Positions 1-64,000 of a stretch of 64,000 nucleotides of DNA are shown here, piece by piece. Positions within the stretch are counted from its first letter, which is position 1, and every line of letters starts with the position of its first letter. This DNA comes from Gammaproteobacteria bacterium (lineage in GTDB: Bacteria > Pseudomonadota > Gammaproteobacteria > Thiomicrospirales > Thiomicrospiraceae): the NCBI GenBank assembly GCA_014763665.1, contig JACXUY010000002.1:1-64000 (forward strand). Direction: 5' to 3'. Made by a program: the position numbers and the translations under genes. The notes beneath the pieces are model-generated. The model worked only from the letters and a program-made list of their open reading frames with translations, ran no database searches and was not told the DNA's origin.

Positions 1-878
1 TCTGACTGACTAAACGCGGGCTCATCGCCGCCACTTAAAACAGCAATTGCTTCGTCTCGCAAAGCACCAAGGGTGCTGTAACGCACTTGTTTTTCAGTAA
101 TGCGGTAAGCATCACCTAAACGCTCACCAACTAGGGCCTGCAACGCATTTTTTAATTCAGTGTTTTCAACCGGCGGCGTCCAGTCCCAAGGCGCTTTTCC
201 TGCATCAGCAGCAAAGCTCGTGATAGCCCCGATCGCAGCTTGCATTTGATGGTGACCAAACACCACCGCCCCCAACATGGTCTCTTCCGACAGTTCGTTG
301 GCTTCAGATTCAACCATCAGCACCGCTTGCGATGTACCTGCAACCACGAGATCCAAATCGCTCTCTTTCATTTGTTCACGAGAGGGGTTCAAAACATATT
401 CGCCATTCACATAACCAACGCGAGCTGCCCCCAAAGGACCATCAAAAGGCACGCCTGACAATGCTAATGCAGCAGAGGAACCAATCATAGCAGGGATATC
501 CGCCGAAATTTCCGGATCTAAGGCTAACAAAGTGGCAATAATTTGCACTTCATTGAAAAAGCCTTCGGGGAACAAAGGACGAATAGGACGATCAATCAAG
601 CGAGAAATCAAGGTTTCCGCTTCAGACAACTTACCTTCGCGTTTATTGTAACCGCCTGGAATTTTACCGGCTGCAAAAGCCTTTTCCTGATAATGTACCG
701 TCAGCGGGAAAAAATCTTGACCAGGCGCTACTTTTTTTGCCGCAACAACAGTGACAAGTAACTGAGTATCGCCCATTTTAACCATAACAGCACCGTCAGC
801 TTGACGAGCAATTTCACCCGTTTCTAACGTAACTGTATGTTGACCATAGGGAAAAGAAATGTTTTTTTTATTAAACAC
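1..878 (-). CDS. pnp: Polynucleotide phosphorylase, N-terminal part (truncated by window edge)
   Basis: PNPase degrades RNA 3' to 5' using phosphate and is a core part of the RNA degradosome. About 292 codons are visible; the C-terminal RNase PH repeat and the KH/S1 domains lie outside the window. The translation opens with the family start: a [10 protein letters not shown] motif, then a GVPFDGP loop and the RPIRPLFP segment of the first RNase PH domain. The start is a GTG at 878, chosen because it sits just before the conserved N-terminus and an AAGG lies upstream. It follows rpsO on the same strand, the usual arrangement, with a terminator hairpin in between, so part of pnp transcription may be readthrough from rpsO. 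Confidence 0.95.
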
Positions 879-916
879 GGAAAACTGCCTTTTGCAATGT
901 CGAAAAATTCGGGGTG

Positions 917-949
917 AAAAAAAAGCCCATCATTGCTGACAGGCTTTTT
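917..949 (-). terminator. rho-independent terminator between rpsO and pnp
   Basis: On the minus strand a short GC stem (AGCCT pairing with GGGCT, one G-U pair) is flanked by A-rich sequence and followed by a run of eight T. It lies 14 bases past the rpsO stop and should end most rpsO transcripts while letting some continue into pnp, as known for the E. coli rpsO-pnp locus. Confidence 0.75.
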
Positions 950-962
950 CTTGGCGTAAGGA

Positions 963-1232
963 TTATTTACGCAGGCCTAAACGAGCAATCAAAGCTTTAT
1001 AACGTTCATGATCTTTACGATTCAGATAGTCTAATAGCTTACGACGTTGGCTAACTAAACGCAACAGACCACGACGTGAATGATGATCTTTTTTGTGCGT
1101 TTTGAAGTGATCGGTCAACTGAAGGATACGCGCTGTCATCAAGGCAACTTGAACTTCAGGTGAACCCGTGTCATTTGCAGCAATAGCGTGCTCAGCAATA
1201 ATCGCTGCAGTTTGTTCTTTAGATAAAGACAT
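963..1232 (-). CDS. rpsO: 30S ribosomal protein S15
   Basis: S15 is a primary 16S rRNA-binding protein that nucleates the platform of the small subunit. At 89 residues it has exactly the family length. It shows the conserved [14 protein letters not shown] segment and the [20 protein letters not shown] core that contacts helix 22 of 16S rRNA. The ATG at 1232 follows AGGAG with a six-base gap. A promoter with a perfect TATAAT lies about 65 bases upstream. In relatives S15 represses its own translation through its leader; the roughly 60-base leader here is long enough for this, but I did not resolve the fold. Confidence 0.97.
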
Positions 1233-1294
1233 GTCAAACTCCTAGGATCGGTTTATACAAAACTCTTCCCCACAACCGATAGCAGGGAATTTTA

Positions 1295-1323
1295 ATTATA
1301 ACCTAATTAAGCGATCAAGCCAA
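1295..1323 (-). promoter_or_regulatory. Likely sigma-70 promoter of rpsO
   Basis: On the minus strand the -10 is TATAAT at 1300-1295 and the best -35 is TTGGCT at 1323-1318 with an 18-base spacer. The -10 is perfect and the -35 matches in its first three bases. It lies just outside the dispersed repeat at 1349-1532. Confidence 0.55.
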
Positions 1324-1348
1324 TAACATTTAACACTAGAGACGACTT

Positions 1349-1532
1349 GCAGCAACACCACCAGATGACAGCGCCTACATAAAACTAATCCGTCACGAGC
1401 TGGCAAAATGGCAAGGTGAAAGGCGCGCAGAACCGCATTTTGTAATGGAGCTTGCGAACATTCAGGAGTGTAGATCACTAGATGACGCAGTTCGAGCACC
1501 AAAGCAACAAAGCTAGATGACAGCGCAGTAGG
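1349..1532. repeat. Dispersed intergenic repeat, family 2, copy 1
   Basis: Most of the space between rpsO and the cyclic-nucleotide-binding gene is one repeat unit. A 12-bp exact direct repeat, AGATGACAGCGC, marks both ends (1363-1374 and 1515-1526). Inside are CGCGCAGAA, GGAGTGTA, ATGAC and TCGAGCACC in the same order as in the copy at 34586-34742, and both units end in GCAGTAGG. A 68-codon open frame runs through it on the minus strand but resembles nothing and simply follows the repeat. Confidence 0.7.
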
Positions 1533-1533
1533 A

Positions 1534-2022
1534 TTAGTGTCGACCCGTACCGTACAAATAATGATTCAAGTTTGCAATATCATCCCCCATATGGCGAATA
1601 ATATAATCCAAACTCACAATAGCATTTTCTAATAAATTAACGGCAATGATTGGGTGCTCAATTTTGAGACGTTGATACATGGGACGTGTCAATACCAACA
1701 TTTGTACATTCTTTGAATCAGCTTTCATACGTACATTGCGCGGTTTACGATCAAAGAAAGACATTTCACCGACCAGCGTACCTTCTTTCAAGCTAGCGAC
1801 TTTAATGGCTTCGCCTTCTTCTTCACGATACAAACTCGACTTACCGTTGACGACAAAATAAAGTGCGTCGCCCACTTCACCAATTTCGGCAATCACTTCA
1901 TCTTTTTTGAAGCTAATCTCTTGCAAGTATTCGCGTAAAGTCGCTACTTCTTGGCGAGTTAAGGTTTCACAAATGAGATTTTTGCGAAAGTAGCCGATCA
2001 TTTCTTCGGTGGTCATATTCAT
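1534..2022 (-). CDS. Stand-alone cyclic-nucleotide-binding domain protein
   Basis: This 162-residue protein is essentially one cNMP-binding domain of the CAP/CRP type. Residues 30-125 give the beta-roll, with the phosphate-binding cassette VGEMSFFDRKPR followed by VRMKA. Unlike CRP it has no DNA-binding helix-turn-helix after the domain: only about 35 helical residues follow. It may therefore bind cAMP or another ligand and act through protein contacts, which is inference. The ATG at 2022 is used; another ATG two codons later is possible. It sits between truB and rpsO, a place where these two genes are usually adjacent, and is flanked on both sides by dispersed repeats. Confidence 0.8.
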   Translation of the reverse strand: MNMTTEEMIGYFRKNLICETLTRQEVATLREYLQEISFKKDEVIAEIGEVGDALYFVVNGKSSLYREEEGEAIKVASLKEGTLVGEMSFFDRKPRNVRMKADSKNVQMLVLTRPMYQRLKIEHPIIAVNLLENAIVSLDYIIRHMGDDIANLNHYLYGTGRH

Positions 2023-2038
2023 GTTTTATTACTCTTAG

Positions 2039-2127
2039 TGACTTCTAAAAAACCTGATGATAAGGGGGTCAGGGGGAAGGGATACAAGGAAATTACATGT
2101 AACCCATCAAGTAAACCCCTTACCCCA
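2039..2127. repeat. Dispersed intergenic repeat, family 1, copy E
   Basis: Shares the family pattern: a CTTCTAAAAAACC end, a G-rich stretch (GGGGGTCAGGGGGAAGG), an AT-rich centre, then a C-rich stretch (CCCCTTACCCCAG). The G-rich and C-rich blocks are partly complementary, so the transcript would fold into a long imperfect hairpin. The right end is less clear than in copies at 3657 and 27081. Confidence 0.6.
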
Positions 2128-2269
2128 GAGATAAAGTAAACTTTCCTACTCTAAAAAAGCCACAAGGTAGGATGTTTAGAGACGCCCTCTTGTCTAAATG
2201 GCTGAGATTCAACGATAGCAAAAGACCATGACAAATACAATCATGGCGACTTTACCCGTTAGCAAAACT

Positions 2270-3181
2270 TCAAGAGCGCATCCAACGCTCTAGCATGATT
2301 CCTTGGTAAGGGGTTGCTTTCACTAAAGCAAAAAACTCGCCAGATTCGCTGTAACAACGCATAGGATTAGGGTTTTCAATCGGTGCTGGTAAATCGTTTG
2401 CTGATATCTTTTGTCCTTGCGATAAACGTTGCAACACATCATCCGTAACAGTGATAGCGTCAAAATGCATTAATGCACTATCAACAGGCAATAAAAAAGA
2501 AGAAAGCGTTTGATTTAATACCGACGACCAATCGCACCAAGTAAACTCACCTTTATCGCCCTCGCTGATCGCATCAAAACCTGCCACACCAATGCGACGC
2601 AAAGCGGTTAAATGCGCACCACAACCTAAGGCTTGCCCAATATCTTCCGCTAACACACGAATATAAGTGCCTTTTGAACACCATACTTGTAGCTGAATAC
2701 TATTTTCTGTCCAGCTTAATAGCTCTATGGCATAAAAATGAATTTCCCTAGCGGCTCTTTTAACGACAATACCCTCACGAGCCAACTCGTATAGAGGGCG
2801 ACCCTGTTGTTTCAAGGCAGAGTACATGGGCGGTGTTTGCGCAAAAACGCCTCGGAATCGAGCAATAACCGACTCTAGTAAGGATGCCGATAAATGTGGT
2901 ACCGATTTACGCTCAATAACCTCACCTTCCGCATCGCCGGTTGCCGTCTTCTCACCTAATTTCAGGGTAGCGACATAACGCTTGTGGGCGTCTAACAAAT
3001 AAGCTAAGGCTTTTGTTCCTTGCCCCAGCCCGATCGGCAAGAGGCCTGTGGCCATCGGATCTAGTGTACCGCTATGCCCGGCTTTACTGGCGTCAAGCAT
3101 ATAGCGTACTTTTTGCAAAGCGCTATTAGAGCTAATACCACTGGGTTTATCCAGCAACAGGATACCATCTACCTGCGCCAT
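2270..3181 (-). CDS. truB: tRNA pseudouridine(55) synthase
   Basis: TruB converts U55 in the T-loop of nearly all tRNAs to pseudouridine and also helps tRNA folding. The 303-residue length is normal. The catalytic Asp is D41 in the GTLDPMATGLLPIG motif, the N-terminus LLLDKPSGISSN is the family signature, and a shortened PUA-like region ends the protein. The ATG at 3181 lies three bases after the rbfA stop, so translation is probably coupled. It is part of the infB-rbfA-truB operon, all acting in translation and RNA maturation. A weak hairpin (CCATGA/TCATGG) about 25 bases past the stop may end the transcript. Confidence 0.97.
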   Translation of the reverse strand: MAQVDGILLLDKPSGISSNSALQKVRYMLDASKAGHSGTLDPMATGLLPIGLGQGTKALAYLLDAHKRYVATLKLGEKTATGDAEGEVIERKSVPHLSASLLESVIARFRGVFAQTPPMYSALKQQGRPLYELAREGIVVKRAAREIHFYAIELLSWTENSIQLQVWCSKGTYIRVLAEDIGQALGCGAHLTALRRIGVAGFDAISEGDKGEFTWCDWSSVLNQTLSSFLLPVDSALMHFDAITVTDDVLQRLSQGQKISANDLPAPIENPNPMRCYSESGEFFALVKATPYQGIMLERWMRS

Positions 3182-3184
3182 GAA

Positions 3185-3580
3185 TCAGCTTTGACCTATC
3201 GGTGCTTCGTCTTCGCTGACATCTTTAGAAATATCAGCAGCACGTTTTAATAGGGCATCTACTTTTTGTGCCTCTGCTTCAACCGAATCAAAGTAAAAAC
3301 GCAATTGTGGCGTTAAGCGTAACATCATACGTTTACCCAGCTCACTGCGGAAAAAGCCCGCTGCTTGATTAAGCACCTTCATGATATCCGCTGCTTCACT
3401 CTCACTCTTACCCAGTACGCCCACATAAACACTGGCAATCGAGAAGTCGGGTGAGAGACGCACATCCACCGGCGTTACCCAAGTTAAGCGTTGATCTTTG
3501 GCTTCAAACCTTAACAGCTGCGCTAACTCACGTAAAATTTGTTGCTCGATTCGTCGAGCACGAGAAAATTCTTTAGCCAT
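3185..3580 (-). CDS. rbfA: 30S ribosome-binding factor A
   Basis: RbfA is a KH-fold factor that binds the immature 30S subunit, assists 16S rRNA 5'-end maturation and is needed in the cold. The predicted 131-residue protein opens MAKEFSRARRIEQQIL and carries the KH-type core with LSPDFSIASVYVGVLG. An in-frame ATG exists three codons earlier (3589), but the AAGGAA Shine-Dalgarno abuts it, while its spacing to the ATG at 3580 is about ten bases and the family begins MAKEF, so I prefer 3580. It lies between infB and truB, with a terminator-like hairpin and a dispersed repeat separating it from infB. Confidence 0.95.
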   Translation of the reverse strand: MAKEFSRARRIEQQILRELAQLLRFEAKDQRLTWVTPVDVRLSPDFSIASVYVGVLGKSESEAADIMKVLNQAAGFFRSELGKRMMLRLTPQLRFYFDSVEAEAQKVDALLKRAADISKDVSEDEAPIGQS

Positions 3581-3602
3581 CTGAGCCATTTCCTTTCATA
3601 AA

Positions 3603-3648
3603 CAAAAAGGTGTTGACGAGCATTGCAAACAACGCCCAACAACACCTT
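3603..3648 (-). terminator. Terminator-like hairpin between infB and rbfA
   Basis: On the minus strand AAGGTGTTG and CAACACCTT form a perfect 9-bp stem around a 24-base loop, followed by TTTTTG. It lies about 23 bases before the rbfA start and looks like a terminator or attenuator inside what is usually one operon. Confidence 0.55.
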
Positions 3649-3656
3649 ACTTTATG

Positions 3657-3803
3657 GACACCTCTAAAAAATCTCCCTTCGTGATTTTTTAAAGTCTCCA
3701 AGTTTATTTTTTCCTCTGGTGGAAGGGGTTTAATCAGCAAGTTATATGCATTTTTTGTGCATCTCTTCCCTCAGCCCCCCTTCCCACTGGGGTTTTTAAA
3801 AGT
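3657..3803. repeat. Dispersed intergenic repeat, family 1, copy A
   Basis: Starts with ACCTCTAAAAAATC and ends with GGGGTTTTTAAAAG, which are roughly inverted. The core CTCTGGTGGAAGGGG ... TGCATCTCTTCCCTCAGCCC matches copy B at 27081-27223 closely over about 90 bases, including the gap lengths. It fills the infB-rbfA spacer. Confidence 0.75.
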
Positions 3804-3826
3804 AACCTTATATTCTTGTTGAATAA

Positions 3827-6313
3827 TTACAGAGTACGTTTAACCTGTACACGCTCATAAACTTCGATTTGATCACCTGGACGAACATCATTGTAGTTTT
3901 TGACACCAACACCACATTCGAAGCCTTGACGCACTTCAGCAACATCGTCTTTGAAGCGACGTAAGGATTCTAATTCGCCTTCATAAATAACGACGTTATC
4001 ACGCAATACACGAATTGGGTTGTTGCGTTTAATGACGCCATCGACAACCATACAACCAGCAATCGCACCAAACTTCGGCGAGCGGAAAACATCACGCACT
4101 TCAGCGATACCAATGATTTCCTCTTTAAACTCTGGCTCCAGTTTACCCAACATAGCGTTCTTAACTTCATCAACCACTTCATAAATGATGCTATGGTAAT
4201 GCAAATCTACGCCTTCTTGTTCGATACGACGCTTAGCACTAGCATCAGCACGTACATTAAAGCCGAACATAATGGCATTCGCAGAAATCGCCAAATCAAC
4301 GTCAGATTCCGTAATACCACCGACACCCGAAAAAATAACTTTCACTTTCACTTCATCGGTCGAAAGTTTTTCCAATGAACCAATTAAAGCTTCAACTGAA
4401 CCTTGTACGTCTGCTTTAATGACCAAGTTAACAACTTTAACATCACCTTCTGTCATGCCTTTAAACATGTCTTCCAGTTTCGCTTTTTGCTGTGCCGCTT
4501 CTTTTAGGTTCTTAGCGCGATTCTGGCGGAACATAGCCACTTCACGCGCCTTACGCTCATCTGGAACAACCGACAACTCATCGCCCGCATTAGGAACACC
4601 TGATAGACCTAACACTTCTGCTGGAATACCAGGACCAGCTTCTTCCATGGTGCGACCATTTTCATTGACCAAGGCACGTACACGACCATACTCCATACCA
4701 CAGACAACGATATCGCCTTTACGCAAGGTACCTTGCTGTACCAACACCGTGGCTACGGGACCGCGACCTTTATCAAGACGTGACTCAAGCACTGAGCCAT
4801 GTGCTGGTGCATCCTTAACGGCTTTTAACTCTAGTACTTCCGACTGAATCAAAATAGCATCCAACAAACCATCTAAATTCAGGCCTTGTTTAGCAGAAAC
4901 CTTCACGAATTGAACGTCACCGCCCCATTCTTCCGCCACCACATCATAACCAGCCAATTCTTGCATCACACGATCGGGATTGGCTTCTGGCTTATCAATT
5001 TTGTTCACTGCAACGACAATCGCCACACCTGCCGCCTTGGCATGTTGAATGGCTTCGACCGTCTGCGGCATAACGCCATCATCAGCCGCCACCACTAACA
5101 CGACAATATCCGTTACCTTAGCACCACGTGCACGCATCGCCGTAAAGGCTTGGTGACCAGGTGTATCGATAAAAGTAATACCGCCATGACCTGTTTCAAC
5201 GTGGTAAGCACCAATATGTTGCGTGATACCACCCGCTTCGCCATCTGCTACCTTGGCACGACGAATGGCATCAAGCAATGACGTTTTACCATGGTCAACG
5301 TGACCCATAATGGTTACAACGGGCGAACGGGTAACCAGATCACCTTCACCGGCACTCGCTAATAGCGCTTCTTCAATGGCATTTTCGTTAATGATTTTAG
5401 GTGTATGCCCCATTTCCTCGACCACCAAAACCGCCGTTTCTTGGTCGATCGTTTGGTTAATGGTCACCATAGTGCCCAAGCTCACCATCATGAACTTAAT
5501 CACTTCAGAAGCCTTAACCGACATTTTATCGGCTAATTCAGCAATGGTAATGGTTTCACCAATCGCCACTTCACGCACAATCGGAGCGGCTGGCTTTTTG
5601 AAACCATGCTGATTGTCTTCCATAGGCTTCTTGCCGCCTTTGTGCGGTGCTTTTTTGGCACCACGACTAAAGCGCTCTTCATTCTGATTCGCTTTAGGTG
5701 AAGACTTGTTTGCCTGTTTCAGAGCACCACCATGCTTCACCATTTTTTTCTTATCACTTGGCTCAAGCGCATCATTCGAAGGAGTAGTTTCAACAATGAT
5801 TTGTTTACTGCCAATCACTTCTACTTTAGGTTCAGGTGCTGCTTTAGCAGGCTTTCTATCAGATGGTTTTTCTTTGACTGGTTCTGGCGCTATATCAACC
5901 TTAGCTGGGGCTACTATAACTTTTTCAACCACAGGAAGGGTTGGTGCTGGTGTTGGTTTTTCAATAACCTCAGGGTTCGAAGAAGCAGCAACCTCAGCTT
6001 CTTTTTTAACGTAGGTGCGCTTCTTCTTAACTTCTACATCAACTGTGCGAGCAGCACCACGGCTACCACTGGCATTGGTTGCCACATTAACTGTTTGCAC
6101 TGTTTTACGTGTCAAGGTCACCTTTGTTGGAGAAGACACTTCAGCGTGACCATGCTTGCGCTGCAAATAAGTGAGCAAGGCTTTCTTTTCTTCTTCAGTA
6201 ACAATGTCGTTCAAGCGTTTTTTACCCACACCCGCCGCAACAAACTGATCCACTAACTGTTCAACGGAGCGATTTAAACTCTGAGCAAATTGTACAACTG
6301 TCATATCGGCCAT
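3827..6313 (-). CDS. infB: Translation initiation factor IF-2
   Basis: IF-2 is the GTPase that brings initiator fMet-tRNA to the 30S subunit and promotes subunit joining. The 828-residue protein has the N-terminal IF2_N fold (residues 1-50), a long Lys/Pro/Ala-rich linker (about 60-240), a second IF2_N domain, and the GTPase with G1 GHVDHGKT (337-344), G3 DTPGH (383-387) and G4 NKID (437-440), followed by domains II-IV. The ATG at 6313 has AGGAGG eight bases upstream. It follows nusA by about 20 bases. In-frame internal starts giving shorter IF-2 forms, as in E. coli, are plausible but I did not assign one. Confidence 0.98.
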
Positions 6314-6333
6314 AGTCTGACCTCCTTATCTCT

Positions 6334-7818
6334 TCAAGCAAACCAAGGCGCACGCGCCGCCATAATCAAAGCAGATGCTTTGCTTTCGGACATTGGTAAT
6401 AATTCTAATAATTCATCGACGCCTAATTCCGCCAACAACTCTTGCGAAGTTACGCCATTTTCAGCTAGCGTCTGCGCCATTTCTTCATTCATGCCTTCTA
6501 ATGCTAACAAGTCAGCATCTGGCTGAACCGCTTCTTTACGCTCTTCTAATTCAATCGCTTTGGTGAGCAAGTAATCCTTGGCACGCTCACGCAATAAGTT
6601 GACCAACTCTTCATCAAAGCCTTCAATTTCTAACATCTCAGCAACAGGGACATAGGCAACTTCTTCTACGCTGGTGAAACCTTCCATGACCAACACCTGC
6701 GCTAGATCCTCATCCACACCCAAGGCATTCACAAACAAATTAATTTGTGTTGCCGACTCAGCATAAGCTTTAGCTTCCATGTCGCTTTGCGTCATCACGT
6801 TCAATTCCCAGCCAGTTAACTCACTGGCCAAACGCACGTTCTGGCCACGAATACCAATGGCTTTCGCCAAACCATCATCCGGCACGGCTAAATCCATGCT
6901 GTGCATGTCTTCATCCATGGCAATTTTAACAATTTCTGCCGGCGCCATGGCATTAATAACACACTGAACAGGGTCTTCATTCCACAAAACCACGTCAATG
7001 CGCTCACCGCCCAACTCATTGGTAATGGCTTGTACACGCGCTCCACGCATACCAATACACGCACCAATCGGATCAATACGTTTATCGTTAGCGCGCACAC
7101 CCACCTTAGCTCGAATACCAGGATCACGTGCAGCACCCATAATGTCGATCATCTCATCGCCCACTTCTGGCACTTCGATTTTAAACAGCTCAATCAACAT
7201 TTCAGGTACTGTGCGGGACATAAACAACTGTGGACCACGAGGCATAAATTTCACTTCACGCAACAAACCACGCACACGCTCACCCATACGGAAATTATCA
7301 TTTGGCAATTGATCTTGCTTCATTAAGACCGCTTCAACATTCTCGCCCAAATCTAAATAGAGCATACCTTTATCAATGCGCTTCACGACACCCGTAATCA
7401 ATTTACCTTGACGGCTTGAATATTCTTCAACCACTTTGGCGCGTTCGACTTCACGCAGCTTTTGTAAAATGACTTGCTTAGCCGTTTGTGCACCGATGCG
7501 ACCAAAATCAATCGATTCCATAGGCTGCTCAACGTAATCACCTACTTGCACGTGCGCATCTAACTTGCGTGCATCTTCCAACAACATTTGAATTGAACCA
7601 TCAATCATGTCATCGTCGGTAGCTACCACTTCCCAACAGCGGAAAGTTTCATACTCACCTGTTTTGCGATCAATGGCGACACGCACTTCGCAAGCATCAT
7701 CATGACGCTTACGGGTTGCCATTGCTAAGGCCTCTTCAATCGCCTGAAAAATCGCTTCTTTTGGTACGCGCTTTTCGTTTGCAATACCTTCAACAACCAG
7801 CAAAACTTCTTTGCTCAC
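6334..7818 (-). CDS. nusA: Transcription termination/antitermination factor NusA
   Basis: NusA binds RNA polymerase, slows elongation, strengthens hairpin-dependent termination and takes part in rRNA antitermination. The protein has the N-terminal polymerase-binding domain, S1 (about 130-200), two KH domains with the IGMRGARVQ motif, and two C-terminal acidic helix-hairpin-helix repeats typical of proteobacterial NusA. The start is a GTG at 7818 (MSKEVLLVVEGIANEK), with GAGG nine bases upstream; the longer frame from 7833 would need a TTG next to the rimP stop. It lies between rimP and infB. Since NusA affects intrinsic termination, the promoter-proximal terminator before rimP suggests feedback control. 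Confidence 0.97.
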   Translation of the reverse strand: MSKEVLLVVEGIANEKRVPKEAIFQAIEEALAMATRKRHDDACEVRVAIDRKTGEYETFRCWEVVATDDDMIDGSIQMLLEDARKLDAHVQVGDYVEQPMESIDFGRIGAQTAKQVILQKLREVERAKVVEEYSSRQGKLITGVVKRIDKGMLYLDLGENVEAVLMKQDQLPNDNFRMGERVRGLLREVKFMPRGPQLFMSRTVPEMLIELFKIEVPEVGDEMIDIMGAARDPGIRAKVGVRANDKRIDPIGACIGMRGARVQAITNELGGERIDVVLWNEDPVQCVINAMAPAEIVKIAMDEDMHSMDLAVPDDGLAKAIGIRGQNVRLASELTGWELNVMTQSDMEAKAYAESATQINLFVNALGVDEDLAQVLVMEGFTSVEEVAYVPVAEMLEIEGFDEELVNLLRERAKDYLLTKAIELEERKEAVQPDADLLALEGMNEEMAQTLAENGVTSQELLAELGVDELLELLPMSESKASALIMAARAPWFA

Positions 7819-7829
7819 GTTACTCGCCC

Positions 7830-8294
7830 TCAATCATCAAATCGAACAATTAGTGATGCTTTTTCGACATCACTCCAAGGAAACACCAACAGCTGACCCG
7901 TTTCATCTTCCAGTGTCAGCTGACCGTCAGCATGCTTACGTAAAAAGCCGGTAAAGTTACGTTTCTTTCCCTTACCCAGAGAATGTATGCGAAGTCTAAT
8001 TTCTGCATCGATATAATCAGCCAACTGATCGAAGCTGAAAAACGAGCGCTCTAATCCAGGTGAAGATACTTCCAAACGATAAGGTACATCAATCGGATCT
8101 TCCACATCCATTAAGGCACTGACTTGACGAGAAACACGGGCGCAATCATCAACCGTAATACCACCAGCACGGTCAATGTAAATACGCAAGGTCGCCGACT
8201 GGGCATGTCGCGCGAATTCAATGCCCCACAATACATAATTCAGACCTGTCACGACAGGACGTAGTAATTGATCGAGTTTCTCGAGTAAAGTCAC
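7830..8294 (-). CDS. rimP: Ribosome maturation factor RimP
   Basis: RimP is needed for late 30S assembly, particularly docking of S19 and S12 regions. The 154-residue protein has the alpha-beta N-terminal domain with LRIYID, the DPIDVPYRLEVSSPGLERS signature, and a C-terminal SH3-like barrel. The start is GTG at 8294 behind GGAGA. The stop lies 11 bases before the nusA GTG. It is the first gene of rimP-nusA-infB. A promoter and then an intrinsic terminator lie directly upstream, so expression depends on readthrough of that terminator or on an unseen second promoter. Confidence 0.95.
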   Translation of the reverse strand: MTLLEKLDQLLRPVVTGLNYVLWGIEFARHAQSATLRIYIDRAGGITVDDCARVSRQVSALMDVEDPIDVPYRLEVSSPGLERSFFSFDQLADYIDAEIRLRIHSLGKGKKRNFTGFLRKHADGQLTLEDETGQLLVFPWSDVEKASLIVRFDD

Positions 8295-8312
8295 TTGTTT
8301 CTCCGGTAAATG

Positions 8313-8337
8313 AAAAAACCCCGTTAGACGGGGTTTT
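8313..8337 (-). terminator. Strong intrinsic terminator just before rimP (ctp terminator and possible attenuator)
   Basis: On the minus strand AAAACCCCGT and ACGGGGTTTT form a perfect stem with a three-base loop followed by six T. It sits 75 bases after the ctp stop but also 13 bases downstream of a consensus-like promoter, and 18 bases before the rimP start. Confidence 0.85.
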
Positions 8338-8350
8338 ATATTATTACATC

Positions 8351-8379
8351 ATTCTAACGACTGTTGCTACCTGTGTCAA
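8351..8379 (-). promoter_or_regulatory. Sigma-70 promoter for rimP-nusA-infB
   Basis: Minus strand: -35 TTGACA (8379-8374), 17-base spacer, -10 TAGAAT (8356-8351). The -35 is perfect and the -10 matches five of six. The expected start near 8344 puts the terminator at 8337-8313 at the very beginning of the transcript. Confidence 0.75.
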
Positions 8380-8411
8380 CAGACGACTTATCGAAGTTAG
8401 CATAATGCGTG

Positions 8412-9761
8412 TTACCGCTTTAATACCGTCATCGCTTTGAGTAGGTTAAAAGCTTCGTAGAGTTCGTAGTCTTTGGTTACTAAAGACTCTTCCTCTTTAT
8501 CTTTCTTATCAGAAGGAGTTACCGTATCAGTTTTGTTTTTATCTGCTGATTTGACTGGTTTCTCTTCCTTCTCTTTAGGATTACTTAAATGGCGATTTAG
8601 ATCGGCCTCTTTAACACGTTCGAGTGGCTTATCCATCAAGTCAACCTTAACCTGCTCAATTTTCACATCAGGCACAATGCCTTCTGCCTGAATAGAACGA
8701 CCGTTAGGTGTGAAATAACGCGCTGTGGTTAGCTTGATTGCCGCTCCATTATTTAATGGAATCACGCTTTGCACTGAACCTTTGCCAAAGCTGGTACGAC
8801 CTGCAATCACCGCACGACCGTTATCTTGTAACGCGCCAGCGACAATTTCAGAAGCTGAAGCCGAACCTTCGTTAATCAGAACGACAACAGGAACACCATT
8901 TAATATGTCACCTCGAGTCGCACTAAAACGCATTTCCGCATCTTTGACACGTCCTTCAGTATAAACAATCAATCCTGTTTCCAAGAAAGCATCAGAAACC
9001 TCGACTGCAGCATTCAAAAGACCACCAGGATTATTGCGCAAGTCTAACACCAACCCTTTTAACGGATTAGCGTTTTCTTTGGTTAACTTTTCGACCGCTT
9101 CAACCAACTGAGCACCCGTTTTAACTTGGAATTGGCTAATACGAACATAACCATAGTTAGGCGCGATTAATCGCTGTTTGACACTATTCACCTTGATAAC
9201 GGCACGTGTTAACTTGACAATGATGGGCTTGTCCTCTGATTTGCGCATAATGGTCAGCTGTACATCAGTTCCCACTTTGCCGCGAAGTTTTTCAACGGCT
9301 TGCTGCAGACTTAATCCTTTAACTGGGGTGTCATCAATACGAACCACCAAATCACCTGCCTTGACGCCCGCTTTAAATGCCGGCGTATCATCGATAGGAG
9401 CAACCACTTTAACGAAGCCATCCTCCATGCCCACTTCCATGCCCACGCCACCAAACTCGCCCTTGGTGCTTTCCTCCATATCTTTGAAAGAATCAGGTTT
9501 CAAATAGGCAGAGTGTGGATCGAGATTGGACAGCATGCCATCGATGGCATTTTCTAACAGTGCCTTGTCATCAACGGTTTCAACATAATCTTTACCGATA
9601 CGTTCAAACACTTCAGCAAACGCACGTAATTCATTGAGCGGCAACCCGTTTGGTGTGGTTTCCGAAGTTTTACTTTTGTCTGCCAGAACGCTTGCCGAGC
9701 CAGCAATAACGACACCGACACTAAAACCCAGTGCAATCCATAAACTTTTTTTACCCGTCAT
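8412..9761 (-). CDS. Carboxy-terminal processing protease (S41 family, CtpA-like)
   Basis: A periplasmic serine protease of the Ctp/Tsp family that trims or degrades proteins from the C-terminus. The 449-residue protein has an N-terminal hydrophobic segment (residues 6-27) as signal peptide or anchor, a PDZ domain (about 100-185) with the GVGMEV loop, and the S41 core with the GSASASE motif (Ser about 302) and FGKGS (Lys 327) forming the Ser-Lys dyad. A Lys/Asp-rich linker lies near residues 375-425. The ATG at 9761 is used. It precedes rimP on the same strand but is separated from it by a terminator. Substrates are unknown; it resembles the CtpA/Prc group of Gram-negatives. Confidence 0.92.
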   Translation of the reverse strand: MTGKKSLWIALGFSVGVVIAGSASVLADKSKTSETTPNGLPLNELRAFAEVFERIGKDYVETVDDKALLENAIDGMLSNLDPHSAYLKPDSFKDMEESTKGEFGGVGMEVGMEDGFVKVVAPIDDTPAFKAGVKAGDLVVRIDDTPVKGLSLQQAVEKLRGKVGTDVQLTIMRKSEDKPIIVKLTRAVIKVNSVKQRLIAPNYGYVRISQFQVKTGAQLVEAVEKLTKENANPLKGLVLDLRNNPGGLLNAAVEVSDAFLETGLIVYTEGRVKDAEMRFSATRGDILNGVPVVVLINEGSASASEIVAGALQDNGRAVIAGRTSFGKGSVQSVIPLNNGAAIKLTTARYFTPNGRSIQAEGIVPDVKIEQVKVDLMDKPLERVKEADLNRHLSNPKEKEEKPVKSADKNKTDTVTPSDKKDKEEESLVTKDYELYEAFNLLKAMTVLKR

Positions 9762-9885
9762 TTACTTTTCTTTCCTGTTTTAACACGTATTTAATGCATA
9801 TTATCATAACCGATATCGCCTAAAACAGTTGAGTTACATCAATAAAATATTGTCAGTCGTGTAAAGCTGTTTCGAGTCATATTGC

Positions 9886-9902
9886 TTTATGCTAATATTA
9901 GC
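9886..9902 (+). promoter_or_regulatory. Extended -10 promoter with overlapping 12-bp palindrome, before the ArsR-type gene
   Basis: TATGCTAATAT gives a TGn-TAATAT extended -10, and the same bases are inside the perfect palindrome GCTAATATTAGC (9891-9902). A dimeric repressor bound here would block RNA polymerase. The next gene encodes an ArsR-type repressor, so this is a candidate autoregulatory operator. Confidence 0.5.
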
Positions 9903-9970
9903 CTACAAAAACAGTGAGTGACTCTCATCATGAGGTTTGTTACTAGCACACAAATATAAAAGGATAATTC

Positions 9971-10291
9971 ATGAGTGGTTTTTTAGACGCTATTCCTTTC
10001 GATGGCAGGGAAGACAACATCAATAAAGCGGCAACCGCACTCAAAGCCATGGCTCATCCCCTTCGCTTAAAAATTCTATGCGTTATTGGCAACGAAGAAG
10101 TACCTGTTATGGACATTGTTGAACAAGTTGGAACCACTCAAAGCAATGTTTCCCAACACATTGACATTTTAAGAGAAAAGGGGATTATTGTTTCTCGTCG
10201 CGAAGGGAGTAAAATTCTTTGCCGCATTAAAGATGCTGAATTGCTTGCCTTGATGGATGCAATGCAACAAACATTTTGTCGTATCGACTAA
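9971..10291 (+). CDS. ArsR/SmtB-family repressor, probable sulfide/persulfide sensor type
   Basis: A 106-residue winged-helix regulator. Residues 23-40 (ALKAMAHPLRLKILCVIG) are the ArsR N-terminal helix, residues 52-70 (QVGTTQSNVSQHIDILREK) the recognition helix, and 72-86 the wing. Cysteines are at 37, 84 and 103. C37 in LKILC and C103 near the C-terminus match in position the redox pair of BigR/SqrR/YgaV regulators, which sense persulfides; the metal-binding ELCVCDL motif of ArsR proper is absent. That functional assignment is inference. Its stop is seven bases before the MltB-like gene, so the two may be co-transcribed, although the link between them is not obvious. Confidence 0.85.
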   Translation: MSGFLDAIPFDGREDNINKAATALKAMAHPLRLKILCVIGNEEVPVMDIVEQVGTTQSNVSQHIDILREKGIIVSRREGSKILCRIKDAELLALMDAMQQTFCRID

Positions 10292-10297
10292 AAGGTT

Positions 10298-11593
10298 ATG
10301 GTTCCCTTTCGCTCTCTCAGTAGCTTTATCACGCTGCTGCTTTCTTTATCAATTAGTGCTTGTGCGACTGATGCGCCCAAGGTTGCGACTCAAGCAAACA
10401 AAAATAGTGACACCATTTCAGCAATCACTCCTAACCTAACATCCACCGCTGAAACACAGTTAGCCCCCAGCTTCGATCACTGGTTAGAACAATTAATCGC
10501 GGAGCTTCGTCGTCAAGGCATTCAAGAAACAACGCTAGCCAGCATCAAGCCTTATCTACGCTTAAATCAACGCGTAATTGAACTGGATCAACAGCAACCT
10601 GAATTTACACAAACTTTTTGGACTTACATCGACAAACGTCTTTCTGAAATTCGTGTACAAGCAGGAAAACTACAAGGCTTCCGTTATGAATCCATGCTCA
10701 AAAAGATCGAGCAGGAACATGGCTTACCCGCGGAAATCCTGCTTGCTTTTTGGGGACTGGAAACCAACTATGGTATCTATCTAGGCAACTTTAATACCTT
10801 AGAAGCCTTAACAACCCTTGCCTATGATCCACGACGCAGTAGGTTTTTTCGCAAAGAGCTCTTAGCCGCCATCAAAATTATTGATCAAGGTCATATTAGT
10901 GCTGGTGAAATGAAAGGCTCTTGGGCTGGAGCGGTTGGTCAAATGCAATTTATGCCTAGTGTGTTTTTGAAACACGCCACAGATGCCGATGGCGATCAAA
11001 AAGCCGATTTGTGGAAAAGCACTGAAGATGCATTGACGTCTGCAGCTATTTACCTAAAACGCGCTGGCTGGCAAGCGGGACAACCTTGGCTACAAGAAGT
11101 GATTTTACCTCGCTCATTTGATTATGCCCTCGCTGATGGCAAACAAGACTTCAAACGTGACGACTTAGCCAAACTGGGCATCACAACGATTGCCAATCAA
11201 CACTGGCAGGGGCAAGCCCAAGATAGGGTTAACTTGGTGTTACCAGCTGGTTATGAGGGACCTGCATTTATTGTTTGGCCAAATTTTAAAGTAATCAAGC
11301 GCTGGAATAACTCAAACAACTACGCCTTATCGGTTGGCTTATTGGCAAGCAAACTCTCTGGCAGACAGGGTTTACAAGCTAAACCACCCGCTAATGCAAA
11401 ACCTTGGCCAAAAACATTTATTGCTCAACTGCAGCAAACTCTGACCGATAAAGGCTATGATACGGGCGGCGTTGACGGTTGGTTCGGCAGTAGAAGTTCA
11501 CAAGCCTTGCGTCAATTTCAAAAAGAGAATAACCTACCGGCTGATGGCTATCCGAATCAAGCTACCTTACAAAAACTACAATTAACGCCTTAG
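10298..11593 (+). CDS. Lytic murein transglycosylase, MltB family lipoprotein
   Basis: Cleaves the glycan backbone of peptidoglycan between MurNAc and GlcNAc, forming 1,6-anhydroMurNAc. The N-terminus is a lipoprotein signal with lipobox ISAC (Cys 22). The SLT_2 catalytic domain spans about 60-350, with the catalytic Glu at E155 in FWGLETNYGIY and the GAVGQMQFMPS motif. A peptidoglycan-binding domain closes the protein (about 373-428, DGWFGSRSSQALRQFQ). MltB of E. coli lacks this last domain, so it resembles the longer MltB-like proteins of other gammaproteobacteria. It follows the ArsR-type gene by six bases. Confidence 0.93.
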   Translation: MVPFRSLSSFITLLLSLSISACATDAPKVATQANKNSDTISAITPNLTSTAETQLAPSFDHWLEQLIAELRRQGIQETTLASIKPYLRLNQRVIELDQQQPEFTQTFWTYIDKRLSEIRVQAGKLQGFRYESMLKKIEQEHGLPAEILLAFWGLETNYGIYLGNFNTLEALTTLAYDPRRSRFFRKELLAAIKIIDQGHISAGEMKGSWAGAVGQMQFMPSVFLKHATDADGDQKADLWKSTEDALTSAAIYLKRAGWQAGQPWLQEVILPRSFDYALADGKQDFKRDDLAKLGITTIANQHWQGQAQDRVNLVLPAGYEGPAFIVWPNFKVIKRWNNSNNYALSVGLLASKLSGRQGLQAKPPANAKPWPKTFIAQLQQTLTDKGYDTGGVDGWFGSRSSQALRQFQKENNLPADGYPNQATLQKLQLTP

Positions 11594-11633
11594 CCTTGCA
11601 ACTGCAGTGTAACGCGTTGGAGATCCAAGATAT

Positions 11634-13298
11634 ATGTTCAATGCACCGGATATTCGTATTAAGCAAATCATCAATGCGCTTCCCGATGCTATTATCGTTG
11701 CGGACACCCAAGGTAAGATTAAATTCCTCAATCCGACTGCAGAGTCAACGCTATCTTACACAGCCCATGAAGCCATAGACCAACCCTTATCTGACATCCT
11801 TTGCTTGGTTGACGAAACGAATGACGAAGCCATTCCATGCCTTGGTTTAAAAGCCATTCAATCAGGTCAAGAAGAAAATGCAGGTAGCAATGCCCTACTG
11901 ATTGGTCGAGATGGACTGAGCGAATTACCAGTTGAGGTTAGTGCTATCCCACTGCGCGCACAAGGTGGAGTTAATGGCGTCTTAATTACCATACACGATG
12001 TTCGCTTAGCCCGTTTTTCGCGAAAACAGTTATCGTGGAATGCCAGCCATGATGCTTTGACAGGGGTTTTTAATCGTTTCGAATTCGATCAACAGTGTCA
12101 TCGACTCATGCTCACGGCCAAACGTGATCATAGCCAACACGCCTTATTGCTGATTGACATTGACCATTTCCGACAACTGAACGAGTTGGCTGGTAACCAT
12201 TACGGTGACGAGTTGTTGGTTGAGGTTGCGCAACTACTAAAGAGCCTGCTCCGTGCTACGGATCACTTATCTCGCAATCATGCCGATCAATTTCTGATTT
12301 TACTCTCGCACTGCCAATTAGATAGAGCAGAGCAAATCGCAGACAATTTAAGACAGCAAATCGAACAAATCAGTTTAGATATTGATCACGGACAATGGCC
12401 AGTCACCTGTTCTGTGGGGATTACCGTCATTGATGATCATTGTCCTAATAATGTCAGCGAATTATTGCATCAGGTTGAAAGCGCCACCTATCAGGCCAAG
12501 CGAGCTGGACGTAATGCCTGCGCCCTATTCAATCATCAAGCTTATCAAAATTTTAATCGTGAGCTGGTTGCATTACAAAGTGCCATGCACAATCATGATT
12601 TTCAGCTTTACTATCAAACCATTGAGTCGACGCAAGGACTGGCGCCTGTGTGCGAAATTTTGTTGCGCTATCGCGATGAGCAGGGTCAAGAACAGGAACC
12701 AGCCAGCTTTTTACCCATTTTTGAAAAAAGCGGTCTGGTGGTACAACTGGATTTGTGGGTCATACAAAACCTGCTCGAAAAGCTACTTGATTATCCACAG
12801 CTGATGGTTAGCTTTGCGCGCATTCACGTCAATCTGTCGGCTTATTCTTTTGCCAGTCAATATTTCCTCGATTCAGTTGAAGCTTTGCTTACCAATTATG
12901 CCTTACCACCGGGTCTGTTGTGTTTTGAAGTAAGTGAAAGCTCAATTATGAGCAATTTAACGCATACCGATAAGGTAATGAATCGATTGGTTAAGTTAGG
13001 CTGTTTATTTGCCGTAGATGATGTCGATGCGGATCTAAGCGCTTTTGAACGCTTGGCAAAATTGCCCATCAGTATTGCTAAAATTGACGGCAAGCTGATT
13101 CAAGCAATCAAAGACTCCGCTTATGGGGTGATTTTGGTCAACGCCATTCAAGCAATGGCACGAGAAGCCACTATGCAAACCATTGCCCAACGAGTCGAAG
13201 ATTTTTTTATTTACGATTGGCTGCAACACCACGAAATTGATTATGTGCAAGGATTTATCTTACACGCACCGAGAATGCTTGACGAGTTTGCGAGTTGA
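11634..13298 (+). CDS. PAS-GGDEF-EAL protein with degenerate catalytic motifs
   Basis: A 554-residue cyclic-di-GMP-type protein without membrane segments: PAS (about 10-125), GGDEF (about 135-300), EAL (about 310-550). The GGDEF signature is replaced by NHADQF (215-220), so cyclase activity is unlikely. In the EAL domain E341, N400, E432, D462, D463, K483 and Q539 are kept. The glutamate corresponding to RocR E352 is Q519, as judged by the spacing of 36 to the Lys and 20 to the Gln, and the DFGTG loop reads DVDAD. Phosphodiesterase activity is therefore probably weak or lost, and the protein may act as a c-di-GMP receptor of the LapD/FimX kind. The PAS domain suggests a small-molecule or redox input. 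Confidence 0.9.
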   Translation: MFNAPDIRIKQIINALPDAIIVADTQGKIKFLNPTAESTLSYTAHEAIDQPLSDILCLVDETNDEAIPCLGLKAIQSGQEENAGSNALLIGRDGLSELPVEVSAIPLRAQGGVNGVLITIHDVRLARFSRKQLSWNASHDALTGVFNRFEFDQQCHRLMLTAKRDHSQHALLLIDIDHFRQLNELAGNHYGDELLVEVAQLLKSLLRATDHLSRNHADQFLILLSHCQLDRAEQIADNLRQQIEQISLDIDHGQWPVTCSVGITVIDDHCPNNVSELLHQVESATYQAKRAGRNACALFNHQAYQNFNRELVALQSAMHNHDFQLYYQTIESTQGLAPVCEILLRYRDEQGQEQEPASFLPIFEKSGLVVQLDLWVIQNLLEKLLDYPQLMVSFARIHVNLSAYSFASQYFLDSVEALLTNYALPPGLLCFEVSESSIMSNLTHTDKVMNRLVKLGCLFAVDDVDADLSAFERLAKLPISIAKIDGKLIQAIKDSAYGVILVNAIQAMAREATMQTIAQRVEDFFIYDWLQHHEIDYVQGFILHAPRMLDEFAS

Positions 13299-13377
13299 GC
13301 CTCTTTTTCGCTAAAATAACAATTTAATTTAGGCATCAAAACGCCATCTCTCTCTTATTGCAAAGGACCGCGCACTC

Positions 13378-13881
13378 GTGATCGATGAAAATGGCTATCG
13401 ACTCAACGTTGGCATCATATTGGTCAACCGTCAGAATCAACTGTTTTTGGGTCGCCGTATCGGTCATGACGATGCCTGGCAGTTCCCGCAAGGGGGTATT
13501 CGTTCACATGAAACGCCGCAACAAGCTTTGTTTCGTGAATTAAAAGAAGAAATAGGCCTAGAGCCGCGTCATGTACGCATTCTTGGCAAAACCCAAGACT
13601 GGCTATGCTATAACCTACCACGACGCTTAATTCGTCATAATGCCTCACCGATTTGCATTGGTCAAAAGCAGCGTTGGTTCATGCTGGGTTTGGTGGGCGA
13701 CGAACAAGCGATCAACCTTAAAGCCTCGGACTCACCTGAATTTGAAGAATGGCGCTGGGTTCCCTATTGGCAACCCGTACATGAAGTAGTTAGTTTTAAA
13801 AAAGACGTCTATCAACAAGCACTGGTCGAACTAGAACAATCGCTCATTCGTTACTGGCAACCGCATCAAGAACCTATTTAG
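13378..13881 (+). CDS. rppH: RNA pyrophosphohydrolase (Nudix)
   Basis: RppH removes pyrophosphate from the 5' end of mRNA and so starts RNase E-dependent decay. The 167-residue protein begins at GTG 13378 with the family N-terminus MIDENGYRLNVGIIL. The Nudix box is GGIRSHETPQQALFRELKEE (residues 39-58), followed by the WLCYNLPRRLIR and QRWFMLG segments typical of RppH/NudH. It stands alone on the plus strand after the PAS-GGDEF-EAL gene, with an 80-base spacer. Confidence 0.95.
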   Translation: MIDENGYRLNVGIILVNRQNQLFLGRRIGHDDAWQFPQGGIRSHETPQQALFRELKEEIGLEPRHVRILGKTQDWLCYNLPRRLIRHNASPICIGQKQRWFMLGLVGDEQAINLKASDSPEFEEWRWVPYWQPVHEVVSFKKDVYQQALVELEQSLIRYWQPHQEPI

Positions 13882-13952
13882 CTTCTGACAGCGCATCAAG
13901 TTTTAGGCATTGATGCCGATAAAAAGACATCGTTTTCAATGCGGACACCATC

Positions 13953-14492
13953 ATGTTAAAGCCCCTGTTTAGTTTAATCTTATTGCTACCTAACCTAGCC
14001 TGGACAGCAACAGCTTCAGACTTCTCTCTCCTAGGCTTAAAGGTTAGTGAGCTGTCGCAAACCGAGATTCGTCAAGCCTTGTATAAATGGGATGGGTTCA
14101 TGAAACCTCAAGCGTCGTTGCACAGTAAACAAATGGATCGGTTTTATCCAGTCAATATTCTCAGAGAAACCTACCGCATCGATTTTCGCTATGAACTTGA
14201 CGGTAGTTTTTCCAGCTTACAAATGCGCTATCGCCCTTACCATAGCGAATACAAGAACAGTAGCTTACCACTGAGTATCAAAGATGTTCGAGCACAATTA
14301 GAGCCGATGATTGGCAGTCCTACCAGTCGAGTCAGACGAACCGAATCAGTATTACAAAGCTACGAAAGTTATCGATGGGAAGATGAACAAGTCAGCATTA
14401 CGCTCGATTTTGAAGATCAACAACCGGGGCGCCCCATTGTGTTGCAATTGCGCAAGAAAAATACCACCTTAGCGAGTAACTACCGCAGCTGA
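13953..14492 (+). CDS. Exported protein of unknown function
   Basis: I do not recognise this 179-residue protein. It has a plausible Sec signal peptide (residues 1-21, MLKPLF then a Leu-rich core and cleavage near TATA-SDF). The mature part has no further membrane segment and is rich in alternating polar and aromatic residues (YRIDFRYELDGSFSSLQMRY), suggesting beta structure in the periplasm or outer membrane. Its last 24 bases overlap the convergent end of the MATE gene. No cysteine is seen in the mature part, so it is not a lipoprotein. Confidence 0.7.
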   Translation: MLKPLFSLILLLPNLAWTATASDFSLLGLKVSELSQTEIRQALYKWDGFMKPQASLHSKQMDRFYPVNILRETYRIDFRYELDGSFSSLQMRYRPYHSEYKNSSLPLSIKDVRAQLEPMIGSPTSRVRRTESVLQSYESYRWEDEQVSITLDFEDQQPGRPIVLQLRKKNTTLASNYRS

Positions 14493-15842
14493 AGAACGAA
14501 AGAACTGAGTATAGACACGCCAACCTAAGCCAATGGCTGCTAGGCTCAATCCAATAACAAAACTCAGCCAAAAGCCAGTAATACCCAACCACACCCCAGA
14601 ATCGGTGCTCCAAGCGCCATAGCACAAATAAAATCCTACCGGCAAGCCAATAACCCAATAGCTGACCAAGGTCACCCACATGACCGAGGTGGTATCACCA
14701 ATTCCCCGCAATGCTCCTGCACAAGCCACTTGCAAGGCGTCCGATATTTGGTAGAGTGCAGCCATCCACAGTAAGGTAACAGCAATTAACATAACCTGAC
14801 TATCTTGCGTATAAAGTGCGACAATTTCCTGCGCAAACAACCAAGTCAGCAGCGCAACCAGTGCACCTAACGCAACCGATATCCACAAGGCTGAAGCAAT
14901 CGCCATGCGTACTTGTGCCGATTCTCCAGCACCCGTTAACTGCCCCACACGTATCGTCAGCGCCATGGCTAAAGACAAAGGCAACATAAAGATCAGTGCC
15001 GTAAAACTAATGGCTACTTGATGTGCTGCTAATGCATCCGTACCCAAAGGGGTTACCAGAAAGGCAATAAAGGTAAACAACCCCACTTCAAACAAAATTG
15101 CCCATCCAATCGGTACGCCGACACGCAATAATTGCGATATGCCTAGCCATTCAGGCAAACGCCATAATTTCGCCTCTTGACGATAGGCTTGATAACGTGG
15201 ATGTGCCCAGTACAACCACCACCCCACCAATGCCATGGTCAAATAAACTAAACTGGTTGCAAAACCACACCCCACTCCGCCCAACGCAGGAATAGGCCCA
15301 TAGCCATAAACAAAGAGCACATTTAAGGGGATATTTAATAAAAAGCCGATGAGTGATAACACCATGGTGATTTTGGTTAAACCATGTGCCTCATGAAAGA
15401 AGCGAACCACCTGAAATAATAGTGCCGGCAAAGCTCCCCACGCCAAAGCGTGAATATAGTCCACCGCAATCTCATAAACCGCTGCTTCTAGCGTAAAAAA
15501 GCGCATCCACCAAGATGAGGATAATAAAATCATCAGCGTCAGCATGGTCAGCAACAAAGCCAACCAAATGCCTTGCATCACGGAAGCTTTAACTGCTGAT
15601 CTATCTTGCTTACCAACCGCCTGAGCAATACGAGGTGTTAGCGCCAGCAACACACCACTCATGAATAAAAATGTCGGCAGCCAAACAGCCGAACCCAAAG
15701 CGACTCCCGCTAAGTCTAGCTTACTGACGCTACCGGCCATCATGGTGTCCACCACACCCATGCCTGTTTGTGCCAGCTGACCCGCCACCAGGGGTAAGCT
15801 CAACACAAGCAATAGCTTAATTTCTGACCAATTAAGCTTCAT
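14469..15842 (-). CDS. MATE-family multidrug efflux transporter (NorM-like)
   Basis: A cation-antiporting exporter with about 12 hydrophobic helices over 457 residues. The N-terminus LVLSLPLVAGQLAQTGMGVVDTMMAGS is typical of NorM proteins, and the conserved GVALGSAVW and acidic residue of helix 7 region are present. The ATG at 15842 is used; it overlaps the end of the preceding membrane-protein gene. A longer frame from a TTG at 15866 lacks a good ribosome site. The substrate cannot be read from sequence. Its end overlaps the convergent exported-protein gene. Confidence 0.9.
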   Translation of the reverse strand: MKLNWSEIKLLLVLSLPLVAGQLAQTGMGVVDTMMAGSVSKLDLAGVALGSAVWLPTFLFMSGVLLALTPRIAQAVGKQDRSAVKASVMQGIWLALLLTMLTLMILLSSSWWMRFFTLEAAVYEIAVDYIHALAWGALPALLFQVVRFFHEAHGLTKITMVLSLIGFLLNIPLNVLFVYGYGPIPALGGVGCGFATSLVYLTMALVGWWLYWAHPRYQAYRQEAKLWRLPEWLGISQLLRVGVPIGWAILFEVGLFTFIAFLVTPLGTDALAAHQVAISFTALIFMLPLSLAMALTIRVGQLTGAGESAQVRMAIASALWISVALGALVALLTWLFAQEIVALYTQDSQVMLIAVTLLWMAALYQISDALQVACAGALRGIGDTTSVMWVTLVSYWVIGLPVGFYLCYGAWSTDSGVWLGITGFWLSFVIGLSLAAIGLGWRVYTQFFRSSAAVVTR

Positions 15843-16134
15843 CTTCAACCTGTGCGCTTGGCTCAATAACCAGCTGACCTAAAGCGCAGCTGAATAAGCG
15901 CACCAGGCCCATCCATATAATAGATCCCACTAGACCCATGGCAAATAAAATGGGTAAACCGAGCAGTAAATCAATCAATTGCAACTGACCCCTGTCTGCA
16001 TAACTAGCAAAGTCTCTAACAACAAAAACATAAAATAACCACGCCAACAATACCAACAAGGCACCCCAACGCTCTAAGTGCCACCAAAAGCCTTGCGCTC
16101 GACCGAAACGCCACAATTCTTTAGTGCAGGGCAT
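15832..16134 (-). CDS. Small membrane protein of unknown function
   Basis: About 100 residues with two clear hydrophobic segments (WGALLVLLAWLFYVFVV and LLGLPILFAMGLVGSIIWMG) and an acidic C-terminus. I do not recognise the family. The ATG at 16134 has GAGGA six bases upstream; in-frame starts at 16140 and 16197 are less well placed. It overlaps the end of alr and the start of the MATE gene, so it is translated as part of dnaB-alr-(this)-MATE. Confidence 0.7.
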   Translation of the reverse strand: MPCTKELWRFGRAQGFWWHLERWGALLVLLAWLFYVFVVRDFASYADRGQLQLIDLLLGLPILFAMGLVGSIIWMGLVRLFSCALGQLVIEPSAQVEDEA

Positions 16135-17254
16135 TCTCATTCCTCGTCGGCTTTTCATACCAATGGTGATCAGCGGATGATAAAACAGCAGGAACACGCT
16201 TAGTTACACCACACAGTAATTCATAACTGATGGTATTTGCTGCTTGAGCTAAGCGCTCAATAGGTAATCCCTTACCCCAAAGCACCACGGGATCACCGAC
16301 ATCAACCGCATCAAGGTGAGACACATCAACACTAATCATGTCCATAGATACCCTACCGACAATCGGCGCTTGACGACCATTCACCAACACCAAGGTACCC
16401 GAGGGAATATGACGTGGATAACCGTCACCGTAACCGGCAGCAATAATAGCCAATTGCGTAGATTGGGTCGCCTGCCAACTGCCACCATATCCCACAGACT
16501 CACCCGCAGACACCTGCTTCACCGCTATGACGCGCGTTACTAAGGTCATCACGGGTTTTAAATCCAGCTCTTCAATATTGGCCTGCGAAGGGCTAACGCC
16601 ATACATCATCAAACCAGGTCTAACCCAATCACCATGACTTTCGGGCAAGTGAATAATGGCGGCAGAATTTGCTAAACTAATCGCTAGCGGATCGGGTAAA
16701 TAAGCCAGTAACTGTTTAAATTGGGCTAATTGCGTTGCATTGGCTGGCGCATTAGGCTCGTCTGAACTGGCAAAATGCGTCATCAAGCGCAAGGGCTGAG
16801 CTAAACAACTTAACCCCTGCAACTGATGCCAAACTCGCGCAACTTCACTGGGGGCAAAGCCTAAACGATGCATGCCCGTATCGACCTTAATCCATATGAC
16901 AAGGTTATGACAGCCACGATGCGTTTCAAGCATGGCAATTTGTTCATCCGAATGAACCACGAGTTCTAAACGCTGTTCAACAACGTCAGTCAATTCACTG
17001 GCACAAAAAATACCCTCAAGCAACACAATCGGATGTGTAACCCCTAAATGACGCAAGGCTAAGGCCTCATCCACCGATGCCACCGCAAAAGCGTCAGCCT
17101 CCGATAAGCAAGGAGCCATCAGCTCAATACCATGCCCGTAAGCATTGGCTTTGACCACTGCCATAATCTTTGTTTCTGGCGCCATAGCTCGAATACGTTG
17201 TAAATTATGACGCGCTGCCTCACAGTCGATCAGCGCACAAATCGGTCTAGCCAC
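16121..17254 (-). CDS. alr: Alanine racemase
   Basis: PLP-dependent enzyme that makes D-alanine for peptidoglycan. The 377-residue length is near the family norm. The PLP-binding Lys is K35 in MAVVKANAYGHG, the second catalytic Tyr lies in GESVGYGGSW, and the C-terminal barrel has RVSMDMISVDVS. The start is a GTG that shares its G with the dnaB stop codon (TAGTG), a one-base overlap that implies translational coupling. dnaB-alr is a common pair in gammaproteobacteria. Confidence 0.96.
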   Translation of the reverse strand: MARPICALIDCEAARHNLQRIRAMAPETKIMAVVKANAYGHGIELMAPCLSEADAFAVASVDEALALRHLGVTHPIVLLEGIFCASELTDVVEQRLELVVHSDEQIAMLETHRGCHNLVIWIKVDTGMHRLGFAPSEVARVWHQLQGLSCLAQPLRLMTHFASSDEPNAPANATQLAQFKQLLAYLPDPLAISLANSAAIIHLPESHGDWVRPGLMMYGVSPSQANIEELDLKPVMTLVTRVIAVKQVSAGESVGYGGSWQATQSTQLAIIAAGYGDGYPRHIPSGTLVLVNGRQAPIVGRVSMDMISVDVSHLDAVDVGDPVVLWGKGLPIERLAQAANTISYELLCGVTKRVPAVLSSADHHWYEKPTRNENALH

Positions 17255-18645
17255 TATTCATCCATCCAACCACTACCCTGAGCAAAGTTCTCAAAGCGTG
17301 TAAACTCACCCATAAAGGTCAACAACACTTTACCAATAGGACCATTACGCTGTTTACCAATAATCACTTCAGCGACCCCTTTTTGATCCGTATCAGGGTG
17401 ATAAACTTCATCACGATAAATAAACAAAATAATATCCGCATCCTGCTCAATGGCACCTGATTCGCGCAAATCCGACATTTTAGGTCGTTTATCGGGACGT
17501 TGCTCCAAACTACGATTCAGCTGAGACAAGGCAATAACCGGTAATTCAAGTTCTTTTGCCAGCGCTTTCAAAGAACGCGAAATTTCTGAAATTTCCTCGG
17601 TACGGTTATTATTTGGTGAATTACCCCGCATTAACTGTAAATAGTCGATAACAATTAAGCCAATATCATGCTCTCGCTTGAGCCGTCGTGCTCTAGCACG
17701 CAATTCTAAAGGAGAAAGGCCAGCCGTTTCATCGACATAAATAGGCGCATCCGTTAAACGCGCAATCGCCGAAGTTAAACCAGACCAGTCTTGTTGTGAT
17801 AATTGCCCTGTGCGTAATTTCTGTGCTTCAATATGACCAACGGAAGAAATCATACGCATCATTAACTGCTCACCGGGCATTTCTAAACTGAATACGGCTA
17901 CGCCTTTTTTACCCTTAATGGCAACATTTTCGGCAATATTCATGGCAAAAGTGGTCTTACCCATCGAGGGACGCCCAGCAACAATGACTAAATCACCTTT
18001 CTGCAGACCAGCTGTTTTGGCATCAAAATCCTCATAATAGGTCTGAATACCGGTTACCTGATTGGGGTTTTCATAGAGATCACTAATGCGCTCAACACAC
18101 AGTTTGAGCAAGTCTTTACTGCTCGCATAGCTTTTTTTATCCGATTGACCTTGCTGCGCCACATCAAAGATCAGCTTTTCAGCCGTATCAATCACATCCA
18201 GCGCGCTTCTTCCTTCGGGTAAAAACGCCATATTCACCGCTTCCGTACCCGCTGTAATCAACTTACGTAACAAGGCTTTCTCGCGCACAATTTGTGCATA
18301 CACCCGAATATTGGCGGCACTGGGTGTCGAGCTTTCTAGCGAAGCCAGATACGCAATGCCACCTGCCTCTTCAAGCAAATCATGACTTTTAAGCACATCG
18401 GCAAGCGTCACTAAATCAAAAGAAATGGATTTTTGCGCCAACTGAAACATGGTACGCCAAATTAACTGATGGGCATGACGGAAAAAATCAGCTTCGGTTA
18501 AGGTTTCAGCAACATGATCCCAACTGCCGTTATCAATTAACAAACCACCCAATACTGACTGCTCAGCCTCAATCGCATGGGGTGGCGTTTTTAACTGTTC
18601 AGACAATTGCGTCAAAGGTGTATCAGTAGCTTGTACTTTGGCCAT
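17254..18645 (-). CDS. dnaB: Replicative DNA helicase
   Basis: Hexameric 5'-3' helicase that unwinds DNA ahead of the replisome. The 463-residue protein has the N-terminal primase-contacting domain opening with TPPHAIEAEQSVLGGLLID, a linker, and the RecA-like domain with Walker A GRPSMGKTTFA and VIDYLQLM as Walker B region. No intein is present. A TATAAT lies about 70 bases upstream of the ATG, with a poor -35. The rplI terminator separates it from rplI. Confidence 0.98.
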   Translation of the reverse strand: MAKVQATDTPLTQLSEQLKTPPHAIEAEQSVLGGLLIDNGSWDHVAETLTEADFFRHAHQLIWRTMFQLAQKSISFDLVTLADVLKSHDLLEEAGGIAYLASLESSTPSAANIRVYAQIVREKALLRKLITAGTEAVNMAFLPEGRSALDVIDTAEKLIFDVAQQGQSDKKSYASSKDLLKLCVERISDLYENPNQVTGIQTYYEDFDAKTAGLQKGDLVIVAGRPSMGKTTFAMNIAENVAIKGKKGVAVFSLEMPGEQLMMRMISSVGHIEAQKLRTGQLSQQDWSGLTSAIARLTDAPIYVDETAGLSPLELRARARRLKREHDIGLIVIDYLQLMRGNSPNNNRTEEISEISRSLKALAKELELPVIALSQLNRSLEQRPDKRPKMSDLRESGAIEQDADIILFIYRDEVYHPDTDQKGVAEVIIGKQRNGPIGKVLLTFMGEFTRFENFAQGSGWMDE

Positions 18646-18749
18646 ATAAAAAAGAGTTCACTTATCGTTAGGCGACCAGTTCAATGCAAAAACAGGTCAA
18701 AAATAATATGGCTATTATAGCTGTTTGCAGCTGAAATGCTTAACCAAAG

Positions 18750-18779
18750 AAAAAAGAAAAGGGCCTTCCGGCCCTTTTC
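18750..18779 (-). terminator. rho-independent terminator after rplI
   Basis: On the minus strand GAAAAGGGCC and GGCCCTTTTC form a perfect 10-bp stem with a GGAA loop, followed by TTTTTT. It lies 26 bases past the rplI stop and ends the rpsF-rpsR-DUF2232-rplI transcript. Confidence 0.9.
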
Positions 18780-18804
18780 ATTCAATCAATGTAATGCGAG
18801 CGAA

Positions 18805-19251
18805 TTAAGCTGCTTTAACATCAACCGTAATGGTCGTGTTCACGTCAGCGTGTAACGCCAAAGTCAATTCAAACGTACCAACAACGCGAATCGCACCATT
18901 TGGCATTTGAACTTGACGACGCTCAACAGTGAAGCCTTGAGTTGCCAAAGCGTCAACCACGTCTTGCGTGCCAACTGAACCGAATAACTTACCTTCGTCA
19001 CCTGCTTTCGCTTCGATGACCGCCACCAAACCTTGCATTTTTTCATGCAACGCTTGTGCATCTGCTAACGCTTGAGCTGCAGCAGCTTCAAGTTCAGCAC
19101 GACGCGCTTCGAAAACTTCTACGTTAGCCGCAGTTGCCATTTTCGCTTTACCATTAGGAATCAGGAAGTTACGTGCGTAACCACCTTTAACGGACACCAC
19201 ATCACCCATGGCGCCCAATCCTTTAACTTTTTCCATCAGAATGACATTCAT
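18805..19251 (-). CDS. rplI: 50S ribosomal protein L9
   Basis: L9 binds 23S rRNA domain V near the L1 stalk and limits frameshifting. The 148-residue protein has the N-terminal signature MNVILMEKVKGLGAMGDVV with GYARNFLIPNGKA, a long Ala/Glu-rich connecting helix (about 40-80), and the C-terminal domain with EGKLFGSVG. The ATG is preceded by AGAGGAACAGACA. It is last in the rpsF operon. Confidence 0.97.
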   Translation of the reverse strand: MNVILMEKVKGLGAMGDVVSVKGGYARNFLIPNGKAKMATAANVEVFEARRAELEAAAAQALADAQALHEKMQGLVAVIEAKAGDEGKLFGSVGTQDVVDALATQGFTVERRQVQMPNGAIRVVGTFELTLALHADVNTTITVDVKAA

Positions 19252-19266
19252 TGTCTGTTCCTCTAT

Positions 19267-20169
19267 CTAGGATTGTGAATCCGACGCGATTTTATCGCGC
19301 CAGTTTATCCAATTTTCTAACCAACCAAGCGTAGCCACCATCATCATCATCTGCGGTAACACGCCCAATAATACATAAATCAGTATTAACCAACCCTTGC
19401 TGACTTGTTTCACCCTTTGCCAAAAATGAATCAGCGCCAAGCCTTGCAACATAAACACCAAGCTCAATACACCTAAGGCATCTTGAATCAGTAGCTGCTC
19501 TGGCATAAACAACACCAGTAATAACATCAACGCCATCAACCCAGCCAAAGTATTACCCAAGGCAATACCTTGAAATTCTGCTGAAAAAGGTGTCATGTCA
19601 TACAAGCGCGTTTGCCACCAACGTGCTAGCAATAGCATACTGATCCATACCATTAACAGTCCCATCGCCACTAACATCGTTAGCACGGCCGGCAACTGCT
19701 CGATCAGTAAGCTGGTAGCTTGTGGTTCAATCACTAATCCTTGCGTTTGCCAACCTTCAAGCAACTGTCGCATGGTTTCAAGCCAAAAGGCCTCAGGAGA
19801 GCCTACCCAGAGATAGGTCAAAACTAACGCTAACAACATCAGCCCTGTCGCAACTTGCAACATGCGTGACAAGGATGCAGATGCACCCAAAACCACAGCC
19901 AAAGCAAATGCGGGCAACCAGAACTCCAGCAAAGCTAGACCAACTGCAGACCACTGATCGGTAAACACCGCCAATAAAGCCGCACCAGCTAAACTCGCCA
20001 ATAACACTCTGCTACCCGGCACTAAGCCAGCCGCAAGGGTTACTAAAGCGATTGCTGCACCCGAAAGCACGCCAAAAGGTGAAAGAACAAGGGTTGCTGC
20101 ACCTAGCATCACTGACCACACAAGTGCCTGTTGCGGCGACTTCATGATGGCGTTAGCTAAAAACAGCAT
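19267..20169 (-). CDS. DUF2232 / YybS-like integral membrane protein
   Basis: About 300 residues with eight or so hydrophobic helices and short loops, ending in a basic tail. The DUF2232 family is often encoded between rpsR and rplI in gammaproteobacteria, exactly as here; its function is unknown to me. The ATG at 20169 is chosen over a TTG two codons earlier. The 15-base gap to rplI indicates one operon. Confidence 0.8.
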   Translation of the reverse strand: MLFLANAIMKSPQQALVWSVMLGAATLVLSPFGVLSGAAIALVTLAAGLVPGSRVLLASLAGAALLAVFTDQWSAVGLALLEFWLPAFALAVVLGASASLSRMLQVATGLMLLALVLTYLWVGSPEAFWLETMRQLLEGWQTQGLVIEPQATSLLIEQLPAVLTMLVAMGLLMVWISMLLLARWWQTRLYDMTPFSAEFQGIALGNTLAGLMALMLLLVLFMPEQLLIQDALGVLSLVFMLQGLALIHFWQRVKQVSKGWLILIYVLLGVLPQMMMMVATLGWLENWINWRDKIASDSQS

Positions 20170-20197
20170 AATCAATTAATACTTAATTTAACGGATA

Positions 20198-20422
20198 TTA
20201 TTTGTGCTGATCAGAAAACGGCAACAAGGCTAAGTAGCGCGCACGTTTGATGGCTGAAGCCAACTGACGCTGATAGCGAGCACTTGTACCCGTAATACGA
20301 CTTGGAACAATTTTACCTGTCTCGGTAATATAGCCCTTTAACAAAGAAACATCTTTGTAGTCGATTTCTTTAGTTGCATCTGAACTAAATTTACAAACTT
20401 TTTTACGATAAAAACGTGCCAT
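20198..20422 (-). CDS. rpsR: 30S ribosomal protein S18
   Basis: S18 forms a heterodimer with S6 on the platform of the small subunit. The 74-residue length is typical, with the [12 protein letters not shown]-terminus, [19 protein letters not shown] and the [14 protein letters not shown]-like RNA-binding segment. It follows rpsF by five bases. Confidence 0.97.
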
Positions 20423-20427
20423 CTTGA

Positions 20428-20805
20428 TTACTCCTCACTACCGCGACGTTCTGAATCACGCTCACGACGTTCACCGCGCTCGCTGCTTTCACGACGCATC
20501 ATCGGAGATTCTTCCGTGATGGCTTCATCGCGTTGCATAATCATGTTACGCAATACTGCATCGTTGTAATAGAAAGCATTATCAAGCTCTGCCACGACTT
20601 CTGGAGTCGCTTCGATATTCATCAGAATATAGTGCGCTTTGTAAGCTTTCTTGATTGGGTAAGCCAATTGACGACGACCCCAATCTTCTAAACGGTGAAT
20701 CTTACCGCCCTTGCCTTCAATAACGGCACGGTAACGGTCTACCATAGAGGTTACTTGCTCGCTCTGATCAGGGTGAACAAGAAACACAATTTCATAATGA
20801 CGCAT
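20428..20805 (-). CDS. rpsF: 30S ribosomal protein S6
   Basis: S6 binds the 16S rRNA platform together with S18. It opens [18 protein letters not shown], has the [20 protein letters not shown] core, and a charged Arg/Glu-rich tail (about residues 100-125), of the type modified with extra glutamates in E. coli; here the tail ends in RGSEE, compatible with RimK action but unproven. It is the first gene of the operon. The ATG has AAGGAGCATTC upstream. Confidence 0.97.
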
Positions 20806-20953
20806 GAATGCTCCTTATGGATCAATGTATTAATTTACATGAGTCAACACCAAAAACCTCTGTTGACAAGGAGGATGTACTCTCAAAAAGTACAAGCGCG
20901 AGATTCTAACACGCTAGTCCCGCTTTAAGCAAGCAAATAAGCGTCTCAGGTCA

Positions 20954-20982
20954 TTGACTTAGTATTTGATTAGCATTAAAAT
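20954..20982 (+). promoter_or_regulatory. Sigma-70 promoter of rpmJ
   Basis: TTGACT (20954-20959), 17-base spacer, TAAAAT (20977-20982). Both boxes are one base off consensus. I see no Zur-like palindrome around it, so zinc control, known for zinc-free L36 paralogues in other species, is not indicated by sequence. Confidence 0.75.
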
Positions 20983-21009
20983 ACTTAAATAAATTGACCG
21001 AGGTACCCC

Positions 21010-21135
21010 ATGAAAATTCTATCTTCTTTGAAATCTGCTAAAACGCGTCATAAAGACTGTCAAGTTGTTCGTCGCCGTGGTAAGGTTTATGTAATTTGCA
21101 AAACCAACCCTAAATTCAAAGCACGTCAACGTTAA
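21010..21135 (+). CDS. rpmJ: 50S ribosomal protein L36, zinc-free (YkgO-like) form
   Basis: A 41-codon gene opening [17 protein letters not shown] and ending with the L36 core [16 protein letters not shown]. Canonical zinc-binding L36 is 37-38 residues, starts MKVRASVK and has three Cys and one His forming a zinc ribbon. Here only C17 and C30 remain, so it is the longer, zinc-independent type. In species having both types, this one replaces the zinc form under zinc shortage. Its own consensus-like promoter and terminator make a single-gene unit, which suggests constitutive expression. Whether a zinc-type copy exists elsewhere cannot be seen here. Confidence 0.93.
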
Positions 21136-21155
21136 CTCCTGACGACGTAGAATGC

Positions 21156-21184
21156 AAAAAGCGACCAACTGGTCGCTTTTTTGT
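21156..21184 (+). terminator. rho-independent terminator after rpmJ
   Basis: AAAAAGCGACCA pairs with TGGTCGCTTTTTT around a two-base loop with a T run, 20 bases after the rpmJ stop. Confidence 0.9.
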
Positions 21185-21189
21185 TTTAA

Positions 21190-21353
21190 GGATCTCTGAA
21201 AACCGCCTAGCTGAGATTGAGTGAAAACGTGATGAGAGACACTTAGACAAGGCAAAAATGCACGGAAAAAGGCAAGGTTACACGGAGTAAATGCGTTTTG
21301 AGTACATTGTTAACACAGTATAAGTGGATCGGAATAGTTTTCACCCAATCTCA
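21190..21353. repeat. Probable family 2 repeat with 17-bp inverted arms, between rpmJ and comEC
   Basis: Arms TGAGATTGAGTGAAAAC (21212-21228) and GTTTTCACCCAATCTCA (21337-21353) are inverted copies matching at 16 of 17 positions, 108 bases apart. The interior has CAAGGCAA, GGAGTAAATG, TTTTGAGTAC and TAACACAGTA, a diverged version of the family 2 order seen at 34586-34742. The right arm directly abuts the comEC stop codon. Confidence 0.55.
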
Positions 21354-23459
21354 TCACTCCTGCGGATGATAAAACCGCTGATTAGCCGGCTTATAAGCCT
21401 TGAATAGTGAAAACCCTTGCTCACTGATTTGCCAGGTCATCGCACCTTGCTGTTGCGTGCTAAAAGACTGTTGCGCCCAACCCGAACGAACTGGACTACC
21501 CGCACTAATCCACAAATCCACCTTGCCAGAAGATGCGCTGGGTTTTGTGCTAAGTGCGGGGGCAATAATGGGCAGATGATGTGGCCAGTCATTGGCTTTA
21601 GGCGTTTGCCAACTCAGCGCAAAGGCAGGTAATTGAGCTTTAGGGTTCATCATCAACCAACACTGTCCCTGATCCGACCACCAACCTTGTATCGGTAAGG
21701 CGTCGGTTGCCGATGCCATTTTGCCCTGTAAGCAAGACTCGCTCGATAGTGTCTGTTCGACGCTCATGCGTTGCTTGAGCACATTCAGTCCTTTTTGCCC
21801 TGCTTCGCTGTTATCGCTCATTACCACACCCGCTAAACGCTTTACGCCCAAGGCCGTTAAACTGGGTAAAATAATGGTTTCCATGCTATGCGACTTGCCA
21901 TGCTGACTGCCCGTACCCATTAACCAATCACCTTGTGGCGTTTGCCACACTGCTACCAATTCATGACGACCCATATCGAGCAGCGTCAAGCGCTGGGTAT
22001 TGTCTGGTAAGCCATGCCACCAAGCCGTTGGCGAGAGCAACAAAACGGCCATTGGCCAAGTGGCAATTTCACTAAGCATCGCCCAGACTAACGCCCATAA
22101 CTGCTCAGTCAGCTGACTTAATAGCGTTGCTAAGCTGGGAAGGATCCAAGCCAGCAAGGCAATGATTAACAGCAAAGGAACCAGCAACCATTCAATAATC
22201 GGCGCTGTAAGTAAATTGGCTAAAGCGGAATAAGTCGGAATCTGTTGAAAAAACAGCAGTAAAAATGGCGCTAATAATAGACTCATGCCCAGATGCAACA
22301 ATACTAAACGCTGCAGCCGTCCCCCTTCTATGGTCAACATCCACAACAAGATAGCCGTAGCAATAAATGACAACCAAAAACCGACTTGCATCACTGCGCC
22401 CACATCCCACAGCAGCACCGCAATTAACGCCCAAGACAGAGTAAGCACAGGATGCAAGGAACGTTTTAGCCACACCGCCATCATCAGCATGACAAACATA
22501 ATCAAGGCACGTTGTACCGGCACATTCATACCCGCCAAAAAGGCAAAACCCACCGCAGCAAATAAGGCAACCAGCGATGCCACTAACACGGCTGGATAGC
22601 GCTGTGAAGGCGCTAATTTCCACAGAGCTAGTCCTAAAAACCACGCCAAACCCGCCACAAGGGTAATATGCGTACCCGACACCACTGCCATGTGCAGGGT
22701 GCCGGTATCACGTAATACGCGCCACTGTTCGTCGGTCACGGCACTCACCTCACCCAACACCAAAGCAACCGACAAACCCGTAAAATCACTATCGGCAGGC
22801 AATACCGATAACAGCTTTTGCATGGCCAACCAACGCCACGACTGCCAATGCCAGCTGCTTTCACTGGGTTCTGAAGCCGTCAATCGGACTACCGTCCCAG
22901 TTGCTTGAATATTTTGCGCAAACAGCCAAGCGGCAAAGTCGATACCAGCAGGGTTATAACGGCCTTGCGTTTCGCGCAACCTTAGCTCAACCGACCACTC
23001 CTCACCGGCCAGCGGCTCTCTTCCTTTGGGAAAAGTTAATAAAACTTTGGCATGGGTTAACGCAGGAGAAGGAGAATCCACTAATCGCGTTAACACTGAC
23101 CAACCCAACGCGGTAGGTTTGGCAATACCATCCACCAACACTTGGGCGGGAAAGGTTGTATTCAGCCAAATAGGTGGGATGCTCTGCGCCTGCCAGTGCA
23201 ACATACGTTCATGCATCAGCCCACCGCCTAATGCAACACCTAACAACACATAAGCGATGACACGCTGCGTTGTTTTAAACCACAAGATTATCGATAACAA
23301 CCCCATGCCAACCCAGAGTAAACGCCAGGTGGGTTCGGGTGTTTCGCTTAATTGCGCCAAACCGATGGCACTGGTGGTCATCGCCAGCGCCAGCCAGAAC
23401 ACCCAGGGACGGTAGCGGCGAAAAGAGGCTAACTCGTTAAGCGCTGAGCGACTCGTCAT
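21354..23459 (-). CDS. comEC: DNA internalisation protein ComEC/Rec2
   Basis: ComEC forms the inner-membrane channel through which single-stranded DNA enters during natural transformation. Roughly 700 residues: N-terminal DUF4131 with two membrane helices, an OB-like soluble part, the Competence domain with about ten helices (VVSGTHITLVAGLAWFLGL is the conserved motif), and a C-terminal metallo-beta-lactamase-like domain. In that last domain the expected DVGQGD reads DMGRHE and the SHxHxDH metal site reads MSDNSEAG, so its metal ligands are gone. The ATG at 23459 is used (a TTG lies three codons earlier); it overlaps the preceding Lon-type gene. Competence itself cannot be inferred from this gene alone. 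Confidence 0.93.
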   Translation of the reverse strand: MTSRSALNELASFRRYRPWVFWLALAMTTSAIGLAQLSETPEPTWRLLWVGMGLLSIILWFKTTQRVIAYVLLGVALGGGLMHERMLHWQAQSIPPIWLNTTFPAQVLVDGIAKPTALGWSVLTRLVDSPSPALTHAKVLLTFPKGREPLAGEEWSVELRLRETQGRYNPAGIDFAAWLFAQNIQATGTVVRLTASEPSESSWHWQSWRWLAMQKLLSVLPADSDFTGLSVALVLGEVSAVTDEQWRVLRDTGTLHMAVVSGTHITLVAGLAWFLGLALWKLAPSQRYPAVLVASLVALFAAVGFAFLAGMNVPVQRALIMFVMLMMAVWLKRSLHPVLTLSWALIAVLLWDVGAVMQVGFWLSFIATAILLWMLTIEGGRLQRLVLLHLGMSLLLAPFLLLFFQQIPTYSALANLLTAPIIEWLLVPLLLIIALLAWILPSLATLLSQLTEQLWALVWAMLSEIATWPMAVLLLSPTAWWHGLPDNTQRLTLLDMGRHELVAVWQTPQGDWLMGTGSQHGKSHSMETIILPSLTALGVKRLAGVVMSDNSEAGQKGLNVLKQRMSVEQTLSSESCLQGKMASATDALPIQGWWSDQGQCWLMMNPKAQLPAFALSWQTPKANDWPHHLPIIAPALSTKPSASSGKVDLWISAGSPVRSGWAQQSFSTQQQGAMTWQISEQGFSLFKAYKPANQRFYHPQE

Positions 23460-25083
23460 CGTGTTCAACAGGCAAAGGGTTCATTTGTTCTAAAGCCTGC
23501 AATACACGCGCATTCACCTGCTCTGCAGGAACACCGGTCATCATAGCGAGGGCTTCATCTAAATGCACAACCGGATAAACATGAAACTGCCCCGCTTCAC
23601 AAGCACGACGAACGTCTTCAGCCAACATTAACGATTGACAATTCACGACTGGAATCAGCACGCCTTGCGAACCGGTTAAGCCACGCATGGCGCACAGACG
23701 GAAAAAACCTTCGATTTTTTCATTAATACCGCCCACCGCTTGCACATCACCAAACTGATTAATCGCTCCCGTCACGGCAATATCTTGACGCAGCGGAATT
23801 TGCGCAATCGACGACAACAACGCCAAAGTTTCAGCCGCCGAAGCACTGTCGCCCTCCACGCCTTCGTAAGTCTGTTCCATCACCACGCTGGCAGTCAGCG
23901 CCATACTACGCGAGCGCATAAATCGACCACGCATGTAGCCTTGCACAATGAGCATGCCTTTACTATGAATGGGGCCCGCCAAATCGACTTCTTTCTCAAT
24001 ATCGACCAAGCCATCGTTACCGGGCGAGGTTTGCGCACTGATTTTAACTGGCTGACCAAAAGCCATACGACCTACTTCATACACCGTCAACGCATTCACT
24101 TGACCGACTGCCTCTCCCTTAGTCGCAATGGACAACCAACCCGCCGTAATCGCTTGACGATACTCAGCCTCTAGCCGCCCTGCTTCATAACGGTCATTGT
24201 CCATGGCCAGCGTTAACGCAGGCACATCAATCTGCTCATGCCCTAATTGAATGGCTTCGTCTTGCGCTCGCAACAACAAGGCTTCGAGCTGATCCATGCG
24301 AAGCGCCAAGCGTGTCGCATCCTCGGCCAAACGCGATGCATAATCACAACAAAGCGCCAAGGCTTCAGCCGATACATTCATCACCAAATCCGATTGACAA
24401 CGGGCTAACAGCACCGACATCAGCGCTTGCTCCATCTCAGTTGTACGTGGCGCAAAATCTTCAAACTCAACCAAACGCTCGAATAGCACCACCACATCAC
24501 TGTCTGCCTCTTCCAACGCAAAAAAATGGTGCGCTTCGCCTACCAACACCAAACGTAGCTGAATCGAACAATCATTCACTAAAGGCAAGGTTTCACTGAG
24601 ACGATGCCCCTGCACTGAGTACCAATCATCAGCAGACAATCTACCCGTTTGCAAAACCCCTTTAATCACTTGCCACAAGCCAGTCGCTTGCAGCAAAGAA
24701 GCAACGCGAATAATGAGAAAGCCACCATCAGCACGATGCAACACACCTTCACGAACGTGGTTACCTACCGCTGTTCCCAAAAGCTGCGCCAAAGAAATCG
24801 AAGGCTCATAAACCACTGGCATGGTGCGACCTGTCAACACATATTGACTCGCTGCCAAAGCCTCTATTTCAGCCACCAGCCAATCGCGCCAAGCTTCGAT
24901 ACCTTCATCCATTACCATCACATGCTTTTGCCGACGCGAACGCAAAAAAGCGGTTAACGCAGAGGTAGCTCGCGGGTGTAAAACAGAAATACCCGTTAAA
25001 GCAGGCTCAATGGAAGCTACGCCTTCTGGGCTGGTGTGCGTGTAGAGGTGTTCACTGGTTAAAGCAGTTATCGAAGTTGGCAT
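23437..25083 (-). CDS. Lon-family (S16) protease with eroded ATPase domain, YcbZ-like
   Basis: The C-terminal third is a Lon proteolytic domain: Ser in GDSASAAETLALLSSI, then GAINQFGDVQAVGGINEKIEG with the catalytic Lys, forming the Ser-Lys dyad. The N-terminal 340 residues align in layout with the AAA_32 module of LonB-like proteins, but no Walker A is present: the expected P-loop place reads HVMVMDEGIEAW, and the Walker B region reads GGFLIIRVAS. The 548-residue length and this erosion match the YcbZ type of E. coli rather than the ~800-residue active LonB-like proteins (family knowledge, from memory). Substrates are unknown. It is directly upstream of, and overlapping, comEC. Confidence 0.85.
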   Translation of the reverse strand: MPTSITALTSEHLYTHTSPEGVASIEPALTGISVLHPRATSALTAFLRSRRQKHVMVMDEGIEAWRDWLVAEIEALAASQYVLTGRTMPVVYEPSISLAQLLGTAVGNHVREGVLHRADGGFLIIRVASLLQATGLWQVIKGVLQTGRLSADDWYSVQGHRLSETLPLVNDCSIQLRLVLVGEAHHFFALEEADSDVVVLFERLVEFEDFAPRTTEMEQALMSVLLARCQSDLVMNVSAEALALCCDYASRLAEDATRLALRMDQLEALLLRAQDEAIQLGHEQIDVPALTLAMDNDRYEAGRLEAEYRQAITAGWLSIATKGEAVGQVNALTVYEVGRMAFGQPVKISAQTSPGNDGLVDIEKEVDLAGPIHSKGMLIVQGYMRGRFMRSRSMALTASVVMEQTYEGVEGDSASAAETLALLSSIAQIPLRQDIAVTGAINQFGDVQAVGGINEKIEGFFRLCAMRGLTGSQGVLIPVVNCQSLMLAEDVRRACEAGQFHVYPVVHLDEALAMMTGVPAEQVNARVLQALEQMNPLPVEHDDESLSA

Positions 25084-25168
25084 GGGATCCTATTGGCTGG
25101 AATTTTAATGATTGAACCGTTATTCTATCGCAATCGTTAATCTTATCGCTATTTTTTAGGAGTGAGTT

Positions 25169-25660
25169 ATGCCTTCATTTGATATTGTTTCAGAAGTCGA
25201 TAAACACGAATTAGCCAATGCAGTCGATCAAGCCAACAAAGAAGTGACTTCACGCTTCGACTTCAAGGGTACCAACTCTAACTTCACGCTAGACGATAAA
25301 GAAATGGTCGTTAAGCTATTGACTGAATCCGAATTTCAACTTAATCAAATGTACGACGTGCTCACCGCCAAGCTGGTGAAACGCGGCATTGATACCCGTG
25401 CCATTGAGCGTAAAGATGCGGATATTCAACTGAAAACCGCCAAGCAAAATATCATTATTCATCAAGGTATTGATGCCGCCTTAGCGAAAAAAATCACTAA
25501 GGCAATTAAAGATAAGAAACTAAAAGTACAAGCGGCTATTCAAGGTGAAACGGTACGCGTAACGGGTAAAAAACGTGATGATCTTCAAGAAACCATTGCC
25601 ATGTTACGCGCCATGGATGAGCTTGAACGCCCGCTGCAATTCAATAATTTTCGTGACTGA
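25169..25660 (+). CDS. yajQ: YajQ-family cyclic-di-GMP/nucleotide-binding protein
   Basis: A 163-residue protein of the UPF0234 family, found to bind c-di-GMP in Xanthomonas and nucleotides or RNA elsewhere. It opens MPSFDIVSEVDKHELANAVD, with the conserved TSRFDFKGT and a repeated ferredoxin-like fold ending in LQETIAMLRAMDELERPLQFNNFRD. The AGGAGTGAGTT before the ATG is a strong ribosome site. It stands alone; the next 530 bases hold a candidate RNA gene. Confidence 0.95.
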   Translation: MPSFDIVSEVDKHELANAVDQANKEVTSRFDFKGTNSNFTLDDKEMVVKLLTESEFQLNQMYDVLTAKLVKRGIDTRAIERKDADIQLKTAKQNIIIHQGIDAALAKKITKAIKDKKLKVQAAIQGETVRVTGKKRDDLQETIAMLRAMDELERPLQFNNFRD

Positions 25661-25681
25661 TAATTTTTATTATTTCAGTGC

Positions 25682-25710
25682 TTGACAATATAAGAAGCTG
25701 GTAATATCAT
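25682..25710 (+). promoter_or_regulatory. Sigma-70 promoter of an ORF-free transcript
   Basis: Perfect -35 TTGACA (25682-25687), 17-base spacer, -10 TATCAT (25705-25710, five of six). Confidence 0.75.
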
Positions 25711-25716
25711 TGGTCC

Positions 25717-25831
25717 ACCTTAGCAAGAGGATATATTAACCCTTTTGCGACGGTGTTGTGAGCGTTTACCATTTTTACCAGTTTCCTCTGGTTAACTTGT
25801 GGGTTTAGCCTGGCTTTGGTCAGGCTTTTTA
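25717..25831 (+). ncRNA. Candidate small RNA of about 115 nt, function unknown
   Basis: The region has a near-consensus promoter, no open frame with a ribosome site, and a strong terminator (AGCCTG, eight-base loop, CAGGCT, then TTTTTATTT) at 25807-25831. Predicted start is near 25717. Internal complementarity includes AGAGGA (25726-25731) with TCCTCT (25784-25789), and TTAACC (25736-25741) with GGTTAA (25790-25795); these two pairings cross, so they are either alternative folds or a pseudoknot. It does not look like 6S RNA, SRP RNA, RNase P RNA or tmRNA. It could also be a 5' leader that ends prematurely, but the next gene is 365 bases away. Confidence 0.55.
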
Positions 25832-26195
25832 TTTATTCTCTAAACTTCAGCTTAGCTTCCACAGCCCTTTACAGATTACTTCTCAAAAGACATCCATTCC
25901 AGATAGTTTTCCGTACAACAGCTAAATAAACACTCGCCAAAGTATCTTTGCAAAGATAAAGATGCGCTTCGCTCCTCATTCAAACTTCCCACTCTCTTTT
26001 TTAGGTTGGTTGCAGGACATTGAATCAAGCGGTTACCTGTTACTAAAATGCAGTCCTTTCCTCACGAATCCATCCCTTTTGTATTTTTTAAAGATTACCT
26101 TAGTTAAAATCTAAAAAGAACATTCGTTCTATCTGTTATTTTTTCATCGCTCATGTTAACCTAAGCACACTCATTAATAAGGATGGCGATTGGTC
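25832..26195. other. Intergenic region before nadK
   Basis: No credible ORF. It holds a perfect 16-bp palindrome TATCTTTG-CAAAGATA at 25943-25958 and, just after it, a short segment (GCGCTTCGCTCCTCATTC, 25973-25990, then AAACTTCC) resembling the half-repeats at 44479 and 60640. The 3' half is AT-rich and should hold the nadK promoter, which I could not place with confidence. Confidence 0.5.
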
Positions 26196-27074
26196 ATGCA
26201 TTTTGCCCGTATTGGTATTATTGCAAAACGAAATTCTGCTGCGGCATGGCAGATGGTCGGCGTATTAACGCAATTGCTGCGTAAGCAAGGATGTAGCGTT
26301 CAATTAGACGAAGATAGCGCAACCAGTAATCCCGCTATGGACGATCAGCCTTCTAGCCTACCGCGTCACTTGTTAGCGCAAGCCGTTGATTTGGTGATTG
26401 TGGTGGGTGGTGATGGCACTTTCCTCGAAACCGCACGCAATATCGTCAACTGGCAGCGCCCTATTTTGGGCATCAACCTCGGACGCTTAGGCTTCTTAAC
26501 CGACATTCCCGCTGCGCAAATGGAAGAGATGGTCGTGTCGGTACTGGCTGGGCAATTTGAAATCGAACAACGTTTGATGCTGCGTGTACGCATAGAACGC
26601 GATGGCGAAACACTTTACGATCAACTGGCCCTAAATGATGTGGTACTGCACAAAGTGCATATGGAGCACATGATTGAGTTTGAAGTGATGATTGATAACC
26701 GCTTTGTACAGTCACAACGCTCAGATGGCTTGATTATTGCCACACCGACTGGTTCAACAGCCTATGCCTTATCTGCCGGTGGTCCTATTTTGCAACCATC
26801 ACTGGAAGCCTTAACGCTAGTATCGATTAATCCTCATTCGATGAGCAACCGTCCTATTGTGGTGGCCAGTACCAGTCGCATCGAAATTCATTCTGGCGAT
26901 CAACGCAAAGAACCGGCACAAATCACCTGCGATGGTCATGTTAAATTCGATTTAATGGCTTCTGATCGCATTTTCATTGAGCGGCATAGCCACGTCGTTT
27001 CGATGGTTCATCCTCGTCCACACGATCATTTCTTAATGCTGCGCCAAAAATTACATTGGGGAGAAAAGTTATAA
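26196..27074 (+). CDS. nadK: NAD kinase
   Basis: Phosphorylates NAD to NADP. The protein (292 residues) has the GGDGTFLETAR motif with the catalytic Asp, LGRLGFL, and DGLIIATPTGSTAYALSAGGPI typical of bacterial PpnK. The ATG at 26196 starts MHFARIGIIAK; the longer frame would need a TTG two codons earlier. The AAGGA about 13 bases upstream is slightly distant. nadK followed by recN on the same strand is conserved in gammaproteobacteria, but a repeat copy separates the two here. Confidence 0.96.
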   Translation: MHFARIGIIAKRNSAAAWQMVGVLTQLLRKQGCSVQLDEDSATSNPAMDDQPSSLPRHLLAQAVDLVIVVGGDGTFLETARNIVNWQRPILGINLGRLGFLTDIPAAQMEEMVVSVLAGQFEIEQRLMLRVRIERDGETLYDQLALNDVVLHKVHMEHMIEFEVMIDNRFVQSQRSDGLIIATPTGSTAYALSAGGPILQPSLEALTLVSINPHSMSNRPIVVASTSRIEIHSGDQRKEPAQITCDGHVKFDLMASDRIFIERHSHVVSMVHPRPHDHFLMLRQKLHWGEKL

Positions 27075-27080
27075 CATGGA

Positions 27081-27223
27081 ATCCTCCAAAAACTCCACTT
27101 CATGACATATTTAGAGATCTGAATTTGTTTAACTTCTGGTGGAAGGGATTCAATTAATAGGTTAGATGCAATGAGTTTGCATCCTTTCCCCCAGTCCCCC
27201 ATCCCATTAGGGTTTTAGAGGTC
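27081..27223. repeat. Dispersed intergenic repeat, family 1, copy B
   Basis: The clearest copy. The core runs from CTTCTGGTGGAAGGG through TGCATCCTTTCCCCCAGTCC to CCCATCCCATTAGGG and ends TTTTAGAGGTC. It ends six bases before the recN start codon, so its terminal GAGGT serves as the recN Shine-Dalgarno. Confidence 0.75.
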
Positions 27224-27228
27224 TTCGC

Positions 27229-28908
27229 ATGTTATTATCACTCCACATTCGTAATTTTGTTTTGGTTAATGAAGCACTGCTGAACGTTGAGGCAGGGTTA
27301 ACGGTTTTAACAGGTGAAACGGGAGCAGGTAAATCTTTACTGCTTGATGCACTCGGTGCTGTGCTAGGCGATAAAGCACAACCTTTCTGGGTGCGTCCGG
27401 GTTGTGATAAAGCCGAGGTCAGTGCCGAATTTAATGTGTCGGTATTACCCAGCGCACAACGCTGGTTGGCAGAACAAGAATTAACCGATGAGGAGCAGTG
27501 CTTACTCAGACGCGTCATTAATCGTGATGGACGCAGCAAAGCCTACATTAATGGCACTAGCGTGACGCTTGGTCAATTGCGTCAGCTGGCAGAAATGCTG
27601 ATCGAGCTACACAGTCAACACGAACATCATGCCTTGCTCACAGCACAGCGTCAGCTGGCGCTCATTGATACCTGGAGTCAAAACCATGCCCTGCGCAAAC
27701 AAGTGAAACAGGCATGGCAAGCTTGGCATGAGCTTTATCAACAGCAACAACAGCTACTGACCAGCGAACAACAACGCCAAGAGCGCCTAACGCTGTTGCG
27801 TTTTCAAGCCGATGAACTGAAAGACATGAATCTTGAGGAAGGTGACTACGAAATCCTCAGCAGTGAACATTCTCGGCTTGCCCATGCTGCCGACATTACG
27901 CAACACTTGCAGCAAACCTTGTCACTATTCGAACACGACCGACAAGGCATTCTGGGGCAACTCAATCAAGGGCTGCGCTTACTCGAAAGCATCCAAGCGC
28001 ATGATGCCAGTTTGACCCCCTTAATTGAACAATTTCAAGCCAGTGTGGTGGAGCTAAGTGACATTCAAGACCAATTGCATCACCGCGCACGACATACTTT
28101 AGTCGATGACCATCGATTAACCGAATTAGAGAGTCAACTCTCAGAATTACACCGCCTAAGCAAAAAATATTTTGTCGCTGCTGATGAGTTATGGCGTAAA
28201 AAAGCCGACATCATGCGTGAACTGGAACAGCTCACGGCTCAAGATGCCAACAGAGACTCCTTAGCAGAAGCCTGCGATCAAGCCTTAACCCACTATCAGC
28301 AGTTAGCACAACAACTCAGCGAACAGCGCCAAGCAGCCGCACCGCAATTGGCCAATCTGGTCATGCAAGAACTGTACCAATTGGGCATGACACACAGTCG
28401 TTTAGAATGGCGCTTTAATGCGCTAACACAACCTCATCGTCATGGGCTAGATCAGTGCGAAATTGTCTTCTCGGCCAATCCAGGACAAACGCTCTATCCG
28501 ATGAGCAAAGTAGCTTCCGGTGGTGAACTGGCACGCATTAGTTTAGCGATTGAGGTCTGTGTTGCCGAACAAATTGCCTTGCCGACGTTGATTTTCGATG
28601 AAGTCGATGTCGGTGTCGGTGGTGGTATTGCCGATAGCATTGGTCAAAAACTGGCGAAAATTGCCCAACACAAACAGGTTCTCTGTATCACCCATCAAGC
28701 GCAAGTCGCGGCTTGGGGTGATCAGCATTGGCATATTGCCAAACAAACCGACGGTGAACAAACACTGACACAAGTGAAAACACTGGACTCAGCGCAACGC
28801 GTCAAGGAGTTATCTCGTATGGTGGGCACGCAAGAGGCTAGTCAAGAAACCCTAGCTCATGCCGAGCAAATGCTCGCCAGAACAGCGCGAAAAAAACTAT
28901 TCGCATAA
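27229..28908 (+). CDS. recN: DNA repair protein RecN
   Basis: SMC-like ATPase that acts early in double-strand break repair. The 559-residue protein has Walker A GETGAGKSLLLDAL at residues 26-39, two long Gln/Leu-rich coiled-coil arms (about 150-370), the ABC signature VASGGELARISLA and Walker B LPTLIFDEVDVGVGGG near the end. The ATG at 27229 is preceded by GAGGT, contributed by the flanking repeat. I see no CTGT-N8-ACAG LexA box upstream, although recN is usually a strongly SOS-induced gene. It is bracketed by two copies of repeat family 1. Confidence 0.96.
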   Translation: MLLSLHIRNFVLVNEALLNVEAGLTVLTGETGAGKSLLLDALGAVLGDKAQPFWVRPGCDKAEVSAEFNVSVLPSAQRWLAEQELTDEEQCLLRRVINRDGRSKAYINGTSVTLGQLRQLAEMLIELHSQHEHHALLTAQRQLALIDTWSQNHALRKQVKQAWQAWHELYQQQQQLLTSEQQRQERLTLLRFQADELKDMNLEEGDYEILSSEHSRLAHAADITQHLQQTLSLFEHDRQGILGQLNQGLRLLESIQAHDASLTPLIEQFQASVVELSDIQDQLHHRARHTLVDDHRLTELESQLSELHRLSKKYFVAADELWRKKADIMRELEQLTAQDANRDSLAEACDQALTHYQQLAQQLSEQRQAAAPQLANLVMQELYQLGMTHSRLEWRFNALTQPHRHGLDQCEIVFSANPGQTLYPMSKVASGGELARISLAIEVCVAEQIALPTLIFDEVDVGVGGGIADSIGQKLAKIAQHKQVLCITHQAQVAAWGDQHWHIAKQTDGEQTLTQVKTLDSAQRVKELSRMVGTQEASQETLAHAEQMLARTARKKLFA

Positions 28909-28925
28909 TCTAGAGTGCATCTAGG

Positions 28926-29043
28926 AACATCTGAAAAATACAAAAGGATGGTGGTGTGGAGGAAGGGCTTCACCAAAATAACCTGTAACGGGTTGATTTA
29001 TGCCCTCCCCCAGAACACCCAACCCTATAGGTTTATAGAGGTC
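28926..29043. repeat. Dispersed intergenic repeat, family 1, copy C
   Basis: Begins ACATCTGAAAAATAC, has the G-rich block GGATGGTGGTGTGGAGGAAGG, a centre with ACCTGTAACGGGTT, the C-rich block CCCTCCCCCAGAACACCC and ends GGTTTATAGAGGTCAC. It follows the recN stop after 17 bases. Confidence 0.7.
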
Positions 29044-29194
29044 ACATGAAATTAAGCATTAACCAAGGCACAGCAAAGCTGAGTAAGCCAAGCACCAATA
29101 TGAAGGCGAGTAACCAGCGAAGGATCTTTAGGGCTGGCACCGCCAGCCAAGCCACTAATAGCCCTAAGCATAGAATTGCCAATACTTCAATCAT
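29042..29194 (-). CDS. Small hydrophobic membrane protein (50 aa), translationally coupled to cysQ
   Basis: A 50-codon ORF, MIEVLAILCLGLLVAWLAV..., with two hydrophobic segments (residues 3-20 and 26-48) separated by a short basic turn (LKILR). I do not recognise a family. Its ATG overlaps the cysQ stop as ATGA, a four-base overlap identical in kind to that between nudE and cysQ, and AGG lies nine bases upstream. These features make it very likely a real gene in the nudE-cysQ operon. It would be missed by length cut-offs. Its end touches repeat copy C. Confidence 0.65.
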   Translation of the reverse strand: MIEVLAILCLGLLVAWLAVPALKILRWLLAFILVLGLLSFAVPWLMLNFM

Positions 29195-30003
29195 AATGAC
29201 CTAATGACCGATAAAGGCCAGTCATAAGCTGGATCACCCACGGCAATAAAAGGCGGATTTTCCAGCGTATCACGCGCGTTGTAAGAAAGCGCTTGCCCAT
29301 CTAAACCGCACAATAATCCGCCCGCTTCCGACAAAATCACTTGCGCTGCGGCTGTATCCCACTCACTGGTTAAGCCAAATCGGGGATAGACATCCGCCAT
29401 GCCCTCCGCAATGCGACAAATTTTGAGTGAACTACCCAACTCCATTAATTGGTAATCTGGCAAGTGGGCTAAGAAGGTTCGTGTTTTTTCACCAGGTCTT
29501 GTGGCAGAAAAACCAGTCAACACGCGCATGGGATGCGCAATGGGTGCCACCTGAATCGGTTGACGTTGCCCAGATTGCCAACGCCAAGCACCCTGCCCCA
29601 AAACCGCGCTGTAACCAACGGATTCTACAGGCGAATAAACCACGCCCAGCACCGGTTGATGATCCACAATCAAGGCAATATTGACCGAAAACCCCGCATC
29701 ACCACGAATGAATTGCCGCGTACCATCCAAAGGATCAACCAGCCATAAGCGCCTGAACTGCAAACGCTCAGATGCTGGCAGTTGTTGCTCCATTTCTTCA
29801 CTTAACACCAGAATATCGGGTGTTAATTCAGCCAAGGCTTGCTGAATCAAGGCATCAGCAGCTTTATCTGCTTGCGTTACCGGAGAACCGTCGGCTTTGG
29901 CATCAAAGTGAACGGCTGCACTAAAGTAAGGCATGATGACTTCACCCGCTCGCACAGCAATTTGCTCCACTGCCGATAACAATGCCATGCTATGCAAGGT
30001 CAT
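29191..30003 (-). CDS. cysQ: 3'(2'),5'-bisphosphate nucleotidase
   Basis: CysQ hydrolyses adenosine 3',5'-bisphosphate (PAP), a by-product of sulfate assimilation, at the cytoplasmic membrane side. The protein has the inositol-phosphatase family motifs: VLSEE for the first metal ligand Glu, WLVDPLDGTRQFI for the metal site and WDTAAAQVILSEAGG near the end. The start at 30003 overlaps the nudE stop as ATGA; an upstream in-frame start at 30042 would lie inside nudE. The chain nudE-cysQ-small ORF is coupled by overlaps. Confidence 0.95.
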   Translation of the reverse strand: MTLHSMALLSAVEQIAVRAGEVIMPYFSAAVHFDAKADGSPVTQADKAADALIQQALAELTPDILVLSEEMEQQLPASERLQFRRLWLVDPLDGTRQFIRGDAGFSVNIALIVDHQPVLGVVYSPVESVGYSAVLGQGAWRWQSGQRQPIQVAPIAHPMRVLTGFSATRPGEKTRTFLAHLPDYQLMELGSSLKICRIAEGMADVYPRFGLTSEWDTAAAQVILSEAGGLLCGLDGQALSYNARDTLENPPFIAVGDPAYDWPLSVIRSL

Positions 30004-30557
30004 GTTGCTGACCGACTCGCCAAATGGCGTTTTACTAACCATAGGGCAGCAATAGAACGCGCTTCAGTGAAATCATCGCGCATCATCAAGGCATCAAGAT
30101 CATCCCAACGCCATGGCACCACATCCAAAGGTTCAGGCTCATCGCCTTCTGCCTTGGCAGGATACAAAGACTCGGCCAACACCACATGAATATTGTGCGT
30201 CATGTAAGCAGGCGATAAAGTCAAAGGTACATGCAAACAAGTCAGCTGTCGCGCACCATAACCCACCTCCTCCATGCCCTCACGCAATGCGGCTTGTTCA
30301 GGCGTTTCTCCTGCATCGATTTTCCCTTTCGGAAAACCCAACTCATAACGCCCCGTGCCTGCCGCCCACTCTCGAATCAACAAAAAAGTCTCATCGTCTA
30401 ACAAAGGCACCACCAACACGGCTCCTAAGCCTTTAGCCACCAGACGCTCATAAGTGCGTTCTGCGCCATTGGCAAAACGCAACTCCTGTGACTCAATCTG
30501 AAAATTTCGTGTCTGCGCCAACACCTGAGTAGCGAGAATGCTCGGTGGTGTTTTCAT
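30000..30557 (-). CDS. nudE: ADP compounds hydrolase (Nudix)
   Basis: NudE hydrolyses ADP-ribose, Ap3A and NADH-type ADP compounds. The 185-residue protein carries the Nudix box in GFPKGKIDAGETPEQAALRE...EEVGY (residues about 86-109) and the NudE-like N-terminus with LRFANGAERTYERL. It follows the YqhA-family gene by three bases and overlaps cysQ by four. nudE-cysQ pairing is common in gammaproteobacteria. Confidence 0.94.
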   Translation of the reverse strand: MKTPPSILATQVLAQTRNFQIESQELRFANGAERTYERLVAKGLGAVLVVPLLDDETFLLIREWAAGTGRYELGFPKGKIDAGETPEQAALREGMEEVGYGARQLTCLHVPLTLSPAYMTHNIHVVLAESLYPAKAEGDEPEPLDVVPWRWDDLDALMMRDDFTEARSIAALWLVKRHLASRSAT

Positions 30558-30560
30558 ACA

Positions 30561-31166
30561 TCAATGCTGATCTGGCTGATTATGGGAAAGAATCAGATGG
30601 CTATTGCCATGCTCGCCATGTTGCGCCTCATGCCCAGCATCATGACCGTGACCCTTGTGCAACAAATACAAAGCTAAAGAAATCAAGGCAGTACCTATGG
30701 CAAAATACACCAAATCCATCACATCTTGCGGCTTAAAGTGAATGGCATGCTCGAAAAAAATCACCACCAAAATCATTAAAATCACACTCGCCAAACGACT
30801 TTTTAAATCATCCAGCGAATCAATCACCAACAAACGACTAGAGCGATCACCTTTGGCACAATCGATATCGGAAATAAACAGTTCATAAATACCGAAGGCA
30901 AAAATCAACATCACAATCGCCAATAAAAAGCCATCGACCGAACCCACAATGTGCGCCACGGTATCGGCACGCAAATCAGCCCTTGCCGCGTCATCTAATG
31001 AGGCGTAATGCACCAAATGATCTAGCGTGAAATACACATCGACCATGGTGATGTAAAACAAACCAATCGCCGTCAGCATTGAACACACAACAGCAACATA
31101 CACAAACAAACGACTGCGCCACAAAGTGGCTTCAAAAACACGCTCAAATAAAGATGGATTATGCAT
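30561..31166 (-). CDS. YqhA / UPF0114-family membrane protein with His-rich tail
   Basis: A 201-residue inner-membrane protein with four hydrophobic helices (about 17-42, 70-95, 125-145, 150-170) and the family sequences FGIYELFISDID and DDLKSRLASVILMILVVIFFE. The family's function is not known to me. Odd here is a C-terminal tail of about 30 residues rich in His (HKGHGHDAGHEAQHGEH), which could bind metal ions; this is inference. It starts immediately after the hslV stop and runs into nudE. Confidence 0.85.
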   Translation of the reverse strand: MHNPSLFERVFEATLWRSRLFVYVAVVCSMLTAIGLFYITMVDVYFTLDHLVHYASLDDAARADLRADTVAHIVGSVDGFLLAIVMLIFAFGIYELFISDIDCAKGDRSSRLLVIDSLDDLKSRLASVILMILVVIFFEHAIHFKPQDVMDLVYFAIGTALISLALYLLHKGHGHDAGHEAQHGEHGNSHLILSHNQPDQH

Positions 31167-31721
31167 TTATGAATTCTCCTCAACCATGGTTTCTAAGGTT
31201 AGGTGATGATTGGTGTAAATGCAAATATCACCCGCAATTTTCAAACTTTTTTCGACAATTTCGGCCGCCGTTAAGTCGGTGTTTTCCCACAAAGCGGTTG
31301 CGGCTGAAGTGGCGTAACTGCCACCACTACCAATCGCCACTAAGGATTTTTCTGGCTCAATGACATCGCCATTACCCGAAATCACCAACATACCAGTTAA
31401 ATCAGCCACAATGAGCATGGCTTCCAAACGACGCAAAGCACGGTCGGTACGCCAATCTTTCGCCATTTCGACGGCTGCACGCAATAACTGACCAGAATGC
31501 GCTTGTAATTTGGCTTCAAAACGCTCGAATAAAGTGAACGCATCCGCCGTGGCGCCTGCAAAGCCTGCTAACACCTTACCTTGATTTAATCGTCGCACTT
31601 TACGTGCATTGCCTTTCATCACCACATGCCCTAGGGTAACTTGACCGTCACCCCCCATCGCCAGCATATTGCCTTTGCGTACACACAAAATCGTGGTTGA
31701 ATGCATTTCAATACTACTCAT
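31167..31721 (-). CDS. hslV: ATP-dependent protease subunit HslV (ClpQ)
   Basis: HslV is the proteasome-like threonine protease of the HslUV complex. The Thr-Thr catalytic motif is in [12 protein letters not shown]; as in many HslV proteins a short leader must be removed to expose the first Thr. The core [22 protein letters not shown] and [11 protein letters not shown] motifs are intact. Starts at 31721 or 31706 are both possible; GAGGAAAC lies upstream of the former. Unusually it is not next to hslU: hslU is 1.5 kb away on the opposite strand, with DUF484 and dapF genes between. Confidence 0.95.
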
Positions 31722-31736
31722 TCAAACGGTTTCCTC

Positions 31737-32321
31737 TTAATCAATTAGCGGCTGTTTCAGCGCACCTAAACGCGCCAGCCAAATCCCCATCACATCCACA
31801 AACTGCTGTAAAAACAAGGTGTCAGCCGCTTCATTAAACAAACTGTCTCCCCGTCCCAGAACCAGCACTCCGTAAGCTTGTCCGAAAGCACTCAGGCGAA
31901 ACGCACAGCCAGATAAGACACCGGTTGCCCCCCAGACTTCGGTCGGAAAAGCCGACACAGCACCAAACGCCAGCGCATTGCGTTGCATGTGTGCCAAAAA
32001 ATACCCCATAGCTTCCGTCGGCACGGCTTTAGCCAACGAAGCATTCAGCTGTCCCCAAAGTTGCACGTCGCGCAATTCAAAACGCTGCTTTAAGCCTTGT
32101 TGAATCAGTGAAATCGCCTGCTCTAGCGTTTGGGCTTGCATCACTTCTAGCGTCAAATCGTGCAAATTCAGTTGTAACCGCGCATTATCTTCAATGGCTT
32201 CCATCATTTCCGACAAGGAAGCTTCGAGCTGGGCCTGACGCTGTTGCGTCAATTGCAACTGCTTATCGACAAATGAAACCACTTTTGCCGAACTTAGCTG
32301 AGTTGATGCTGATTCACTCAT
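31737..32321 (-). CDS. DUF484 (GAF-like) protein
   Basis: A 194-residue protein of the DUF484 family, recognised by its position after dapF and by features such as an N-terminal coiled coil (residues 15-55, Gln/Leu-rich) and a C-terminal GAF-like fold with LVLGRGDSLFN. Function unknown; in Pseudomonas and Escherichia it sits between dapF and xerC. Here no xerC follows; hslV does. Its ATG overlaps the dapF stop as ATGA. Confidence 0.85.
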   Translation of the reverse strand: MSESASTQLSSAKVVSFVDKQLQLTQQRQAQLEASLSEMMEAIEDNARLQLNLHDLTLEVMQAQTLEQAISLIQQGLKQRFELRDVQLWGQLNASLAKAVPTEAMGYFLAHMQRNALAFGAVSAFPTEVWGATGVLSGCAFRLSAFGQAYGVLVLGRGDSLFNEAADTLFLQQFVDVMGIWLARLGALKQPLID

Positions 32322-33151
32322 GCGTTAATCACCCCTTGGAATACCGTTTCAGCCGGTCCAGTCATCCACAGGGGTTCACTTTCATCACCCGACCAACGAA
32401 TCGTCAAATCACCACCCAACAAGCTGACCCTGACCTGCTCGTCAACCAAATCTGCAGAACGTAATGCTGCCATCGCTGCCGATGCACCCGTGCCACAAGC
32501 CTGAGTTTCACCTGAACCCCGCTCGTAAACACGCAAACGCACTTGCTCACGACTGACAATCTGCACAAAACCGACATTGACACTTTCGGGGAAGATATCT
32601 GCCCTGGCTTGCAAGGCTGCGCCAATACTAACCACATCCGCTTCATCAATGTTGTCTACTTCAATAACCGCATGCGGATTACCCATGGACACTGCATAAA
32701 AAGTCACCACGTCATCACCCAACGACAACAAATAATGGGGTGCACGAATGAGTGTTAGGGGAATATCTTGTGACTCAAAACGCGGAGCGCCCATATTGAC
32801 GCGCACACCATTGGCTTCATGATAGAGTTTGATGATGCCTGAAGCTGTTTCGACCACTAACTCGTCTTTATCCGACAAACCCTGTTCACGCACAAAGCGG
32901 GCAAAACAACGCGCTCCATTGCCACACTGAGCCACTTCAGAACCGTCAGCATTGAAAATCCGATAACGAAAGTCAACGCCTGCCTGCTGCGCACTTTCCA
33001 CCAACAACAGCTGGTCAAAGCCCACACCTGTGTGACGATTCGCCCAGCGACGAATCTGCTCTGACGACAGTTGAACGTCTTGATGAATGGCGTCAAACAC
33101 CATGAAATCATTGCCTAAGCCATGCATTTTGAAAAAAGTTAAACTGGTCAT
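32318..33151 (-). CDS. dapF: Diaminopimelate epimerase
   Basis: Interconverts LL- and meso-diaminopimelate for lysine and peptidoglycan synthesis. The two catalytic Cys are seen in QCGNGARCFARF and TQACGTGASAA. The ATG at 33151 gives MTSLTFFKMHGLGNDFM, matching the family N-terminus; a TTG seven codons earlier is unlikely. It is divergent from hslU with a spacer of about 95 bases. Confidence 0.96.
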   Translation of the reverse strand: MTSLTFFKMHGLGNDFMVFDAIHQDVQLSSEQIRRWANRHTGVGFDQLLLVESAQQAGVDFRYRIFNADGSEVAQCGNGARCFARFVREQGLSDKDELVVETASGIIKLYHEANGVRVNMGAPRFESQDIPLTLIRAPHYLLSLGDDVVTFYAVSMGNPHAVIEVDNIDEADVVSIGAALQARADIFPESVNVGFVQIVSREQVRLRVYERGSGETQACGTGASAAMAALRSADLVDEQVRVSLLGGDLTIRWSGDESEPLWMTGPAETVFQGVINA

Positions 33152-33246
33152 AACGCGCAGCCTGCATCCCAAATATTCACTGTAATTAGGCTTATTATAA
33201 CGTGCAATGTGTCACGACACTCAATTTTCAGCTACAATAAAAGACT

Positions 33247-34578
33247 ATGAAGACACTCAATACTCCTGCCCTTACTCCGCAACAGATCGTACAAGAACTG
33301 GATGCACATATTGTTGGTCAAGCCGCTGCTAAGCGTGCTGTGGCTATTGCGTTAAGAAACCGTTGGCGTCGCATGCAAGTCGGTGATGACTTGCGGACTG
33401 AAATTACGCCCAAAAACATTTTAATGATTGGTCCAACGGGTGTGGGTAAAACCGAAATCGCCCGTCGTTTGGCTCAGCTAGCCGATGCGCCCTTCCTTAA
33501 AATTGAAGCAACTAAATTCACCGAAGTGGGTTATGTCGGTCGTGATGTCGAGAGCATTATTAAAGACCTGATGGAAAACTCGGTGAAGATGTTGCGTGCT
33601 CGCGCCATTGAGCAGGCTCGACCTAAAGCGCAAGCCGCCGCTGAAGAACGCATTTTAGATGCCTTGTTGCCACCACCGCGTGATGCACAACCCGAACCCA
33701 GCAGCTTGGAAACACGCGAGAAATTCCGCCAACGACTACGCGACGGCAAGCTGGACAACACCGAAATTGACATTAACCTTTCTTCACCCAAACCGCAAAT
33801 GGAAATTTTAGGCCCTTCTGGCATGGAAGACTTTACCAGTCAAATCCAAGAAATGTTTGAAGGTATTGCTCGCGACAAAAAAACCAATCGTCGCATGACC
33901 GTCGCTAAAGCCTACAAAAAACTGTTAGACGAAGAAGCCTCACGTCTCATTAATGAAGAAGACACACGCCGTGTTGCGCTAGAAAAAGTAGAGCAACAGG
34001 GCATCGTTTTCATTGATGAAATCGACAAGGTCTGCGTACGCGAAGGCAGCCGTGGTGGTGAAGTTTCGCGAGAAGGTGTGCAACGTGACCTACTGCCGCT
34101 CATTGAAGGCACAACCGTATCAACCAAATACGGCATGGTCAAAACCGACCATATCCTCTTTATTTGTTCAGGCGCTTTCCACCTCACCAAACCATCCGAT
34201 TTGATCGCTGAACTTCAGGGTCGTCTACCCATTCGCGTCGAGCTTGCTTCGCTAACGGTAGAAGATTTTGTGCGTATTTTGACTCAGCCCAAAGCGGCAC
34301 TGACACGCCAAGCAGAGGCACTGCTTTCCACAGAAGGCATTCACATTCAGTTTACCGACTGTGGCGTTCGTGCCATTGCCGAATATGCGCATCAAGTGAA
34401 CGATCAGCTAGAAAATATTGGCGCACGTCGATTGCACACGGTCATGGAAAAAGTACTGGAAGAACTGTCTTTCCAAGCGGATAGTAGTGGCGAAAACATC
34501 AGTATTGACCGTGCTTATGTCGATAGTCGCTTAGGTGAGTTGGTAACCAAAACTGACTTAACACAGTACATTTTGTAA
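33247..34578 (+). CDS. hslU: ATP-dependent protease ATPase subunit HslU (ClpY)
   Basis: AAA+ unfoldase of the HslUV protease. The 443-residue protein has Walker [16 protein letters not shown] at about residue 62, the GYVGRDVE pore motif, Walker [12 protein letters not shown], the I-domain (about 110-240) and the C-terminal [13 protein letters not shown] tail that activates HslV. A TACAAT -10 at 33233-33238 lies so near the ATG that the leader would be only a few bases, and no Shine-Dalgarno is seen. No clear sigma-32 promoter is visible. Confidence 0.97.
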
Positions 34579-34585
34579 CGATAAA

Positions 34586-34742
34586 GATAACGCAAGATAG
34601 CTCTTCTGCCTCAACGAAATAAAAACCGTTATGAAGAGCTAAGATTGCAAGGCAACGAGACGCGCAAGAATGGGAGTGTATAAATAATACATGACCATTC
34701 TGAGCACCGAAGTAACAACGCAAGATAGCTCTGCAGTAGGTT
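34586..34742. repeat. Dispersed intergenic repeat, family 2, copy 2
   Basis: A 16-bp exact direct repeat, AACGCAAGATAGCTCT, occurs at 34589-34604 and 34717-34732. Between them is a hairpin: AGAATGG pairs with CCATTCT, with inner TGTAT/ATACA, within AAGAATGGGAGTGTATAAAT and the following ATACATGACCATTCTGAGC. AGAGCTA (34635-34641) is complementary to the TAGCTCT of the direct repeats. The unit ends GCAGTAGG, whose AGG is the nearest Shine-Dalgarno-like sequence to ubiE. Confidence 0.75.
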
Positions 34743-34748
34743 TGAAAC

Positions 34749-35492
34749 ATGGCGAAAATCGATTTTGGATTCCAACAAGTAGACTGGACCGAAAAAGCAC
34801 AGCGTGTCAAAGGGGTATTCGATTCCGTTGCCCCGAAATACGACCTAATGAATGATCTCATGTCAATGGGCATTCATCGCTTATGGAAGCGTCATGCCAT
34901 TAATACTTTGGGCTTATTGCCTCATCATCAAGTACTGGACCTAGCTAGCGGAACAGGCGATTTAGCCTTGCGTATCGCACCTTTATTGAACGATCAAGGT
35001 AAAATTACCTTATCAGATATTAACGAGTCGATGCTGAATATTGGCAAGCAGCGCATGATTGATGCGGGTCATCTGCGTGCTGAATATGCGGTTGCCAATG
35101 CTGAATCACTCCCCTTTGCTGATAACAGTTTTGATCGTATCACCATGGCTTTTGGGCTGCGTAATGTGACGGACAAACAGCAAGCGCTGAATGAACTGCA
35201 TCGTGTCCTCAAACCCAATGGCTTGCTCATGGTCGTTGAGTTCTCTAAGGTGATTGACCCACTATTAGCCAAAGGTTACGACTTTTACTCGTTTAATGTC
35301 TTGCCTCACTTAGGGCAATTAGTGGCTAATGACCGCGATAGCTATCAATATCTAGTCGAAAGTATTCGTATGCACCCCGACCAAGAAACGCTGGCCGATA
35401 TGTTCCGACAAGCCGGACTGGTTAAGGTCAGCTATGAAAACCTAACCGCAGGCGTGGTAGCGATTCATAAAGGCTGGAAAACAGCGTCATGA
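34749..35492 (+). CDS. ubiE: Ubiquinone/menaquinone C-methyltransferase
   Basis: SAM-dependent C-methyltransferase of ubiquinone and, where present, menaquinone synthesis. The 247-residue protein has KVRGVFDSVA-like KGVFDSVAPKYDLMNDLMS, SAM motif I LDLASGTGDLA, and RITMAFGLRNVTDKQQAL. It is first in ubiE-ubiJ-ubiB, the conserved order. A family 2 repeat fills the space to hslU. Confidence 0.97.
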   Translation: MAKIDFGFQQVDWTEKAQRVKGVFDSVAPKYDLMNDLMSMGIHRLWKRHAINTLGLLPHHQVLDLASGTGDLALRIAPLLNDQGKITLSDINESMLNIGKQRMIDAGHLRAEYAVANAESLPFADNSFDRITMAFGLRNVTDKQQALNELHRVLKPNGLLMVVEFSKVIDPLLAKGYDFYSFNVLPHLGQLVANDRDSYQYLVESIRMHPDQETLADMFRQAGLVKVSYENLTAGVVAIHKGWKTAS

Positions 35493-36001
35493 TCCCTCCT
35501 CTTATCAATACACTCGCCAATAGTGCTTTAGAAGCCAAATTACGCGCCATCCTTAGATTGGATCCTTTTTGGCGTGAGCAGATGGCACAACTCAATGGAC
35601 TACACCTCTATATTGAATTGATTGACCTGGGCTTTAAGCGTGTCATTCAATTTGGACCAACCGATGTGCATTGTTTAGCGCCCTACACACAAGCCGACGT
35701 GAGATTGATCACGCGTTGTCGTTACTTAGGTTTATTAGCCGATGCGGGACAAACACAGCTCGCTATTGAAGAAGGTCATATGCAACTGATGGGCGATGAG
35801 CAAGCAGTGAAGGCATTATTGCATTTTGTGCGCTGTCATCATGCCGACTGGGAAAGCCAACTGGCACAGATCATGCCCGATGCGCTCGCCTATCAGCTTA
35901 CGACTGTCGGACAACTTGCCATTGAACAACTGCAACATGCTAAACAGAGCCTCAATCAGAGTTATGATTTTTGGCGACGCAATGAATCGACGAGTCATTA
36001 A
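35489..36001 (+). CDS. ubiJ: Ubiquinone biosynthesis accessory factor UbiJ (SCP2 domain)
   Basis: A lipid-binding SCP2-type protein that with UbiK organises the aerobic ubiquinone synthesis complex. It is 170 residues, shorter than the ~200 of E. coli; the SCP2 fold spans residues 10-110 and a helical C-terminus follows. Identification rests on fold hints and on its place between ubiE and ubiB, with a four-base overlap with ubiE. Confidence 0.85.
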   Translation: MIPPLINTLANSALEAKLRAILRLDPFWREQMAQLNGLHLYIELIDLGFKRVIQFGPTDVHCLAPYTQADVRLITRCRYLGLLADAGQTQLAIEEGHMQLMGDEQAVKALLHFVRCHHADWESQLAQIMPDALAYQLTTVGQLAIEQLQHAKQSLNQSYDFWRRNESTSH

Positions 36002-36004
36002 GCT

Positions 36005-37624
36005 ATGATTCGCTCTTACCAACACCTCAAACGCTTGCTTTTTATTCATCGCACGCTGCATAAATACAAACTAGATCAGCAGTTATTAGCTGAAAGCCCT
36101 GTCGCTTTTTTGCTGCCGTTACAATGGCTTGCACCTTGGACTTGGCAAAGCCGATTCAATGGGGACCGCGGTGAAGCCATTCGCTTGGCCTTAGAAACAC
36201 TCGGCCCGATTTTCATTAAATTCGGTCAAGCCTTATCGACACGCCTTGATTTATTACCACCCGACATTGCGCAAGAACTGATTAAACTGCAAGATAAGGT
36301 TCCTCCGTTTGACAGTGAACAAGCGATGAAGCTCATCGAAAGCCAACTGGGTAAACCGATTAACGAGCTCTATCGTCACTTTGATGCCGCTCCCCTTGCC
36401 TCAGCCTCCATTGCCCAGGTTCACACAGCACAATTGCACGATGGTACCTATGTCGTGGTGAAGGTAGTACGTCCAGACATTCTGCCAGTCATTAAACTGG
36501 ATACGGGTATTTTACGTACCCTAGCACGCATTACCGAAACGCTCATTCCTTTCACACGTCGCCTGCACCCTGTCGAGGTGGTGGCTGAGTTTGAAAAAAC
36601 CATTTTAGACGAGTTAGATTTAATGCGCGAAGCTGCTAACGCTGCGCTATTAAAACGCAATTTCGATCATTCTCCCCTGCTTTATGTTCCCGAAATCTAC
36701 TGGTCTCATACCGCCACCCAAGTGATGACCATGGAACGCATTTTTGGCAGCCCCGTTTCCGATGTGGACGCCTTACGTGCGCAAGGGGTTTCGATTGAAA
36801 AGTTATCGGAAAATGGTGTCATTATTTTCTTTACGCAGGTATTCAAACACAACTTTTTCCATGCTGATATGCATCCTGGCAATATTTTTGTCTTGCCAGA
36901 TGGTCGTTATGCCGCCATTGATTTTGGCATTATGGGTACACTCACACCGGAAGACCAGCGCTATCTGGCAGAAAATTTCCTAGCCTTCTTTAATCGTGAT
37001 TACTGGCGTGTCGCTCAACTGCACATCGACTCTAACTGGGTGGATGCAGATACGCGCGTCAATGAGTTAGAAGCTGCCATTCGTTCCGTGTGTGAACCAA
37101 TTTTCGACCGACCACTAAAAGATATTTCTTTCGGCTTGGTGCTATTAAGGCTCTTCCAAGTGGCGCGTCGCTTCAAAATGGAAGTACAACCGCAGCTTGT
37201 ATTGTTGCAAAAAACACTACTGAATATCGAGGGCTTAGGTCGTCAATTGAACGACGAGCTGGACTTGTGGAAAACAGCCAAGCCTTTTTTACAAGAATGG
37301 ATGAACGAACGCCTAGGACCAAAAGGTTTTGTGCGTGGCGTGAAGGAACAACTGCCTTTCCTAATGGAAAACCTACCACAGCTGCCTGCTCAGCACCAAG
37401 CAATGATGAAGACCTTGAGCGCCCAATTGCCTTTACAAAGTGAGCTGTTAAATCGCATGGCACAAGAACAAGCAACAACACGGCGCAACCAGCAGCGTCT
37501 TGCTTTAGGGCTATCACTGGTGTTAATTGGACTGTTACTGCCGCCCAGTTTGGCATTAGCTCAATGGCAGCAAATGAGTTTGGTTGCCTTAGGTCTGTTG
37601 TTGATGGTTTGGAAAAGTCACTAA
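36005..37624 (+). CDS. ubiB: Ubiquinone biosynthesis protein UbiB (ABC1 kinase-like ATPase)
   Basis: Atypical kinase-like ATPase needed for ubiquinone synthesis, possibly extracting lipid intermediates. The KxGQ motif [12 protein letters not shown], the Ala-rich loop ASASIAQVH replacing the glycine-rich loop, [12 protein letters not shown] and AIDFGIMG are all present. The C-terminus has two membrane helices (about 498-535). The ATG lies three bases after ubiJ. Confidence 0.97.
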
Positions 37625-37831
37625 ACCAGCTTTAACCGATTGAGCGTCAAAATCTCATCGTAACTGATTTCCCGCTCTCTGCTCTACTGCTTCATTCTCA
37701 AAGATGGTAGGCTGATTCAGCTTGATAAATTGAATTTATAGCCATTACCTAACTCCACTGATTTAAGTGTTGCTAAGTAGGCTAAAAACTTGTGCCATTT
37801 TTTCTGGTATGAAGATTGCTTGATACGCAAT

Positions 37832-37863
37832 AAAAAAGGCTCACATTTTACTGCAAGCCTTTG
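37832..37863 (-). terminator. Terminator after the tRNA-Ser/tRNA-Arg unit
   Basis: Minus strand: AGGCT pairs with AGCCT around a 14-base loop, followed by six T. It begins six bases past the encoded CCA of tRNA-Arg. Confidence 0.7.
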
Positions 37864-37868
37864 ATATA

Positions 37869-37945
37869 TGGTGCGCTCGAAGGGAGTCGAACCCCTGACC
37901 TTTCGGTTCGTAGCCGAATGCTCTATCCAGCTGAGCTACGAGCGC
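37869..37945 (-). tRNA. tRNA-Arg (ACG)
   Basis: 77 nt including an encoded CCA. Acceptor GCGCTCG pairs with CGAGCGC, anticodon loop CTACGAA gives ACG, and the T-arm GGTTCGACTCC is standard. It should be deaminated to ICG and read CGU, CGC and CGA. It follows tRNA-Ser, as at the csrA-serV-argV locus of E. coli. Confidence 0.97.
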
Positions 37946-38011
37946 TTAACTAAGCTAATAATAGTAAACTCTCTTTATTACTAAGTCAAGTTTATTCATC
38001 AATTTATTACT

Positions 38012-38101
38012 TGGCGGTAAGTGAGGGATTCGAACCCTCGATAGAGTTTCCCCTATGCACCCTTAGCAGGGGTGTGCCTTCAGCCACTCGGCCAACTCAC
38101 C
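38012..38101 (-). tRNA. tRNA-Ser (GCT)
   Basis: 90 nt with encoded CCA and the long variable arm of class II tRNAs (CATAGGGG... region). Anticodon loop CTGCTAA gives GCT, reading AGC and AGU. Acceptor GGTGAGT pairs with ACTTACC with one G-U pair. Confidence 0.97.
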
Positions 38102-38204
38102 GTAAAGTAATTCGCTAATTATACGGAGTTAGCCTAGTCTTTGCAAGAATAAAGTCTGAATTTTGTACACTGCTTCTGTTCAGATCTGCTAACTCGATCA
38201 TTTA

Positions 38205-39419
38205 TCACTCGAGGTCAAATGCTGCGTGTAATGATTGCACCGCGCGTTCTAACTCACCTTCACGAATAACCACAGAAATCTTGATTTCTGTCGTGCTAAT
38301 CATTTCAATGTTCACGCCTTCATTATAAAGTACTTCGAACATACGAGCAGCTACACCCGCATGTGAACGCATACCAATACCCACTAAAGACACTTTCACA
38401 ATGCCCTTGTCTGACAAAACTTCTTTCGCACCCATTTCAGTAGCATGCGTATTCAAAATAGCCAAGGCTTTTTCACAATCATTCCGTGCAACGGTAAAGG
38501 TAAAGTCAGTAGTACCCGCAACCGATTGGTTCTGAATAATCATGTCCACTTCGATATTAGCTTCTGAAATCGGCTTTAAAATGGCATAAGCAATACCGGG
38601 ACGATCTGGCACACCTAAAACGGTTAATTTAGCTTCATCACGACTAAAAGCAATACCTGAAATAACGGGATTTTCCATCAACTCTTCCTCTGAACAAATC
38701 AGTGTTCCTTGCGGGTTTTCTTCAAATGTTGATAACACACGTAGGCGCACTTTATACTTGCTGGCAAACTCTACCGAGCGAATTTGTAATACTTTAGAAC
38801 CAAGGCTGGCCATTTCTAGCATTTCATCAAAAGAAATGCGATTCAATCGGCGCGCTTTGGGAACCACACGAGGATCGGTGGTATAAACACCGTCCACATC
38901 GGTATAAATTTGACACTCATCAGCCTTTAAGGCTGCTGCTAAAGCAACTCCAGTGGTATCAGAACCACCACGACCCAGCGTCGTTAAGTTACCCTGCTCG
39001 TCCACACCTTGGAAGCCAGCAATGACGACGACTTTGCCTGCATCTAACTCTGCACGAATTTTTTGGTTATCAATCGACTGAATGCGCGCCTTATTGAATG
39101 ACTGATCGGTGACAATACCCACTTGTTGACCAGTGAAGGAAATGGCGGGAACACCAATACTTTCTAAAGCAATCGCCAATAACCCAATGGTGACCTGCTC
39201 ACCAGTGGTCAGAATCATATCTAACTCACGCGGATTGGGTTTCGCGGTGATTTGCTGTGCCAAGCCAATCAAACGATTGGTCTCTCCCGACATAGCAGAA
39301 ACAACGATGACCAGATCCTTACCTTGCTCACGCCATTTTTTTATTTTTTTGGCCACATTTTGAATGCGTTCGACAGTGCCAATAGAAGTACCGCCGTATT
39401 TTTGAACGATTAACGCCAT
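38205..39419 (-). CDS. lysC: Aspartate kinase
   Basis: First step of lysine, threonine and methionine synthesis from aspartate. The 404-residue protein opens LIVQKYGGTSIGTVERI, has FQGVDEQGNLTTLGRGGSD and two C-terminal ACT domains (about 265-400), so lysine/threonine feedback is likely. It is a monofunctional kinase with no homoserine dehydrogenase. alaS-lysC order is conserved; csrA, which often follows lysC, is absent. Confidence 0.96.
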   Translation of the reverse strand: MALIVQKYGGTSIGTVERIQNVAKKIKKWREQGKDLVIVVSAMSGETNRLIGLAQQITAKPNPRELDMILTTGEQVTIGLLAIALESIGVPAISFTGQQVGIVTDQSFNKARIQSIDNQKIRAELDAGKVVVIAGFQGVDEQGNLTTLGRGGSDTTGVALAAALKADECQIYTDVDGVYTTDPRVVPKARRLNRISFDEMLEMASLGSKVLQIRSVEFASKYKVRLRVLSTFEENPQGTLICSEEELMENPVISGIAFSRDEAKLTVLGVPDRPGIAYAILKPISEANIEVDMIIQNQSVAGTTDFTFTVARNDCEKALAILNTHATEMGAKEVLSDKGIVKVSLVGIGMRSHAGVAARMFEVLYNEGVNIEMISTTEIKISVVIREGELERAVQSLHAAFDLE

Positions 39420-39455
39420 TTTTTTACAGTTTTCCCGTTACCAATTTCAATATAA

Positions 39456-42062
39456 TCAAATCAATTTACTGATGATGTTATCTTTAGCAGCAGCTAAAGC
39501 AGCTGGTAAGGCATCAATATCGCTGCCACCCGCTTGTGCCACATCAGAACGTCCACCGCCCTTACCACCAATCGCTTGCGCTATGCTAGATACCAGCTCA
39601 CCTGCTTTTAGGTTAGCGTGCAAGGCTTTACTTACTGCTGCGATCAGGGTTACTTTACCTGCACTAACCGATGCCAATACCACCGCAGCTGGCTGACACT
39701 TATCACGCACGCGTTCAGCTAATTCACGCAAAGATTTACCGTCAATATCGGCCAGTTGCGCAACCACACACTGCCCAGAAGCCATTTGATGTGCCGCTGC
39801 CACCAACTCACCTTCTTTCGCCAAAGCTAGCGCTAATTTAGCCGACTCCAATTGTTTTTCGAGCGACTTGATCTGTTGCGTCATGGCATCAATACGCTCT
39901 ATGACCTTATCACGAGATACTTTGAAGCTATTCGCCAGCGCCCCTAACTGAGCATCCTGTTGCTGCACATAGGCCAGCGCTTTGACGCTTGCCACCGCTT
40001 CGACACGACGAATACCCGAAGCGACAGCGCCATCACTGACCACTTTAATGAAACCAATTTCACCCGTGCGTTGCACATGGATACCGCCGCAAAGTTCAAT
40101 CGAGGCATCGCCCATATCAACAACGCGCACCACATCACCGTATTTCTCACCGAACAGCGCCATCGCCCCTTTTGCCTTGGCGGCATCAATGCTCATTTGC
40201 TCAATAACGACCGGCAAATTACGCATCACATTGGCATTAATGATGGCTTCAACACGCATCATCTGCTCCGCTGTAATCGGTTCGCCATGCGAGAAGTCAA
40301 AACGCAAGCCGTCAGCATTGACCAACGAACCTTTTTGCTCAACATGCGTTCCCAATACTTCACGCAAAGCAGCGTGTAGCAAATGAGTGGCAGAATGGTG
40401 GGCAACAATCGCTTTGCGCAATTCTGCATTCACTTGCGCGGTTAGTGTCTGACCTTCACTCAGCGTCCCCGCCGTGACAGTGACATGATGTACCCACATA
40501 TCACCTTGTTTTTGCGTGTCGATAACCTGAGCAGAGTTCATGCCACTGGTTAAACTACCGACATCACCCACTTGACCGCCCGACTCGGCATAAAAAGGCG
40601 TTTGATTGAGCACCACCAATGCTGTTTCACCAGCGGATACTTCAAAACGACGTTCACCGCCAACAAAAATAGCCGCAACACTCACTTCCGCTTGTGTCGC
40701 CTCATAGCCTAAGAAAGTTGTCGCTTGATAAAAGTCCGTCACACCCGCCTCACCGGCAGCAAAGCTACTGGCTTTTCGCGCTCGCTCGCGTTGTGCTTGC
40801 ATTTCGCGCTCGAAGCCTGCCTCATCAATGGTCAGATTATGCTCGCGCGCCACATCAGCCGTTAAGTCCACTGGGAAACCATAGGTGTCATAAAGTTTGA
40901 ACACCACTTCACCTGGTAACTCTGAGCCTTTAAGCTCTGCCAGGGCTTCGCCGAGTAGTTTCATACCATTCGCAAGCGTCAGCGCAAAGCGCTCTTCTTC
41001 TTGCAATAAGGCTTGCTCAACCTTGCTTTGTGCTGACGCCAATTCAGGGTAAGCATCACCCATAGTTTGCACTAATGCCTTAACTAATTGATGGAAGAAA
41101 TGACCCTGAATACCCAGCTTGTTACCATGACGCAAGGCACGACGAATAATACGGCGCAGCACATAACCACGACCTTCGTTAGACGGTAAAACGCCATCTA
41201 CAATCATGAAACTGGTACTGCGAATATGATCGGCAATCACGCGTAACGAAGGATGATCCATTGCCGTTGTCGGCGTGAAAGCACGCACGGCATTAATCAG
41301 CGTAACAAAGGTGTCGATTTCATAGTTACTATGCACGCCTTGTAGCACCGCCGCTAAACGCTCTAAGCCCATGCCGGTATCGACCGAAGGCTTAGGTAAA
41401 GGGGTCAGCGTACCATCGGCAGAACGGTCGAACTGCATGAACACCAAGTTCCAAATCTCGATATAACGATCACCATCCTCATCAGGCGAACCAGGTGGAC
41501 CACCGGCAACAGACTCGCCATGATCGTAGAAAATCTCGGTACAAGGACCACAAGGACCCGTATCGCCCATCGACCAAAAGTTATCTTTGGCGCCACAACG
41601 AGATAAACGATCCGCAGGAACGCCCACTTCTTTTAACCAAATATCGGCCGCTTCGTCGTCTTCATAGAACACCGTCACCCAGAGTTTTTCAGCCGGAATA
41701 CCCAAACGTTGTGTGAGCAGCTCCCAAGCAAAAAAGATAGCATCACGTTTGAAATAATCACCAAAGCTAAAATTGCCTAGCATTTCAAAGAAAGTGTGAT
41801 GACGAGCGGTATAACCGACATTATCTAGGTCGTTATGTTTGCCGCCAGCACGAATGCAGCGTTGTACACTCACCGCACGAGGGTAAGCGCGTTTATCCTG
41901 ACCTAAAAATACATCCTTGAACTGCACCATACCCGCATTGGTAAACAACAAGGTCGGATCATTGCCCGGCACTACCGGAGACGAGTGCACACTGGTGTGA
42001 CCTTTCTCGGCAAAAAAACCTGCAAAGGCATCACGAATTTGTTGAGAACTGAGGTTTTTCAT
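39456..42062 (-). CDS. alaS: Alanyl-tRNA synthetase
   Basis: Charges tRNA-Ala. The 868-residue protein has the class II core opening with IRDAFAGFFAEKGHT, the editing domain with zinc ligands HHSATHLLHAAL and CGGIHVQRTGEIG, and the C-Ala domain with GGKGGGRSDVAQAGG. Length is normal for proteobacteria. It lies between recX and lysC with short gaps. Confidence 0.98.
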   Translation of the reverse strand: MKNLSSQQIRDAFAGFFAEKGHTSVHSSPVVPGNDPTLLFTNAGMVQFKDVFLGQDKRAYPRAVSVQRCIRAGGKHNDLDNVGYTARHHTFFEMLGNFSFGDYFKRDAIFFAWELLTQRLGIPAEKLWVTVFYEDDEAADIWLKEVGVPADRLSRCGAKDNFWSMGDTGPCGPCTEIFYDHGESVAGGPPGSPDEDGDRYIEIWNLVFMQFDRSADGTLTPLPKPSVDTGMGLERLAAVLQGVHSNYEIDTFVTLINAVRAFTPTTAMDHPSLRVIADHIRSTSFMIVDGVLPSNEGRGYVLRRIIRRALRHGNKLGIQGHFFHQLVKALVQTMGDAYPELASAQSKVEQALLQEEERFALTLANGMKLLGEALAELKGSELPGEVVFKLYDTYGFPVDLTADVAREHNLTIDEAGFEREMQAQRERARKASSFAAGEAGVTDFYQATTFLGYEATQAEVSVAAIFVGGERRFEVSAGETALVVLNQTPFYAESGGQVGDVGSLTSGMNSAQVIDTQKQGDMWVHHVTVTAGTLSEGQTLTAQVNAELRKAIVAHHSATHLLHAALREVLGTHVEQKGSLVNADGLRFDFSHGEPITAEQMMRVEAIINANVMRNLPVVIEQMSIDAAKAKGAMALFGEKYGDVVRVVDMGDASIELCGGIHVQRTGEIGFIKVVSDGAVASGIRRVEAVASVKALAYVQQQDAQLGALANSFKVSRDKVIERIDAMTQQIKSLEKQLESAKLALALAKEGELVAAAHQMASGQCVVAQLADIDGKSLRELAERVRDKCQPAAVVLASVSAGKVTLIAAVSKALHANLKAGELVSSIAQAIGGKGGGRSDVAQAGGSDIDALPAALAAAKDNIISKLI

Positions 42063-42082
42063 CGCTGTTTTACCAATTTCTA

Positions 42083-42544
42083 TTAATCACTTTCTGTTTT
42101 GAGTGCTAAACGCACCGTATCGCTATCGAACCCTCGATAGCTTAAAAAACGCATTTGCTTTGCCACATCATTTACTGCCTTAGGCAGAGTCGAGCCAAAC
42201 TTTTTTACTCTGACCGAAATGGCCAGTTCTAGCCAATCCACTTCCGCTTCTTGTAAACATTGGCTAACAACTTCAACATCTGCTGCCTTTTGTTGCAGCG
42301 CTTGCAGAATATGGCGCTGTCCGTGACCAAGCCCAATTTCCTTACGAATAAAGGCCTGGACATACCTGACTTCATTCAGCCAATCACTATCGCTTAATTC
42401 AGCCACCACTTCATCTATCCACTCCACACAGTCGGGGTGTTTGTATGACAGCTTACGAATCAGCTCCTGCGTGCCATGCTCTCGCTGTGCCAACAACTGT
42501 TGGGCTTTAGCACGCAGAAGGTCCCGACAATTAGGTAGTGGCAT
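42083..42544 (-). CDS. recX: Regulatory protein RecX
   Basis: Small helical protein that limits RecA filament growth. The 153-residue length and signatures such as [16 protein letters not shown] and [25 protein letters not shown] fit. Its ATG lies inside the last codons of recA, a 14-base overlap, so expression is coupled to recA. Confidence 0.93.
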
Positions 42545-43550
42545 CCGTTACTGTCGCTGTCTGAGGCAACTTCTCAGCGCGAATTTTCGCTTCCAACTCA
42601 GCGGCAATATTGGGGTTAGATTTCAGGAATTGACGCACATTGTCTTTACCCTGACCAATCTTCTCGCCATTAAAGCTATACCAAGAACCTGATTTTTCGA
42701 TAATTTTCAACTCAGAAGCTAAGTCAATCAACTCACCTTCGCGTGAAATCCCCTCACCATAAAGAATTTCAAATACCACTTCTTTAAATGGAGGGGCAAT
42801 TTTGTTCTTGACCACTTTAACGCGTGTTTCATTACCTAAAACATCATCACCCTTCTTAATTGAACCGATGCGACGCACATCTAAGCGCACAGAAGCGTAA
42901 AACTTCAACGCATTACCACCGGTAGTGGTTTCGGGGCTACCAAACATAACGCCAATTTTTGAACGAATTTGGTTAATAAATACAACCAAGGTGTTGGTGC
43001 GACTGATGCTACTCGTCAGCTTACGCAAAGCTTGTGACATTAAACGCGCTTGTAAGCCCATATGCGAATCACCCATATCGCCTTCAATTTCGGCTTTAGG
43101 CGTTAAGGCAGCAACCGAGTCAACAATCACCACCTCGACACCACCAGAACGTACCAGCATATCGGTGATTTCTAATGCCTGTTCGCCATTGTCTGGCTGA
43201 GAGATGAGTAGATCTTTAAGATCAACCCCAAGTTTTTCCGCATATTGGGGATCTAGCGCATGCTCTGCATCGACGAAAGCTGCCGTACCGCCCAATTTTT
43301 GGATCTCTGCCACAATGTGCAAGGCCAAGGTCGTTTTACCCGATGATTCTGGACCATAAACTTCAATAATACGACCACGCGGAACACCGCCTGCACCTAA
43401 GGCAATGTCCAGCCCAATAGAACCTGTTGACACCACTTGAATATCACGCATGGCATTACCATCGCCCAAGCGCATAATCGAACCTTTACCAAACTGTTTC
43501 TCGATTTGAGCTAAAGCCGCTGTCAGCGCCTGTTTCTTTTGTTCATCCAT
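42531..43550 (-). CDS. recA: Recombinase RecA
   Basis: Central recombinase and co-protease for LexA cleavage. The 339-residue protein has Walker [14 protein letters not shown], the MAW-like motif [20 protein letters not shown], loop L1 [20 protein letters not shown] and L2 [20 protein letters not shown]. The ATG follows GGAGACTTGATACCTC. I find no CTGT-N8-ACAG LexA box in the 120 bases upstream, which is unusual for a gammaproteobacterium. Confidence 0.98.
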
Positions 43551-43672
43551 GAGGTATCAAGTCTCCTAAAACCAAAAAGCATAATATTGCGAGGATAGTC
43601 ATAAATTATCGCATAAATTCTCGCTTCTCGCGACAGGTAAGCATCGCAAATTGTTTAACATTTGGTTCAGCG

Positions 43673-44176
43673 TTAAACGCTATTCAAATTTGTTTTAGCG
43701 CGCGCTAACAGACCTTCAATTGCCGCAAAGCTTGCCTGTTCACGAATAGACTGACGATCGCCCTGAAAATGGAATAACTGACTATCGAGCGACATGTGAT
43801 GACCCGCCCAAGCAATCCACACACTGCCCACAGGTTTATGTGGTGTACCACCATCAGGTCCAGCAACGCCTGAAATGGCGACAACGAGCTGGGCGTGCGA
43901 TTGCTGCAAACATCCCAGTGCCATCTCTTCAACACATTCTTGACTGACCGCACCATGCGCCATAATCGTGGTTGGTCTGACACCCAGCATTTCATATTTA
44001 GCTTCATAGCTGTAACTGACAAACGTTCGCTCAAACCAACGAGAACTGCCAGCGACTTGTGTGAGATATTGAGCGACCATACCGCCTGTACAAGACTCAG
44101 CAGTGGCCACCATCATTTGCTTTTGAACGAGGCAATCAGCCAACTCTAATACGCGCTGCTCAATTTGTTGTTTCAT
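43673..44176 (-). CDS. pncC: Nicotinamide-nucleotide amidohydrolase (CinA C-terminal family)
   Basis: Deamidates nicotinamide mononucleotide in pyridine-nucleotide salvage. The protein shows the CinA-C signatures MVATAESCTGGMVAQYLT and AISGVAGPDGGTPHKPVGSVWIAW. The ATG at 44176 has AGGA eight bases upstream; one three codons earlier is too close to it. pncC-recA adjacency is conserved. Confidence 0.95.
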   Translation of the reverse strand: MKQQIEQRVLELADCLVQKQMMVATAESCTGGMVAQYLTQVAGSSRWFERTFVSYSYEAKYEMLGVRPTTIMAHGAVSQECVEEMALGCLQQSHAQLVVAISGVAGPDGGTPHKPVGSVWIAWAGHHMSLDSQLFHFQGDRQSIREQASFAAIEGLLARAKTNLNSV

Positions 44177-44261
44177 AACAAACATCCTAACTATTGGGGA
44201 GTATGAGTCACTTTAACACTGGCGAACTTAGGTTTCAAACAAGAAAATAAAGAGTACAAAC

Positions 44262-44296
44262 AAAAAAGCCATCGCTTAATTAAACGATGGCTTTTT
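44262..44296. terminator. Bidirectional terminator downstream of tRNA-Asn
   Basis: AAAAAAGCCATCG pairs with CGATGGCTTTTT, nearly perfect, with A and T runs on both sides. On the minus strand it ends the tRNA-Asn transcript; pncC begins 86 bases further on. Confidence 0.85.
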
Positions 44297-44332
44297 AAAT
44301 TGCTAACAACTCAAGAAGTTGTCAGCTGAATT

Positions 44333-44408
44333 TGGCTCCCCGACCTGGACTCGAACCAGGGACCTGCGGATTAACAGTCCGTCGCTCTACCGACTGAGCT
44401 ATCAGGGA
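44333..44408 (-). tRNA. tRNA-Asn (GTT)
   Basis: 76 nt with encoded CCA. Acceptor TCCCTGA pairs with TCGGGGA (one U-G pair), anticodon loop CTGTTAA gives GTT, and the T-arm is GGTTCGAGTCC. Confidence 0.97.
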
Positions 44409-44478
44409 ATTGTTCTAAACTTAGTTATTCAAAATATTTTAATTGTAATACGTTATTTAACTACAAGTCAAGAGCAAA

Positions 44479-44506
44479 GAGAAGCGCATTATTCAGACTT
44501 CCTTAA
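44479..44506. repeat. Half-unit of a third short intergenic repeat
   Basis: GAAGCGCATTATTCAGACTTCCTTA resembles the right half of the inverted unit at 60640-60702 (CCATTATTCAGACCTTCCTTA). Confidence 0.4.
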
Positions 44507-44608
44507 TACAGTCAAACCCACAAAGCGATTGGAAATCATCTAGCGCGTGGCCCACCCATTTTTTGCTACAATAAAGCTTAACTTTCGCCCCAATTACGCT
44601 AGGATGTT

Positions 44609-47206
44609 ATGGTCTCCATCTCCGATAGTCTTGCTCAACACACCCCCATGATGCAACAGTATTTTCGCTTAAAAGCCGAGAATCCAGATAAGTTGTTGCT
44701 CTACCGCATGGGTGATTTTTACGAGCTGTTTTATGACGATGCGGTACGAGCAGCGAGACTACTGGACTTAACCCTGACCCATCGCGGCAAGTCAGCGGGT
44801 GAAGCCATTGCTATGGCGGGCGTGCCAGTTCACACCCTAGAAAATTACTTGATACGCTTGGTTAAACTGGGGCAGTCTGTCGCCATTGCCGAACAAGTGA
44901 GTGAACCAGGACAAGGCAAAGGGATTGTCGAGCGCAAAGTGGTGCGTATTGTCACCGCAGGAACGCTCACCGATGATTCACTGTTGGATGACAAACAAGA
45001 GTGCTTGCTGGTGTCTCTCTATCCCAAGGGTAATCACGTTGGGCTGGCCTTACTTGAACTGAGTAGCAACCGCTTTGAAGCCAGCGAGCTCAACTTAACG
45101 CAATTAGACAATGAACTGAATCGACTCAAACCCGCTGAAATTTTATGGCCAGAAGGCCTTGTTATTCCCGACAATCTGAAGAACCAGCACAACTTCACGC
45201 CCTACCCTGCTTGGCATTTTGAAACGCAAACCGCTAAAAACAAACTCTGCGATCATTTTGCTGTACAAAACCTACATGCCTTTGGTCTTGAAAATAGTCC
45301 ATTAGCCATTGGTGCCGCCGCTGCAGCTTTAGGCTACGCTCAACATACACAACAACAATCACTCTCGCATATTAGCGCTCTTAAAAGCTATCAACTCAAC
45401 GATTATTTACTCATTGATAGCACTAGCCGACGCAACTTAGAACTGGATACCAACCTATCTGGTGGCACAGACTATACGCTGTTTTCGACCATCGATCAGT
45501 GCCAAACACCAATGGGTAGCCGACTATTGCGTCGATGGTTGCATCAACCGTTGCTTCATACCCATGCCATTAATCAACGCTTAGATGCCATTGAAAGCCT
45601 TATCGCTGACAGTACCAACCTAAATGAGCTAACCCACTTGCTGGCAGACTGCTTCGACTTAGAACGCATTTTAACTCGACTCGCTTTGGGCAGTATTCGA
45701 CCAAGAGAGTTTCGTCAAATTGAGCAAACCTTGGCTAAGTTACCGGCATTACAGAAGTTATTGTCAGCCTATTCTAGCGAATTACTCATTCAGCTCAGCC
45801 AACAAGCTACCCCCTTACCAGAACTACAGCAGCATCTGCATCGTGCTTTGGCAGAAAACCTACCACTGCTGGTGCGCGATGGTGGCATTTTTGCCAGCGG
45901 TTTTGATGCCCAACTTGATGAATGGCGCAGCTTACAACAAGATGGTGGTGCTTATTTATTAGAGCTAGAAGCGCGAGAAAAAGCGCGAACGGGTATTAGT
46001 AGCCTGAAAGTGGGTTACAACCGCGTGCATGGCTTCTACATTGAAGTTTCGCGTAGCGACGACACGCCCCTACCCGAAGACTATGTACGTCGGCAAACCA
46101 TTAAAAACAGTGAACGCTACATTACGCCTGAACTCAAAGCTCATGAAGCTAAAGTACTACAAGCCGACGAAAAAGCCTTGGCGCGCGAGCGTCAACTTTA
46201 TGCCCAGCTGATGCAAACTGTCAACAACCAACTTGAACCCCTGACCCATATCGCTCAAGCCTTAGCCCACTGTGATGCGCTAAGTAACCTTGCGCAAGTA
46301 GCGCTACAATCACGGTGGCATCGCCCTACCTTTACAGAACAAACCCGCATTGATATTGTTGCAGGCCGTCATCCTGTCATCGAAAGTGCGTTATGCACCC
46401 CTTTTATTGCCAACGATGCCCACCTCAGCCAGTCCCGTAGCTTAATGCTCATTACCGGCCCTAACATGGGGGGTAAATCGACTTATATGCGACAGACGGC
46501 CATTATCGTCATTTTGGCTTGCATGGGCAGTTTCGTCCCCGCCGATTCGGCTTGTATTGGCCATATTGACCGCATTTTCACGCGCATCGGTGCCAGTGAT
46601 GATCTTGCCAGCGGTCGCTCGACTTTTATGGTCGAAATGAGTGAAACCGCTCACATTCTGCATCATGCTACGCCGCAATCGCTGATTTTGTTAGACGAAA
46701 TTGGACGTGGCACTTCGACCTATGATGGCCTTTCTTTAGCTTGGGCCATTAGTGAACAAGTAGCAAACCTCGGTGCCTTGTGTCTGTTTGCCACTCACTA
46801 TTTTGAACTAACTGAATTAGAAAACACCCATGCTCGTTGTTTCAATGCGCACGTTAGTGCTATGCAACATGAAGGCAAAGTGATTTTTCTACACAAAATC
46901 GCTCAAGGAGCAGCTAATCAAAGCTATGGTATTGCCGTCGCCGCACTGGCAGGTATGCCAAAGTCGGTGCTGGAAAGAGCACAACAACACTTAACGCAAT
47001 TAGAAGTCAGTAATCACCCCCTTGAAAAACCGCTAGCAGCATCCCCATTAAACCGGCAAGAAGCCGTGCAACAATTAGCCCTATTCAGCAGTGATACGCA
47101 GGCAGAACAAGTGAAATCTCAGCTCATGGCGGTCGATGCGGACAATTTGACGCCACGAGAAGCCTTAACCTTAATTTACGAACTTAAACAGCTTATAGGA
47201 AATTAA
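44609..47206 (+). CDS. mutS: DNA mismatch repair protein MutS
   Basis: Recognises mismatches and starts repair with MutL. The 865-residue protein has the mismatch-contact Phe and Glu in [12 protein letters not shown], the clamp and lever domains, and the ATPase with Walker [14 protein letters not shown] and [12 protein letters not shown]. The C-terminal tetramerisation tail ends [13 protein letters not shown]. Its ATG has AGGA upstream. pncC-mutS adjacency, here divergent, is common. Confidence 0.98.
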
Positions 47207-47212
47207 CTCATC

Positions 47213-48079
47213 ATGAGCAATAGCCCTTTTATTATCGAAGCGACACAAGAAAACTTTGCTGAAATTCTAGCCATGTCAGCGCAAAAACCGGTATTGGTCG
47301 ACTTTTGGGCCAGCTGGTGTGCGCCTTGTCGCCAACTGAAACCCGTGTTAGAGCAACTGGCGGTAGAGTACGCAGGTGCTTTCGTATTAGCCTTGGTCAA
47401 TAGTGACGAACAACAAGCCTTAGCACAACAATATGGCATCCGTAGCCTACCCACCATCATGTTGTTCAAAGATGGGGTCGCCGTTAAAACGGAAATGGGT
47501 GCTCAACCTGCTACGGCAATTCGTGCCATGCTCGATCCTTACATCACCCCTAGTGATGCCGATAACCTGCGTATGGTGGCTAAACAAGCACTGGCGGAAG
47601 GTCAAGTCGATGTTGCCATTGATGCGCTGAAACAAGCCGCTAGCATTACGCCGGAAAACTACAAAATCCACCTAGATTTGGTCAGCATCTTTATTTTACA
47701 AGGCAAACTGAACGAAGCCTTGGAGCTTTACAATGCGCTGAATGATGACGCCAAAGGTTCTAAAGAAGGCAAACCTATCGGCATTTTGTTATCCTTTGTT
47801 GAAATTGCGCTGGCTGCCCCCGTGCCAGATGAATTAGCGCAGCAGCTACAAGCGAACCCTAAAAATAGTGAAGCCCTTTATCAACTGGCGGCTTACGCGA
47901 TTATCGACCGTCAGTTTAGTGATGCCATTGAAATGTTTTTACAAATCATGGTAATAGATAAAGACTGGAACGACGGTGCAGCAAAAAAGGCATTGATCCG
48001 CTTATTTGAAATGCTCAGTGAAAGTCATCCCGATGTGGTGAAAGAAGGTCGTCGTAAGCTGCAAATGGTGCTTTTCTAA
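47213..48079 (+). CDS. Thioredoxin-domain/TPR co-chaperone (CnoX/YbbN-like)
   Basis: The N-terminal thioredoxin fold (residues 5-110) carries WASWCAPCRQLKP, C36 and C39, an active-looking CxxC; E. coli CnoX has SxxC there instead. A TPR-like helical C-terminus (about 115-285) follows, as in CnoX/YbbN, which binds GroEL substrates. So it may retain disulfide reductase activity together with a chaperone role. It follows mutS by six bases. Confidence 0.9.
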   Translation: MSNSPFIIEATQENFAEILAMSAQKPVLVDFWASWCAPCRQLKPVLEQLAVEYAGAFVLALVNSDEQQALAQQYGIRSLPTIMLFKDGVAVKTEMGAQPATAIRAMLDPYITPSDADNLRMVAKQALAEGQVDVAIDALKQAASITPENYKIHLDLVSIFILQGKLNEALELYNALNDDAKGSKEGKPIGILLSFVEIALAAPVPDELAQQLQANPKNSEALYQLAAYAIIDRQFSDAIEMFLQIMVIDKDWNDGAAKKALIRLFEMLSESHPDVVKEGRRKLQMVLF

Positions 48080-48103
48080 GCCACGAATCACTGGTCAGAA
48101 ACG

Positions 48104-49438
48104 ATGAAAAAACACCTTACCAATCTACTGACCAGTGAACGCCACATTATCATTACTGGCTTAAGTCGCAGTGGCAAATCGACCTTACTCACCAGCGTAA
48201 TGGCGCAACTGAGTGAACACGCCAACCCAGCGGGTGAGATGAATCGTCTGCCTTTTCTCACCCGTATTCCAGCCAATCGTTTGCTTTCAGCTAGGTTGGT
48301 CGAAAGTGATGAAGCGCCCAATTTTGATTTTGCCGCCAACTTGGCGCAACTTCAGCAACGACAATGGCCGCAAGCCACCACGCGTATTAGTCAATTCACC
48401 TTAGAACTTACCTTAAAACGCCCGCATGCTTGGCAACAAAGGCTGTTAGGCGACGAAATCCATCGTTTCATCATCTACGATTATCCCGGTGAATGGTTAA
48501 TGGACCTGAGCTTAGCAGATCTCAGCTACAGCGATTGGTCGGCGCATGTACTGGCGCAACAAACCAGCGAACCTCAGCTCAGCCACGCACAGTCTTGGTT
48601 AGCCATGCTCAATGGATTCGATTTTGATTTGCCCGTTAATAGTCTTTACAGTGACCATCTGTTGCACAGCTATCAACACTACTTACAGAGTGCTAAGTGC
48701 GCTGGCATCAGTCGATTACAACCAGGGGCTTTGTTGCTCACACCGCCCGACCCTGCTCATCTATTAGGTCGATTTTGTCCGCTACCAGCGAAGGTATTGG
48801 CACAACCCAATCACCCTTGGTTGTTGCACTTCCAACAGCGTTATCAAGACTATCTAGAATCTTGGGTTAAACCCTTACGCGATACCTATTTCCGTCGTGC
48901 ACAGCAACAAATTGTGTTACTCGACTTGTTTGAAGGACTGGCCTTTGGTCGTGCTTATCTTGCCGAAATGCAAGAATCACTCAATCATCTGATGAGCAGC
49001 TTCATTTACGGCAAACGTCGTTGGTATGAAAAACTGCATAAACACGTCAGTATTGAACAGGTCATCTTTGTCGCCAGTAAGTGTGATTTAGTACCCTTAA
49101 GCCAACAACCGCGCTTATTATCGCTGCTCAAGCATGTCAGCCAAGGCGCAAGTCAACAACTCAAAGCACAACAGATCGCCTTTGACCACCTATTGCTATC
49201 GGCACTGGTTGCCACCAAACCCGACGCCGACAACCCGCAAGCACTGAGATACAAACACCCAGATGGCAGTACGCATCAAGTCGAATTCGATCCTATCCCT
49301 GAACGCATTCATGATCTGAGCGAGCAAGGCGTTTACCCGCTCATTCACTGCTTACCACCAATCATTCATCAAGCGAGTGATTTTCGTACCATGCACCTTG
49401 ACCAGCTACTCAATCGCATCATGGGGGAAGCATCATGA
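48104..49438 (+). CDS. ycjX: YcjX-family P-loop NTPase
   Basis: A 444-residue NTP-binding protein with Walker A GLSRSGKSTLLTS near residue 20 and FIIYDYPGEWLMDLSL as the switch-like region. The family (DUF463) is a stress-linked GTPase-like group, in E. coli adjacent to the psp phage-shock operon. Here no psp genes are near. It overlaps the next gene by four bases (ATGA). Confidence 0.92.
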   Translation: MKKHLTNLLTSERHIIITGLSRSGKSTLLTSVMAQLSEHANPAGEMNRLPFLTRIPANRLLSARLVESDEAPNFDFAANLAQLQQRQWPQATTRISQFTLELTLKRPHAWQQRLLGDEIHRFIIYDYPGEWLMDLSLADLSYSDWSAHVLAQQTSEPQLSHAQSWLAMLNGFDFDLPVNSLYSDHLLHSYQHYLQSAKCAGISRLQPGALLLTPPDPAHLLGRFCPLPAKVLAQPNHPWLLHFQQRYQDYLESWVKPLRDTYFRRAQQQIVLLDLFEGLAFGRAYLAEMQESLNHLMSSFIYGKRRWYEKLHKHVSIEQVIFVASKCDLVPLSQQPRLLSLLKHVSQGASQQLKAQQIAFDHLLLSALVATKPDADNPQALRYKHPDGSTHQVEFDPIPERIHDLSEQGVYPLIHCLPPIIHQASDFRTMHLDQLLNRIMGEAS

Positions 49439-50361
49439 CCACACAACAACATCAGAGTCGCGATAAGGTCATATATGATGACTTCGATCATCTGCCCAGT
49501 TATCAACCTGTTGTTCAGCCGATTGCCACTGATGAAACACCTAGTGCCGAAATAGCTTGGTACAAACGCGCCATTAACTGGTTATTGATTACCGGTATCA
49601 GTTCACTGTTGCTTGGCTTAGTGGTAACCAGTATCGAATCTTGGCTGAATAGTTTAGGGCAGTTGCCACTCTTAGCCAGTGCGCTGTTCGTAACCAATAT
49701 GCTGTTTGTGGGATTGTTGCTGTGGTTTGTCGGACGAGAAACCCTAGCCTACCGTCGTGTTAATCGGGTGATTAACGAGGCACAGGAATTAACCTCGCTG
49801 CTGACTCAAGGTGATAAAATAGCCGTCACTCATTGGCTAGAACAACTAACCCAACAACACCAAAACAGCGAACAGGCTCGACGATTGCATCACGCTTTCT
49901 GGCAAACGGTACAGGCACATCATACCGGTTTTGAGCGGCTCGAACTCTACCAACGTATGGTCAGCCAGCCTCTAAAACAAGCAGCAGAAGCGCTCATTCA
50001 ACCAGCAATGTTACAAGGCGCTGGCATCAGTTTACTCAGTCCGAATAACCTGATACATAGCCTGATTTTACTCTGGCGCAGTGCCAAATTAGTGCGTGAT
50101 ATTGCCCAAGTTTACGGCATCCGACCCGGCTTTTTTGGTAGCATCAAGCTGCTCAAAATCGCACTCGAAAACATGGTGATTCAACAAGGCGTAGATCTGC
50201 TGGTCGATGCCGGCATGCAAAAAGTTAGCCAAGGTGTGTTAAGCAAAGTAGTCGAAAAAGGATCGGAAGCCACAACAACAGGGTTATTGCTGAGAAGGCT
50301 TGGCAAGGCGATGATTAATCAATTGGATTTGCAGGAACGGTTGAAACAGATGAAGCACTAA
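49435..50361 (+). CDS. YcjF-like DUF697 membrane protein (TIGR01620 family)
   Basis: A 308-residue inner-membrane protein with two adjacent hydrophobic helices (about residues 44-65 and 72-100) and a C-terminal DUF697-like domain containing a Gly/Ser-rich segment (GAGISLLSPNNLIHSLILLW). Partner of YcjX by gene order and overlap. Function unknown. Confidence 0.85.
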   Translation: MTTQQHQSRDKVIYDDFDHLPSYQPVVQPIATDETPSAEIAWYKRAINWLLITGISSLLLGLVVTSIESWLNSLGQLPLLASALFVTNMLFVGLLLWFVGRETLAYRRVNRVINEAQELTSLLTQGDKIAVTHWLEQLTQQHQNSEQARRLHHAFWQTVQAHHTGFERLELYQRMVSQPLKQAAEALIQPAMLQGAGISLLSPNNLIHSLILLWRSAKLVRDIAQVYGIRPGFFGSIKLLKIALENMVIQQGVDLLVDAGMQKVSQGVLSKVVEKGSEATTTGLLLRRLGKAMINQLDLQERLKQMKH

Positions 50362-50664
50362 CGGACACTTCTCACCATCACTTCGACAAACTCAGTGCGA
50401 ACGGAGATCAAAAAAACAATAACCTCGTTCAGCCTGAGCCTGTCAAAAGATATAACTGTGGTTTTTAGTAGCACCTTTAAACGACTCAATCATAAAACCA
50501 ATTCATAACCTGTGCTGCGCCCTGCTTGCGGCGTAAAATCAATCTAATCTGCGCATAATATGCGGTAAATAAGGTAATAATCTTCGCAAACAGAATGCAT
50601 CAACCTTACTTTTTTACCCGCGTTTTTTAGATTCTGAGATTAACCGCTTTCAATGCTCTGTAAA
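50362..50664. other. Intergenic region holding a degenerate inverted repeat
   Basis: No ORF. Two arms, 50381-50404 (CTTCGACAAACTCAGTGCGA...) and 50425-50448 (CGTTCAGCCTGAGCCTGTCA...), are inverted copies of the dispersed sequence often seen in bacterial genomes as TTCGACAAGCTCAG. The remainder is AT-rich with a small palindrome CGCATAATATGCG near 50559-50571. Confidence 0.55.
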
Positions 50665-51942
50665 TCACGCTAATAAAAACTGCCATGCGGGTATCGCTTT
50701 AATCGATACACCAGATTCCTGCCATTCTGCTGAATGGTCAAGGGTGATAATGATCCCCTCGTTGCATTGCAAATAATGCGCCGCTGCAATCAGACCTGCA
50801 ACTTCTCGCGCTTTAGTATCGGGGTGGCCAATATCGACTGATACCTGCAAGGGGATCCTTTTCTCATGGGTTTGCCAGACAAAATCGCATTCTTTTGCGC
50901 CCTTAATAAACTGTACGCTTAATTGACGACGACGCAACTCAACCGCAACCATATTTTCGAGTAGTTTGCCCAAGTCTTGACTGTAGCGGTAGGTTAGTTG
51001 CGTTAAAAAGGCATTGTCGATGATATAAGCCTTCTTGTCTGCCATCGTCTGACGCACTAAAGAGGGATCGTATTTGCTGGCATTGACCACCAAATATACG
51101 GCTTCAGCAATATCATAATAGTCGTGCAGGGTGTTTTTTGCGACCCGATAGCCCAATGTCTTCATCTCGTTATGAATTTTACTAATCGAAATGGGACTAC
51201 CCACACTTTCAACAAGGCGTTTGAGAAAGTATTTCAACGCAGGCAAGTTGCTTTCTTGGTAACGTTCGACAATATCCCGAAAGATCATGACATCGTAGTA
51301 TTCTTGAATGATTTTGGTGTGAATGTCTTTATCTTCGATCAATGCCAGCTCTGGAAAACCACCCGTTTGCACATACTGGTGGAAAGCCGATAGCATTTTA
51401 GCGCGTCCTAGACTACTAATTGAGTCAATCGCAATATCTCGAAAGGCCAAATATTCGGTGAATGAAAGCGGAAATAACTCGTAGCTAACCGAACGCCCAC
51501 GCAAGGCGGTTGCAATGTCAGAACTGAGTAACTTGGCATTCGAGCCAGTGATAAAATTATGCTTGCTGATCGAGTCATCCAAGCGACGCACAAACTTTTC
51601 CCAACCCTCTATTTCCTGAATTTCATCGAAGAAGAAGTAACAGTTACTTAAATCAATGTCAGGATAAAGCTCTCGATAGGCTTGTAACAGCGCATCTAAA
51701 CTGTCAGCGCTTAAGGTTAGGCGCTCATCCTCAAAATTGATATAGATGATCTGCCTTGTGGGTATCTGCTCGCGAAGTTGTGCAATGCTATTGAGCAATA
51801 ATGAACTTTTCCCCACGCGACGCATTCCAGTCACGACCAAAATTTTTTCTAAATGGGTAGGCAAGACTAATGAGCGTGCTTTCAGCGGTTTAATCGCCGT
51901 TTGATGAAAGTCTAGAATGCATTGTTTAAACAGTTCTTTCAC
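50665..51942 (-). CDS. AAA-family ATPase with DUF4143 domain
   Basis: 425 residues: an N-terminal P-loop ATPase with Walker A GMRRVGKSSLLL (39-50) and Walker B YFFFDEIQEIEGWE, sensor-like TGSNAKLLS, and a C-terminal DUF4143 domain with ECDFVWQ resembling a PD-(D/E)XK core. Such genes are common as isolated, horizontally transferred units; their role is not established. Start is GTG at 51942 without a good ribosome site. It is on its own between two unrelated gene blocks, and its promoter overlaps a 27-bp palindrome. Confidence 0.88.
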   Translation of the reverse strand: MKELFKQCILDFHQTAIKPLKARSLVLPTHLEKILVVTGMRRVGKSSLLLNSIAQLREQIPTRQIIYINFEDERLTLSADSLDALLQAYRELYPDIDLSNCYFFFDEIQEIEGWEKFVRRLDDSISKHNFITGSNAKLLSSDIATALRGRSVSYELFPLSFTEYLAFRDIAIDSISSLGRAKMLSAFHQYVQTGGFPELALIEDKDIHTKIIQEYYDVMIFRDIVERYQESNLPALKYFLKRLVESVGSPISISKIHNEMKTLGYRVAKNTLHDYYDIAEAVYLVVNASKYDPSLVRQTMADKKAYIIDNAFLTQLTYRYSQDLGKLLENMVAVELRRRQLSVQFIKGAKECDFVWQTHEKRIPLQVSVDIGHPDTKAREVAGLIAAAHYLQCNEGIIITLDHSAEWQESGVSIKAIPAWQFLLA

Positions 51943-51963
51943 ATTAAAAAGCCAACATTAATA

Positions 51964-51990
51964 AAATTGTATTTATAAAAGATACAATTT
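51964..51990. promoter_or_regulatory. Perfect inverted repeat (operator candidate) at the ATPase promoter
   Basis: AAATTGTAT (51964-51972) and ATACAATTT (51982-51990) are perfect 9-base inverted arms with a 9-base centre. It overlaps the likely -10 and start site of the divergent-free ATPase gene, a position for repression. Confidence 0.5.
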
Positions 51991-52014
51991 AGATAAAATG
52001 CTCTTTTTTGTCAA
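51986..52014 (-). promoter_or_regulatory. Likely promoter of the DUF4143 ATPase gene
   Basis: Minus strand: perfect -35 TTGACA (52014-52009), 17-base spacer, weak -10 TAAATT (51991-51986). Confidence 0.5.
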
Positions 52015-52082
52015 CCTGAAACAACAGTTCGTGCGAAATCAGTCCACTAACATGACATCATAGGTGTTTGTTGGCTTCTCTC

Positions 52083-52637
52083 CTACTTAGCCAACCACGG
52101 CCAAGCCGCCCGCACATATTGCACCATCGACCAAATGGTGAGAATGGCCGCCAAATAGAGTAACCACTCACCAACGACCAAAGACCAAGAAAGATTCCAA
52201 GTGAGCATGCCGATAGCCACTAACTGAAAAACCGTTTTTGCTTTGCCGAGCCATGAAACGGCAACGGCTGCTCTTGCTTGCAGTTCTGCCATCCACTCGC
52301 GTAATGCCGATACACTGATTTCACGCATGATAATGACCAGTGCTGCCAAGGTAATCCACCAATTATCGAGACTTGGCACCAACAAAACTAACGCAGCAGA
52401 CACCATGAGCTTGTCCGCAACAGGGTCTAAAAAAGCACCTAATGCTGATTGCACTTCCCACTTACGCGCCAGCCAACCATCCAATAAATCGGTAATCGCT
52501 GCCACAGTAAACAGCCCAGCCGCCCACCAACGCTCACCGTCACCCTCAAGCCAAAATAACAGCACAAAGGCCGGAATCGCTAAAATACGAAACCAAGTTA
52601 ACCACATAGGGATTTGCTGTTTGAGTCGAAACAACAC
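52083..52637 (-). CDS. pgsA: CDP-diacylglycerol--glycerol-3-phosphate 3-phosphatidyltransferase
   Basis: Makes phosphatidylglycerol phosphate at the inner membrane. The 184-residue protein has the CDP-alcohol motif DGWLARKWEVQSALGAFLDP with VADK following, and four to five helices. Start is GTG at 52637, placing WLTWFRILAIP where the family has NWLTLFRxxxIP. uvrC-pgsA order is conserved, but a HugZ-like gene is inserted between them. Confidence 0.94.
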   Translation of the reverse strand: MLFRLKQQIPMWLTWFRILAIPAFVLLFWLEGDGERWWAAGLFTVAAITDLLDGWLARKWEVQSALGAFLDPVADKLMVSAALVLLVPSLDNWWITLAALVIIMREISVSALREWMAELQARAAVAVSWLGKAKTVFQLVAIGMLTWNLSWSLVVGEWLLYLAAILTIWSMVQYVRAAWPWLAK

Positions 52638-52714
52638 GGTGCATTTCTCTTTATAAAATTATTCGTTATGATGAAGCGATTTTAACACACTGACCAACTC
52701 GAATTTTTATCCTA

Positions 52715-53275
52715 TTAATGCTTTTCGCATATTTGTGCCTGAATGTCATCTTTTGCAGTGAAATCAGCACTGAGATCCTCTTCACTAAAATGATAGGTTT
52801 GGGCAAAACCACGTACATAGGTTGCCTGCTTAGGCGTGAGTTCAATGAGCTGAAAATCGGTCAGTTCTCTTAAGGTACGCATCATTTTTCCCAGCAGCTG
52901 CTCGAAACGATCTATTAACTGCGCCCATGCTTGTGTTTCTCTGGCAATTGGCTTTGCGCAGCAACGAATCATGCTGCGTTGACGACGAAACAGATTTGCA
53001 GGCGTTTCGGGTTCAATAAACAGCAAACTTGCAGCAGGCTTGTGCAGAATATTTTGTGTGTGTGCCGCTAATGCGGAAATATATATATAAAAACAACCAT
53101 TCAGCTGCAATGTGGGTGCGTAGCTTGCATCGGCAAAGCCTTCCGCATTCACTGTTGCCAAGATCACACTGTTAAATTGTTGATTGAATGCATGAAACTC
53201 AGCCAAGGCTTGCTCTGTAGTCAGCTTGGGTAACATCAACGAGGGTTCAGTAACTTCGCTCGATAAATTATTCAT
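52715..53275 (-). CDS. HugZ-like FMN-binding split-barrel protein
   Basis: 186 residues of the pyridoxamine 5'-phosphate oxidase-like fold: FNSVILATVNAEGFADASYAP is the typical first strands, and LIELTPKQATYVRGFAQTYHF resembles the HugZ C-terminus that helps bind heme. HugZ is a heme oxygenase-like enzyme of iron use. The length is shorter than Helicobacter HugZ. No clear Fur box is visible. Heme function is inference. Confidence 0.8.
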   Translation of the reverse strand: MNNLSSEVTEPSLMLPKLTTEQALAEFHAFNQQFNSVILATVNAEGFADASYAPTLQLNGCFYIYISALAAHTQNILHKPAASLLFIEPETPANLFRRQRSMIRCCAKPIARETQAWAQLIDRFEQLLGKMMRTLRELTDFQLIELTPKQATYVRGFAQTYHFSEEDLSADFTAKDDIQAQICEKH

Positions 53276-53336
53276 CCTTATCTCCAGTGAGCTGTCTCAA
53301 TTAATAAGACTTTTCCAATGCAAGTGTGAAACTCTG

Positions 53337-55181
53337 TTAGCTATCTTGTTCAGGATGAAAATAGGCATAAACGGCTTCCGCCTGTTTCTGCGTCACCCCT
53401 TCAATAGCCAATAACTGTTCGATAGTAGCGGCTTTAATAGCACTGGTGTTACCCAGTTTTCTCAGCAATTTTTGCCGCGTTTTCGGCCCAATACCGGGAA
53501 TTTCTTGCAGCCCAGAAGCCAAACTGGTTTTACGTTTATTGCGTTGACCGGTAATGGCAAAACGATGCGCTTCGTCACGAATGCGTTGCAATAAATGCGC
53601 CACCGCATGATCGGGTGGCAGTTGCACGCCTTCGCTATCACCAACTTGATAAAAGGTTTCTAAGCCTGCTTTACGCCCTTCACCCTTGGCGATAGACAAA
53701 AGCATCACTTGTTCCAGTAAACCAAGTTCTTCTAGCTGCTGTTGCGCCTGTGCTAATTGCGTCTTGCCACCATCGACAATGAGTAAGTCGGGCAAATTAC
53801 CTGTTTGCACACCACTTTTGAGACGTCGGCTTAACACTTGTCGCATGGCAGCGGGGTCGTCACCAGGGGTAATACCAGTGATGTTATAACGTCGATAATC
53901 GGCTTTACTGGCCAACCCATTCATAAACACCACGCAGGAAGCGACGGTATTAGTACCTTGCAAGTGCGAAATATCGAAACACTCCATGCGCATCGGTAAG
54001 CGGGGCAAGGCTAGGGTTTCTTGTAATTGCGTTAATAAACGCAACTGTTGCGCTTCATCCACCGCTACACTGGTTAGGGCTTGCTGACCGTTTTGCGTGG
54101 CCAGCTCTAGCCAACGTTTGGCATCACCCCTAGCCGCGGTGACCAAATAGACCTGATAACCCGCCTGCCAAGCAAACCATGCCTTTAAGCCCTCTAAATC
54201 ATCGGGAACACAACCCAAGATAATGCGTTTAGGAATTTCTCGACCCGCATAATATTGCACTAAAAAAGCCGCTAACACCAAAGCGGGCTCGGAAAATTGC
54301 GCGTGTTTGGGAAAATGACTGCTCGAACCCCACAAGTTTCCATTGCGAATCATTAACAGTTGAGCTACTACCCTACCCGACTCATCTTGCACCAAGGTCA
54401 CCACATCGGCATCCTCATCGCGACTGACAGAAACAAACTGCTTCGCTTGCACACTTTTCAACAACTCAATTTGATCGCGCAAGGCGGCAGCCTGTTCAAA
54501 CTCCAGCGCTTCGGCGGCCTGCTGCATCTGAGCTTGTTTACTCTCGATCACTTGTGCGCTTTTGCCTTCCAAAAACGCAAGAGTGTCATTTACATCTTGT
54601 GCATAGGCTTCTTTGCTGATGAAACCGGTACAAGGCGCGGTACAGCGTTTTATTTGATACTGCAAACAAGGTCGCGAACGATTGCGATAAAAGCTATCGC
54701 TACACTGACGCACAGGGAAGATTTTTTGCAAGGTATTTAAGGTTTCATAAACTGCCGGACTGCTGGGAAAAGGACCGAACAATCTTCCTTCTTTTTTTCG
54801 ACTGCCACGATAAAAATACAAACCGGGAAAATCGTGTTGCGTGGTGACGTACAAATAAGGATAAGACTTGTCATCGCGGAAAATAATGTTATAACGCGGA
54901 TTGTGCTTTTTAATCAGCGTATATTCGAGAATGAAAGCCTCTGCTTCGGTATTGGTCAGCATCAGCTCAACACGCGCCACCTGCGCCACCATGGTGCGTG
55001 TTTTCGGGTGATCGTGATGACGCACAAAATAGCTGCTTACCCGACGCTTTAAGTTCTTGGCTTTACCAACATAAATCACCTGATCTTCACTATTGAACAT
55101 CAGGTAACAGCCCGATGATTCGGGTAAGGTCTGTAAAAAATGAGTTAAGTCAAATGGATTAGGTGAATCAGTATTGGACAT
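53337..55181 (-). CDS. uvrC: UvrABC system protein C
   Basis: Makes both incisions in nucleotide excision repair. The 614-residue protein has the GIY-YIG domain (SSGCYLMFNSEDQVIYVGKA), a Cys-bearing linker, the UVR motif, the RNase H-like C-terminal nuclease with ECFDISHLQG and two helix-hairpin-helix motifs ending LQEIPGIGPKTRQKLL. Start ATG at 55181. Confidence 0.97.
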   Translation of the reverse strand: MSNTDSPNPFDLTHFLQTLPESSGCYLMFNSEDQVIYVGKAKNLKRRVSSYFVRHHDHPKTRTMVAQVARVELMLTNTEAEAFILEYTLIKKHNPRYNIIFRDDKSYPYLYVTTQHDFPGLYFYRGSRKKEGRLFGPFPSSPAVYETLNTLQKIFPVRQCSDSFYRNRSRPCLQYQIKRCTAPCTGFISKEAYAQDVNDTLAFLEGKSAQVIESKQAQMQQAAEALEFEQAAALRDQIELLKSVQAKQFVSVSRDEDADVVTLVQDESGRVVAQLLMIRNGNLWGSSSHFPKHAQFSEPALVLAAFLVQYYAGREIPKRIILGCVPDDLEGLKAWFAWQAGYQVYLVTAARGDAKRWLELATQNGQQALTSVAVDEAQQLRLLTQLQETLALPRLPMRMECFDISHLQGTNTVASCVVFMNGLASKADYRRYNITGITPGDDPAAMRQVLSRRLKSGVQTGNLPDLLIVDGGKTQLAQAQQQLEELGLLEQVMLLSIAKGEGRKAGLETFYQVGDSEGVQLPPDHAVAHLLQRIRDEAHRFAITGQRNKRKTSLASGLQEIPGIGPKTRQKLLRKLGNTSAIKAATIEQLLAIEGVTQKQAEAVYAYFHPEQDS

Positions 55182-55264
55182 GCAAACTCATGTTGTTTAG
55201 TGGTGGTTAAGAAGCTTTTCCAGTATTATAACCCCTTTATTCGATTAGATTAGGATTGACCATA

Positions 55265-56212
55265 ATGTATGACGGAAATAACTCACCAGCCATGAATAAG
55301 CTGGCTGATGCTGCTGCCAATTTTGTCAATAGCGAACGCCGCAGTCGTTGGTTTAGCAATTTTATGAAGCTGGCCATTGGCGTTTATCTGGTAGGTAGCT
55401 TAGTTATCCTGAGTCAAAGCTTCAGTGGCAGTATGGGTGATGACAGCCAAAAACCTCATGTTGCGGTGGTGACGATAGTGGGAGCGATTCTGCCGGAAAC
55501 CGAAACCAGTGCCGATGCGATTATTCCCCAGTTAGAGGAAGCGTTTAGCAACAAAAACAGTAAAGGCGTTATTCTGAATGTAAACTCACCTGGCGGTTCA
55601 GCTGTACAATCAGGGGTAATTTATGATGAGATTAAACGTCTCAAAGCATTACATCCAGAAAAACAAATCCTTACCGTTGCTCAAGACCTTTGTGCTTCTG
55701 GCTGCTACTACATCGCCAGTGCTACCGATAAAATTTATGCCGATAAAGCCAGCATTGTTGGTTCAATTGGCGTGCGTTTCGATGGCTTTGGTGTGACAGA
55801 ATTAATGAAAAAAATTGGCGTTGAAAACCGTTCTTTAGCCGCGGGCGAGCACAAACGCCTGCTAGACCCCTTTAGCCCTGCCGACAAAGAAGCGCAAGAA
55901 CACCTACAAAAACACGTACTGGCTCGCACCCATGAACAATTCAAAAAAGCAGTTCGTGATGGTCGTGGTGAACGCTTAAAAGAAAACAAAGACTTGTTTA
56001 CGGGTTTGGTTTGGATTGGTGATGAAGCTGTTGAAATGGGCTTAATCGACAAGCTGGGGGACATTCGCCATGCCGCTCGTAGCGAATTTGATAACGACAA
56101 TCTGGTTGACTATGCACCAGCTCTCAGTGTTTTTGACAAATTAGCAAAAGGCATAGGCGCAGAAGTCTCACACAGATTGCAACAAGCGAGTCAAGCGAGT
56201 TTGAAGTTTTAA
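55265..56212 (+). CDS. Signal peptide peptidase SppA-like S49 protease
   Basis: A single-domain (about 315 residues) membrane-anchored S49 peptidase, with a helix at about residues 35-55 and periplasmic catalytic domain. The Ser is in CASGCYYIASATDKI and the Lys-dyad region SIVGSIGVRFDGFG follows, though the Lys position is not certain. The ATG at 55265 has AGGA nine bases upstream; a TTG at 55256 abuts it and is rejected. It degrades signal peptides or other membrane fragments in relatives. Confidence 0.9.
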   Translation: MYDGNNSPAMNKLADAAANFVNSERRSRWFSNFMKLAIGVYLVGSLVILSQSFSGSMGDDSQKPHVAVVTIVGAILPETETSADAIIPQLEEAFSNKNSKGVILNVNSPGGSAVQSGVIYDEIKRLKALHPEKQILTVAQDLCASGCYYIASATDKIYADKASIVGSIGVRFDGFGVTELMKKIGVENRSLAAGEHKRLLDPFSPADKEAQEHLQKHVLARTHEQFKKAVRDGRGERLKENKDLFTGLVWIGDEAVEMGLIDKLGDIRHAARSEFDNDNLVDYAPALSVFDKLAKGIGAEVSHRLQQASQASLKF

Positions 56213-56294
56213 CGAATTGGTTTTGTTGATTTGTAGATAAACAAATTCTGCTAAAATAATGACCAAAATTATGGTGACCTCTAAGGGATTAAGT

Positions 56295-57329
56295 ATGGCA
56301 ACGTCGTTAAGTTATAAAGATGCAGGTGTGGATATTGATGCGGGTGAAGCACTCGTAGATGCCATTAAACCGATTGCCAAAAGCACTCTGCGCCCTGAAG
56401 TCGTTGGTGGCTTAGGAGGCTTCGGCGCCTTATTTTCTATAGACATGAGCAAATACAAAAATCCTGTACTGGTTTCTGGAACTGACGGTGTTGGCACCAA
56501 ATTACGTCTGGCGATTGATGCACAAAAGCACGATACCGTGGGTATTGATTTGGTTGCTATGTGTGTCAACGATTTGATTGTTCAGGGTGCTGAACCTTTA
56601 TTTTTCTTGGACTATTACGCTACGGGCAAGTTAGAAGTGCCTATCGCGCGCGATGTGATTGCTGGTATTGGCGAGGGCTGTCGCCTAGCGGGTTGTGCGT
56701 TAATTGGTGGTGAAACGGCTGAAATGCCAGGCATGTATCATCACGGAGATTATGATCTGGCTGGTTTTGCCGTTGGCATTGCTGAGCGCGATGAATTGAT
56801 TGATGGCACCAAAATTAAACCTGGTGATGTTGTTTTGGGTCTCAGCTCTTCGGGCGTGCATTCAAATGGCTATTCATTAGTGCGTAAAATTATCGAGCGT
56901 AGTGGTATTAATTTAACCGATGCCTTCGACGGCGCTACTTTTAAAGACGCCCTGCTCGCGCCAACTAAAATTTACATTAAGCCTTTGCTATCGTTAATGA
57001 AAGCAGTTGAAGTAAAAGGACTGGTTCACATTACCGGCGGTGGACTAATTGAAAATATTCCACGTGTCCTGCAAGCCGATGTGGTTGCACAGCTTGATCA
57101 CACTACTTGGCAACGTCCGGCTATTTTTGATTGGTTGCAAGCAGAAGGCAATGTTGAATTTAAAGAAATGCATCGTACCTTTAACTGCGGTATTGGCATG
57201 ATCGCCGTCGTTAGCCCAAAGCAAGCAGCAACTGCTAAAGCGCATTTAGAAGCGCAAGGTGAAACAGTGTTCACCATAGGTCACATTCGCGCTCGTGCAG
57301 GCGATGAAGCTCAAGTCGATTTGCGTTAA
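56295..57329 (+). CDS. purM: Phosphoribosylformylglycinamidine cyclo-ligase
   Basis: Fifth step of purine synthesis (AIR synthetase). The protein opens [20 protein letters not shown], has [25 protein letters not shown] and [14 protein letters not shown]. The ATG at 56295 has AAGGGATTAAGT upstream and matches the family start; an earlier in-frame ATG at 56259 adds 12 non-conserved residues. purN follows after nine bases. Confidence 0.97.
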
Positions 57330-57338
57330 GGTCTTATA

Positions 57339-57977
57339 GTGAATACGGCTACGTTTGACATTGCTGTTCTCATCTCAGGTTCGGGATCTAACTTACAGGC
57401 CTTAATTGACCAACAGCAAGGTTTCGGCTATCGCATTGTCTGCGTCTTATCCAATAAAGCGGATGCTTATGGACTGGTAAGAGCACAACAGGCACATATT
57501 GCCACACGAATTGTTGATCATAAGGCTTATGACAGTCGTGAGGCTTTTGAGCAGGCAATGATTGTGGCCATTGATGAATTTCAACCCAAGCTTGTTGTTC
57601 TCGCTGGCTTTATGCGTATTTTAACGCCCTTGTTTATTAGTCATTATGAGCAACGTTTGTTGAATATTCACCCCTCGTTGTTGCCTAAATTTAAGGGAAC
57701 ACATACCCATGAACAAGCCATTGCTGCCGGTGAAACCGAGCATGGTGCTAGTGTTCATTGGGTGATACCTGAATTAGATAGCGGTAGGGTCATTGCTCAG
57801 GAGAGTGTTCCGATTCTGGCCGATGACACAGCAGAGGTTTTGGCCAAACGCGTACTCACGGTAGAACACCAACTCTATCCTGCTGTAGTGGCCGCTATTG
57901 CACAAGGCAAGATTCGTGCGGACGATCATAGTGACCCACTTACGCTTTCTCAACTCTTACACAAGGTAGTTTCATAA
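57339..57977 (+). CDS. purN: Phosphoribosylglycinamide formyltransferase
   Basis: Third step of purine synthesis, transferring formyl from 10-formyl-THF to GAR. It has AVLISGSGSNLQALID, LAGFMRIL, NIHPSLLPKFKG and the catalytic HGASVHWV region. Start GTG at 57339. purM-purN operon; dcd begins directly after its stop. Confidence 0.96.
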   Translation: MNTATFDIAVLISGSGSNLQALIDQQQGFGYRIVCVLSNKADAYGLVRAQQAHIATRIVDHKAYDSREAFEQAMIVAIDEFQPKLVVLAGFMRILTPLFISHYEQRLLNIHPSLLPKFKGTHTHEQAIAAGETEHGASVHWVIPELDSGRVIAQESVPILADDTAEVLAKRVLTVEHQLYPAVVAAIAQGKIRADDHSDPLTLSQLLHKVVS

Positions 57978-58559
57978 ATGCGCTTATCCGATGCCGACAT
58001 TGAAGCAGCACTTGCCACGGGTTACATTCGCATTTCACCGCAGCCCGATGTGAGCAAAATAAAAGGGATCAGTGTTGATCTGCGTTTGGGGAACTCATTT
58101 CGCGTGTTTACGGATCATACCGCTGGTTTCATCGATTTATCGGGTAAAAGCACGGATCTTGCGGGCACGGTTGATCGCATCATGGGTGCCGAAATTCTGC
58201 TGAATGAACATGAAATTTTCTATTTACATCCAGGCGAACTGGCTTTAGCAGCGACACTAGAAAGTGTCACCATACCCGATGATTTAGTGGGTTGGTTAGA
58301 TGGGCGTTCAAGCTTAGCTCGTTTAGGCTTGATGGTACACGTTACTGCGCATCGCATTGATCCGGGCTGGAGTGGTCAAATTGTGTTGGAAATGCACAAT
58401 ATGGGCAAACTACCCTTGGGATTGCGACCGGGCATGGATATTTGTGCGATTAATTTTGAAACCATGTCCAGTGCTGCAGCGCGCCCTTATCACAAGCGCA
58501 CCGATGCAAAATACAAAAATCAAACCGGCGCTGTCGCCAGCCGTATTAATCAAGATTGA
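57978..58559 (+). CDS. dcd: dCTP deaminase
   Basis: Deaminates dCTP to dUTP, the main dUMP source in gammaproteobacteria. The 193-residue protein matches the E. coli length, with [39 protein letters not shown] and catalytic Glu in IVLEMHNMG. The ATG follows the purN TAA without a gap. Confidence 0.97.
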
Positions 58560-58661
58560 TAGTTAAGAAACTGGCTTTATCGCCTTGTTTCTTACCTTCA
58601 AGCCCAACCAGTTACCCCAGTTGCAGGCTTGTGCCGCGTGCGTTTTACCTTGCTCGAGTAA

Positions 58662-58751
58662 TTAACGCCACGCACCCAAAAATCCAAAACCAGAAGCAAC
58701 AAAACTCGCCCCAAAGGCTAGACTCAACAACCCCAACAGCAACAAATCCAT
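58662..58751 (-). CDS. Possible 29-residue hydrophobic peptide downstream of mpl
   Basis: ATG five bases after the mpl stop, coding MDLLLLGLLSLAFGASFVAS and nine more residues, a single membrane helix ending in WR. AGAAGG lies 12 bases upstream, a bit far. Short hydrophobic peptides of this size exist in bacteria, but chance is not excluded. Confidence 0.35.
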   Translation of the reverse strand: MDLLLLGLLSLAFGASFVASGFGFLGAWR

Positions 58752-58756
58752 GTCAC

Positions 58757-60127
58757 TTAAACACCTTCTGCTAAGCGTTTAGGCACGCCACCGAATCCGC
58801 CATTACTCATGCAAACAATCACATCTCCCGATTGCGTTTGCTCTAACACCTGGGCTAGTAATGCATCGTAATCATGAGCGATGAAAACGGGCTGACAGAA
58901 ACTTTCTAGCGGAATTTGCCAATCCCAATCAGGATGCTGATACATAAAAACGCTATCCGCTTCAGCTAATGCCGTTGCCAACTGATCCTTAAACGCCCCC
59001 ATTCGCATGCTATTAGAGCGAGGCTCAAGCACGGCAATCAGTCGTTGATCGGGAAAGCGTTGCGACAAGCCAGCTAAGGTAACCTGAATTGCCGTCGGAT
59101 GATGGGCAAAGTCTTCAAAAACACGAATCTCATTGCGATGCGCTAACAAGGTTAGACGGCGGGCAACGCCCTTAAACTGCGATAATGACTCGCAAGCGAT
59201 CGCAACGGGAACACCGGCATGTTGCGCGGCAATTATTGCAGAAAGCGCATTGCGAATATTAAACTCCCCTAGCAACGACCAACGAACTTCGCCCACAACC
59301 TGACCCTGATGCAACACAGCAAAATGACTGGCATCGGCACCACACAATCGCCATGACCATTCGGCTGTCGTCTCTGAACCATGCTGAGCCACAGATGACC
59401 AACAGCCTTGAGCCAACAAGGTTTCAATCGCCTCACTGTGACTTGGTGTAATCACCAAACCTGAAGCCGGTACCAAACGCATACCATGATGAAACTGTTT
59501 TTGAATTTGCGCTAAATTGTCGTAAATATCGGCATGATCAAACTCTAAATTATTAATCACCCAGGTTCTGGGACAATAATGAACTAACTTAGCCCGTTTA
59601 TCGAAAAACGCACTATCATACTCATCCGACTCAACAACAAAAAAAGGTGAATCCTGACTCCAGCGCGCAGATACGCCAAAGTTACTCGGCACACCACCAA
59701 TTAAAAAGCCCGGTGACAGCTTGGCATCTTCGAGAATCCATGTCAGCATACTGGATGTCGTTGTTTTGCCATGCGTTCCAGAAACAGCTAACACCCATTT
59801 GTCTTTTAATACCACCTCATGCAACCATTGAGGCCCCGATACATAGGTTAACTGCGACTCTAATAACGCTTCGATGGCAGGCATACCTCGCTTCATCACA
59901 TTACCCACAATGACACAATCGGGTTGTTGCTGAATAAAGGTGCAATCGTCCATCGCGGCTAACTCGATGTTGAGCGCAGCTAATTGATCACTCATCGGCG
60001 GATATAAAGGATTGTCTTGCCCCGTCACCTGATAGCCCATTTGGCGCGCAATTTGCGCCAAACCGCCCATAAAAGTGCCACCAATGCCCAGAATATGGAT
60101 ATGTTTCGGATGAGCAGCTGCGTGCAT
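58757..60127 (-). CDS. mpl: UDP-N-acetylmuramate:L-alanyl-gamma-D-glutamyl-meso-diaminopimelate ligase
   Basis: Recycles cell-wall tripeptide by joining it to UDP-MurNAc. The 456-residue Mur-ligase-type protein has HIHILGIGGTFMGGLAQIAR, the ATP loop VSGTHGKTTTSSMLTWIL, and DFAHHPTAIQVTLAGL. The ATG at 60127 is used. It lies about 20 bases after the bfd-like gene. Confidence 0.96.
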   Translation of the reverse strand: MHAAAHPKHIHILGIGGTFMGGLAQIARQMGYQVTGQDNPLYPPMSDQLAALNIELAAMDDCTFIQQQPDCVIVGNVMKRGMPAIEALLESQLTYVSGPQWLHEVVLKDKWVLAVSGTHGKTTTSSMLTWILEDAKLSPGFLIGGVPSNFGVSARWSQDSPFFVVESDEYDSAFFDKRAKLVHYCPRTWVINNLEFDHADIYDNLAQIQKQFHHGMRLVPASGLVITPSHSEAIETLLAQGCWSSVAQHGSETTAEWSWRLCGADASHFAVLHQGQVVGEVRWSLLGEFNIRNALSAIIAAQHAGVPVAIACESLSQFKGVARRLTLLAHRNEIRVFEDFAHHPTAIQVTLAGLSQRFPDQRLIAVLEPRSNSMRMGAFKDQLATALAEADSVFMYQHPDWDWQIPLESFCQPVFIAHDYDALLAQVLEQTQSGDVIVCMSNGGFGGVPKRLAEGV

Positions 60128-60147
60128 AGATGAAATTCTTTTTAGTT

Positions 60148-60405
60148 TTATGAAGATGCGTTCGTTGAAGAGCGACCATTATGCTCATCATGAATCGCTT
60201 TAATTAACGCCTGTATCTGACGCTTGCAACACCCAGTACCATCACTAGCATAGGTTTGCTGTTGAACCTGTTGCAAGGTTTGCGCTCCCTCGGCAATGGC
60301 TTTGATGACATCGCTTTTAACCACTTGGTTACAAACACACAAAGGTTGTTCTAAATCACGTTTGAGCAAATCTGGTAAGCGACTTAACGCTTCTTCAAAA
60401 GTCAT
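60148..60405 (-). CDS. BFD-like [2Fe-2S]-binding protein
   Basis: 85 residues with an N-terminal helical extension, then CVCNQVVKSDVIKAIAEGA and GTGCCKRQIQALI. The family holds a [2Fe-2S] cluster by CxC and a distal CxxC. Here the distal pair reads adjacent C-C followed by KR, so the second ligand is at +1, not +3. In relatives it releases iron from bacterioferritin; with this site the role is uncertain. Confidence 0.8.
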   Translation of the reverse strand: MTFEEALSRLPDLLKRDLEQPLCVCNQVVKSDVIKAIAEGAQTLQQVQQQTYASDGTGCCKRQIQALIKAIHDEHNGRSSTNASS

Positions 60406-60445
60406 GCAATGTCCTAATTAATTTATCTGCTCATTGTAACGGGTA

Positions 60446-60636
60446 GTTCTAAAAAACCAAAGGGATAGAGGTGCTGAAGTAGGGTTGCTACTTGCTCAAT
60501 TTTAATATTAGCTTTATCCTAACAAACAATTATGGAATTTTTTAAAAATAAAAAGGATGGGGGCGTGGGGGAAGGACTGCATTTAGTAACAGCTAACCAC
60601 TTAATTTAATGTCCTTCCACCAACCAAAAAATGAAA
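60446..60636. repeat. Dispersed intergenic repeat, family 1, copy D (diverged)
   Basis: GGATGGGGGCGTGGGGGAAGG at 60555-60575 and the complementary CCTTCCACCAACC at 60613-60625, with TAACAGCTAACCACTTA in the centre, match the family layout. The left part (TTCTAAAAAACCAAAGGGAT, 60447-60466) may be an additional partial copy. Confidence 0.55.
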
Positions 60637-60639
60637 ATG

Positions 60640-60702
60640 GGAAGTCTGAATGAGCAGCGACGCTTTAGCGCTGCGAAGCAGAAGCCATTATTCAGACCTT
60701 CC
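60640..60702. repeat. Inverted repeat unit upstream of rnd
   Basis: GGAAGTCTGAAT and ATTCAGACCTTCC form the ends, and GCAGCG/CGCTGC an inner stem. Half-units are seen at 25973 and 44479. Confidence 0.5.
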
Positions 60703-60728
60703 TTAGCCAATAAACTGCATCTTTTAGC

Positions 60729-61835
60729 ATGACTCAAGCTCGCCTTATTCAAAACGCGTCAGAACTCACACACGCCCTAGCCGCATTATCACAAGCGCAA
60801 TTTATCGCTTTAGATACTGAGTTTGTTCGTCGTAACACTTATAAACCGATTTTATGTTTGGTGCAAGCCATGACGGACAAAGGCGATATTTTCCTATTTG
60901 ATGCTTTGTTGTTGGATTTATCGCCCCTCTGGCAGTGTTTAAAACAAACGGCAGCCGTTAAAGTATTTCACGATAGTCGTCAGGATTTAGAAATTGTCTG
61001 GCTAGAATCAGGTCAACTGCCCTCACCTATTTTTGACACTCAACTGGCCGCTTTAATGCTCGGTTTAGGGGAGTCTTGTGGTTTCGCCCGTTTAGTCGAG
61101 GCTGAATTAGGGGTGGTATTAAGCAAAGATCAAACCGAAACCGATTGGAGCCAACGTCCGTTATCCGACGCTCAATTGCAATATGCTATTGATGATGTTT
61201 TCTACTTAGCCAAACTCTACCCACAACTACAACAAAAGCTGACTGCAAATGGACGCTTACACTGGATTGACGATGACAATCGACAGTTGAGTGAAATCAG
61301 TTTGTATCAAGCCGATATCATTAGTTTACGAAAAAAAGTTAAAGCGCCCCCCTTTTTTAATGCCGAACAAAAATTACGCCTAGATGCCTTGCTATTATGG
61401 CGTGAAGCCAAAGCAATCGAAGTCAACAAACCCAGACAATGGATACTCGATAACGGTCAACTCTTGTCTTTAGCGGAAAAAATGCCCAACCAACTTGAAC
61501 AACTTAGTCGACTAGGTCTAGCACCACAAACCATTCGCAAACATGGGCAGACGCTGATTGAATTGTTAGCCCATCCGCCTGAAATTACGCAACCAGCTAA
61601 GATACCCAGTGTGGATGGTGAAAAACTGAAAAGGCTGCGTCATTATATTGAACAACTGGCCTGCGAACTCGGATTGCGTCAAAACGCTGTTTTAGCCAAC
61701 AAGGATGAACTGTCGGTTTGGTTGGCTGGTGGCGTTCGACCGCCACGCTTGACCAAAGGTTGGCGCAATGCGTTGCTAACAGAAAGCAAAATGGACCTAA
61801 TTGTGGGTGAATTGCGTCAAGCAACACAACCTTAA
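60729..61835 (+). CDS. rnd: Ribonuclease D
   Basis: 3'-5' exoribonuclease of tRNA 3' processing. The DEDD motifs are in FIALDTEFVRRNTY, KVFHDSRQDLEIVW and YAIDDVFYLAKLYP, followed by two HRDC-type domains (about 205-285 and 290-368). Start ATG at 60729 lacks a strong ribosome site. The upstream 320 bases are repeats. Confidence 0.94.
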   Translation: MTQARLIQNASELTHALAALSQAQFIALDTEFVRRNTYKPILCLVQAMTDKGDIFLFDALLLDLSPLWQCLKQTAAVKVFHDSRQDLEIVWLESGQLPSPIFDTQLAALMLGLGESCGFARLVEAELGVVLSKDQTETDWSQRPLSDAQLQYAIDDVFYLAKLYPQLQQKLTANGRLHWIDDDNRQLSEISLYQADIISLRKKVKAPPFFNAEQKLRLDALLLWREAKAIEVNKPRQWILDNGQLLSLAEKMPNQLEQLSRLGLAPQTIRKHGQTLIELLAHPPEITQPAKIPSVDGEKLKRLRHYIEQLACELGLRQNAVLANKDELSVWLAGGVRPPRLTKGWRNALLTESKMDLIVGELRQATQP

Positions 61836-61895
61836 TTATCCTTTCTGCTATAATTACATAAGTTTTATTTAATTTTTGAACAGGAGCTTCCCGAT

Positions 61896-62861
61896 ATGTT
61901 GCTAAGCACATACCTTAAACAAAACGCTGATGCGGATTTAGCTTATCTATTAGACAACGTGATGGTTGCATGTAAAGACATCGCGTTTCGTTTAAACCAA
62001 GGTGCATTAGCGGGCATTCTAGGTGCTGCGGGTACAGAAAACGTTCAGGGTGAAGATCAAAAAGCACTAGACGTTATTTCTAACGACTTATTGAAAGATA
62101 CTTTGCTATCTTCTGGCGTTGTACGTGGTATTGCCTCTGAAGAAGAAGACTTACCAGTTGCCGGTTCAGCTGAGGGTAAATTTCTAGTATTGTTCGACCC
62201 ATTAGATGGCTCCTCTAACATTGACGTTAACCTGTCAGTCGGTACCATCTTCTCGATTTTACCTGCTGCCGATGGTGCAGACGGTGGTGCAGAAGCAACC
62301 TACCTGCAATCAGGTCGCAATCAATTAGCTGCTGGCTACGTGCTTTATGGCCCATCAACATTATTGGTTATGACATTGGGTAAAGGCGTTGATATTTTCA
62401 CCCTAGACAGCAAAATTGGTGAGTTCGTATTAACGAAAGAACAAGTTAAAGTACCTGAAACGACTAAAGAATTTGCCATTAATATGTCTGTTCAACGTTT
62501 CTGGGAAGCGCCGATGCAACAGTATATTGCTGACTGTATCGCTGGTGAAACTGGTCCATTAGGTAAGCGTTACAACATGCGTTGGGTTGCTTCTATGGTT
62601 GCCGAAGTTCACCGTATTCTGACGCGTGGCGGTATTTTCATGTACCCTTACGACAACCGTGAGCCAGGCAAGCCCGGTAAATTACGTTTGATGTACGAAG
62701 GTAACCCCATGAGCTTCTTATTAGAGCAAGCTGGCGCTATGTCTACAACACCTTACGAAAACATCATGGATATTAACCCTGAAAAAATTCACCAACGTTG
62801 TGGCGTCGTACTAGGTTCTAAAGAAGAAGTTAAGACGGTTCAAAGCTACTACAAAATCTAA
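61896..62861 (+). CDS. fbp: Fructose-1,6-bisphosphatase, class I
   Basis: Hydrolyses fructose 1,6-bisphosphate in gluconeogenesis and, in autotrophs, the Calvin cycle. The 321-residue protein has EEEDLP, the metal site [20 protein letters not shown] and [20 protein letters not shown]. Start ATG behind CAGGAG. The AMP-regulatory region is broadly conserved, but allostery is not deducible. A TATAAT occurs 40 bases upstream at 61848. Confidence 0.97.
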
Positions 62862-62948
62862 TTAAAACAAATAACGCACCCCGTTTCGTTGCGTGCATAG
62901 CGCCTAGCAATCGGGATGCTCGTAGCTGTTTTGGAACACAACATAGTT

Positions 62949-62976
62949 AAGCCCCCGCAATGCGGGGCTTTTTTGG
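62949..62976 (+). terminator. rho-independent terminator after fbp
   Basis: AAGCCCCCGCA and TGCGGGGCTT form a strong stem with almost no loop, then six T. Confidence 0.85.
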
Positions 62977-63003
62977 CCAATCATTATAAAAGGAATACTC
63001 ATT

Positions 63004-63537
63004 ATGGGTTTAGCTGATATTTCCGCTGGAAAAGTACCTGATGAAATGAACGTGATTATCGAAATCCCTGCCAACTCTACCCCAATTAAATATGAAGTCG
63101 ACAAAGATACCAGCACGGTATGGGTGGATCGTTTTATGGCTACGGCAATGTTCTATCCGGCTAACTACGGTTTTGTCAATCAAACCCTCGGCTTAGATGG
63201 CGATCCTGTTGATGTACTGGTGATTACGCCTTATCCACTACAGCCAGGCGTTGCCATTCGTTGTCGCCCAGTTGCTGTGTTAAAAATGACCGACGATGGT
63301 GGCCAAGACGCGAAAATCATTGCTGTACCTGTCGATAAACTCACGCCCATTTACAAAGATGTAAAAGATTTGGCGGATGTTCCTGCTTTACTTAAAGGAC
63401 AAATCCAACATTTCTTTGAGCGCTACAAGGATTTGGAACCAGGAAAATGGGCCAAAATTGACGGCTGGGAAGGTGTTGAAGCCGCTAAACAAGAATTATT
63501 AGATGGTGTTGCCCGCTACCAAGCGAGTCAAACTTAA
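63004..63537 (+). CDS. ppa: Inorganic pyrophosphatase, family I
   Basis: Soluble hydrolase of PPi. The 177-residue protein has [45 protein letters not shown] (the DGDPxD metal motif) and [13 protein letters not shown]. Start ATG behind AAAGGA. Confidence 0.97.
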
Positions 63538-63558
63538 TTCTTTGATTTCTGCCCGAAG

Positions 63559-63587
63559 ATACCCTGCCATCCGCAGGGTATTTTTTT
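63559..63587 (+). terminator. rho-independent terminator after ppa
   Basis: ATACCCTGC and GCAGGGTAT form a 9-bp stem followed by seven T. The T run also starts the -35 of the next promoter. Confidence 0.9.
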
Positions 63588-63614
63588 GTCATAAACTTGA
63601 CCATCGGTTATAAT
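63586..63614 (+). promoter_or_regulatory. Sigma-70 promoter of ppc
   Basis: TTGTCA (63586-63591), 17-base spacer, perfect TATAAT (63609-63614). The leader to ppc would be about 115 nt. Confidence 0.75.
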
Positions 63615-63647
63615 TTTAGTGTTTTCCTTTGGCAACCCCCAAGGGTT

Positions 63648-63737
63648 ATGCGCTTCATGGCTAAAAAGTCATCGGAGAAAGCCGATTTTTATAGGCTATG
63701 TGAAAGCGTTTTGCTTCCGTACAACAGGAACAGGTAG
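63648..63737 (+). CDS. Upstream ORF of 29 codons in the ppc leader
   Basis: ATG at 63648 with AAGGG four bases upstream, a second in-frame ATG at 63657, coding MRFMAKKSSEKADFYRLCES and nine more residues, ending TAG at 63735-63737, one base before the ppc GTG. The product resembles nothing I know. The ribosome would end exactly at the ppc start, so translational coupling is plausible. Within it ATCGG/CCGAT (63670-63688 region) forms a hairpin followed by TTTTTAT. Confidence 0.45.
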   Translation: MRFMAKKSSEKADFYRLCESVLLPYNRNR

Positions 63738-63738
63738 A

Positions 63739-64000
63739 GTGAAAGAAATTCAAGATAAGCAGTTGCGTGCTCGTGTTAAGCTACTCGGAACGCTCTTAGG
63801 TAATGTCGTACGTCAACAAGCTGGTGAAGCCGTTTACGAAGCCGTTGAACGCTTGCGTCAAGGTTATATTAGTTTACGTAAGCAAGATGATCCCGCATTA
63901 CGTCAATCACTCAATGATTTTATTGCTGAGTTAGACGCTGATACCATGACGCATGTGATTCGTGCTTTCAATATTTATTTTGGTCTAGCCAATTTAGCGG
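63739..64000 (+). CDS. ppc: Phosphoenolpyruvate carboxylase, N-terminal part (truncated by window edge)
   Basis: Adds bicarbonate to PEP to make oxaloacetate. About 87 codons are visible: the opening KQLRARVKLLGTLLGNVVRQ and HVIRAFNIYFGLANLA are the family's N-terminal helices. The catalytic His and Lys lie outside. Start GTG at 63739 with AGG six bases before. Confidence 0.9.
   Translation, partial: MKEIQDKQLRARVKLLGTLLGNVVRQQAGEAVYEAVERLRQGYISLRKQDDPALRQSLNDFIAELDADTMTHVIRAFNIYFGLANLA

Follow-up and report, generated by a model that had tools for sequence, protein, structure and literature searches.

A predicted small RNA gene downstream of yajQ, restricted to one genus of sulfur-oxidizing bacteria

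Directly 3' of yajQ in a 64,000-nucleotide stretch of gammaproteobacterial DNA (the window), a promoter and a terminator flank approximately 116 nt that contain no conserved open reading frame (ORF). What does this unit produce: an RNA that acts in its own right, the end of a yajQ transcript, or a leader for the gene that follows? The reading put forward here, at a probability of roughly 0.7, is that of a stand-alone, genus-restricted, trans-acting regulatory small RNA (sRNA) gene of about 116 nt. The predicted sRNA occupies positions 25715-25832 of the plus strand, with a start (approximately 25715-25717) placed from the promoter spacing and an end in the T tract of the terminator.

Promoter, terminator and genomic position

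The sigma-70 promoter (25682-25710, plus strand) was located by a promoter scan and matches the consensus at 11 of 12 positions (-35 TTGACA, 17-nt spacer, -10 TATCAT). The intrinsic terminator (25807-25832, plus strand) reads AGCCTGGC TTTG GTCAGGCT followed by a T tract. Its stem (25807-25826) has 8 bp, five of them GC pairs, and at the top of the stem the letters change in relatives while pairing is kept. No ORF of at least 40 amino acids lies within 25682-25831. The first-pass annotation had described just such an arrangement, with a perfect TTGACA, a 17-base spacer, TATCAT and, about 115 nt later, a strong intrinsic terminator with no ORF between; each of these elements is present.

In a single genome, the promoter scan returned three sites against 3.0 expected by chance, which is not above chance, and the case for the unit therefore rests on comparative evidence. 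The closest relatives of the window are MAGs labelled Thiotrichales bacterium or Thiomicrospira. The unit is found in all four sequenced species of this genus (the window and loci L008, L010 and L009), each time directly 3' of yajQ; the homologues thus number only four, and two of them (the window and L008) are close. TTGACA and the exact 17-nt spacing are common to the three relatives, with -10 hexamers TATGAT (L008), TATTAT (L010) and TATACT (L009). A 5' hairpin follows the promoter in each, and the terminator is preceded by the invariant stretches TGTTGTGAGCGTTT, TTTCCTCTGG and TTGTGGGTTT. The unit stands above chance because every species of the genus has the promoter with its spacing, the fold and the terminator at this place after yajQ. 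A functionless, accidental pair of promoter-like and terminator-like sequences would agree with the single-genome scan, but it is effectively refuted by this conservation and by the compensatory changes described below, and its probability is negligible.

The yajQ gene (25169-25660, plus strand) is the sole constant neighbor of the sRNA. The unit had been placed between yajQ and nadK; the yajQ side of that location holds in all four species, whereas the nadK side is incidental, because two of the four (L009 and L010) have a different gene downstream, with nadK on another contig. In place of nadK, an apparent membrane glycosyltransferase gene (from 3697 in L009, after 3655 in L010) starts no more than approximately 40 nt from the sRNA terminator. 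The nadK gene of the window starts near 26190, approximately 360 nt past the terminator, and is followed by recN. The sequence GAACATTCGTTC (26118-26129 in the window) lies 72-79 nt 5' of nadK in all four species.

A promoter, hairpins and a terminator upstream of nadK could also belong to a cis-acting leader or attenuator of the downstream gene, or to one with a small leader peptide. Such an arrangement would suit the short distance to the next gene in L009 and L010, and a 16-codon GTG frame (GTG AGC GTT TAC ...) begins at approximately 25759 in the window. A cis-acting leader is nevertheless highly unlikely, because the unit always follows yajQ, whereas the gene after it differs among species, and the distance to nadK in the window also argues against it. 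Nor is a peptide likely, as no reading frame is preserved: the GTG frame is shifted between the window and its relatives and has differing end points. An ORF on the minus strand (AGAGGAAACTGGTAAAAATG...) was likewise rejected, its frame not being conserved.

Fold and conservation of the predicted RNA

With a folding energy of -37.3 kcal/mol, the predicted transcript (25717-25835) beats 200 of 200 shuffled sequences (z = -3.3). Hairpin 1 (25716-25755, plus strand, as are the elements that follow) forms the 5' end and is built in the window from CACC/GGTG and GCAAGAGG/CCTTTTGC, with compensatory changes in both helices. Next comes the linker TGTTGTGAGCGTT(T) (25755-25767), which is identical in the four species and predicted to be mostly single-stranded. 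Hairpin 2 (25769-25802) has the stem ACCAG/CTGGT, a weaker outer stem CCAT/GTGG (81% of cells paired, no compensatory changes) and an apical UUUCCU(CU) loop that resembles an anti-Shine-Dalgarno sequence; TTTCCTCTGG of this hairpin is invariant in all four species. The stretch TTGTGGGTTT (25797-25806), 5' of the terminator, is also identical in all four, and the anti-Shine-Dalgarno stretch UUUCCUCU of hairpin 2 sits between two invariant stretches.

In alignment A3, which was model-fitted to the structure and so favors it somewhat, the three-hairpin fold pairs 93% of cells (against 29-43% with the partners slid) and eight pairs are changed on both sides. The covariation score on A3 is 0.43, compared with 0.06-0.13 for slid versions, and none of 500 shuffles reached it. 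From a plain MAFFT alignment, RNAalifold independently recovered hairpin 1, the terminator and, of hairpin 2, the inner stem, with seven doubly changed pairs. Hairpin 1 has low sequence identity, yet each species pairs it by different letters.

Identity to the window from the linker to the terminator is 96% in L008, 87% in L010 and 71% in L009, such that the 3' two-thirds of the RNA keep 71-87% identity in the two distant species. The third codon positions of yajQ are 50% (L010) and 47% (L009) identical to those of the window. The 150 nt downstream of the unit show 53% (L010) and 51% (L009) identity, with 52% and 51% for shuffled sequence.

Alternative folds or a pseudoknot had also been suggested, from the crossing pairings AGAGGA/TCCTCT and TTAACC/GGTTAA. 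The letters exist (AGAGGA at 25726 in the 5' arm of hairpin 1, TCCTCT in the conserved loop region, TTAACC at 25736), but these helices lie outside the best fold, and imposing them costs 6 and 12 kcal/mol. They are broken in relatives, where 57% of cells pair, close to the 42-54% of slid controls, and no pair is changed on both sides. The crossing pairings are incidental, and their lack of conservation is a further point against an attenuator that switches between folds.

The position of the unit invites a different explanation, namely that it serves chiefly as 3' UTR and terminator for yajQ, with a promoter of little consequence; any RNA made from it would then be a by-product or be processed from the 3' UTR. 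The unit does begin only approximately 55 nt past the stop codon of its one constant neighbor, and its terminator would end yajQ transcripts too. On the other hand, none of the four species has lost the promoter or altered its 17-nt spacing, and the compensatory changes of hairpin 1 and the three invariant stretches would be superfluous for a bare terminator. The yajQ gene is also present without the unit in other genera; in most of the loci inspected (L011-L027), other genes follow yajQ and the unit is absent. An origin as a yajQ 3' UTR is, on balance, unlikely.

The distribution of the predicted sRNA was traced with a covariance model (R1), which scores 100-141 bits for the four members of the genus. 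It yielded no convincing homologue in the family's 59 remaining genomes (best match 34.5 bits, E-value 0.003 per genome, lacking the invariant stretches) or in another 368 genomes evenly sampled from the class, a few of them from the family. Both searches used strict filters, and strongly diverged homologues might therefore escape them. The plasmid and phage collections held no match to the unit. Two weak model matches in genome G078 (C90:19689-19793 and 22903-23006; L093 and L103) are attributed to chance, as they cover the 3' region of a duplicated flaG-like cassette. The G078 cassettes are two near-identical intergenic sequences with a terminator, each 3' of a copy of the flaG-like gene, and resemble a duplicated gene with its 3' region. 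The match in G068 and the remaining weak matches in other genera were likewise set aside as chance, because the invariant stretches are absent.

The promoter, the three-hairpin fold with its compensatory changes, the terminator, the three invariant stretches and the position after yajQ are all conserved. At the level of sequence, these features indicate that the predicted sRNA gene is real, previously uncatalogued and restricted to one genus of sulfur-oxidizing bacteria.

Proposed action and candidate targets

The most likely function of the predicted sRNA is translational control by base pairing with other mRNAs. Transcription would start at approximately 25716, and hairpin 1 would shield the 5' end of the RNA. 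Dependence on Hfq is probable (all four genomes carry hfq), and Hfq would be bound by the terminator tail and the U-rich stretches. The UUUCCUCU loop of hairpin 2, together with the UGUUGUGAGCGUUU linker and UUGUGGGUUU, would then pair with the ribosome-binding sites of target mRNAs and block their translation.

The loop sequence UUUCCUCU can pair with the complementary Shine-Dalgarno-type sequence AGAGGAAA, which lies 2-9 nt 5' of an ATG 10-12 times per genome, compared with 1-5 times for the reversed pattern, an enrichment that is expected of ribosome-binding sites generally. Among the genes with AGAGGAAA at the ribosome-binding site, one keeps it in all four species; from its sequence, we take this gene to be ccoN, which encodes a cbb3 oxidase subunit. 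The target scans covered approximately 450 kb of genome G000, 800 kb of G003 and 220 kb of G002, with a gene sample that was partly picked because of pattern matches. In a duplex scan with the loop only, ccoN ranks 17th of 412 initiation regions in G000 and 32nd of 748 in G003, and three genes of the cco cluster (ccoN, a ccoP-like and a fixH-like gene) rank in the top six of 178 ortholog pairs, a result that is not significant. In a scan with the entire middle region, ccoN is no better than average, and a purine-rich Shine-Dalgarno 8-mer is kept anyway in 12 of 72 ortholog pairs (approximately one in six). For these reasons, and because of the partly pattern-chosen sample, ccoN is a weak candidate target, a lead and not a result. 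That chemolithoautotrophic sulfur oxidizers control the respiration genes of the cco cluster (cbb3 oxidase) with the anti-Shine-Dalgarno loop of a genus-specific sRNA is accordingly a speculative idea of low probability.

For the other two invariant stretches, a search for exact complements yielded no conserved target in initiation regions. The invariant stretches of this structured RNA show no demonstrable target complementarity, as might be expected if it acted on a protein by sequestration and not by base pairing. 6S and CsrB RNAs are protein-sequestering RNAs of this kind, but the unit has neither the repeated GGA motifs nor a 6S-like open helix, and an Rfam match is also absent. Protein sequestration is therefore given little probability, and base pairing remains the preferred mode of action for the predicted sRNA.

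Comparison with known RNAs

No Rfam family, whether a leader or any other, reaches its gathering score near the unit; weak matches alone were obtained at permissive thresholds. The lack of a leader match also speaks against a cis-acting role. Taken with the compensatory changes and the unit's own promoter and terminator, this result upholds the proposal of the first-pass annotation that the locus encodes a candidate new small RNA. Elsewhere in the window (1176-1293, minus strand), the Rfam ribosomal S15 leader scores 39.9, just above its gathering score of 39.5.

The weak matches are to three sRNA families. Like the unit, RF02278 (a Betaproteobacteria toxic small RNA) has an exposed UCCUC stretch 5' of a strong terminator, and it was matched with 21 bits (E-value 0.084 in a 601-base search). 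The scores of 21 and 20.1 bits are far below the gathering score of 50, the match is confined to the RNA's 3' half, and it is absent from two of the three relatives. In the window and in L091, weak matches to RF00444 (PrrF) extend from promoter to terminator, but their scores of 20.3 and 23.4 bits fall well short of the gathering score (90); PrrF has a Fur-controlled promoter, and no Fur-like site is conserved among the four promoters of the unit. AniS (RF02274) shows weak similarity around UUUCCUCU and the terminator in the window only (20 bits against 50), and no FNR site is conserved at the promoter. CRP- and LexA-like sites were sought at the four sRNA promoters together with Fur- and FNR-like sites, and none is conserved.

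A separate observation concerns the LexA box of this genus. The sequence GAACATTCGTTC 5' of nadK is an instance of the motif GAACRNNYGTTC. Two tandem copies of this motif, 23 bp apart, precede a lexA-like gene in G001 (C106:4208 and 4231) and G003 (C6:50852 and 50875). The same tandem pair is found in G000 (C186:5122 and 5145), and the motif also lies 5' of a parE-like gene. These positions suggest a LexA box in this gammaproteobacterial genus that follows the GAACN4GTTC pattern of Gram-positive bacteria and not CTGTN8ACAG. The support is positional, because genome-wide counts of GAACRNNYGTTC do not exceed those of the control pattern.

Searches of the open-licence literature turned up neither the unit nor any sRNA from Thiomicrospira-like sulfur oxidizers, and no base-pairing sRNA from chemolithoautotrophic sulfur oxidizers. 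The unit would represent a lineage-restricted sRNA gene that was detected from sequence alone and confirmed by covariation, and the first sRNA candidate for testing in these bacteria; the general view of sRNA action is unchanged by it. The predicted sRNA differs from the Hfq-dependent, trans-acting sRNAs of gammaproteobacteria in that it matches no sequence family, is confined to one genus and has putative Hfq binding and targets. It nevertheless resembles this class in its own sigma-70 promoter, its length of approximately 100-120 nt, its 5' hairpin and exposed pairing stretch, its intrinsic terminator with a T tract and the presence of hfq in the genome.
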